Part shown: piece by piece, positions 1-33,484 of the stretch
Layout: every line of letters starts with the position of its first letter
Numbering within the stretch: position 1 is the first letter of the stretch
NCBI GenBank assembly: GCA_017483905.1
Contig: JAFUUG010000007.1
Span: forward strand, 1 to 33,484
Source of the DNA: Bacillota bacterium
Lineage (GTDB): Bacteria > Bacillota > Clostridia > Lachnospirales > CAG-274
Length of the DNA: 33,484 bases
Direction: 5' to 3'
Program-made: the position numbers and the translations under genes
Notes under the pieces: model-generated
Seen by the model: the letters and a program-made list of their open reading frames with translations, nothing else
What the model was told of the DNA's origin: nothing
Database searches by the model: none

Positions 1-1
1 C

Positions 2-3000
2 GCACAGCAGCTCTATCAGCGTTCCTCTATTGCCGGACAGCCGTTTGAGGAAGCGAATATCCCCGACAGCTTTTTTGACGCTGTTGTGGGCAACGTCCCC
101 TTCGGCGATTTCAGCGTAGCCGACAAACGCTACGATAAAAACCATTTCCTTATTCACGACTACTTCTTTGCAAAGTCCCTCGATAAGCTCCGTCCGGGCG
201 GCGTTATGGCTCTTGTTACTTCAAAGGGTACAATGGACAAAGAAAACACCGCCGTGCGTAAATATATCGCACAGCGAGCCGAGCTGCTCGGAGCAATCCG
301 CTTACCGAATAACACATTTAAGGGCAACGCAGGCACGGAGGTTGTGTCGGATATTTTGATCCTGCAAAAGCGTGACCGCATTATCGACATCGAGCCTGAT
401 TGGGTGCATTTGAATACCGATGAAAACGGTATCCGAATGAACAGCTACTTTGTAGAACACCCCGATATGGTACTCGGTGATATGAAGATGGTGTCGGGAC
501 GGTTTGGCGAGGAAGCAACGTGTGTTCCATACGAAAATGCTGACCTTGCAGCTTTGCTTGATGAAGCTGTTTCCAATATTCACGGTGAGATAAACGAGTA
601 CGAGCAAGACGAGGAACTGGAGGAAGAAGATAATTCTATCCCCGCTGATCCGAACGTCAGAAACTTTTCTTACACCCTGCTTGACGATGTAATCTATTTC
701 CGTGAGAACAGCCGAATGTCGCCTGTTGATATGTCAGCGACAGCAGAAAACCGAATCAAGGGCTTGATTGAGATCCGCAATTCCGTCAGGCACTTGCTGG
801 AGTTGCAGACTGAGGACTATCCCGACAGCGATATAAAAGCCGAAATGCAGCGTTTGAATACGCTGTACGATGAATATACGAAGAAGTACGGACTTATCAG
901 TAGCCGTGCTAATAATATGGCGTTTTCAAGGGACAGCTCCTATTCGCTTTTATCCTCTCTTGAGGTGTTGGACGAGGACGGAAACCTTGAGCGCAAGGCT
1001 GACATTTTCTTCAAACGTACCGTCAAGGCACATAAGCCTGTTACTTCTGTTGATACCGCAACCGAAGCGCTCGCCGTTTCTATGGGTGAAAAGGCAGAGG
1101 TCGATATGGACTATATGTGTGAGCTGACAGGTAAGAGCGAACAGGAGATTTACGACGAATTACAAGGCGTAATTTTCCTCAATCCTTTGTATGAAAACAA
1201 CCGTTATTCAGAGCAGAAATATCTGACGGCTGATGAGTACCTGTCGGGCAATGTCAGGGAGAAACTTGAAACCGCACAGAAATCGGCGGCGGTAAACCCT
1301 GATACCTATTCCATCAATGTGCAGGCTCTTGAACGGGTACAGCCGGAGCCTTTGACAGCTTCTGAAATCTCGGTCAGGCTCGGCGCTACTTGGATACCGC
1401 CTGAGATTATCCAACAGTTTGTGTTTGAATTTCTCGGTACACCACGCTATGCCCAGTGGAAAATGCAGTTACACTATTCACCCTATACGAGTGAATGGAG
1501 CATTGAAAACAAGAGCTATGATAACACCAATATCAAAGCGTATCGCACCTACGGTACTGACCGAATAAACGCTTACAGAATCATTGAGGAAACCCTTAAT
1601 CTGAAAGATGTTCGTATCTTCGATTATGTCGAGGACGAGTTTGGCAAACGCAAGCCGGTACTTAATAAAAAGGAAACGACAATCGCTTTGCAGAAGCAGG
1701 AGCTTATCAAAGAGGGCTTCCGAGAATGGATTTGGAAAGATCCGCAGCGACGTGAACGGCTTTGCAAAATCTACAATGAAAAGTTTAACAGCACCCGTCC
1801 CCGTGAGTACGACGGCAGCCATATCACGTTTAGCGGTATGAATCCCGAAATTGAACTCAGGGAACATCAGAAGAACGCTGTCGCCCACATTTTATACGGC
1901 GGTAACACGCTCCTTGCACACGCAGTTGGGGCAGGAAAGACGTTTGAGATGACGGCGGCTGCTATGGAATCTAAAAGGCTTGGATTATGCTCCAAGTCTT
2001 TATTTGTTGTGCCGAATCACCTTACCGAACAATGGGCTGCGGAGTTTTTACAGCTCTATCCGGCGGCGAATATTTTGGTGGCGACAAAGAAAGATTTTGA
2101 AACCGCAAACCGTAAGCGCTTCTGCGGCAGAATCGCCACAGGCGACTATGACGCAATCATTATCGGTCACTCTCAGTTTGAGAAGATTCCGATGAGCATA
2201 GAGCGTCAACGTGCTTTGCTTGAACAGCAGATTGATGAAATCACTGATGGTATTGCCGAGCTGAAAGAAAACCGAGGAGATAACTTCTCAATAAAGCAGC
2301 TTGAAAAAACCCGAAAATCTATCAAGGTAAAACTGCAAAAGCTGAACGACCAAACCCGAAAAGATGATGTAGTCACCTTTGAGGAACTCGGCGTAGACAG
2401 GCTCTTTATTGACGAAAGCCACTACTACAAAAACCTTTACCTCTACACAAAAATGAGGAACGTCGGCGGTATCGCTCAGACCGAAGCGCAGAAAAGCTCC
2501 GACCTCTTTATGAAATGCCGCTATCTTGATGAAATCACAGGCGGCAGAGGAACGGTATTTGCAACAGGTACTCCTATCTCAAATTCAATGGTTGAGTTAT
2601 ATACCATTCAGAGATATTTGCAGTATGAAACCCTTGTCGAGAACGGCTTGCAGCACTTCGACGCTTGGGCTTCCACGTTCGGCGAAACCGTAACCGCCTA
2701 TGAGCTGAAACCCGAAGGAACAGGATACAGAACGAAAACTCGTTTTGCTAAATTCTACAATCTTCCCGAACTAATGGCGATGTTCAAACAGGTTGCGGAT
2801 ATAAAGACGGCGGATACATTAAATCTGCCGACGCCAACGCCGCACTATCACAATGTCGCCGTGAAACCGTCCGAAATGCAAAAGACGATGGTTGCAGACC
2901 TCGCCGAGCGAGCTGAAAAAGTCAGAGGTGGTAATGTTGATCCGAGCGTAGACAATATGCTGAAAATCACCAATGACGGACGCAAGCTCGCCCTCGATCA

Positions 3001-4330
3001 GCGTATGATTAACCCTATGCTCCCTGATAACGAGGGTAGTAAAATCAATGCCTGCGTAGATAATATTTTTACGATTTGGCAGGATAACACCGATAAGAAA
3101 TCAGCGCAGCTTGTGTTCTGCGACCTCTCAACTCCGAAGCCGGACGCTGAGTTTTCCGTTTATACGGATATACGACAAAAGCTGATTGAGCGAGGTGTGC
3201 CGGAGAGCGAAATCCGCTTTATTCACGAAGCAAAAACCGAGGTACAGAAGCAGGAGCTTTTCAAAAAAGTCCGTAAGGGCGAGGTCAGAGTTTTACTTGG
3301 CTCTACACAGAAAATGGGTGCAGGTACAAACGTACAGAATAAGCTCATAGCCTTGCACGACATAGATTGTCCGTGGCGACCAAGCGACCTTGAGCAGCGT
3401 TCGGGACGTATCATCAGACAGGGCAACGAAAACCCTGATGTTGAGATATACAGATATGTAACAGAGGAAACCTTTGACGCATATTTGTATCAGCTCGTCG
3501 AGGGTAAACAGAAGTTTGCGGCTCAGATTATGACCAGCAAATCACCTGTGCGTACCGCCGAGGATATTGACGACACGGCTCTTTCCTATGCCGAGATTAA
3601 GATGTTGGCGACAGGCAATCCGTACATTAAAGAGAAGATGGATTTGGATATTCAGGTGAACAAACTGAAAATGCTTAAATCCTATTACCTCTCTCAGAAG
3701 TACGACCTTGAAGATAAAATCATCAAGTTTTATCCGCAGGAAATCGCTTTGCAAACAGCACGAATCAAAGGCTTAAAAGCTGATTTGGAAATCCAAAAAA
3801 CGCACCCGAAGGAAATTGACGGCAAGTTTGTCGGTATGACAATTCAGGGTACTGAATACAAGGATAAAGCCGAAGCGGGCAAAGCTATCATCGAGTTTTG
3901 CAAAACGAAAACAAACGCCGATACAGAGATTCTCGGTGAATATCGTGGTTTCAAGATGGAAATTGAGTTTAATCAGTATGAGCGAGCTTATGTAGTAACT
4001 CTTAGGGAAAACTCCTCTTACCACGTTACACTCGGCACAGATATTCACGGTAATATCACACGTTTGGATAACGCTATCGACGGTATTGAAAGCCGCCTGA
4101 ATAAAGCGGAAGAACAACTCGCAAACACACAAGCCCAGCTTGAAACCGCAAAGGTCGAGGTGGAAAAACCATTCGCCCAAGAGGACGAATTACAACAAAA
4201 AATGGCTCGGTTGACCGAGCTGAACGCCTTGCTCGATATGAATCAGGGCGACGTTCCCGTTGTCGGCGGCGAGCCTGACGAAAAGGATTCACAGCAGACA
4301 CGGGACAGAAACAACAGAGAAGAACGATAA
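2..4330 (+). CDS. DNA methylase / SNF2-type helicase giant protein (5' partial)
   Basis: The reading frame is open from base 2 with no start codon, so the N-terminus lies outside the window; 1442 residues are visible. The left part carries the end of an N6-adenine methylase-like domain (GNVPFGDF near base 89 in place of the usual NPPY/F). The middle and right hold a superfamily II helicase: Walker A GAGKT near base 1928, a DESH box near 2411, ATGTPISNS near 2565, and motif VI SGRIIRQG near 3400. A coiled-coil-like tail follows (about 4085-4215). Proteins of this kind, often over 2000 residues, are typical of clostridial ICEs, where they are thought to remodel or protect element DNA; the substrate is unknown. 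A ribosome binding site for the next gene starts at its stop codon, so they are probably cotranscribed. The helicase call is firm. Methylase activity is uncertain because only the motif end is visible. Confidence 0.9.
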   Translation, partial: AQQLYQRSSIAGQPFEEANIPDSFFDAVVGNVPFGDFSVADKRYDKNHFLIHDYFFAKSLDKLRPGGVMALVTSKGTMDKENTAVRKYIAQRAELLGAIRLPNNTFKGNAGTEVVSDILILQKRDRIIDIEPDWVHLNTDENGIRMNSYFVEHPDMVLGDMKMVSGRFGEEATCVPYENADLAALLDEAVSNIHGEINEYEQDEELEEEDNSIPADPNVRNFSYTLLDDVIYFRENSRMSPVDMSATAENRIKGLIEIRNSVRHLLELQTEDYPDSDIKAEMQRLNTLYDEYTKKYGLISSRANNMAFSRDSSYSLLSSLEVLDEDGNLERKADIFFKRTVKAHKPVTSVDTATEALAVSMGEKAEVDMDYMCELTGKSEQEIYDELQGVIFLNPLYENNRYSEQKYLTADEYLSGNVREKLETAQKSAAVNPDTYSINVQALERVQPEPLTASEISVRLGATWIPPEIIQQFVFEFLGTPRYAQWKMQLHYSPYTSEWSIENKSYDNTNIKAYRTYGTDRINAYRIIEETLNLKDVRIFDYVEDEFGKRKPVLNKKETTIALQKQELIKEGFREWIWKDPQRRERLCKIYNEKFNSTRPREYDGSHITFSGMNPEIELREHQKNAVAHILYGGNTLLAHAVGAGKTFEMTAAAMESKRLGLCSKSLFVVPNHLTEQWAAEFLQLYPAANILVATKKDFETANRKRFCGRIATGDYDAIIIGHSQFEKIPMSIERQRALLEQQIDEITDGIAELKENRGDNFSIKQLEKTRKSIKVKLQKLNDQTRKDDVVTFEELGVDRLFIDESHYYKNLYLYTKMRNVGGIAQTEAQKSSDLFMKCRYLDEITGGRGTVFATGTPISNSMVELYTIQRYLQYETLVENGLQHFDAWASTFGETVTAYELKPEGTGYRTKTRFAKFYNLPELMAMFKQVADIKTADTLNLPTPTPHYHNVAVKPSEMQKTMVADLAERAEKVRGGNVDPSVDNMLKITNDGRKLALDQRMINPMLPDNEGSKINACVDNIFTIWQDNTDKKSAQLVFCDLSTPKPDAEFSVYTDIRQKLIERGVPESEIRFIHEAKTEVQKQELFKKVRKGEVRVLLGSTQKMGAGTNVQNKLIALHDIDCPWRPSDLEQRSGRIIRQGNENPDVEIYRYVTEETFDAYLYQLVEGKQKFAAQIMTSKSPVRTAEDIDDTALSYAEIKMLATGNPYIKEKMDLDIQVNKLKMLKSYYLSQKYDLEDKIIKFYPQEIALQTARIKGLKADLEIQKTHPKEIDGKFVGMTIQGTEYKDKAEAGKAIIEFCKTKTNADTEILGEYRGFKMEIEFNQYERAYVVTLRENSSYHVTLGTDIHGNITRLDNAIDGIESRLNKAEEQLANTQAQLETAKVEVEKPFAQEDELQQKMARLTELNALLDMNQGDVPVVGGEPDEKDSQQTRDRNNREER

Positions 4331-4345
4331 GGAGGAATTACTGTT

Positions 4346-4681
4346 ATGACAGACAAAAATTACAATGAACTTCTTTTTAAGAAGGTCACACAGGAACACA
4401 AGGAATTGGTAGAGGAGCTTGAAAAGCTCCCTGCCAACGAAGCGCTGAGCCGTGCTTATGAGAAGGTTATCAAGGAAGATTTGGTGTGCAGTATCGGCGA
4501 CAGCAACCTTACTCAGAACGAAGCAAGAGCTTTGCTTCGCCTGAGCCATCCGCTTGACGCTCTTTACAGCGAGTGGCTGCATAACGATTACAGCTACAAC
4601 GATATACTGCGGGATACCATCAAAGACCGTGCGACTTCGGCGGTGCGTGAGATGAAAAATCAGACGCTCGACGCAAGATAA
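4346..4681 (+). CDS. DUF3848 family protein
   Basis: A 111-residue acidic, helical, cytoplasmic protein with the pattern I associate with DUF3848: an N-terminal LLFKKV..EH..L motif, a central EALSRAYE segment and a C-terminal PLDALYSEWL motif. No catalytic motif or membrane segment is visible. A good ribosome binding site (AAGGAGG, from 4330) lies 9 bases before the ATG. Its stop codon shares one base with the start of the Toprim gene (TAATG), which indicates translational coupling. The family is found in Firmicutes ICEs beside the SNF2/methylase gene. Its function is unknown; a helper role in DNA processing is only a guess from position. Confidence 0.8.
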   Translation: MTDKNYNELLFKKVTQEHKELVEELEKLPANEALSRAYEKVIKEDLVCSIGDSNLTQNEARALLRLSHPLDALYSEWLHNDYSYNDILRDTIKDRATSAVREMKNQTLDAR

Positions 4682-5649
4682 TGGCTATGCCGTATATAGA
4701 CGCTCAGGCTGTTGCCAAAGCGAGAGAAATGGACTTGCTCACTTATTTGCAGAACTACGAGCCGCAGGAGTTGGTCAAGTTTTCCGCAGACACCTACTGC
4801 ACCCGCAGCCACGACAGCTTGAAGATTTCCAACGGTAAATGGTATTGGTGGTCAAGGGGATATGGAGGTTACTCAGCCCTTGACTACCTCGTGAAAGTAC
4901 GAGGTTTAGGCTTCACGAGAGCCGTAGAAACTATCATCGGAAAGTGTGCGGTTGAGCCGCCCGTCTATGTAGAACAGAAGAAAAACAAAAAGCCGAAGCC
5001 TTTACTTCTGCCGGATAAAAGTGCTTCCAACAGAGTGATTTACAGGTATCTAAGCGGCAGAGGAATAGACCGAGAGCTGATAGATTTATGCGTAGCCGAG
5101 GGGAGGATTTTCGAGAGCCTTCCGTACCATAATGTTGTTTTTGTGGGCTTTGATAAGGAAAACAAACCGAGGTACGCTTCCTACCGAGCGACGGGCAGTA
5201 TGCGGATTTTGGGCGACTGTTCGGGTAGTGATAAGCATTATTCATTCAGATTGGCGAACAGCGAGAGCAACACAGTCCACATTTTTGAATGTCCCATTGA
5301 CCTTTTATCTTACGCTACATTACTGAAAATGAGGGGCTATGATTACCGCCGTTTCAATCTGTTATCCCTTGCGGGAATCTACTCACCCAACAAAGAAAAG
5401 GAACTTGTGAAAGTCCCTGTTGCTCTTGTGAATTATCTGCAAGAACACCCGCACACACAGAAAATCGCTATCCATTTTGACAGCGACAGCAAAGGCAGAG
5501 AAGCCGCCGTTGCACTCAAAAATAGGCTTCAAAAAGAGTATCAGGTCGCCCTGTTACCGCCGCCGCAAGGCAAGGATTTCAACGACTTTTTATGTTTACA
5601 ACTGAATATCCAAAAACATAAATACAAGGAAAGGAACGATGACCGATAG
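4681..5649 (+). CDS. Toprim-domain primase-like protein (DUF3991 type)
   Basis: A 322-residue protein. Residues about 40-90 resemble a primase-like N-terminal module (CTRSHDSLKISNGKWYW, then GGYSALDYL). Residues about 115-145 match the DUF3991 linker (IYRYLSGRGIDRELID). Residues about 195-300 form a Toprim fold, with an acidic first motif (FECPIDLLSY) and the metal-binding DSDSKGREAA motif. Related ICE and plasmid proteins are thought to be primases or nucleases acting on incoming single-stranded DNA. The CHC2 zinc finger of classical DnaG is not evident. The start overlaps the previous stop by one base, and the gene ends directly against the next ATG, so it sits in a tight operon. The Toprim call is strong; primase activity is inferred. 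Confidence 0.85.
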   Translation: MAMPYIDAQAVAKAREMDLLTYLQNYEPQELVKFSADTYCTRSHDSLKISNGKWYWWSRGYGGYSALDYLVKVRGLGFTRAVETIIGKCAVEPPVYVEQKKNKKPKPLLLPDKSASNRVIYRYLSGRGIDRELIDLCVAEGRIFESLPYHNVVFVGFDKENKPRYASYRATGSMRILGDCSGSDKHYSFRLANSESNTVHIFECPIDLLSYATLLKMRGYDYRRFNLLSLAGIYSPNKEKELVKVPVALVNYLQEHPHTQKIAIHFDSDSKGREAAVALKNRLQKEYQVALLPPPQGKDFNDFLCLQLNIQKHKYKERNDDR

Positions 5650-6393
5650 ATGAAGATTAACATTTATCAAATCAACCACGAGCGTGACGATAAACGATTG
5701 ATGTTCTTCGGATTGGACGAAGTACAAAAGCTCACGGGCAGTAAGATGGTCAAGGCTGAGATTTACGACAAGATTTTCAGCGGTGATGTTGACTGCCATT
5801 CGCTTGAAGATGTTTACAGAAAATTCAACGAGGAACACCCCGCAGGATATAAAGGCAGATCGCTTTCGGTGTCCGATGTTGTCGAGATTGTCGAGAGCGA
5901 TAACACAGAAAAAGGTTTCTACTACTGCGACAATTTCGGCTTCAAGACGATTAGTTTTGCGCCTGAGAAAGCACAGGATACCGTCAGCAAAAATCAGATT
6001 ACCGTTCTCTATTTGCAGGTCGGTAAGTTACCGCAAACGGTTTCTATTGACAACTCCCTTGAAGCAATGCAGCAGCTTGTCGGTGGGTATATTGAGGAAT
6101 ATATGCCCTTTGATGATGAGGTCGCTTTAATCTGCAACGAGGAAGGCAAAATGAACGGCAGCTCCTTGAATAGAGCCGTCTATGACGAGCATAGCAAGGA
6201 AATGATTGAGATTATCGCCGGAGATTTCTTTATTGCGTATGCTCCTGTTGGATCGGAAAACTTTAAGAGCCTTCCGAAAGATTTGGAGAAGAAATACGCC
6301 GAGAAATTCAAATATCCTGAACGGTTTTACAAGCAAAACGGACAGATTAAAGCCTATCCGGTTAAACCGAAAAATCGTGATATGGAACGCTAA
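5650..6393 (+). CDS. YodL / DUF3846 domain protein
   Basis: A 247-residue soluble protein with two recognisable parts. Residues 1-85 match the YodL-like domain (INIYQIN start, MFFGLDEVQKLTG, HPAGYKGRSLSVSDVVE). Residues about 115-200 match DUF3846 (GGYIEEYMPFDDEVALICNE, GSSLNRAV, IAGDFFIA). Both are seen in conjugative elements of Firmicutes next to methylase/helicase genes. No enzyme motif is visible and the function is unknown. The ATG follows the preceding stop codon with no gap; its ribosome binding site (AAGGAAAGGAA) lies inside the end of the Toprim gene. This is the last gene before the non-coding gap that leads into the mobilisation genes. Confidence 0.78.
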   Translation: MKINIYQINHERDDKRLMFFGLDEVQKLTGSKMVKAEIYDKIFSGDVDCHSLEDVYRKFNEEHPAGYKGRSLSVSDVVEIVESDNTEKGFYYCDNFGFKTISFAPEKAQDTVSKNQITVLYLQVGKLPQTVSIDNSLEAMQQLVGGYIEEYMPFDDEVALICNEEGKMNGSSLNRAVYDEHSKEMIEIIAGDFFIAYAPVGSENFKSLPKDLEKKYAEKFKYPERFYKQNGQIKAYPVKPKNRDMER

Positions 6394-6407
6394 ACCTTGA
6401 AGAAATC

Positions 6408-6515
6408 GGCAGCCCTGTGTGAGATGTATAATCTTAGCAAGCATACTGTTTGTATCCACGAAGCGGATAAAACAGTGCAGAGCTTGTTAGGGGCTGCCCC
6501 CTAATACCCCGTAAA
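6408..6515 (+). other. Candidate origin of transfer (oriT), nested inverted repeats
   Basis: The gap between the YodL gene and DUF3789/mobC holds several nested inverted repeats. The core pairs ACTGTTTGTATCC (6445-6457) with GGATAAAACAGT (6465-6476), one bulged base, 7-base loop. It is flanked by CAAGC (6438-6442) and GCTTG (6482-6486). An outer pair is GGCAGCCC (6408-6415) and GGGCTGCC (6491-6498), which competes with a hairpin TTAGGGG / CCCCTAA (6487-6504). The segment ends in CTAATACCCC. Placement just upstream of mobC and the relaxase gene is typical of oriT. No nick site can be proven by reading; a transcriptional attenuator is the main alternative. Confidence 0.5.
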
Positions 6516-6530
6516 GAAAGGACTGATATA

Positions 6531-6677
6531 ATGAACGGAATTCTTTTATTCATACTCGGCTGTTTCCTCGGCGGCTTTCTTGGTGTGACTATGATGTGTC
6601 TGCTTCAAATCAACCGCCTGAATCATTACGAGATGAAGGATAAGGAGGATAAGACCGCCGATGAGGAGAAGCTATGA
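6531..6677 (+). CDS. DUF3789 small membrane protein
   Basis: A 48-residue protein with one N-terminal membrane helix (residues about 3-25: ILLFILGCFLGGFLGVTMM) and a short charged cytoplasmic tail rich in Lys, Asp and Glu. The sequence fits DUF3789, a tiny single-pass protein of ICEs in Firmicutes. A Shine-Dalgarno-like AAAGAAAGGA precedes the ATG. The gene overlaps the MobC start by 17 bases in another frame, so the two are probably translationally coupled. The function is unknown; a link between relaxosome and membrane is speculation from position. Confidence 0.72.
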   Translation: MNGILLFILGCFLGGFLGVTMMCLLQINRLNHYEMKDKEDKTADEEKL

Positions 6678-7029
6678 TAAGCATATACGCCTGACCAAAG
6701 AGGAGCGTGATGATTGGCAGCGCAAGGCAGCTATGACTTGCTTGAATGAATCATCACTTATTCGTTTGCTGATGAAAGGTTACGCACCAAAGGAAAAGCC
6801 TGACGAGCGTTTCTTTGAAGCTATGCGAGAGTTGTCGGCTATCGGCAACAATATCAATCAGCTCGCCGCAAAAGCAAACTCACTTGGCTTTGTTGACGCT
6901 CCAATGCTCTACCGTGAAGCGGAGCGTTGGCACAAATTTCAGGCAGATATTGAGAGCGTGTTCTTACGCCCTGACAAATTGGATTTGAAATGGCAGTTAC
7001 AAAGCTATGGGCGGTCAAAACCAACTTAG
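6661..7029 (+). CDS. mobC: Relaxosome accessory protein MobC
   Basis: A 122-residue basic protein with the MobC-family signature: an N-terminal ribbon-helix-helix-like part (HIRLTKEERDDWQRKA, then NESSLIRLLMKG) and the conserved GNNINQLAAKAN motif at about residues 62-73. In known systems such proteins bind beside oriT and help the relaxase gain access to the nick site. The start overlaps DUF3789 by 17 bases, and the end overlaps the relaxase gene by 40 bases. The ATG at 6661 gives the full conserved N-terminus, but no clear ribosome binding site is separable from the upstream coding sequence. The family call is secure. Confidence 0.88.
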   Translation: MRRSYDKHIRLTKEERDDWQRKAAMTCLNESSLIRLLMKGYAPKEKPDERFFEAMRELSAIGNNINQLAAKANSLGFVDAPMLYREAERWHKFQADIESVFLRPDKLDLKWQLQSYGRSKPT

Positions 7030-8366
7030 GGAAGGTTATTGACTACGCCAACAATCCTAATAAAACCCGCAACCCGAAATATACCGAGGAGCAGTATCAG
7101 GCACTTGCCGATGTTCTCACCTATGCAAAGGACGAGGAGAAAACCGAGAAACAATTTTTTGTTGACGGTATCAACTGCAACCCCTCAACTGCTCGTGACC
7201 AATTCATAACGACCAAAGAATATTTTGGTAAGACAGACGGTATTCAAGCCTATCACGGATATATGAGCTTCAAGGAGCAGGACATCACTCCTGAGAAAGC
7301 GCAAGAGGTTGGAATGGAGTTTGCTCGCCGAGCTTGGGGCAAGCGGTTTCAGGTGGTTGTAACTTGCCATATTAATACTCAGCATTTGCATTGTCACTTC
7401 GTTATCAACAGTATTTCTTTTGTTGACGGCAAGCGAATGGTGGATAATGAAAAGAATTGGTTTAAGTTTAGACATATCGCCGACGCTGTTTGTAAAGAGT
7501 ATGGCTTGCATTTCAATCCAAATCCCAAATTTGAGCGACCTACCAATTACTATTTTGAAAAGCTCGAAAAAGCGGGTATGCCGAACAGGTATCAACTGAT
7601 CCGTGACGCTATCAACCACGCTCTTGAACACAGCAAAAGTGTAGCAGAGGTTGGTTATGCTCTGAGAGATATGGGTTACGGCTATGACTTTAACCCACGC
7701 AGGAAGTATTGGACTGTCAAGCCGCCCGGCTATACGAAGTCTATCCGTTTGAACAGAGTTGGCGACGACTATACGAGAGAAGCTATCCTCAGACGGTTAC
7801 AAGAAAACAGAAGCCGTGTCGGTATGCACCGTTACACCAAACTCACAGTAGTCAGCCGTCAGTATCGACTTCCCACACGGGGAGATAAGATACGGAAAAT
7901 CGGCGGCTTATACGGTCTTTATCTTTACTACTGCTATCGGCTTGGCAAGCTGCCGAGCTACCGAAAACTTAACAGCGCTCAGATTCACTACTATTTCAAA
8001 GAGGAGTTGTTGAAACTCGATGAACTGAGCGAACAGACAAGGCTGCTCGGAAAGCATGGCATTCAGACCGACGAGCAGCTTTTACAATATAAGTCCTCTG
8101 TTGAGGGCGAGATTAAATCCCTTACTGCCGACAGAACAGATCTCCGAAAAATGACACGCAGAAAGATTGATGATGTTGAGCTGTCACAGGCAAAGGAAAA
8201 GATTTCGCAAATCACAGAGAAACTACGGACACTCCGTAAGGAAGTGAAACTCTGCAACGGCATTGCCGAGAGGTCGGGACTGATGAAGGAACACCTCGAA
8301 CAAGTGCTTGCAGAAGAAGAAAAAACCAAAGGAAAGGAGAGCCGTGAATATGACCAACGGCGGTGA
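6990..8366 (+). CDS. MOBP-type relaxase (MobA/VirD2 family)
   Basis: A 458-residue relaxase that would nick oriT, stay bound to the 5' end through a tyrosine and pilot the strand into the recipient. The N-terminal 200 residues show the family motifs: Tyr19 in VIDYANNPNKT as the likely nucleophile, and the metal-binding triple histidine H132-L-H134-C-H136 followed by FVINS...DGKR. The C-terminal third is helical and charged and probably contacts DNA or partner proteins. The ATG lies inside the end of mobC (40-base overlap), and the end overlaps the start of the PcfB gene by 17 bases, so mobC, relaxase and PcfB look translationally coupled. No helicase domain is present, so unwinding must come from elsewhere. 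Confidence 0.92.
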   Translation: MAVTKLWAVKTNLGKVIDYANNPNKTRNPKYTEEQYQALADVLTYAKDEEKTEKQFFVDGINCNPSTARDQFITTKEYFGKTDGIQAYHGYMSFKEQDITPEKAQEVGMEFARRAWGKRFQVVVTCHINTQHLHCHFVINSISFVDGKRMVDNEKNWFKFRHIADAVCKEYGLHFNPNPKFERPTNYYFEKLEKAGMPNRYQLIRDAINHALEHSKSVAEVGYALRDMGYGYDFNPRRKYWTVKPPGYTKSIRLNRVGDDYTREAILRRLQENRSRVGMHRYTKLTVVSRQYRLPTRGDKIRKIGGLYGLYLYYCYRLGKLPSYRKLNSAQIHYYFKEELLKLDELSEQTRLLGKHGIQTDEQLLQYKSSVEGEIKSLTADRTDLRKMTRRKIDDVELSQAKEKISQITEKLRTLRKEVKLCNGIAERSGLMKEHLEQVLAEEEKTKGKESREYDQRR

Positions 8367-9171
8367 CGCTGCCGAAATGTTAGTCAGGCTGTACCTTGAA
8401 GGTTTTGAGGAAGTTGTCAAGCTGTCCGGCAAGGGGATTAAGGAATTAGTACCTCTGCTCGCTTCGACGCTGAAACAGGAATCAAAATCTAAGGGCAAAA
8501 CTCGGCTGACACAGATGATTAAATCAGGCAGCCCTTTGAAAGTTTTTACTTTCAAAAACAAAGACTTAAAAAAGTTTACCGAACAGGCTAAGCGCTACGG
8601 TGTTTTATATACTGTCCTCCGTGATAAGAACAGCAAAGATCCAAACGCTACGGTTGATGTAATCGCCCGTGCGGAGGACGCTTCAAAAATTCAGCGTATC
8701 GCAGACAGGTTTGAATTCTCCAAGGTTGACAAGGCTTCCATCGTTAAGAAAGTTGAGAAGTCAAAGGAAAAGGATAAAAAGGAAACTCAGATTGAGGAAC
8801 CCGTTAAATCCAAAGGAGAGATTATCGTCGAGGAAGCTATGGCAGAGCCTTCCGAAAAAAGGGAAAATGCCCACGAAAACCCCATTGCTGCCAAGACCGA
8901 CAAAAGCCCTCAGTCAAGGCAAAACTCAGGCAAACAAGATACGAACACTGATAAGGGTACTTCCAAGTCCGACGGCAAAAAGCCTTCCGTAAAGGAAAAG
9001 CTGGAACGTTATAAGGCTGAACACGCCGCAGGGCAAAAGAAAGAAGCAGAGCGTTATCAGCCTAAACACATTCAGGAGAAGAAGAAAACTCCTTCAAAAA
9101 CCAGACAGACAAAACACAAGCAGCCTAAGAAGAAACAGAAGGCTAAGCATTATAAATCGAAAGAGAGGTAA
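8350..9171 (+). CDS. PcfB / DUF3801 family conjugation protein
   Basis: A 273-residue protein. The first 125 residues match PcfB/DUF3801 (GGDAAEMLVRLYLEGFEEV, LKVFTF, KRYGVLYTVLRDK). PcfB of the enterococcal plasmid pCF10 links the relaxosome to the coupling protein. The remaining 150 residues are low-complexity and very rich in Lys, Glu, Gln and Ser, probably disordered and nucleic-acid binding. I chose the ATG at 8350 because AAAGGAGAG lies 9 bases before it and the family begins there; a TTG 42 bases upstream in frame is inside the relaxase gene and less likely. The position between relaxase and VirD4 genes fits an adaptor role. Confidence 0.84.
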   Translation: MTNGGDAAEMLVRLYLEGFEEVVKLSGKGIKELVPLLASTLKQESKSKGKTRLTQMIKSGSPLKVFTFKNKDLKKFTEQAKRYGVLYTVLRDKNSKDPNATVDVIARAEDASKIQRIADRFEFSKVDKASIVKKVEKSKEKDKKETQIEEPVKSKGEIIVEEAMAEPSEKRENAHENPIAAKTDKSPQSRQNSGKQDTNTDKGTSKSDGKKPSVKEKLERYKAEHAAGQKKEAERYQPKHIQEKKKTPSKTRQTKHKQPKKKQKAKHYKSKER

Positions 9172-9176
9172 TATCT

Positions 9177-10061
9177 GTGACCAACGATTTTAAGGCGAGA
9201 AAAAACGGCTATCGTCAGCCGCAGCGTTCTCCCGAAGAATATAAGCAGTTTAAGAAAGAGGAAAAGGAAGCCGTCTATCAGCTTGTAGACAGCGCCGTTG
9301 CCAATGTGGTATCCTCGCCCACCGAGTTTCAGAAGTTTCTCGACACGCAGGCTCGTATGGACAGGTACTCGGCAGCAAACGCCTTGCTTATCTATAAGCA
9401 GTGTCCCGAAGCTACTCAGCTCAAGGACTTTGACGGTTGGCGTGAAGAAAACGTCCGTATCAAGAAAGGCGCAAAGAGCATTTCGATTCTTGAGCCTGTT
9501 GACTACACCAGAGCCGACGGCACACAGGGCATTTCCTATAACGTCAAAAAGGTTTTCGACGTTACACAGACAAACGGCAGACGCAAGCCTGCTCCTACGG
9601 TCAACCGTGATCCGAGAAATCTTGTTACCATTATGATTAACACTTCGCCCGTGAACTGCGAGAGCGCCGAACAGCTTCCCAATCCCGACGCTGTTGCGTA
9701 CTACGATAACAGTAAGGATACCCTTTTCATCAAGAAGGGCGTCGGCGACAGCGTAGCACTCTTTCAGGGCGTTGCCCTGGAACTCGGCTACGCTGAGCTG
9801 TCAAGCAGAAGCGAGAGCTTCAGCCGCAAGGATATGAGCTTTCAGGCGGTATGCATCGGCTATATGCTCTGTAAAAAGTACGGCGTTGACACCAAGAGCT
9901 TTGCCGTTGACCGTGTTCCCGCTGAGTGGAAGGATAAAGAGCCGAAAGATGTTCGTGCGGAGCTTTCCAAAGTCAGAACGGCTATGAGCGATATTCACTC
10001 CCGTATCTCCGACGAGCTTTATCGCCAGCAGCAGGAGCGCACGGCTGACCGTGCAAGATAA
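9177..10061 (+). CDS. ArdC-like ssDNA-binding domain protein
   Basis: A 294-residue protein with an ArdC-type N-terminal single-stranded DNA binding domain at about residues 20-140 (YSAANALLIYKQCPEATQ, FDGWREENVRIKKGAKSI, KKVFDVTQT). ArdC proteins protect entering DNA against host restriction. Full ArdC has a C-terminal zinc metallopeptidase with HExxH. The equivalent region here reads GVALELGYAELSSR with no HExxH, so the peptidase part seems inactive or replaced. The GTG start at 9177 is preceded by AAGAGAGG, six bases after the PcfB stop. Its place among transfer genes supports a role in establishment in the recipient. The DNA-binding domain call is good; antirestriction activity is inferred. 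Confidence 0.75.
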   Translation: MTNDFKARKNGYRQPQRSPEEYKQFKKEEKEAVYQLVDSAVANVVSSPTEFQKFLDTQARMDRYSAANALLIYKQCPEATQLKDFDGWREENVRIKKGAKSISILEPVDYTRADGTQGISYNVKKVFDVTQTNGRRKPAPTVNRDPRNLVTIMINTSPVNCESAEQLPNPDAVAYYDNSKDTLFIKKGVGDSVALFQGVALELGYAELSSRSESFSRKDMSFQAVCIGYMLCKKYGVDTKSFAVDRVPAEWKDKEPKDVRAELSKVRTAMSDIHSRISDELYRQQQERTADRAR

Positions 10062-10078
10062 GGACGGAGGTGTTTGTT

Positions 10079-10276
10079 ATGAAAGAGCCTATGTATCATA
10101 TCGCACTCGATGATAACGAACAGAGCGCCGTCATTCAGTCCCTAAATGATTCCCGAAACGTTCGTATTGCCGAGGGCAAGCCTACGGATATTTACGACGA
10201 CCTTATCCTCAAAATCGGTAACGCCCCTTATCGTAAGGTTAAGGTAATCGAGAGGGACAGAGATAATGCAAGATAG
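10079..10276 (+). CDS. Small conserved-looking ICE protein, unknown function
   Basis: A 65-residue acidic protein. I do not recognise a domain. It contains YHIALDDNEQSAVIQSLND and YDDLILKIGNAP, suggesting a small alpha/beta fold; there is no membrane segment or cysteine motif. GGACGGAGG ends 8 bases before the ATG at 10079, which favours this start over an in-frame GTG at 10070 inside the binding site. Its 3' end overlaps the VirD4 gene by 11 bases. This close linkage suggests a transfer-related role, but nothing in the sequence shows what it does. Confidence 0.7.
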   Translation: MKEPMYHIALDDNEQSAVIQSLNDSRNVRIAEGKPTDIYDDLILKIGNAPYRKVKVIERDRDNAR

Positions 10277-12089
10277 CGACAGAAAGTCAGCTATCATTCT
10301 TTCCGCAATCGGTATCGTTCCCGTAGTGTGGTTATCGCTACTGATTGCCCCGTTTGTAAAAGGCGGCTTAACGGAAATTGTGACGGGACTGATGAAGTCC
10401 TTTGAACACCCGTTCCAAATACAGCTTTGTGAGGACAGCTTAAAAACTGTCCTCTTTTTGCTTGCCGCCTACGCAATGGGCATAGGTATTTACTTTTCCA
10501 CACGCAGGAACTACCGACGCAGAGAAGAACACGGCTCCGCTAAGTGGGGCAACGCAAAAGCCGTTGATAGAAAATACCGTCAATCTCCGCCGTCTGATAA
10601 TAAGCTGATGACGCAGAATGTCCGTATCGGTATCAACGCACAGAAGCACAGGCGCAACCTCAACACGTTGGTCTGCGGTGGATCGGGCGCTGGTAAAACC
10701 CGATTCTACTGTAAGCCAAACCTTATGCAATGCAATACGTCATTTGTCATTCTCGATCCTAAAGGCGAGATACTTCGTGACACAGGCGGATTGCTTGAAG
10801 CAAAGGGATATGAGGTGCGTGTGCTTGACCTGATCTCTATGGAAAAGAGCCATTGCTACAATCCGTTTGTCTATCTCCGTGATGACAACGATATTCAGCG
10901 TTTAGTTACAAACCTGTTTAAGTCCACCACGCCGAAAGGCTCGCAGTCCAATGATCCCTTTTGGGACACGGCTGCTTCAATGCTCCTCCTTGCGTTAGTA
11001 TTCTATTTACACTATGAAGCGCCGGAGGAAGAACAGAACTTCGCTATGGTTATGGAAATGCTAAGAGCCGCAGAAATTGAGGACGAGGACAGCAATGTTC
11101 CCTCGCCCCTCGATAATCTGTTCAATGATTTGGAATTTGAGAATCCCGACCATATCGCACTCAAATACTATCATTCCTATCACTCAGGCTCAGCTAAAAC
11201 ATTAAAGTCAATACAAATTACACTTGCCGCAAGACTTGAAAAGTTTAACCTTGAAAGCCTTGCGGCTTTGACTTCTACGGACGAGCTGGACTTACCCTCT
11301 ATGGGTGAAAAGAAGGTCGCCCTGTTTGCGCTGATACCTGATAACGATTCATCATTCAATTTCTTGGTATCTATCCTATACACACAGCTATTCCAACAGC
11401 TTTTTTATTCTGCCGACCACATACACGGCGGAGCGCTCCCCGTTCCCGTCCATTTCCTGATGGACGAGTTTGCGAATGTTTCGCTCCCCGATGATTTCGA
11501 TAAGATACTCTCGGTTATGCGCTCCCGTGCCGTTTCGGTCAGCATTATTTTACAGAACTTGGCACAGCTCAAGGCGCTGTTTGAAAAGCAATGGGAAAGC
11601 ATCGTCGGTAACTGCGACGAGTTTCTATATCTTGGCGGCAACGAACAGAGTACGCACAAGTATGTGTCTGAGCTGCTTGGTAAAGAAACCATTGATACCA
11701 ATACCTACGGCAAAAGCACAGGTCATAGCGGCAGCTATTCTACCAACTATCAGATAAGCGGCAGAGAGCTGATGACACCTGATGAGGTCAGGTTACTTGA
11801 TAACCAATACGCAATCCTCTTTATACGAGGTGAGCGTCCGATAAAGGACTTCAAGTTTGACATCTTGAAGCACCCTAATGTCAGCTTGACGGCTGACGGT
11901 AAAGCCGATGTTTATAGACACGGCGAAGTCAAAGATGATATTGCCACTATTACTGTTGGCATAGTTGTCGATGAAAAGCAGATTGAAGATATACCCATAT
12001 CTGATACGAGCTTTGAGTTATTGTCCGAGGAGGACTTGCAAATTCAATTTAATCTTATACAGGAGGATAAAAATAATGAGATTATTTAA
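10266..12089 (+). CDS. virD4: Type IV coupling protein VirD4/TraG
   Basis: A 607-residue membrane ATPase that brings the relaxase-DNA complex to the secretion channel. Two N-terminal membrane helices are visible (residues about 7-30 and 60-80). Walker A GGSGAGKT is at residues 138-145 and Walker B FLMDEF with Asp400-Glu401. Conserved VirD4 stretches are present (FVILDPKGEILRDTGG, NPFVYLRDDNDIQRLV, SIILQNLAQLKALFEKQW). The length fits the family. The last 13 codons overlap or abut the pilin gene start region, and AGGAGG for the pilin lies inside this gene. The start overlaps the preceding small gene by 11 bases. No truncation is seen. Confidence 0.95.
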   Translation: MQDSDRKSAIILSAIGIVPVVWLSLLIAPFVKGGLTEIVTGLMKSFEHPFQIQLCEDSLKTVLFLLAAYAMGIGIYFSTRRNYRRREEHGSAKWGNAKAVDRKYRQSPPSDNKLMTQNVRIGINAQKHRRNLNTLVCGGSGAGKTRFYCKPNLMQCNTSFVILDPKGEILRDTGGLLEAKGYEVRVLDLISMEKSHCYNPFVYLRDDNDIQRLVTNLFKSTTPKGSQSNDPFWDTAASMLLLALVFYLHYEAPEEEQNFAMVMEMLRAAEIEDEDSNVPSPLDNLFNDLEFENPDHIALKYYHSYHSGSAKTLKSIQITLAARLEKFNLESLAALTSTDELDLPSMGEKKVALFALIPDNDSSFNFLVSILYTQLFQQLFYSADHIHGGALPVPVHFLMDEFANVSLPDDFDKILSVMRSRAVSVSIILQNLAQLKALFEKQWESIVGNCDEFLYLGGNEQSTHKYVSELLGKETIDTNTYGKSTGHSGSYSTNYQISGRELMTPDEVRLLDNQYAILFIRGERPIKDFKFDILKHPNVSLTADGKADVYRHGEVKDDIATITVGIVVDEKQIEDIPISDTSFELLSEEDLQIQFNLIQEDKNNEII

Positions 12090-12438
12090 CAACCATTCAA
12101 ATACAAACAGACTTCCGATGAAGGGAAAGGTCAAGAGAGGTTTTCGTACCTACTGCGCCGTCGTTATTGCGGTAATGCTCATTGTGAGCTGTTTCACCGT
12201 AACGGCTTTTGCCGCTGACGGCAATGGCGCTTTAACCGCAGTCAATAATCTTTCCACCTTCATCTTCGGTTTAATCCGTGCGATTGGTCTTATTCTGACA
12301 GGCTTCGGAGTTGTGCAGATTGGTCTTTCGCTCAAATCACACGATCCGTCACAGAGAGCTAACGGTTTTCTTACCCTTGCGGGCGGTGTTATCATCACCT
12401 TTGCAAAGGAAATCCTCAACCTCATTATTGGCTCTTAA
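12076..12438 (+). CDS. VirB2-like pilin (Maff2 family)
   Basis: A 120-residue protein with a signal sequence (hydrophobic stretch about 25-45 ending in TAFAADG, a likely signal peptidase site) followed by two hydrophobic helices (about 58-80 and 95-118). This is the layout of a VirB2/TrbC pilin, and the sequence fits the Maff2 family of Firmicutes conjugative elements. I chose the ATG at 12076 because AGGAGG (12061-12066) lies 9 bases upstream; an upstream frame extension would run inside the VirD4 gene. It overlaps VirD4 by 14 bases. A strong hairpin follows the stop codon. Confidence 0.85.
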   Translation: MRLFNNHSNTNRLPMKGKVKRGFRTYCAVVIAVMLIVSCFTVTAFAADGNGALTAVNNLSTFIFGLIRAIGLILTGFGVVQIGLSLKSHDPSQRANGFLTLAGGVIITFAKEILNLIIGS

Positions 12439-12447
12439 ACAGAACGA

Positions 12448-12476
12448 GGGGTATGGCTGTTTCACGGCCATACCCC
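12448..12476 (+). terminator. Intra-operon hairpin after the pilin gene
   Basis: A perfect 10-base stem (GGGGTATGGC at 12448-12457, GCCATACCCC at 12467-12476) with a 9-base loop lies between the pilin and VirB6 genes. It is followed by GAAAAAATT, not a T run, so it is probably not a full terminator. It could stabilise the 3' end of the upstream transcript or partly attenuate transcription. Confidence 0.65.
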
Positions 12477-12499
12477 GAAAAAATTAAGGAGGTGCTTAA

Positions 12500-13336
12500 A
12501 TGTCCGATAATTGGGTTGTAGGTAATCTACAAAACGCACTCGACACTTGGAACGCCAAAGTTACCGAGTTGTGGAATCTGATCCTTACCTCCCCGCAAAA
12601 CTTTAAGGGCGGCGGTATCTGGACGGCAATCACCAATGTCAACACCGCAATGCAGGCTCTCGGCACGGGCTTATTAGTCCTGTTCTTTGTGATAGGCGTA
12701 GTTAAAACGTGCGGCAGCTTTACGGACTTGAAAAAGCCCGAACACGCTGTAAAGCTCTTTGTCCGATTCATCTTGGCAAAGGCGGTCATCACGCAAGGAA
12801 TGGAGTTGATGACAACTTTGTTTGGAATCGTGCAAAGCGGTATCGCTTCAATTATGACAGCCGCAGGCGTTTCATCAGCAACGGACACCGTATTGCCGGA
12901 CGACTTGGTATCCGCTATCGAAAACTGCGGATTTTGGGAGAGTATTCCCTTGTGGGCGGTCACGCTTATCGGCGGACTGTTCATCACCATAATGTCCTTC
13001 ATTATGATTATGAGCGTGTACGGCAGATTCTTCAAGCTCTATATGTACACGGCTATTGCTCCTATTCCGCTTTCGACTTTTGCGGGTGAGCCTACGCAGA
13101 ACGTCGGCAAGAGCTTTCTTAAAAGCTATTGCGCCGTCTGTTTGGAAGGTGCGGTTATCGTATTAGCCTGCATTATTTTCTCACTGTTTGTATCTTCGCC
13201 GCCTGTTGTGGCTGCGGACGCACCGCCTGTCACAATGGTATGGGCGTACATCGGTGAGCTTGTATTCAATATGCTGGTACTCGTCGGCACGGTTAAGATG
13301 TCTGATCGCATTATCCGTGAGATGATGGGACTGTAA
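12500..13336 (+). CDS. VirB6/TrbL-like inner-membrane channel protein
   Basis: A 278-residue polytopic membrane protein. At least five hydrophobic segments are visible (residues about 48-70, 88-115, 150-180, 210-235 and 245-270), with a Gly/Lys-rich N-terminal part and the motif YGRFFKLYMYTAIAPIPLS typical of VirB6/TrbL proteins of Gram-positive conjugation systems. It would form part of the membrane passage for DNA. AAGGAGGT at 12486-12493 places the ATG at 12500. The gene is followed 3 bases later by a small Cys-rich gene and then PrgI and VirB4, the usual order. Confidence 0.87.
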   Translation: MSDNWVVGNLQNALDTWNAKVTELWNLILTSPQNFKGGGIWTAITNVNTAMQALGTGLLVLFFVIGVVKTCGSFTDLKKPEHAVKLFVRFILAKAVITQGMELMTTLFGIVQSGIASIMTAAGVSSATDTVLPDDLVSAIENCGFWESIPLWAVTLIGGLFITIMSFIMIMSVYGRFFKLYMYTAIAPIPLSTFAGEPTQNVGKSFLKSYCAVCLEGAVIVLACIIFSLFVSSPPVVAADAPPVTMVWAYIGELVFNMLVLVGTVKMSDRIIREMMGL

Positions 13337-13339
13337 GCT

Positions 13340-13531
13340 ATGAAGAACAACACAAAGATATATAACAAGTTTGAGGGCTATACCCTTGAAGATTGTAATT
13401 GCAAATACTGCTTATATTTCGGCGGCAGACGCAGAGGTAAAGTGAAATGCCTTGCGGGAGAATGTGTTTGCAAAGAGGAAATTGAAGCTGCCCGCCGGAA
13501 AGAAAGGAGATTTACGCTTAATGGAAGTTAA
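13340..13531 (+). CDS. Small cysteine-rich protein, unknown function
   Basis: A 63-residue protein with six cysteines grouped as CNCKYC and CLAGECVC separated by a basic GGRRRGKVK segment. The spacing suggests a small metal-binding knuckle. Its C-terminus is basic. I do not recognise a named family. It starts 3 bases after the VirB6 stop and overlaps the PrgI gene by 11 bases, so it is very likely translated as part of the secretion operon. It is unlike the neighbouring membrane proteins, and a regulatory or assembly role is possible but not shown. Confidence 0.68.
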   Translation: MKNNTKIYNKFEGYTLEDCNCKYCLYFGGRRRGKVKCLAGECVCKEEIEAARRKERRFTLNGS

Positions 13532-13886
13532 GATTAACAGAGAAATCCGTAACTATACAGAAGCAGTATTCTTTGGTCTGTCACTTAGACAGATCATTTT
13601 TTCTGTCTGTGCGCTTGCGGTTTCGGTTGGCGTGTTTTTCCTGTTGAAGCCTACGCTTGGTACAGAAACCACGTCTTGGATTTGCATTATCGCAGCAGCT
13701 CCGTTTGCAGCGCTGGGCTTTGTCAAATACAACGGAATGACCGCCGAGAAATTCATTGTCGCTTGGGTGAAATCCGAATTTCTTACCCCCAAAAAGCTGA
13801 CATTCAAATCAACGAATACCTACTACGAGCTGATGAAGCCCGTAATTGAGAAAAAGCAAAAGGAGGCTATGAAAGCCAATGATTAA
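13521..13886 (+). CDS. PrgI family (VirB3-like) protein
   Basis: A 121-residue protein with two membrane helices (about 23-43 and 52-70) and a conserved N-terminus (MEVKINREIRNYTEAVFFGL), fitting PrgI, the VirB3-like partner of VirB4 in Gram-positive conjugation. AAAGGAGA (13503-13510) precedes the ATG at 13521 at good spacing; an in-frame ATG 69 bases upstream lies inside the small Cys-rich gene and is less likely. The 3' end overlaps the VirB4 gene by 8 bases, the usual arrangement for this pair. Confidence 0.88.
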   Translation: MEVKINREIRNYTEAVFFGLSLRQIIFSVCALAVSVGVFFLLKPTLGTETTSWICIIAAAPFAALGFVKYNGMTAEKFIVAWVKSEFLTPKKLTFKSTNTYYELMKPVIEKKQKEAMKAND

Positions 13887-16209
13887 AACTTTAAGAGCTA
13901 TCAGTAAGCAGGATAAGGAAAGATTTGTCGTCCCGAAGGGCGTTCAGGACGTTATTCCTGTTACTGCTATTTATAGCGACGGCATCTTCCGTATCGGTAA
14001 AGATAAGTTTACAAAGACTTTCAAATTCACTGATATTAATTATGCTGTCGCTTCCCGTGAGGACAAGGAAGAAATGTTCCTTGAATACTCAGAGTTGCTC
14101 AACAGCTTTGATAGCGGAGCAACCACTAAAATCACCATTAACAACCGCAGACTTAACCGCCTTGACTTTGAGAAGTCTATCCTGATTCCTCTCAAGGGCG
14201 ACTATCTTGACGAGTACCGCAAGGAGTACAACCAAATGCTCCTCGAAAAAGCGACGGGCGCAAATTCTATGGTTCAGGACAAGTACATCACGGTATCCGT
14301 CTGCAAGAAGAATATCGAGGACGCCCGCACTTATTTCAGCCGTGTCGGTAATGATATGATTGCCCATTTGAGTAAGCTCGGCAGTAAGTGTACGGAGCTT
14401 GATGCCGAGGAACGACTGCGTATCTTTCACGACTTCTACCGTGTCGGTGAAGAAAGCAGCTATCACTTTGACATCAAGGAAAACCGTCAGAAAGGTCACA
14501 GCTTTAAGGACTATATCTGTCCCGATTCTATGGAGTTTGAAAAGGACTATTTCAAGATTGGCGACAGATACGGCAGAGTGCTTTTTATGCGTGAGTATGC
14601 GTCCTATATCAAGGACAGTATGATTTCCGAGATTACGGAGCTTAACCGCAATCTGATGTTGTCTATCGACGTTATCCCTGTTCCGACTGATGAAGCCGTG
14701 AGAGAAGCGGAAAGCCGTTTGCTCGGCGTTGAAACCAACATTACGAATTGGCAGCGCAGACAGAACGCCAACAATAACTTCTCCGCAACCGTCCCTTACG
14801 ATATGGAACAGCAGAAAAAGGAAATGAAGGAGTTTCTCGATGACCTGACTACCCGTGACCAGCGTATGATGTTCGCCGTATTGACAATGGTACACACGGC
14901 TGATACAAAGGAACAGCTCGACAACGATACCGAAGCTATCCTGACTACGGCAAGAAAACACCTCTGTCAGTTTGCTACTCTGAAATTTCAGCAGATGGAC
15001 GGTCTGAATACCGCTATGCCTTTCGGAGTACGCAAGATTGACAGCTTCCGTACATTGACTACAGAATCCCTCTCCGTCCTTATGCCATTCCGTGTGCAGG
15101 ACGTATTCCACGAGAACGGAATCTACTACGGTCAGAACGTCATTTCAAAGAATATGATTATCGCTGACCGCAGGCAGCTCCTTAACGGTAACGCTTTCGT
15201 CCTCGGTGTATCCGGCGGCGGTAAATCGTTCTTTGCAAAGGGTGATATTGTAAATATCATTCTCGCAACGGGCGCAGATGTTATTATCGTAGATCCTGAG
15301 CGTGAGTACGGAGCACTTGTCAATGCTCTCGGCGGCGAGGTCATCAATATCTCAGCTACCTCTAAAAACCATATCAACGCTATGGATATGTCCGAGGAGT
15401 ACGGCGACGGCGCTAACCCCGTTATCCTCAAATCCGAGTTTATTATGTCCCTCTGCGAACAGTTTGTACCCCTCGGCGCAAAGGAGAAGTCCATTATTGA
15501 CCGTTGTACCGCCAATGTTTATCGTGGCTATCAGCAGAGAAACTACACAGGCAAAGTGCCGACCTTAAAGGACTTCCGTGAAGAACTGCTCAGACAGGAG
15601 GAGCCGGAAGCACAGAGTATCGCCCTTGCGATTGAGCTGTTTACGGACGGCTCGCTGAACACATTTGCAAAGCAGACAAACGTGGATACTGACAACCGCC
15701 TTATCTGCTACGATATTCTTGACCTCGGCAAGCAGCTTATGTCAATCGGTATGCTTGTCGTAATGGACAGTATTCTCAACCGTATCACGCAGAACAGAGC
15801 GAAGGGTAAGGCAACATTCATCTTTATTGATGAAATCTACCTCCTGTTCCAACACGAGTATTCCGCAAACTTCCTCTTTACCCTTTGGAAACGCGTCAGA
15901 AAGTACGGTGCTTTTGCAACAGGTATCACACAGAATGTCGATGACCTTCTCCAGAGCCACACAGCCCGTACAATGCTCGCAAACTCCGAATTTATCGTAA
16001 TGCTCAATCAGGCTTCCACCGACAGAGAGGAGCTTGCACGTCTGCTTAATATTTCCGATTTACAGCTTTCGTATATCACCAATGTTGACGCAGGACACGG
16101 CTTGATTAAGGTCGGCAGCTCCCTTGTACCGTTCGCAAATAAATTCCCCAAGAACACCAAGCTCTACAAGCTGATGACCACCAAGCCGGGCGAAGGCACG
16201 GCAGCATAA
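13879..16209 (+). CDS. virB4: VirB4/TraE type IV secretion ATPase
   Basis: A 776-residue cytoplasmic ATPase that powers assembly and transfer. Walker A GVSGGGKS is at residues 443-450, and Walker B FIFIDEIYLLF carries Asp651-Glu652. Other VirB4 motifs are present, including DPEREYG and TGITQNVDDLL. The N-terminal 400 residues form the less conserved VirB4 domain that contacts PrgI/VirB3. The length is close to that expected for Gram-positive homologues and no break is seen. The ATG at 13879 overlaps PrgI by 8 bases. AGGAGG at 13861-13866 serves as ribosome binding site. Confidence 0.95.
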   Translation: MIKTLRAISKQDKERFVVPKGVQDVIPVTAIYSDGIFRIGKDKFTKTFKFTDINYAVASREDKEEMFLEYSELLNSFDSGATTKITINNRRLNRLDFEKSILIPLKGDYLDEYRKEYNQMLLEKATGANSMVQDKYITVSVCKKNIEDARTYFSRVGNDMIAHLSKLGSKCTELDAEERLRIFHDFYRVGEESSYHFDIKENRQKGHSFKDYICPDSMEFEKDYFKIGDRYGRVLFMREYASYIKDSMISEITELNRNLMLSIDVIPVPTDEAVREAESRLLGVETNITNWQRRQNANNNFSATVPYDMEQQKKEMKEFLDDLTTRDQRMMFAVLTMVHTADTKEQLDNDTEAILTTARKHLCQFATLKFQQMDGLNTAMPFGVRKIDSFRTLTTESLSVLMPFRVQDVFHENGIYYGQNVISKNMIIADRRQLLNGNAFVLGVSGGGKSFFAKGDIVNIILATGADVIIVDPEREYGALVNALGGEVINISATSKNHINAMDMSEEYGDGANPVILKSEFIMSLCEQFVPLGAKEKSIIDRCTANVYRGYQQRNYTGKVPTLKDFREELLRQEEPEAQSIALAIELFTDGSLNTFAKQTNVDTDNRLICYDILDLGKQLMSIGMLVVMDSILNRITQNRAKGKATFIFIDEIYLLFQHEYSANFLFTLWKRVRKYGAFATGITQNVDDLLQSHTARTMLANSEFIVMLNQASTDREELARLLNISDLQLSYITNVDAGHGLIKVGSSLVPFANKFPKNTKLYKLMTTKPGEGTAA

Positions 16210-16225
16210 AGAAAGGACGACCATT

Positions 16226-17059
16226 ATGAAAAAGAAAATCCTCATTATCGGTCTTGCGGTGCTGATTGCTGTCTGCGGCGTTAGCACCTTTTTCCACATC
16301 AAGAACAAGGTGGAATCCGACAACAACAAGAAGATGTATGAATCCGTAGCCGAAGAAGTTTCGGCTACGGAGGAAAGCGCAACGCCTACACCGACCAAAG
16401 CACCCATCAATCCTTATACGGATAACACAACGGTTAGCGGCGGTAGTGGAAACGGCGGTGTAAGCGGCGGAAGCTCTGAGAGCTATACTACCAATATGAA
16501 TCCCAGCGCTAACCCTGATATGGTAGGTTGGATTAAGATTAACGATACTGTCATTAACTATCCCGTAATGCAGACAAAGAAGATCCCCGACTACTATCTC
16601 AATCACGATTTCTACAAGAATGAATCCGTGTACGGCTGTCCGTATGTTCAGGCGAATTGTGATGTTGACGCTCCCTCAGACAATGTAATCATTTACGCTC
16701 ACCATATGAACGACGGCTCTATGTTTGCGGGGCTTGAGAATTATCGTAGCAAAGATTATTGGTCGTCCCATAAGACAATCAGCTTCGATACGCTGAACAA
16801 GAAAGCGAACTATGATATTCTCGCCGTGTTCGCCGTCCCCGTTGACGAGAGCAATAAGAACACATTTAAGTTTTATGAATTTGTCAACGCTTATGATTCC
16901 GAGCATTACAGCAGCTTTATCAGCAAATGCAAGGCGTTATCTTTCTATGAAACAGGAGTATCGGCAAAGCAAGGCGATAAGCTCCTGACGCTCGCTACCT
17001 GTGAATACACGAACAACAACGGCAGACTTGTTGTCGTAGCAAAACGTACAACAAGATAA
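16226..17059 (+). CDS. Class B sortase
   Basis: A 277-residue membrane-anchored transpeptidase. An N-terminal membrane anchor (residues about 4-26) is followed by a Thr/Pro/Gly/Ser-rich linker (about 45-95) and the sortase domain. The catalytic set is visible: His159 in YAHHMNDGSMF, Cys259 in LATCEYT and Arg267 in NNNGR. The spacing and the DGSMF motif point to class B. Sortases covalently attach or polymerise surface proteins. No protein with a sorting signal is visible in the window, so the substrate is outside it or in the host. It starts 17 bases after VirB4 with GAAAGGA as ribosome binding site. Confidence 0.93.
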   Translation: MKKKILIIGLAVLIAVCGVSTFFHIKNKVESDNNKKMYESVAEEVSATEESATPTPTKAPINPYTDNTTVSGGSGNGGVSGGSSESYTTNMNPSANPDMVGWIKINDTVINYPVMQTKKIPDYYLNHDFYKNESVYGCPYVQANCDVDAPSDNVIIYAHHMNDGSMFAGLENYRSKDYWSSHKTISFDTLNKKANYDILAVFAVPVDESNKNTFKFYEFVNAYDSEHYSSFISKCKALSFYETGVSAKQGDKLLTLATCEYTNNNGRLVVVAKRTTR

Positions 17060-17071
17060 GGCGGTGAGATT

Positions 17072-17440
17072 ATGCTGCCACGAATGAACATACAGCAACG
17101 CCGCCAAGCTAATAAGCTGATAAAGCACTTATGCGCTAACTATCAGGACGGAAACTGCCTGCTACTTGATGACGACGAGCCGTGTGTTTGCGTTCAGAGT
17201 ATTTCCTATTCTCTATGCTGCAACTATTTTCGGGCGGCAGTTTTACCGACAGAGCCATTACTTGAAGCGGGAATTTTAAGTCCTGTCAATATCAAGTATT
17301 GTCAGGATTGCAAAAAGGCGTTTGTGCCTAAGAGCAAGAGAAACAATCAGAAATATTGTGTTGATTGCGCTAAACGTAGGCACAGAAAGATTAACGCTGA
17401 AAGTATGGCAAAAAGGCGTTTGAAAAGTGTACAAAGTTAG
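17072..17440 (+). CDS. Cysteine-rich VLP domain protein
   Basis: A 122-residue basic protein. The first half matches the Cys_rich_VLP domain found in ICEs (LIKHLCANYQDGNCLLLDD, CVCVQSISYSLCCNYFRAAVLP). The second half carries a zinc-ribbon-like pair, CQDC (x13-15) CVDC, followed by a Lys/Arg-rich tail, so binding to nucleic acid is plausible. There is no signal peptide. It lies 12 bases after the sortase gene with GGCGGTGAG before its ATG. It is the last gene of the transcription unit, because a strong terminator follows. The family assignment is good; the function is not known. Confidence 0.8.
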   Translation: MLPRMNIQQRRQANKLIKHLCANYQDGNCLLLDDDEPCVCVQSISYSLCCNYFRAAVLPTEPLLEAGILSPVNIKYCQDCKKAFVPKSKRNNQKYCVDCAKRRHRKINAESMAKRRLKSVQS

Positions 17441-17486
17441 CTTGAAAAAGTCAGTATTTATGCGGCTTTTCAAGTGCAGTAATTGA

Positions 17487-17522
17487 GGGGTGAAGGTAGT
17501 TTTACCTTTACCCCTGATTTTT
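17487..17522 (+). terminator. Rho-independent terminator of the transfer operon
   Basis: A 12-base stem, GGGGTGAAGGTA (17487-17498) with TACCTTTACCCC (17503-17514) and one G-T pair, loop GTTT, is followed by TGATTTTTC. A weaker inverted repeat, CTTGAAAA / TTTTCAAG (17441-17472), lies between it and the preceding stop codon. Together they should end transcription of the VirD4-to-Cys_rich_VLP run. Confidence 0.82.
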
Positions 17523-17554
17523 CAATATTAGCCCGTTACAGGCATTTTAAATGA

Positions 17555-17583
17555 TAGACAAATATAAACTGATATGGTATAAT
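17555..17583 (+). promoter_or_regulatory. Promoter of the autonomous gene at 17622
   Basis: TAGACA (17555-17560) and TATAAT (17578-17583) are separated by 17 bases. The flanks (TGATAGACAAA at the -35 and C.TAG.AG after the -10) match two other promoters in the window at 32692-32720 and 33267-33295, which precede probable chromosomal GNAT genes. Confidence 0.75.
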
Positions 17584-17621
17584 CGTAGTAGAATAAATCG
17601 TGATTTATTGAGGGGATTCAA

Positions 17622-18011
17622 ATGACACTTAATGCTATTCCATTGGTTGGTGTGGACAGAATAAGATTTGGAATGAAAAGAAGCGAAGTCAGATCGGTCT
17701 GGGGAGATGCTGTGGAATTCAGGAAAACACCCCAATCAGAAACGATGACTGATGATTTTGGATTTTGCCACGTTTACTATGACGGAAATGATGAATGTGA
17801 AGCAGTTGAAATCTTTTCCGAAACGGATGTAAATATCGACGGGAAGCAGATATTTCCCATTTCTTTGGATGAAGCGTATGAAGTTTTCCCTTTTCTTGCA
17901 GAGGATGAGGACGGACCGCTGTCTATTGAGAAATCCATAGGAATATATGCTCCTGATGGTGAAATGGAGAGTATTCTTTTTGGGAAAGAAGGATACTACG
18001 ATTACCTATAA
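17622..18011 (+). CDS. Unknown acidic protein with its own promoter and terminator
   Basis: A 129-residue acidic cytoplasmic protein. I do not recognise a family with confidence. The N-terminus (IRFGMKRSEVRSVWGDAVEF) and a middle of alternating beta-like segments (FCHVYYDGNDECEAVEIF, GKQIFPISLDEAYEVFPFL) suggest a small alpha/beta fold of the kind seen in immunity-like or SMI1-type proteins, but this is weak. TTGAGGGG lies before the ATG. The gene is flanked by a terminator upstream, its own promoter and its own terminator, so it is transcribed alone inside the transfer region. This and its acidic, non-transfer look suggest a later insertion. Confidence 0.75.
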   Translation: MTLNAIPLVGVDRIRFGMKRSEVRSVWGDAVEFRKTPQSETMTDDFGFCHVYYDGNDECEAVEIFSETDVNIDGKQIFPISLDEAYEVFPFLAEDEDGPLSIEKSIGIYAPDGEMESILFGKEGYYDYL

Positions 18012-18045
18012 ATTCTGATTTATACAACTAAATAAACTATCAAAG

Positions 18046-18080
18046 CTCTGATTGGAGAAATCCAGTCAGAGTTTTTCTTT
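18046..18080 (+). terminator. Rho-independent terminator after the autonomous gene
   Basis: CTCTGATTGGA (18046-18056) pairs with TCCAGTCAGAG (18061-18071) with one G-T pair and a GAAA tetraloop, followed by TTTTTCTTT. It lies 26 bases before the start of the wall hydrolase gene, which therefore needs read-through or another promoter. Confidence 0.85.
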
Positions 18081-18106
18081 ACATTTTTTTGAAAGGAGGC
18101 AATTAT

Positions 18107-20353
18107 TTGGCTGATATTAAGACAAGAGATACGGTAAAAGGCACGATCCGAACTCTTGATAAAGGACGGATTGCCGCCAGCCGTATGAAACAAGCGTATA
18201 TTCAGACGAAAGACAAAGCGGAACATTCCGTAGAAGCCGAGGAGCATAACGAAACCGAGTACGCTTCTGACCGTATGGAATCCGGTACTAAGCGTGTAAC
18301 GGAAGAAACAGTCCACCAAACTAAAAAGGCTGTCCACAAAGGCGCAGAAAAGGTCAAAGATAAGGTTGAGCAGAAAATCGAAAACAGAGTTAAGAAGAAG
18401 GTCGAAAACAGCGCTGAGAATACAGTAAAAAACTCAGCCGAGCGAGCTTCAAAAAACGCTGCTAAGAAATCCGCAGAGAAATCTATCCGAGCCACCAACA
18501 GCGCAGGACGGAAAAGTATTCGTACTGTTGAGAAATCTTCGGCAAAGACCATTAAGCAATCAGCCCGATCCGCAGGCAAGGCAACCGTAAAAACAGCTCA
18601 AAAAGGTACAGTAAAAACCGTCAAGACCTCTGTTAAGACGGCTGAAAAGACATCAAAGGCAGCTATCAAGACAACGAAGCAAGCCGCAAAAGCCGCACAG
18701 CGTTCCGCAAAGGCGGCGGCAAAGGCAGCGCAGAAAGCCGCCAAAGCTGCCCAGCAAGCGGCAAAATTAGCTGCTAAAGCGGCAAAGGCGGCGATTCAGC
18801 TTTTGATTAAGATAATCAAGGCTATCATAGCGGCATTACAAAAACTCATTTCAGCTATTATAGCCGGAGGTTGGGTATCTGTTGTCGTGATCCTTGTTAT
18901 CTGTCTGATAGCTCTCCTTTGTTGGAGCGTGTACGGGTTATTTGCTTCTGCAAAGGCTAATGACGGCGAGTACACAATGCACAACATTATTACTCGTATC
19001 AATAATGAGTTTAACGAGAAGATTACAGATATAAAGACCGATAACCCTCACGATAAACTTGAAATGTCAGGCTCAAAAGCAGAATGGAAGGAAGTCCTTG
19101 CGGTTTATGCCGTTGCTTACAATATGACAAATACGCACCCTGCAAATCCTGATGAAGTACAGGTAATCACCCTTGACGAAAGCAAGGAAGAATATATCCG
19201 TAATCTGTTTTGGGAAATCAACAAGATTGACCACAGAATAGAAACGTACACCGAAACCGAACAGGTTGAGGAAAAGCAAAAAGACGGCAAGGTCAAGAAA
19301 GTTAATAAGCAAGTCCAAAAGAAAGCCCTTTATATAACCGTGTCCCACGTTGACCTTGAAACGATAATGACAAATAAAGGGTTTACTGCGGAACAGAAGA
19401 AAATGTGCCGTCAGTTACTTTCAGACGAGAACAACGATTTGTGGCGAGAGTTGTTGCACGGAGTAACAGGCTCTAACAGCGATATTGTCCTTATAGCGCA
19501 GGAACAGCTTGGAAACGTCGGCGGAAAGCCTTATTGGAGCTGGTACGGTTTCAGCTCCCGTGTTGAGTGGTGCTGTTGCTTTGTTTCTTGGTGTGCGAAT
19601 GAGTGCGGCTATATTGAAAGCGGCACTATCCCTATGTATTCCGTTGTAGATACGGGCGTCGATTGGTTTAAGAGCAAAGACCAATGGCTCGACGGCTCGG
19701 AGGAGCCGGAAGCGGGTATGATTATCTTCTTCGATTGGGCAAGCGACGGACTTGACGGAAGCGGCGACCATACGGGAATCGTTGAAAAAGTTGAAGGCGG
19801 CACAGTTTATACCATCGAAGGCAATAGCGGCGATAAGGTATGTGAGAATCAATACAGTATTGGTAACAAAGAAATCTTGGGATATGGTTACTACTCAGGT
19901 AATAATACTGTTGCGACAGGTGACGCAGCTCAGCAAGTGTGGACTTATCTGAAAAGCTACGGCTATTCAGACAGCGTAGCCGCAGGCATCATCGGTAATA
20001 TGATGAGAGAGTGCGGCGGCGATACGCTCAATCTTGATTGGAACATTATCGGGCACTATAACGGTGATGAGTTTTACGGTTTATGCCAGTGGTGTCTGAG
20101 ATATACCCCATCTGGCTTCAAAGGCTCAACAATCAAGGAACAATGCGAGTATCTGCAAAAGACGATTAAATCAGAATTTGCAAATTACGGAGGAAACTAT
20201 AACGGAATTACTTATAGTCAATTTCTGAAATCCGATACCCGCACGGCGGCGATTGCCTTTGAGCGAGTATATGAGCGTTGCGGCGATTACTCAAATGAGG
20301 ATTCACGCAGAGCTAACAACGCAGAAAAGGCTTATAACAAATTCCATAAATAA
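18107..20353 (+). CDS. Membrane-anchored bifunctional wall hydrolase (CHAP + phage-tail lysozyme type)
   Basis: A 748-residue VirB1-like protein that would cut peptidoglycan for the conjugation channel. Residues 1-235 are extremely Lys/Ala-rich with repeated KAAKAAQ-like units. A membrane helix follows (about 255-280). Next is an extracellular helical part (about 290-440), then a CHAP amidase/peptidase domain (about 458-600; likely nucleophile Cys489 in EWCCCFVSW and His555 in GDHTGIV). A C-terminal lysozyme domain (about 605-748) has GIIGNMMRE with the likely catalytic Glu. The start is a TTG at 18107, chosen because GAAAGGAGG (18091-18099) ends 7 bases before it. Similar C. difficile-type ICE proteins (CD1107-like) usually follow VirB4 directly; here a sortase, a Cys-rich gene and an autonomous gene lie between. 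Confidence 0.88.
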   Translation: MADIKTRDTVKGTIRTLDKGRIAASRMKQAYIQTKDKAEHSVEAEEHNETEYASDRMESGTKRVTEETVHQTKKAVHKGAEKVKDKVEQKIENRVKKKVENSAENTVKNSAERASKNAAKKSAEKSIRATNSAGRKSIRTVEKSSAKTIKQSARSAGKATVKTAQKGTVKTVKTSVKTAEKTSKAAIKTTKQAAKAAQRSAKAAAKAAQKAAKAAQQAAKLAAKAAKAAIQLLIKIIKAIIAALQKLISAIIAGGWVSVVVILVICLIALLCWSVYGLFASAKANDGEYTMHNIITRINNEFNEKITDIKTDNPHDKLEMSGSKAEWKEVLAVYAVAYNMTNTHPANPDEVQVITLDESKEEYIRNLFWEINKIDHRIETYTETEQVEEKQKDGKVKKVNKQVQKKALYITVSHVDLETIMTNKGFTAEQKKMCRQLLSDENNDLWRELLHGVTGSNSDIVLIAQEQLGNVGGKPYWSWYGFSSRVEWCCCFVSWCANECGYIESGTIPMYSVVDTGVDWFKSKDQWLDGSEEPEAGMIIFFDWASDGLDGSGDHTGIVEKVEGGTVYTIEGNSGDKVCENQYSIGNKEILGYGYYSGNNTVATGDAAQQVWTYLKSYGYSDSVAAGIIGNMMRECGGDTLNLDWNIIGHYNGDEFYGLCQWCLRYTPSGFKGSTIKEQCEYLQKTIKSEFANYGGNYNGITYSQFLKSDTRTAAIAFERVYERCGDYSNEDSRRANNAEKAYNKFHK

Positions 20354-20358
20354 AGATA

Positions 20359-20391
20359 AAGCTGTCGTCCGTGGAGGGCGGCAGCTTTTCT
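20359..20391. terminator. Terminator after the wall hydrolase gene, possibly bidirectional
   Basis: AAGCTGTCGTCC (20359-20370) pairs with GGGCGGCAGCTT (20376-20387), with G-T pairs, followed by TTC on the plus strand. It sits between convergent genes. It ends the transfer region, and the minus-strand XRE gene stops 11 bases away, so it may serve both. Confidence 0.75.
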
Positions 20392-20401
20392 GCGTATATA
20401 A

Positions 20402-20710
20402 TTATTTCCCGTTCATTGCTTTAATCATTTGCATTACGGCGGCTTTCTGTTCGGTGTTGAGATTTACCCAACCCTCAAACAATTCCTTTAACTCAGGTGT
20501 CATTTCGACCATTTCTCCCTCGGCAAAGAATTGTGATAAAGTTATTCCAAACCCGTTGCAAATTGCTTGCAAGGTGCTAATGGAAGGTACAGTGTTCCGC
20601 TTAAATACATTGGCTAAAGTTGTATGTGATAATCCCGATAACTCGGACATCTTATATGTTGTCAGACCTCGTTCATCTAACATCTGTCTTAATCGTTCAT
20701 TGACATCCAT
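20402..20710 (-). CDS. XRE-family transcriptional repressor A
   Basis: A 102-residue DNA-binding protein with a Cro/CI-type helix-turn-helix at residues about 18-55 (TTYKMSELSGLSHTTLANVF, then NTVPSISTLQAICNGFGIT) and a short helical C-terminal part (SQFFAEGE, LNTEQKAAVMQMIKAMN). It is a clear paralogue of the XRE gene at 21375-21683, nearly half identical with the same length and layout. AGGTGGTGA precedes the ATG on the minus strand. It is divergent from the triple-HTH gene and shares a 138-base intergenic region with it, a classic layout for a self-regulating switch. The ligand or inducer is unknown. Confidence 0.9.
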   Translation of the reverse strand: MDVNERLRQMLDERGLTTYKMSELSGLSHTTLANVFKRNTVPSISTLQAICNGFGITLSQFFAEGEMVEMTPELKELFEGWVNLNTEQKAAVMQMIKAMNGK

Positions 20711-20751
20711 ATCGTTATCACCACCTATAGTTATATTTTACAAAAAAAGTT

Positions 20752-20815
20752 GGTAATATAATATGAAATAATTGTATAAAATCTATATCCAATTTAGGTC
20801 ATAATATGCTATAAT
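20752..20815. promoter_or_regulatory. Divergent regulatory region with operator-like motif
   Basis: The intergenic stretch between repressor A and the triple-HTH gene is very AT-rich. It holds GGTAATATAATAT (20752-20764), nearly the same as GGTAATATACTAT (21773-21785) in front of the SLOG gene. TATAAT at 20810-20815 is a good -10 for the triple-HTH gene, but no convincing -35 is visible. The shared motif is a candidate operator for the XRE paralogues. Confidence 0.5.
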
Positions 20816-20848
20816 TAAATTCATAGATTATACGAAAGGCAAGGATAT

Positions 20849-21349
20849 ATGACAATATTTATCTTAGGCGCTGACTATATCAGCTTTTATGATTATGCGA
20901 AAATCAAAGGTCTTTCCGTGGGATCAATGATAAACCGTGCAAAAAAAGGAAAATATAATACTGCAAAGCGATTAGGAAAGAAATGGTATGCGTCCCGCAC
21001 GGAGTTAGACAATATTTACTATCAGTACGGAATTCCTGACTCTGAGGATTTTATTACAGCAAGAGAATATGCTAAAATCAACGAGTTGGTCTATACAGCT
21101 TTGATTGAAGATATAAAGAATGGAAAATACAGCACTCCTCTCAAATATAAAGCGACTTGGTATATCAATAAAACAGAAGTACCTTGTTCCAATATCCGTG
21201 ACGAATATCTCACTATCACAGAATTTGCAGAGCAGAATAACAGAACAAGAAAAGAAATAGAGAAGATCATTGACAGTGGAAAGCTAAAATACTTCCGAAA
21301 AAGTCCTCTTGGCTATATTTATATCCATAAAGACGAAAAATTACCGTGA
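20849..21349 (+). CDS. Triple helix-turn-helix repeat protein, unknown role
   Basis: A 166-residue protein made of three repeats of about 50 residues with the same pattern: (Y/F)(I/L)(S/T)..(D/E)(Y/F)A..., a helix, then (K/S)GK(Y/L), and a beta-hairpin-like KWY / TWY / GYIYI segment ending in K.E or R.E. Copies span about 10-54, 67-112 and 120-163. The layout resembles MerR/excisionase-type winged helices that read a short DNA site, here repeated. No effector domain is present. It is divergent from XRE repressor A and convergent with XRE repressor B. AAAGGCAAGG lies before the ATG. It may be an excisionase-like or activator protein; I found no family name for the three-repeat form. Confidence 0.72.
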   Translation: MTIFILGADYISFYDYAKIKGLSVGSMINRAKKGKYNTAKRLGKKWYASRTELDNIYYQYGIPDSEDFITAREYAKINELVYTALIEDIKNGKYSTPLKYKATWYINKTEVPCSNIRDEYLTITEFAEQNNRTRKEIEKIIDSGKLKYFRKSPLGYIYIHKDEKLP

Positions 21350-21378
21350 TGGCTTAAATTCATCACGGTAAAAATTAT
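21341..21378. terminator. Bidirectional terminator between convergent genes
   Basis: A perfect 11-base stem, TTACCGTGATG (21341-21351) and CATCACGGTAA (21361-21371), is flanked by GAAAAA on the left and AAAATTATTTTT on the right. On the minus strand the right arm reads into a T run. It overlaps the stop codon of the triple-HTH gene and ends close to the stop codon of repressor B. Confidence 0.8.
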
Positions 21379-21683
21379 TTTTGATTCATCTTTTTAAGGA
21401 GGATAAGCGCTGCATCTCTCTGTTCCTCGGATAATGCTGACCAACAATCAAGCAGATCTCGTGTTTTATCGTTTACCTCTATCAATTCTCCGTCCGCAAA
21501 GAACTGCGACATTGTAATGCCAAAGCCTTTGCAGATTGATTCCAATGTAGTGACAGAAGGAACAGCATTGCGCTTTATTATATTAGCAATGGTGGAATCT
21601 GATAAATCGCTTTCCTTTGCCAAGCGATACGCCGACCAACCTCTTTGTTTTAATAACTGTTTGATTTTCTCAGTAGCATCCAT
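21375..21683 (-). CDS. XRE-family transcriptional repressor B
   Basis: A 102-residue Cro/CI-type helix-turn-helix protein (SAYRLAKESDLSDSTIANII, then NAVPSVTTLESICKGFGIT, SQFFADGE), a paralogue of repressor A. I chose the ATG at 21683 (minus strand) because it gives the same length and N-terminus (MDATEK like MDVNER) and has GAGG eight bases upstream; an ATG five codons earlier overlaps that binding site. It is divergent from the SLOG gene and convergent with the triple-HTH gene. Recognition-helix residues differ partly from repressor A (SDSTIAN against SHTTLAN), so the two may bind related but not identical sites. Confidence 0.9.
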   Translation of the reverse strand: MDATEKIKQLLKQRGWSAYRLAKESDLSDSTIANIIKRNAVPSVTTLESICKGFGITMSQFFADGELIEVNDKTRDLLDCWSALSEEQRDAALILLKKMNQK

Positions 21684-21726
21684 ATATCCGTACCTCATTT
21701 CTGTAATAATTGTACCCTTTTCTGAA

Positions 21727-21788
21727 ACGGTATAATATAGTATAATTGTAATAAACTATCGTTAGATAAAACGGTAATATACTATATT
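21727..21788. promoter_or_regulatory. Divergent operator-like region before the SLOG gene
   Basis: Inverted repeats AATATAGTAT (21734-21743) and ATACTATATT (21779-21788) bracket the spacer between repressor B and the SLOG gene. GGTAATATACTAT (21773-21785) is almost the motif seen before the triple-HTH gene. TATAAT-like hexamers lie within the repeats, so repressor binding would cover the promoter. GGAGATAAAAGG before the ATG at 21808 is the ribosome binding site. Confidence 0.5.
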
Positions 21789-21807
21789 AAACAATGGAGA
21801 TAAAAGG

Positions 21808-22293
21808 ATGACAAAAGCAGAAATGAGAGAACACACCTGTTGCTTTACAGGACACAGAGAAATTCCTCAAACTAAACTCGGCAATGTAAAACAAGAAATA
21901 AGAAAAGCCATAATATCGGCAATCAATGACGGATACCTCTATTTTGGTGCAGGCGGAGCGTTGGGTTTTGATACCCTTGCGGCTCAAACGGTATTAGACC
22001 TAAAGAAAAATTATCCCAATATACGCCTGATCCTTGTTCTTCCTTGTCTGTCGCAAACAAGGAATTGGAAAGCAGCTGATATATCGGAATATGAGAGAAT
22101 AAAGAAAAAAGCAGACAAGGTTGTTTATACATCAAAGGAATATACGAGAGATTGTATGTTCAAAAGAAATCGCCACCTTGTCGATAACAGCAGCTTGTGT
22201 ATTTGCTATTTAAAAGAGCAATCCGGCGGCACAGCATATACGGTCAAATATGCTACAGCTCACGGTTTGAATGTACATAATATCGCTTTGTGA
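21808..22293 (+). CDS. SLOG family protein (DUF1273 / YpsA-like)
   Basis: A 161-residue cytoplasmic protein with the SLOG Rossmann-like fold: CCFTGHREIP at the N-terminus, then the nucleotide-binding GAGGALGFDTLAAQTVL (about 48-64), LILVLPC and YTRDCMFKRNRHLVDNSS. A C-terminal GGTAYTVKYA motif completes the family signature. SLOG proteins are thought to bind or process nucleotide-derived ligands; the precise substrate is unknown. It is divergent from XRE repressor B and is the first gene of the accessory enzyme run. A separate promoter lies after it, so it may be regulated apart from the enzymes downstream. Confidence 0.87.
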   Translation: MTKAEMREHTCCFTGHREIPQTKLGNVKQEIRKAIISAINDGYLYFGAGGALGFDTLAAQTVLDLKKNYPNIRLILVLPCLSQTRNWKAADISEYERIKKKADKVVYTSKEYTRDCMFKRNRHLVDNSSLCICYLKEQSGGTAYTVKYATAHGLNVHNIAL

Positions 22294-22309
22294 TTCACAG
22301 AAAATCTAA

Positions 22310-22338
22310 TTGCCATATTGCTTGTTTCGTGGTAAAAT
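22310..22338 (+). promoter_or_regulatory. Promoter before the Nudix gene
   Basis: TTGCCA (22310-22315) and TAAAAT (22333-22338) are 17 bases apart in the 92-base gap between the SLOG and Nudix genes. Later genes of the run are separated by only 3 to 25 bases, so this promoter could drive all of them to the terminator at 28252. Confidence 0.55.
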
Positions 22339-22385
22339 CAATATATAGTTATAAGTATTTGAACGAGATAAAAAAGGAGAACAAG

Positions 22386-22874
22386 ATGGAACTTTGGGAT
22401 GCATATGACGAAAATTTCAATCTCATAGAAGGTATCGCCTTAACAAGAGGAGAGAAAATCGACGACGGCGTTTTTCATCTTGTTTGTGATATTATCGTTC
22501 GTCACGCAGACGGGGATTATCTCATTATGCAGCGTGATGCTCGAAAGCACTACGGCGGTATGTGGGAAGCTACTGCAGGCGGATCTGCGCTTGTGGGAGA
22601 ATCACCGTTACAGTGTGCCGTAAGAGAGTTGTTTGAAGAAACAGGAATCTACGCAGAAACACTGACCGAGGTAGGCAGAGTGATAGATACAGAATGTCAT
22701 TCTGCTTATGTCGAATATCTTTGTATTACGGATTGCGATAAAAATTCTGTTAAGCTGCAAGAGGGCGAAACGTCTGACTTTCGTTGGGTAAACAGAGAAA
22801 CTCTGCTAAAAATGAAAAAGGATGAGCTTATCACAGATAGAATGCAGTTATTTATTGACGAATTGAAAGGATAA
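22386..22874 (+). CDS. Nudix hydrolase
   Basis: A 162-residue enzyme with an intact Nudix box at residues about 60-82 (GGSALVGESPLQCAVRELFEETGI fits G-x5-E-x7-REUxEExGU), which binds the metal and cleaves a nucleoside diphosphate linked to another group. The N-terminus (ELWDAYDENFNLI) and the LVCDIIVRHADGDYLIMQRD strand resemble the IDI/YfcD-like Nudix group. The substrate cannot be read. I chose the ATG at 22386 because AAAAAGGAG lies 7 bases upstream; an upstream frame extension has no binding site. The gene is followed 4 bases later by the VOC gene. Confidence 0.92.
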   Translation: MELWDAYDENFNLIEGIALTRGEKIDDGVFHLVCDIIVRHADGDYLIMQRDARKHYGGMWEATAGGSALVGESPLQCAVRELFEETGIYAETLTEVGRVIDTECHSAYVEYLCITDCDKNSVKLQEGETSDFRWVNRETLLKMKKDELITDRMQLFIDELKG

Positions 22875-22878
22875 GAAA

Positions 22879-23319
22879 ATGAGATACGGAATGATTTATT
22901 TAGTAGTGAAAGACTTTCAGCGCAGTCTTGATTTTTATGAAAAGGTGTTAGATATGAAAGTCAGCGAAACAAATGGTGAACGCTTCGCCGTTTTTAATAA
23001 TGATGGTCTGAATATTTGTTTGCTGAATGGATATTACGATGCTAAACACCCCGAACAGATTGAAAAGAAGGGTGAATCTTTTCCGATTTATGATGACACA
23101 GTTTCAATAGTAGACAGCGAAAACAGCCGAAAGGCTTTTATCAATATAGTTGTGTCTGATTTACAGAAAGAGTATGACCGAATCATCAGCTTGGGAATCG
23201 CAGAGAAAATAACACCGATTCGATATCTCAATGTATTTGCGCCTTATTGGTATTTTACTTTTGCAGATCCTGACGGGAATCCGATAGAAATAACAGGCGA
23301 GTATCAAGAGATAAAATAA
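22879..23319 (+). CDS. VOC family (glyoxalase/bleomycin-resistance fold) protein
   Basis: A 146-residue protein with the beta-alpha-beta-beta-beta repeat of the vicinal oxygen chelate fold: MIYLVVKDFQRSLDFYEKVLDMKV at the start, NGERFAVFNNDGLNICLL, a second unit INIVVSDLQKEYDRIISLG, and the C-terminal FADPDGNPIEITGEY with the usual Glu metal ligand. Members are lyases, dioxygenases or drug-binding resistance proteins. A typical His metal ligand near the start is not obvious, so a binding role rather than catalysis is possible. AAGGATAAG before the ATG overlaps the end of the Nudix gene; the two are probably cotranscribed. Confidence 0.87.
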   Translation: MRYGMIYLVVKDFQRSLDFYEKVLDMKVSETNGERFAVFNNDGLNICLLNGYYDAKHPEQIEKKGESFPIYDDTVSIVDSENSRKAFINIVVSDLQKEYDRIISLGIAEKITPIRYLNVFAPYWYFTFADPDGNPIEITGEYQEIK

Positions 23320-23344
23320 TAAACCATTGAGGGGAAAATGATAT

Positions 23345-23692
23345 ATGACACACAAAATGAAGCTTAATCCCGACCCGTTTGAAATGATATGCGGTGGTAA
23401 AAAAACTATTGAATTGCGCTTGAATGATGAAAAACGACAGAAAATAAAAGTCGGCGATATGATTGAGTTTTCACAAACCGAAACCGGAGAAAAGCTGACC
23501 GCAGAAGTAATCGCTTTACATAAATTTGATTCCTTCGCTGAATTGTATCAGAAACTACCTTTACTGAAATGTGGATACACAGAATCGGATATTACAACCG
23601 CTAAACCCGAAGATATGAATTTATACTATACTCCCGAACAGCAAGAAAAGTATGGGGTATTAGGTATAGAAATCAAGGCGATAAGAATATGA
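23345..23692 (+). CDS. ASCH domain protein
   Basis: A 115-residue small protein with the ASCH signature: KLNPDPFEMICGGKKTIELRLNDEKR near the N-terminus (conserved Lys20, Thr21, Glu23 and Arg25), KVGDMIEF, and the C-terminal beta segment YGVLGIEIKAI. ASCH folds resemble PUA domains and are linked to RNA or modified-nucleoside binding; the E. coli member YqfB hydrolyses N4-acetylcytidine. The substrate here is unknown. GAGGGG lies before the ATG after a 25-base gap from the VOC gene, and the next gene starts 9 bases later. Confidence 0.84.
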   Translation: MTHKMKLNPDPFEMICGGKKTIELRLNDEKRQKIKVGDMIEFSQTETGEKLTAEVIALHKFDSFAELYQKLPLLKCGYTESDITTAKPEDMNLYYTPEQQEKYGVLGIEIKAIRI

Positions 23693-23701
23693 GGTTAATC
23701 A

Positions 23702-24490
23702 ATGAGTAGTAATACATTCTTAGAAAACTTTTACAACGAATACGACGAGGATGGACGACTTGAAAACAGCCGTCTTGGCAGAGTGGAATATCTTACTACA
23801 CGCAGATATTTAGATCCGCTGTTGACCGCAGACAGCAAAATTGCAGAAATCGGCGCAGGTACGGGCAGGTACAGCGTTACTCTTGCAAAAGAGGGCTTTG
23901 ACGTTACCGCCATAGAGTTGGTACAACACAATCTTGATATACTTCAAAGCAAGCTCGACGGTAGCGAGAACATCAAAACCTTTCTCGGTAATGCGCTTGA
24001 TTTGAATATGTTAAAGGACAATACCTATGATATTACACTCCTGCTTGGACCAATGTACCATTTATATTCAGAGGAAGATAAGATAACCGCACTGACAGAA
24101 GCTGTCAGAATCACAAAGCCGAGCGGTTATATTCTGGTTGCCTATTGTATGAACGAAGCGACGGTAATTCAGTATGTTTTCGGTTGTAATCAACTGAAAT
24201 CTGTAATGGATTTGAATATGATTACCGACGATTGGAAATGTGTCAGCGAGCCGAAAGATCTATTTGAAATGGTGCGCATAGAGGATATAGAACGCTTAAA
24301 CGCAACTATCCCCGTTGAGCGTATTAAGCTGATAGCGACAGACGGCGCAAGCAGATATATCCGTGATTATCTCGAAGAATTTGACGACGAAACCTTTGCA
24401 AAATGGTTATCCTATCATTTCGCAACCTGTGAAAGGCAGGATTTGATAGGTGCTACAAATCACAGCTTGGATATTTTGAAAAAGGTGTAG
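23702..24490 (+). CDS. Class I SAM-dependent methyltransferase
   Basis: A 262-residue enzyme. The SAM-binding motif I is IAEIGAGTGRYSVTLA at about residues 41-56, followed by VTAIELVQHNLDIL (motif II acidic residue), then NALDLNMLKDNTYDITLLLGPMYHL (motif IV-like) and ITKPSGYILVAYC. The C-terminal part, FEMVRIEDIERL and a helical region, probably forms the substrate cap. The target, whether small molecule, protein or nucleic acid, is not determined by the motifs. GAGGTT precedes the ATG. It is in the middle of the accessory run and seems intact. Confidence 0.9.
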   Translation: MSSNTFLENFYNEYDEDGRLENSRLGRVEYLTTRRYLDPLLTADSKIAEIGAGTGRYSVTLAKEGFDVTAIELVQHNLDILQSKLDGSENIKTFLGNALDLNMLKDNTYDITLLLGPMYHLYSEEDKITALTEAVRITKPSGYILVAYCMNEATVIQYVFGCNQLKSVMDLNMITDDWKCVSEPKDLFEMVRIEDIERLNATIPVERIKLIATDGASRYIRDYLEEFDDETFAKWLSYHFATCERQDLIGATNHSLDILKKV

Positions 24491-24494
24491 TTGT

Positions 24495-25313
24495 TTGGTG
24501 ATCCTCGATATGGATATTTTTATATTGTGTGAAAAAATAAAATTACAGTCTAAAATCAAATCTCGTGTCATTGAGTTTGCAAATGATTTTGATTTCAGTT
24601 CTGTAGCTAAACAACTTATGTTGTTTAGCAATTATGAAAAGATGTCTGAAGCATTGTCTGAACTGCAAGCAATACTCGGTGCAGATGAGGATAATATAAA
24701 AATACTTGCTTGTATGCTGAAAGCGTCTGCTGATGTGTACGAGGTCTATAAAGGCAAAGGTATCAGCGACGAGATTTACTTTGCCACAACGAAGTGCTAC
24801 ACTCGCTTTATTGATGAAACCTATCGTATGACAGGCAAGTTGTATTTTGACCGCTATTGGTGGACTACTCGTCAGGCAGGCTGTCACCTGTTCAGAATTG
24901 GTGAGTTAGAATATGAAATGAAGCATATTGACGGGGATATTGTAATTGGAATTCATATTCCATCAGACGTTGATTTTTCGCCTTCTGCAATTGATGTTTC
25001 TTTAGCAAGAGCAAGGCAGTTTTTCGCTACAAATTATCCCGAACTGTCAAATGCTGAATACCGTTGCCACTCTTGGCTTTTGGATAGTCAGCTCAAAGGA
25101 ATGTTAAACGAAAGCTCAAATATACTGAATTTTCAAAACCGCTTTGAGATATTTGATGAAGGCGAAGTTGGTACAGATTTTATTGAATGGTTGTATAATA
25201 CAAAAACAACTGATTATGCTATTCTTCCCGAAGACACATCTTTGCAAAGGAATATGAAGAAACATCTTTTATCAGGCGGAGTAATCAGGAATGCTTATGG
25301 AAGGTTAAGATAA
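24495..25313 (+). CDS. Acyltransferase-like protein (NAT_N/GNAT_C type)
   Basis: A 272-residue protein. The second half fits the GNAT-C acyltransferase-like domain: FDRYWWTTRQAGCHLFRIGELEYEM, VIGIHIPSDVDFSP, AIDVSLARARQFF, and YRCHSWLLDSQLKGML followed by SNILNFQNRF. The N-terminal half is helical, as in the matching NAT_N module. Such proteins are probably acyl transferases of unknown substrate. The start could be TTG at 24495, GTG at 24498 or ATG at 24510; AGGTG (24483-24487) favours the first. It lies 4 bases after the methyltransferase gene and 5 before the HAD gene. The family call is from memory of these motifs and not checked against a database. Confidence 0.72.
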   Translation: MVILDMDIFILCEKIKLQSKIKSRVIEFANDFDFSSVAKQLMLFSNYEKMSEALSELQAILGADEDNIKILACMLKASADVYEVYKGKGISDEIYFATTKCYTRFIDETYRMTGKLYFDRYWWTTRQAGCHLFRIGELEYEMKHIDGDIVIGIHIPSDVDFSPSAIDVSLARARQFFATNYPELSNAEYRCHSWLLDSQLKGMLNESSNILNFQNRFEIFDEGEVGTDFIEWLYNTKTTDYAILPEDTSLQRNMKKHLLSGGVIRNAYGRLR

Positions 25314-25318
25314 CACTT

Positions 25319-25936
25319 ATGAATAAACCCAAATGGATATTCTTTGATATTGGCTCAACGCTTATTGACGAGAGCATAGCCTATCGAAAAAGAATTGAAA
25401 GAACTATAGCAGGCACAAATGTCACTTATGATGATTTTTACAATAAAATGGTGGAGATTTCAAAATACAATCAAAGCGGTTACAACAAGGCACTTGAAGC
25501 ATACGGCTTGAAAATGGCTCCTTGGAACAGCGAGGACGAATACGTCTATCCTGAAGCTGAAGAAGTATTACGAGAGTTAAGCGAGCGTTATCATATTGGC
25601 ATTATTGCAAATCAGAACTTGGGTAGTGAGGAACGTTTAGAGAAGCTCGGTTTGCTCAGATACATTGACCTTGTTATTGCTTCTGCCGAGGAAGGTGTCG
25701 CTAAGCCCGATTTACGGATTTTCCAAATTGCGCTTGACCGTGCAAATTGCAAGCCCGAAGAAGCGGTAATGGTCGGTGACAGGATCGATAATGATATACT
25801 TCCGGCTAACAAAATCGGTATGAAAACTGTGTGGATCAAACAAGGTTTCGGCAGTTACGCAGAGCCGAAAGCAATAGAAGAGCAACCCGATTATATAGTC
25901 AATAGTTTAGTGGAAATAGCAGAATTATTTAGGTGA
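25319..25936 (+). CDS. HAD-superfamily hydrolase with altered motif I
   Basis: A 205-residue HAD-like protein: motif I FFDIGSTLIDE (Asp nucleophile kept, second Asp replaced by Gly), a helical cap (about 20-80), GIIANQNLG in place of the usual Ser/Thr motif II, Lys in VAKPDLRIF (motif III), and VMVGDRIDNDI (motif IV). HAD enzymes are mostly phosphatases. The missing second Asp would remove the general acid of a normal phosphatase, as in some dehalogenases or non-catalytic members. The ATG at 25319 is preceded by AAGGTTAAGA. It is tightly linked to the genes on both sides. Confidence 0.88.
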   Translation: MNKPKWIFFDIGSTLIDESIAYRKRIERTIAGTNVTYDDFYNKMVEISKYNQSGYNKALEAYGLKMAPWNSEDEYVYPEAEEVLRELSERYHIGIIANQNLGSEERLEKLGLLRYIDLVIASAEEGVAKPDLRIFQIALDRANCKPEEAVMVGDRIDNDILPANKIGMKTVWIKQGFGSYAEPKAIEEQPDYIVNSLVEIAELFR

Positions 25937-25940
25937 TATT

Positions 25941-26393
25941 ATGACCATTACATACAGAAAACTAAATGAAAATGACCTCGATGTATTTATAAAAATGCGA
26001 ATCAATCAGTTGCGAGAGGAAGGAGCAAAAGAGGACATCGACCTGACGCCCGATTTGAGAGATTACTATCTACGGCATTTGTCAGACGGTACTTTTATAT
26101 CTTGGCTTGCTTTGGATAAGGATAGGATCATCGGTACAAGCGGAATATCTATTGTAGAAAAGCCGCCTTATTTTGGTTGCCCAAGCGGTAAAATCGGACT
26201 GTTGTCGAGCATGTTTACAGATAAAGCCTTTCGAAGAAAAGGTATCGCAAAGACATTGCTTTCAAAGGTAGTTGACGAAGCAAGAAAACAGGGATGCGGT
26301 ACCGTCCAAATTACCGCTTCTGATATGGGTGTACTTTTATATTCTAACTTCGGCTTTGAAAAGAACGATAACTTTATGCAATATAAATTGTAA
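25941..26393 (+). CDS. GNAT family N-acetyltransferase
   Basis: A 150-residue GNAT enzyme: ITYRKLNENDLDVFIKMR at the N-terminus, the core strand GTSGISIVEKPPYF, then KIGLLSSMFTDKAFRRKGIAKTLLSKVVDEA, which holds the acetyl-CoA binding R-R-K-G-I-A motif, and the final QITASDMGVLLYSNFGFEK. Members acetylate amines on drugs, peptides or proteins, but the substrate is not readable. AGGTGAT precedes the ATG; the gap after the HAD gene is 4 bases. It ends 16 bases before the Tam-like gene. Confidence 0.9.
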   Translation: MTITYRKLNENDLDVFIKMRINQLREEGAKEDIDLTPDLRDYYLRHLSDGTFISWLALDKDRIIGTSGISIVEKPPYFGCPSGKIGLLSSMFTDKAFRRKGIAKTLLSKVVDEARKQGCGTVQITASDMGVLLYSNFGFEKNDNFMQYKL

Positions 26394-26409
26394 TTGTGAG
26401 GTTAAATAT

Positions 26410-27180
26410 ATGCCAAACTGGAATCCTATACAATACGAAAAGTTTTTGAAAGACAGAACACAGCCTGCTATTGACTTAGCCAACAGACTTGAAAAGTTTG
26501 CTCCTAACAGCATACTTGATTTGGGTTGCGGTCCCGGTAACAGCACAAAGGTATTAAAAGATAAATTTCCAAACGCCAAGATAATCGGTGCGGATAATTC
26601 AGATGAAATGCTTGAAAAGGCAAGAGGATTATATCCCGATATTGAGTTTATCAATCTCGATGCGAATGGTGATTTGCACGAAATAAACGAAAAGTTTGAT
26701 ATCGTATTCTCAAACGCCTGCATACAGTGGTTGCCAAATCATAATGAGCTGTTACCGAAACTGATGACATTGTTAAACCCAAACGGCATTCTTGCGATTC
26801 AGATACCTATGCAGCGTGAGCACCCTGTTCATATGATTATTATCGAGCTTGTGAACACAGCAAAGTGGAGCGATAAAATCACTCCAAGACAGTATAACAA
26901 TCTCACAACAGAGGAATACTTTGATGTACTTTTTGGTATATCAAATGACTTTGAAATATGGGAAACTACTTACTGCCATCGTATGCCAAGCTATGAAAGT
27001 ATCATTGAGTGGTACAAAGGTACAGGGCTGCGCCCTTATCTTGAACAGCTTACTGAATCTGATGCAGACGATTTTGTTAATGATGTGTACGTCGAATTGA
27101 AAAAGCGTTATAAAATGCAAAAGAACAGTGAAATTCTTTTCCGTTTTCCAAGATTGTTCTTTATAGCAAGAAAGGATTAA
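26410..27180 (+). CDS. Trans-aconitate methyltransferase-like protein
   Basis: A 256-residue SAM-dependent methyltransferase close to Tam: the N-terminal WNPIQYEKFLKDRTQPAIDL pattern, motif I ILDLGCGPGNSTKVL (about 33-47), ADNSDEML, and FDIVFSNACIQWLPNH, then ILAIQIPMQREHPVH. Tam methylates trans-aconitate, an aconitase inhibitor formed in cells. The N-terminal PAIDL part supports the subgroup, but the substrate is inferred. I chose the ATG at 26410 because GTGAGGTTA lies just upstream; an in-frame upstream stretch lies inside the GNAT gene. It is the second methyltransferase in this run. Confidence 0.86.
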   Translation: MPNWNPIQYEKFLKDRTQPAIDLANRLEKFAPNSILDLGCGPGNSTKVLKDKFPNAKIIGADNSDEMLEKARGLYPDIEFINLDANGDLHEINEKFDIVFSNACIQWLPNHNELLPKLMTLLNPNGILAIQIPMQREHPVHMIIIELVNTAKWSDKITPRQYNNLTTEEYFDVLFGISNDFEIWETTYCHRMPSYESIIEWYKGTGLRPYLEQLTESDADDFVNDVYVELKKRYKMQKNSEILFRFPRLFFIARKD

Positions 27181-27195
27181 CCGGAGGGATAATAT

Positions 27196-28125
27196 ATGCT
27201 TACTCCAAAACTAAATCAAGGTGACGAGATAAGAGTTATTGCTCCGTCACGCAGCTTAGCGATTGTTCGTGGCGAAATATTCAATAGGGCTTTGTTCTAT
27301 CTTGAACAACAGGGTTTTCACGTCACCTTTTCAAAGCACAGCCGTGAAAAAGATGATTGGAATTCATCATCTATCCAATCCAGAGTTGAGGATATACACG
27401 AGGCGTTTATCGACAACAATGTTAAAGCAATCCTAACAGCTATTGGCGGCTTCAATGTTAACCAAATATTAGAGCATATTGACTATGACATCATCAGACA
27501 GCATCCCAAAATCCTCTGCGGATATTCTGACATCACCGCATTACTCAGTGCTGTTTATGCAAAGACGGGTTTAGTGACCTATCACGGCGCACACTTTAGC
27601 ACGTTTGGTTTTGAGATAGAGCCGGAATATACGCAAAAAGCATTTTTTGATTGCGTGATGAAAGAGGGCAGCTTAACGCTGAAACCTTCTCAAACCGCAA
27701 AAGAATATACCGTCATTCAACAAGGCACTTGTGAAGGAACGATCATAGGTGGCAACCTCTGTACGCTTAATCTACTGCAAGGTACTCAGTTTATGCCGCA
27801 GGCAGAGGATATTGTCTTGTTCCTTGAAGATGACAACATTATGGGCGATTACTTTATCTATGAGTTTGACCGCAATTTTCAATCGCTGTTGCAGGCTTAT
27901 GGCACAGAGAGAATAAAGGGTGTTGTATTCGGCAGATTTGACGAGAGCTGTAAAATGAGTGCGGACGTTGTGAAAAGAATTATTGCTGATAAGCTACCAG
28001 AGAATATTCCTGTTTTGTTTGGTGTAGATTTTGGACATGTTTTCCCGATGATAACCTTTCCGAATGGCGGTAGGATAAAAATTGAAGCAACCAACAATTT
28101 GTTAATTGAAATCGTCAAACATTAG
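27196..28125 (+). CDS. S66 family peptidase (LD-carboxypeptidase / MccF-like)
   Basis: A 309-residue serine peptidase of the S66 family. The nucleophile is Ser111 in GYSDITALLSA, the Glu lies in VLFLEDDNIMG, and the His in GVDFGHVFPMITFPNGG. The N-terminus VIAPSRSLAIV and GGFNVNQILEHIDYD are typical. S66 members include cell-wall LD-carboxypeptidases and MccF, which gives immunity to microcin C-type peptidyl nucleotides; the layout here is nearer to the MccF side. It lies 15 bases after the Tam-like gene with GGAGGG before the ATG and is the last gene before a terminator. Confidence 0.9.
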   Translation: MLTPKLNQGDEIRVIAPSRSLAIVRGEIFNRALFYLEQQGFHVTFSKHSREKDDWNSSSIQSRVEDIHEAFIDNNVKAILTAIGGFNVNQILEHIDYDIIRQHPKILCGYSDITALLSAVYAKTGLVTYHGAHFSTFGFEIEPEYTQKAFFDCVMKEGSLTLKPSQTAKEYTVIQQGTCEGTIIGGNLCTLNLLQGTQFMPQAEDIVLFLEDDNIMGDYFIYEFDRNFQSLLQAYGTERIKGVVFGRFDESCKMSADVVKRIIADKLPENIPVLFGVDFGHVFPMITFPNGGRIKIEATNNLLIEIVKH

Positions 28126-28324
28126 ATTCGAGGTAATTTTAGAACAGAAAAGTATAAACGGCACTATGAAATGTGGTTACCCATAGATATGAGTTTAAGA
28201 TAATTACATTTATCTCTCATTGGATAATCATAATGCGACCATTTATTTTTTGCCTTCCGGCACTTTGTGCTTGGAGGGCTTTGTTTTTGTGAGATACATT
28301 TTCAAGTTTTGTGAAAAAAAGACC
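28126..28324 (+). other. Non-coding gap after the accessory operon
   Basis: About 200 AT-rich bases between the S66 peptidase gene and the consensus promoter. The terminator at 28252-28290 is the only structure I can support; no coding frame with a start and binding site is visible. Confidence 0.55.
28252..28290 (+). terminator. Terminator of the accessory enzyme operon
   Basis: GCCTTCC (28252-28258) pairs with GGAGGGC (28273-28279) through one G-T pair, with an inner GGCAC / GTGC pairing, followed by TTTGTTTTTG. It lies about 130 bases after the S66 peptidase gene. Confidence 0.72.
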
Positions 28325-28353
28325 TTGACAAAATTTTTAAACAGAGATATAAT
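28325..28353 (+). promoter_or_regulatory. Consensus sigma-A promoter of the control block
   Basis: TTGACA (28325-28330) and TATAAT (28348-28353) are both perfect and exactly 17 bases apart, the strongest promoter in the window. Transcription would start near 28360. A LexA-like palindrome lies just downstream, and a 168-base leader separates it from the next ORF. Confidence 0.82.
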
Positions 28354-28365
28354 AGAGAACGCAAT

Positions 28366-28379
28366 CGAACAATCGTTCT
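28366..28379. promoter_or_regulatory. LexA/SOS-box-like operator
   Basis: CGAACAATCGTTCT contains the palindrome GAAC-N4-GTTC, the core of the Gram-positive LexA box (CGAAC....GTTCG), with only the last base differing. It covers about +6 to +19 of the promoter at 28325, where bound repressor would block transcription. Another palindrome-binding repressor could also use it. Confidence 0.6.
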
Positions 28380-28396
28380 AAAACGAAATAATCTCT

Positions 28397-28416
28397 CCTT
28401 GCTGCCCCGTGCAAGG
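28397..28416 (+). repeat. Leader hairpin
   Basis: CCTTGC (28397-28402) and GCAAGG (28411-28416) form a 6-base stem with an 8-base loop, followed within 20 bases by a TTTTTT run. It sits in the leader of the LexA-box transcript and may attenuate it or be a structural element. Confidence 0.5.
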
Positions 28417-28527
28417 TTTGAAATATAGTTTTTTAGGAGTTGATTAAAAAGAGTGTAGTTTTACTTTCAATTGAATATGTATCAAATTATGTGATTAAAT
28501 GAAGTTAGTATGGAAGGAAGTTAAGCA

Positions 28528-28704
28528 GTGAAGAAAACTAATTTGATAAAAACGCCGAAAGAAAGAATTACGCTTGGTGAGTGTGTCAGAACGGATACGG
28601 GAGAGCCTGCGCTGAAAGTTAAAAAGAGCAACAAGGACAAATATGAAACTATCCCTATGAGTAAGCTAATTGAGCTGATGATCCTGACATCAATTCGAAA
28701 TTAA
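28528..28704 (+). CDS. 58-residue basic protein, unknown function
   Basis: A small ORF with a GTG start, encoding MKKTNLIKTPKERITLGECV and onward to TIPMSKLIELMILTSIRN. GGAAGGAAG lies about 7 bases before the GTG. It is basic and has a predicted C-terminal helix; no known domain is recognised. It is the first ORF downstream of the consensus promoter with the LexA-like box, so it is a candidate early protein of the element. Hairpins and a strong terminator follow. It could be a small regulator or a leader ORF; the coding call rests on binding site, length without stop and context. Confidence 0.55.
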   Translation: MKKTNLIKTPKERITLGECVRTDTGEPALKVKKSNKDKYETIPMSKLIELMILTSIRN

Positions 28705-28850
28705 GCAGAAAACCCAAATGCAAGGTTTTCGCATCCACAACAAAATAAAACTCTATGATTGAGTTTAATCAAGATGAATTAAGCCGACACGAGTGTTTCC
28801 AAAGTTTCTGTAATCAGAGATTTTAGAAATGTTCGTGTCGGCTTTTTTTG
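28705..28850 (+). terminator. Hairpin run and strong terminator
   Basis: After the small ORF come GAAAACC / GGTTTTC (about 28709-28731) and AAACTC / GAGTTT (28748-28766). Then a 12-base perfect stem, AAGCCGACACGA (28781-28792) and TCGTGTCGGCTT (28833-28844), with a long loop, is followed by TTTTTGCTTTT. The last is an efficient terminator for the LexA-box transcript. Confidence 0.78.
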
Positions 28851-29536
28851 CTTTTACATATACGATTTAGGGTGTACAGACAATGTGCTGTGCTGACATA
28901 ACAGTGTTAGAATTAGCGGTTTATTTCACGATATATGACATCTCCCATATAGCCAAAACACGCTTGATTCAATGTGACAATTATAGAATTTTAGTTGTTT
29001 TTTGAGCTTTTTTACATTTTTCAGTTTTTATCTTTTTTCATTCGACAATATACTGCGGTAAACGCAACCATAGTTCGGCAAAATATTTTTCCAATTTGTA
29101 GTAGTATAGAAAGCGAGGAAATTTGACTAAATCACTGATAATAGCTGAGTTTTTGAGAATTTTCGACTGACAAAATTACCCAAAGTTTTTATGGGTATTT
29201 GTAACATCTTTACTGTTGGTGGTAAGTAGAGATTTTTTTAGCAAATCCACCATTTAAAAATATATTCAAGCCTGAGTGTACATCAGGGCGAGGATACAGA
29301 TATTGCAATACTGACCGAAAAGGTCAAAAGCAAAATCGGTACCCTTTCCTTTGTATACTCAAAATTACAAGGGTTGGTGCCGATTGGCACTAACCCTGTT
29401 TTATGCTCGTCCTGACTGCTTACGGCGGAAAGGACGTCAAATGTTTTTGCTAAAATGGCAATCATTAATCGCTAAATATCCGTAGCCTTTGGATTTTGAT
29501 TCAACCAAATTCAAAATTCAAAGGAGATTACAGTAA
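28851..29536 (+). other. Long AT-rich non-coding region before the sigma-like gene
   Basis: About 690 bases with no supported gene. It holds an imperfect TACCCA / TGGGTA repeat (about 29177-29197). A stem GGGTTGGTGCC (29371-29381) / GGCACTAACCC (29386-29396) is followed by TGTTTTAT and looks like a terminator or attenuator, and CGTCCT / AGGACG (about 29408-29436) follows. A plus-strand frame is open from about 29240 to the TGA before 29413 but has no start codon with a binding site. The region may be a regulatory leader of the sigma-like gene or a gene remnant. Confidence 0.5.
29371..29404 (+). terminator. Terminator-like hairpin upstream of the sigma-like gene
   Basis: An 11-base stem with one G-T pair (29371-29381 with 29386-29396), loop GATT, followed by TGTTTTAT. 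It lies 130 bases before the sigma-like gene, so it could be an attenuator controlling it. Confidence 0.65.
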
Positions 29537-30082
29537 ATGTTAAAAAATGATATTTCTGCTATTGAGGAGCAGTTTAATCAAGAATGTACAGTTATTGAAT
29601 TAAAATACGAATATCCCGGTTACACGGGAATTGAAAAATATGCTATCGTGAGCAGTCTTTCTCAAAAAGAGATTGAAACACGTTTTCCCGAACAAGCAAG
29701 ATCATATTCGCCATTTTTAGTTTTGGATATATCTTTTCTTGATGTAAGGCGTGATTATAGGAATAACAATAAAAAATATGAAATGAGAAGTATCCGAAGT
29801 GAGAGTGTTTTCGGTTTTAATGATAGTGATACTGAAACACATCATAAGGAGATATATGTTCCTGATTTCGTTGAACAATGGATAGAGAACTATGAATTGA
29901 AAGAAGCGATAAAACAGTTGACCGATAAGGAAAGGGATCGTTTAATTGATTACTTTTATAATGATAAGACATTAACGGAAATAGGTGATAAAGTTGGTTG
30001 TTCACCAAGAGCCGTAAAATATTCAATAGATAGCGCAATTAAAAAAATTCAAACTTTTTTTGATAGTTTACTTCAAAAATGA
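29537..30082 (+). CDS. Sigma-70-like factor of the element
   Basis: A 181-residue protein. The C-terminal 60 residues form a sigma region 4-type helix-turn-helix (LTDKERDRLIDYF, then TLTEIGDKVGCSPRAVKYSIDSAIKKIQ). The N-terminal 110 residues show no clear region 2; they contain FLVLDISFLDVRRDYRNNNKKYEMRS as in sigma-like regulators of Firmicutes ICEs. It could direct RNA polymerase to element promoters or act as an activator. AAAGGAG (29520-29526) precedes the ATG. It lies in the control block between the LexA-box unit and the MazF/excisionase/integrase genes. The sigma-like domain is clear; specificity is not. Confidence 0.82.
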   Translation: MLKNDISAIEEQFNQECTVIELKYEYPGYTGIEKYAIVSSLSQKEIETRFPEQARSYSPFLVLDISFLDVRRDYRNNNKKYEMRSIRSESVFGFNDSDTETHHKEIYVPDFVEQWIENYELKEAIKQLTDKERDRLIDYFYNDKTLTEIGDKVGCSPRAVKYSIDSAIKKIQTFFDSLLQK

Positions 30083-30151
30083 CCTCGCTCAGTGGGTACA
30101 AGTGAGAGGGTAATAATTCTCTCATAAATACTCAAGAAAAGAGGAATCATT

Positions 30152-30706
30152 ATGAACAAAAAAATTGAAAGAAAAATCAAAAGGGGCGACATTTACCTTT
30201 ATGATTATGGCGAAAATGAACGCTCAATACAAAATGGATACAGACCTGTTGTAGTTTTGCAGGCAGATAACTTCAATCTCAAAGCACCTACCATTATGGT
30301 GGCGGCTATTACCACCGCCATTAAAAAGACCTTTCTTCCCTCACACATCTTGATAGAGGATAAGTATGGGCTGACTGATCCTTCAATGATTATGCTCGAA
30401 CAGCAGAGAGCTGTGAACAAGGAGCAGTTAGTCAATTATGTAGGTCATATCAACGACGACAACGTCTTGCGCCGCATTCATAACGGCTTAATGAAGCTGT
30501 ACGGATATTGGGACTACACCCGATATAACAAGGCTAATATCCGGTGTCTGTGTCCGAGCTGCTTGAACAAGTACAAATATGTGCCGGAGCTGATTGTGAA
30601 GCGAGTTGATCCGCTGACCAATATCAAGGATAGGTGTGACCAATGTCAGGGCTTTGGCTATGACTACTTCGTCTTTGAGAAGCCGAGGAGAGAGAAAAAT
30701 GGATAA
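30152..30706 (+). CDS. MazF/PemK-like protein with C-terminal zinc ribbon
   Basis: A 184-residue protein with two parts. Residues about 10-115 match the MazF/PemK fold (RGDIYLYDYG, GYRPVVVLQADNFN, APTIMVAAITTAIKKTFLP, IMLEQQRAVNKEQLVNYVGHI), the toxin family that cleaves mRNA. Residues about 130-180 hold CLCPSCL and CDQCQGFGYDYF, a zinc-ribbon-like module. No antitoxin gene is adjacent: the neighbour is an excisionase-like gene that overlaps its end by 8 bases. AAGAGG lies before the ATG at 30152. It might be a tamed regulator of element mRNA instead of a free toxin. The fold call is good. Confidence 0.82.
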   Translation: MNKKIERKIKRGDIYLYDYGENERSIQNGYRPVVVLQADNFNLKAPTIMVAAITTAIKKTFLPSHILIEDKYGLTDPSMIMLEQQRAVNKEQLVNYVGHINDDNVLRRIHNGLMKLYGYWDYTRYNKANIRCLCPSCLNKYKYVPELIVKRVDPLTNIKDRCDQCQGFGYDYFVFEKPRREKNG

Positions 30707-30926
30707 TGAAAATGCTGCTATCCCTGCCAAAAGAATTGAAGTTCCTGTCTGGGAAAAATCAACGCTGACATTAGATGAAGCCGCTGCTTATTCAGGTATC
30801 GGAAAAAACAAGCTACGAACTCTTACGGACAAAGAAGATTGTAACTTTGTTTTATGGATAGGTAGTAAGCGCCTTATAAAGCGTGAAATGTTAGATGAAT
30901 ACATCAGAGAAGCGTTTTCAATATAA
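30699..30926 (+). CDS. xis: Excisionase-like HTH protein (Xis)
   Basis: A 75-residue protein matching the Tn916-type excisionase family: a winged-helix-like TLTLDEAAAYSGIGKNKLRTL (about 23-42), then FVLWIGSKRLIKREMLDEYI. Such proteins bend DNA at the element ends and direct the integrase to excise. The ATG at 30699 overlaps the MazF-like stop codon region by 8 bases, with GAGGAGAGAG before it, indicating coupled translation. It is followed by a structured 113-base gap and the integrase gene, the standard order of Tn916-like elements. Confidence 0.85.
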   Translation: MDNENAAIPAKRIEVPVWEKSTLTLDEAAAYSGIGKNKLRTLTDKEDCNFVLWIGSKRLIKREMLDEYIREAFSI

Positions 30927-31039
30927 GGTGCTGTCAAGCCTGCGATAAAGAAAATCGCATCATTGGTAAAAGGGCGTTACTGAGATACAATGTCATCACG
31001 GTAACGCCCGATAGCTATTAAAAAGGAGGTATAAAAATT
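30927..31039 (+). promoter_or_regulatory. Structured gap between xis and integrase
   Basis: Two hairpins are visible: TGCGAT (30941-30946) / ATCGCA (30954-30959), and GGGCGTTAC (30972-30980) / GTAACGCCC (31001-31009) with a 20-base loop. No T run follows, so they may set the level or timing of integrase synthesis or hold binding sites. AAAAGGAGG lies before the integrase ATG. Confidence 0.55.
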
Positions 31040-32275
31040 ATGGCTACCAAACGAAAAGATTCACATAGGATTGTTTTGAAAAAAGGAGAATACCAGCGAA
31101 CCAATGGCACTTATGCTTACCGTTGGACAGATGGAAAAGGTAAGCGCCACGAGGTTTACGCAAGAGATTTAGATGACCTCAGAGCCAAAGAAAAAGAGAT
31201 AGACGCTGATACCAATGAAGGGATAAAGGTGGAAGCTCGCTATGTTATTATAAATGAGATGTACGACTTGTGGGTACAGCTTAAAAGAGGAATAAAGGAT
31301 AACACCTTTGAAAACTACAAGTATATGTATAACACTTTTGTACGTCCGTCTTTTGGTAAGAAAAGGATTCAGACCTTAAAAAAGTCTGATGTAAAGATTT
31401 TCTATAACTATCTTGCGGATCAAAGATGTTTACAGGCTTCTACAATAGACAGTATTCATAATGTCCTTCATCAAGTGTTGGATATGGCTGTAGACGATAA
31501 ATATATTCGTAGCAACCCTTCTGATAAGGCTTTGAAAGAGTTGAAGCAATCGCACGCATTCAAAACTGAGAAAAGACGTGCGTTAACTATTGCTGAACAA
31601 GAGCTTTTTCTTAACTACCTACGCAATAACGAAACCTATTCGCATTGGTATCCAATTTTCGCTGTTATGCTCGGCACCGGTATGAGAGTTGGAGAAATAA
31701 CAGGATTAAGGTGGTGTGATATTGACCTTGATAATGGTGTAATTGATATTAACCATACTTTGGTGTATTACTGCCATAGGCACGAAGTTGAGTTGAATGG
31801 GTGCTACTTCAATATCAACACACCGAAAACAAAAGCAAGCAACCGCAAAATACCAATGATTGAATCTGTTAAGGAAGCATTTCTGATGGAGAAAGCTAAT
31901 CAGGAAAAATCGGGTATTAAGTGTTCAGCAGTTATTGATGGATACTCGGATTTCATCTTTGTAAATCGCAACGGTAAAACGCAACATCAAGGAACACTCA
32001 ACAAGGCAATAAGAAGAATAATCAGAGATTGCAACGATGAGGTTTTGCTTAATGATGAAAATGCAACAGTTTTGCTTCCGCACTTTTCTTGCCATTCGCT
32101 TCGACACACTTTTTCTACACGAATGTGTGAAGCTGGTATCAATGTCAAAGTGATACAAGATACTTTGGGACATCAAGATATTTCAACCACAATGAATATC
32201 TACACTGACGCTACAAAAGAAATGAAGAAACAAGAATTTGAAAGCCTTGATAACTACTTGAAGAAAGCAGTATAG
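31040..32275 (+). CDS. int: Tyrosine integrase (Tn916 type)
   Basis: A 411-residue recombinase for integration and excision. The N-terminal part (about 1-60) is an AP2-like arm-site binding domain (YRWTDGKGKRHEVYARDLDD). Residues about 70-170 form the SAM-like core-binding domain (NTFENYKYMYNTFVRP). The catalytic domain shows Arg216 in GTGMRVGEI, Lys in TPKTKASNRK, His352 and Arg355 in HSLRHTF, His378 in LGHQDIS and Tyr388 in MNIYTDAT. All key residues are present and the length is normal. The gene ends at a long terminator, followed by TTACGCCA repeats that are likely arm sites. It is the last gene of the element. Confidence 0.96.
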   Translation: MATKRKDSHRIVLKKGEYQRTNGTYAYRWTDGKGKRHEVYARDLDDLRAKEKEIDADTNEGIKVEARYVIINEMYDLWVQLKRGIKDNTFENYKYMYNTFVRPSFGKKRIQTLKKSDVKIFYNYLADQRCLQASTIDSIHNVLHQVLDMAVDDKYIRSNPSDKALKELKQSHAFKTEKRRALTIAEQELFLNYLRNNETYSHWYPIFAVMLGTGMRVGEITGLRWCDIDLDNGVIDINHTLVYYCHRHEVELNGCYFNINTPKTKASNRKIPMIESVKEAFLMEKANQEKSGIKCSAVIDGYSDFIFVNRNGKTQHQGTLNKAIRRIIRDCNDEVLLNDENATVLLPHFSCHSLRHTFSTRMCEAGINVKVIQDTLGHQDISTTMNIYTDATKEMKKQEFESLDNYLKKAV

Positions 32276-32283
32276 ATTAGATG

Positions 32284-32327
32284 ATATGAAATAAGCAGGC
32301 AGAATTTGTTGCCTGCTTATTTCATAT
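32284..32327. terminator. Long perfect-stem terminator after the integrase gene
   Basis: An 18-base perfect stem, ATATGAAATAAGCAGGCA (32284-32301) and its complement (32310-32327), with an 8-base loop. The right arm reads TTATTTC, and a TTGTTT run follows. It lies 9 bases after the integrase stop and may work on both strands. Confidence 0.85.
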
Positions 32328-32354
32328 TGTTTACCATAGAAAAATAATAAGACC

Positions 32355-32588
32355 TTACGCCACTTACGCCAAAACTTACGCCAAATGGAACAACCTGAAC
32401 ACGAGAAATGGCTTATCCTCTACGGAAATAGTCAGTTTATGGCTCTTGACAGATGTAGGATTTATGGTAGAATAATAATTGTAAGTGTGACAGTTAATTG
32501 CTGAGAAAGCGCTATGATAAATGCCCCGTTTTTAGCTGCTTACGCCACTTACGCCTATATTTACGCCATTTACGCCAACCTTACGCCA
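32355..32588 (+). repeat. TTACGCCA direct repeats, probable integrase arm sites
   Basis: Eight copies of TTACGCCA (one ends in T) in two groups. Group 1 starts at 32355, 32364 and 32376. Group 2 starts at 32540, 32549, 32561, 32570 and 32581. Steps are 9 and 12 bases in group 1, and 9, 12, 9 and 11 in group 2. Their place between the integrase gene and the element end fits arm sites for the N-terminal domain of the integrase. A replication iteron is an alternative. Confidence 0.75.
32446..32473 (+). promoter_or_regulatory. Outward-facing promoter between the repeat groups
   Basis: TTGACA (32446-32451) and TAGAAT (32468-32473) with a 16-base spacer point to the right, out of the element. No gene of the element lies downstream before the end. 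After circularisation it would read across the joined ends into the left end. Confidence 0.55.
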
Positions 32589-32641
32589 AACGATGCAGAA
32601 AGTTGTGCAGAGCGTAATCAATCGCATATTTTTGTACTTAC

Positions 32642-32676
32642 ACAGGCAGCCTTATGATGAGGTTGCCTGTTTTGTT
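32642..32676. terminator. Terminator at the probable chromosome junction
   Basis: ACAGGCAGCC (32642-32651) pairs with GGTTGCCTGT (32661-32670), one G-T pair, followed by TTTGTT. It lies before the GNAT gene unit and probably belongs to the chromosome. The right end of the element is likely between 32588 and here. Confidence 0.75.
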
Positions 32677-32691
32677 ATGTAGTTTAACTGA

Positions 32692-32720
32692 TAGACAAAT
32701 CGGCGTTGACGTGTTATAAT
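32692..32720 (+). promoter_or_regulatory. Promoter of the GNAT gene at 32756
   Basis: TAGACA (32692-32697) and TATAAT (32715-32720) with a 17-base spacer, within the same flanking pattern (TGATAGACAAA, then C.TAG.AG) as the promoters at 17555 and 33267. Confidence 0.75.
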
Positions 32721-32755
32721 CATAGCAGCATCAGGATTTGCAGAGGTATAAGAAA

Positions 32756-33232
32756 ATGATCAGGCTGGTTACTGCTCTTGAAAAAGACAGAGATTTACTT
32801 TGGAATATCAATCAGAAGTATCTTTATGAGATGACAAATTACTATGACGATCCGATGGATGAGCATGGAAACTATCATTACGGACACTTTGATGAGTATT
32901 TTTCGGACCCGAAAAGAACAGCTTATCTATTGTACGATGATGATACCCTTATAGGATTTGCTATGCTCAATCCTTATTCCTGTATCGGAAAGAGTACGGA
33001 TTACACTATGGCGGAGTTTACTGTCTTTCCTGCCTATCGCAGAAAGCATCTTGCTTTTGATGTTGTGAACGCCATCTTGAACAAGCATCCCGGTCAATGG
33101 GAAATCAAGTACAACGAAAACAATCTCGCCGCTAAGCACCTGTGGAGTAAAGTGTCCGCTGCGTATTCACCGGAAGTGTTTCGCCTGAACGGCGAGGAAA
33201 CGGTTCTCTTATTCACAAAAAAATCTGATTGA
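32756..33232 (+). CDS. GNAT family N-acetyltransferase (probable chromosome)
   Basis: A 158-residue GNAT-fold protein: IRLVTALEKDRDLLWNIN at the start, YLLYDDDTLIGFAMLNPY, the central MAEFTVFPAYRRKHLAFDVVNAIL, with an R-R-K-H variant of the acetyl-CoA motif, then YNENNLAAKHLWSKV. The usual Gly of the R/Q-x-x-G-x-A loop is replaced by His, so CoA binding may be altered. I chose the ATG at 32756 because GCAGAGG ends 8 bases before it; a TTG 18 bases upstream in frame lies inside the binding site. It has its own promoter and terminators on both sides. The substrate is unknown. Confidence 0.85.
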   Translation: MIRLVTALEKDRDLLWNINQKYLYEMTNYYDDPMDEHGNYHYGHFDEYFSDPKRTAYLLYDDDTLIGFAMLNPYSCIGKSTDYTMAEFTVFPAYRRKHLAFDVVNAILNKHPGQWEIKYNENNLAAKHLWSKVSAAYSPEVFRLNGEETVLLFTKKSD

Positions 33233-33233
33233 A

Positions 33234-33265
33234 GGCAGCCTTTTGCGAGGCTGCCCGTTTATTTG
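33234..33265. terminator. Terminator after the GNAT gene
   Basis: GGCAGCC (33234-33240) and GGCTGCC (33249-33255) with an 8-base loop, followed by CGTTTATTT. It resembles the terminator at 32642 and ends the single-gene unit. Confidence 0.78.
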
Positions 33266-33266
33266 A

Positions 33267-33295
33267 TAGACAAACCGGAGTTGCCGTGCTATAAT
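33267..33295 (+). promoter_or_regulatory. Promoter of the second GNAT gene
   Basis: TAGACA (33267-33272) and TATAAT (33290-33295) with a 17-base spacer, third copy of the TGATAGACAAA / TATAATC promoter type in the window. Confidence 0.75.
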
Positions 33296-33334
33296 CTTAG
33301 TAGCGCAAATCGGAATTTTGAAAGTAGGCTGAAA

Positions 33335-33484
33335 ATGATAATACGATATTTACAACAAAAGGATGATCTCCTTGAAATAAGCAATATATATGAATGCAGT
33401 TGGAAATACGCATATAGAGACATTATTCCGCAAGATTATCTCAACAGCATACCCAAAGGTCGCTGGGCAAACACCGTTACCAAA
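33335..33484 (+). CDS. GNAT-like acetyltransferase, 3' partial
   Basis: The first 50 codons of a gene cut by the window end. The protein begins MIIRYLQQKDDLLEISNIYE and continues SWKYAYRDIIPQDYLNSIP and GRW, a pattern common in the N-terminus of GNAT acetyltransferases of Firmicutes. AAAGTAGGCTG before the ATG is a modest binding site. It is preceded by its own promoter at 33267. The catalytic core is outside the window, so activity and substrate cannot be judged. Confidence 0.7.
   Translation, partial: MIIRYLQQKDDLLEISNIYECSWKYAYRDIIPQDYLNSIPKGRWANTVTK

Follow-up and report, generated by a model that had tools for sequence, protein, structure and literature searches.

The window, by which we mean the whole analysed stretch of 33,484 nucleotides, encodes an excisionase and a tyrosine integrase of the Tn916 type, and on this gene content the element that it carries is classed as a Tn916-like ICE. 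The block containing these two genes also codes for a PemK/MazF-like protein and a protein resembling region 4 of sigma-70. It opens with a compact segment that comprises a promoter, a palindromic box, a leader, a 58-residue ORF and a structured RNA ending in a terminator (Table 1). The element additionally encodes two HTH repressor-like proteins on the opposite strand.

Table 1. Features of the control block and of the two HTH genes (positions in the window)
Feature	Position	Strand	Basis
HTH repressor-like protein	20402-20710	-	
HTH repressor-like protein	21375-21698	-	
Sigma-A type promoter, perfect TTGACA-N17-TATAAT	28325-28353	+	12/12 matches; hexamers kept in L005 and L006
LexA-type box TCGAACAATCGTTCTA, core GAAC-N4-GTTC at 28367-28378	28365-28380	+	arms kept in related elements; top host-matrix site of the window
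5' leader	28382-28527	+	82-84% identical to L005/L006 from 28396 on
58-residue ORF, GTG start 28528, stop 28702-28704	28528-28704	+	coding constraint; family membership; predicted beta-beta-beta-beta-alpha
Conserved structured 3' RNA	28703-28850	+	phage-only covariance model 60.9 bits, E 7.8e-13; covariation
Hairpin 1	about 28705-28732	+	part of 3' RNA
Hairpin 2	28748-28766	+	part of 3' RNA
Hairpin 3	about 28767-28780	+	part of 3' RNA
Terminator	hairpin 28783-28842, T-run 28843-28849	+	end of 3' RNA
Sigma-70 region-4 like protein	29537-30082	+	Sigma70_r4 6e-8; first gene past terminator
PemK/MazF-like protein, same downstream block	30152-30706	+	PF02452 1.2e-21
Tn916-type excisionase	30636-30926	+	PF09035 6e-20
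Tn916-type tyrosine integrase	31040-32275	+	PF02920 3.5e-16, PF00589 1.7e-31

The ORF has relatives in five species-representative contigs; plasmid records yielded no DNA or protein relative. Two of the five (L003 and L004) are near-identical copies, and two others, from a Ruminococcus genome (L005) and from R. bromii (L006), are 80-84% identical across the block; the fifth (L007) retains only the 3' part of the ORF. Homology between the window and L004 begins at 28199, in agreement with a preliminary description of this DNA that had placed the promoter at the start of a control and integration block. The cargo to which the block is joined differs (window 28199, L004 4672, L005 89-4164, L006 299-4695). 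In the window it consists of genes for a methyltransferase and an LD-carboxypeptidase, in L006 of a type III restriction-modification pair, and in L005 of a gene whose AAA-protein product is similar to a candidate defence protein; position 28199 therefore appears to be the boundary of a module. In the window some 380 bp (28848-29254) separate the terminator from the conserved stretch that comes next, as against about 25 bp in L005 and L006. The latter stretch (29255-29400), again non-coding, precedes the sigma-like gene; within it a strong hairpin, AGGGTTGGTGCC-GATT-GGCACTAACCCT, leads into T-rich sequence.

The promoter had been described as perfect on both hexamers and as the strongest seen. 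Indeed TTGACA (28325-28330) and TATAAT (28348-28353) are separated by 17 nucleotides, and this is the only perfect promoter on either strand of the window, where a Markov model of the window predicts 0.0125; under the same model the pair of promoter and box did not arise in any of 400 simulations. Three further promoters with 11/12 matches, all with TG before the -10, cluster after int near the right end of the window (32446-32473, 32692-32720 and 33267-33295). The palindrome GAACAATCGTTC (28367-28378) begins 14 nt past the -10 and, given a transcription start near 28360, would occupy about +8 to +19, close to the +6 to +19 first proposed. By itself it is weak evidence because the bare GAACN4GTTC pattern occurs twice in the window against 0.5 expected. 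Its placement is not due to chance, since a search of 392 genomes of the order found a perfect promoter followed within 5-25 nt by GAACN4GTTC 54 times, distributed over 52 of them, against no match for a reversed control pattern.

Survival of the palindrome in related elements had been set as a test of its significance, and its arms do survive. Comparison of the window with the diverged relatives L005 and L006 shows both hexamers identical at 6/6 positions and the palindrome arms at 8/8, whereas identity is 59% in the spacer, about 33% between the -10 and the box, and 43-50% past the box. Within the 16-base box the window, L005 and L006 differ solely in the N4 (AATC, AATA, AACA). Conserved hexamers and arms amid diverged flanks amount to a footprint, although one drawn from just three haplotypes, two of which are close to each other.

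To compare the box with the SOS boxes of the hosts, a symmetric matrix was derived from nine sites in host lexA, umuC and recQ promoters, with the element's own box excluded. The window box ranks first in the window at 19.2 bits, the next site scoring 12.5, and the boxes of L005 and L006 score 16.5 and, more weakly, 11.6 bits (P per position 5e-7, 1.5e-6 and 1.2e-5 for window, L005 and L006). In hosts carrying the element, R. bromii-type umuC genes have the boxes TAGAACAAGTGTTCTA and AAAAACAAATGTTCGA, and TAAAACAAATGTTTGA stands ahead of lexA, as does TCGAACAAATTTTCGC ahead of a recQ-like gene; a LexA using such boxes is present in the hosts of L003, L005, L006 and L007. R. bromii-type umuC promoters bear two LexA-type boxes, one between the -35 and the -10 and one past the -10 (L221 1474-1514; L247 1475-1516). 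In another family of the order, genes for a LysM (YneA-like) protein and for radical-SAM proteins of a repair type show the same layout of promoter followed by box, in an SOS-like manner. The preliminary reading of the box as LexA-like thus agrees with its resemblance to these host sites, and control of the 28325 promoter by LexA is, judged from sequence, likely.

The window's own genome, which is 92% complete, yielded neither lexA nor a LexA DNA-binding domain, and LexA occurs in 42/48 genomes of its family. The pattern CGAACN4GTTC occurs only twice in this genome, a count at first taken to speak against LexA; but the outer bases of host boxes vary. GAACN4GTTC was rejected as a host-wide SOS box of the window's family, as the exact core was absent from all 30 lexA upstream regions searched, and one genus of the family has related boxes (AGAACTAATTTTCG). 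The usable comparison for SOS boxes is that with R. bromii-type hosts, and the host-wide box statistics are those of pattern searches.

Past the box, the leader matches L005 and L006 at 115/137 and 112/137 positions, though synonymous sites of the ORF are near saturation; from 28396 to 28527 it is conserved at the DNA level as much as the ORF. A hairpin CCTTGC-N8-GCAAGG (28397-28416) is kept, without compensatory changes, and the overall fold of the leader is no better than that of shuffled sequences (z +0.31). A conserved leader peptide was considered and rejected: a TTG-initiated frame (MIKKSVVLLSIEYVSNYV...) that is open in the window and in L005 is joined to the ORF has the region of its start displaced in L006. 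The conservation is accounted for neither by such a peptide nor by covarying structure. Similarities to the leader elsewhere (L215-L219) were dismissed as chance matches in AT-rich DNA.

The ORF is preceded by a Shine-Dalgarno-like GGAAGGAAG and is a real gene under purifying selection, with dS 1.24, dN 0.076 and dN/dS about 0.06 between the window and L005. Conservation of its frame among relatives, which had also been put forward as a check, holds in part: the frame is constrained relative to L005, but a 4-nt deletion disrupts it in L006, causing a frameshift, and L007 has it reduced to its 3' part. Searches of Pfam, NCBIfam, PHROGs and PADLOC returned no credible match for the protein. A tblastn search uncovered a protein 44-51% identical to it in the Oscillospirales phage PV036458, and two scans over viral contigs added further diverged members. 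By sequence comparison these define an uncatalogued family of 58-72 aa proteins with an invariant TP...I..GE core and a predicted beta4-alpha fold, which AlphaFold2 models confidently for the window protein (pLDDT 91). Foldseek recovered no significant match among solved structures, and one uncharacterised phage protein matches the predicted fold with a TM of 0.84. The weak matches of the model to the single-strand binding folds of PC4 and Pur-alpha (Z 2.8-3.5, rmsd 3.6-5 over 50-54 residues) might serve as a lead and do not amount to an assignment.

The RNA lies directly 3' of the stop codon or overlaps it in every full-length ICE and phage copy inspected. Besides the window copy, the covariance model, for which just eight phage copies were used, finds all the ICE relatives, together with a diverged copy (L270). 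On 14 copies, in an alignment that was fitted to the model and so favours the result, 96% of cells are paired, a share that falls to 31-42% on sliding the partner strand; both sides have changed in 18 pairs, and 68 cells show double changes compared with 24 in shuffles. In phage copies hairpins 1 and 3 repeat a C-AAGN-G motif followed by a bulged A. Rfam gave no match at its gathering score, and a permissive search of it returned two matches at chance level. Matches of the model on the opposite strand at the terminator were discarded, as they arise from the near-palindromic sequence. The RNA is rare in cellular genomes: among 373 of the order it was found in the window and as one weak match, and among 376 of the R. 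bromii family in R. bromii and three further genomes, two of which carry the phage version.

The same combination of protein and RNA occurs in the early regions of Oscillospirales phages, often beside the SOS polymerase gene umuC. The cassette there follows umuC, an HTH gene or both; umuC is upstream in the same stretch in L255, L256, L257, L259, L270 and L271, and L256 also carries a Peptidase_S24 (LexA/CI-type) repressor. Since the phage cassette closes an early stretch that often holds umuC, it is common to phages and ICEs as a unit. The phage cassette promoters lack GAACN4GTTC, and LexA control is therefore not part of the cassette everywhere. In several phage copies the cassette is followed by genes with weak region-4 or HTH similarity. 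Past the terminator of L251, L256, L279, L280 and L282, a gene on the same strand that has its own ribosome site begins after about 25-40 nt, a gap too short for a promoter, so that the terminator must be passed; in L255, L257, L263, L265 and L271 the next gene is convergent and readthrough is not required. Several phages have a second tiny conserved gene after the cassette (51-53 aa, KRVCD...ITANPDGTL; L251 1771-1926, L263 3767-3922, L271 5106-5264). One host genome from the R. bromii family encodes a protein distantly related to the small protein, again with a 3' end that is RNA-like (L282 1292-1558, on the reverse complement of the locus).

Based on these observations we consider the segment to be most likely an SOS-type early-control cassette of a Tn916-like ICE, perhaps one acting by antitermination. 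A dimer of host LexA would sit on the box just past the transcription start and block the very strong promoter. DNA damage would remove LexA and release a predicted transcript of about 490 nt, which runs through the leader and the small protein gene into the four-hairpin RNA and is closed by the terminator at 28783-28849. As this terminator precedes the sigma-like, PemK-like, xis and int genes, direct read-out into xis and int would require readthrough, and simple transcription through into them is not supported by the sequence, which complicates the earlier suggestion that the ORF triggers excision. The protein and the RNA hairpins might instead jointly decide whether polymerase, or the message, passes into these genes, a layout that would suit a small-protein plus RNA switch of antitermination or attenuation, as in ConAn1/conAn2 of pLS20. 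A promoter released from LexA, a small protein and an RNA acting jointly on passage into the early genes would make up the simplest scheme in which every part has a use. That protein and RNA form one functional unit seems fairly probable, and we lean mildly towards such a unit being combined with LexA control. Antitermination as the mechanism is a tentative suggestion that may well prove wrong. In its fullest form the proposal would be a portable protein-RNA antitermination switch of gut Clostridia phages and Tn916-like ICEs, placed in the ICE under direct host LexA, such that upon damage the protein binds its own hairpins and polymerase passes the terminator into the excision genes; this complete scheme is speculative and on balance unlikely. 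As the cassette is shared by the ICE and gut phages, it is probably a damage-triggered control switch of both.

Non-LexA readings of the box had to be examined because the survey of the order showed its core, where it follows a perfect promoter, to be tied to regulators that vary from family to family. In a genus of the host's own family (g6) and in another family (f9) the same combination precedes genes whose products are ArsR-like repressors, metal-binding proteins and metal ATPases, so that the palindrome might be the operator of an ArsR/SmtB-type metal sensor sharing the core, or else of an HTH repressor of the element. Their extended operators read TATGAACAnnTGTTCATA (of the TGAACA-N2-TGTTCA type) as against ATCGAACAATCGTTCTAA in the window, no metal gene adjoins the window box, and no similar box was found within the element near its HTH genes. 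The window box also matches LexA boxes in its flanks. An ArsR-type operator was rejected on account of flanks and neighbouring genes, and an operator of another regulator in general appears quite improbable. A perfect promoter with TATGAACAnnTGTTCATA before metal genes (L042-L050, L052) is a possible cause of false LexA calls. One might further suppose a constitutive strong promoter with a chance palindrome, and in the ORF a decaying passenger; the palindrome alone is only mildly unusual in number, and the ORF carries a frameshift in L006 and is cut short in L007. Against this stand the arms kept amid diverged flanks, the host-matrix score, the low dN/dS and the homology of the RNA, and we strongly disfavour it as scarcely credible.

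The main alternative to the antitermination model would be a small LexA-controlled antirepressor, with the 58-residue protein binding and thereby inactivating one of the element's repressors so that damage frees excision, and the 3' RNA merely terminating or stabilising the message. Such antirepressors are an established tie of mobile elements to the SOS response (PMC3121763), the element encodes two candidate targets in its HTH repressor-like proteins, and the phage cassette likewise adjoins HTH repressor-like genes. We nevertheless judge it distinctly unlikely: it leaves unexplained the three covarying hairpins before the terminator, which are kept while neighbouring genes change, the ORF in phages comes late in its group of genes, behind umuC or an HTH gene, and the protein lacks similarity to any catalogued family. 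Alternatively, the 3' structure could function in trans as an sRNA or serve to stabilise the 3' end, with the protein working elsewhere as an SOS effector, on UmuC or single-stranded DNA for instance. The predicted transcript of about 490 nt, driven by a very strong promoter, terminated and structured at its 3' end, resembles a processed 3' sRNA, and the motif repeated in hairpins 1 and 3, the weak fold similarity to PC4/Pur-alpha and the association with umuC in phages are all in keeping with this. A role in cis is better suited by the strictness with which ORF and RNA are coupled and, in some copies, by genes that lie just past the terminator and lack a promoter, which makes this reading rather unlikely.

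If our preferred interpretation of a LexA-controlled cassette is true, SOS control of ICE excision in gut Clostridia would run from host LexA directly to an element-borne cassette, and DNA-damaging drugs could therefore mobilise such elements in the gut with no need for the element to have a cleavable repressor. Whatever the part played by LexA, a family of small proteins that is uncatalogued and joined to a covarying RNA in phages and ICEs points to an undescribed form of early-gene control. Control of the SetR type in SXT and of the ImmR/ImmA type in ICEBs1 (PMC11658703) works by cleavage or proteolysis of the element's repressor. The outcome sought, mobilisation upon a stress signal, is common to these and the window element, which differs from both in the predicted host LexA box at its own promoter. 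The preliminary description regarded direct LexA control of a small leading ORF as a different wiring; it is not a new one, since the small antirepressors of the Gifsy prophages are governed by LexA directly, and their genes, like that in the window, belong to a mobile element and lie outside the repressor region (PMC3121763). No sequence relation to them was found, and the window gene ends in a structured RNA and lies beside ICE integration genes. LexA wiring thus has prophage precedents, and what is new is the protein-RNA cassette. Phage GIL01 similarly offers a mobile element of a Gram-positive host with LexA directly at a promoter, where host LexA binds a set of SOS boxes with gp7 as its partner (PMC4551915); in the window such binding is predicted from sequence, and a gp7-type partner was not identified in the element.

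Antitermination by RNA, with or without a protein, exists in comparable conjugative elements (PMC8955417, PMC11658703). In Tn916 the antiterminator RNA canT is situated between orf8 and xis and works without a protein of the element (PMC11658703); the window RNA is likewise a structured RNA in the regulatory and excision region of a Tn916-type element, but it is located upstream of the sigma-like gene and after a protein-coding gene. Closer in layout, which is the level of comparison here rather than sequence, is ConAn1/conAn2, the bipartite antitermination system of pLS20-type conjugative elements (PMC8955417, PMC11658703). Both have a small protein gene and a structured RNA near the start of the set of genes to be controlled, in the control region of a Gram-positive conjugative element and with intrinsic terminators before the target genes. 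The window cassette, whose antitermination is putative, differs from it in that its RNA includes the terminator itself and in that the cassette is also found in phages.
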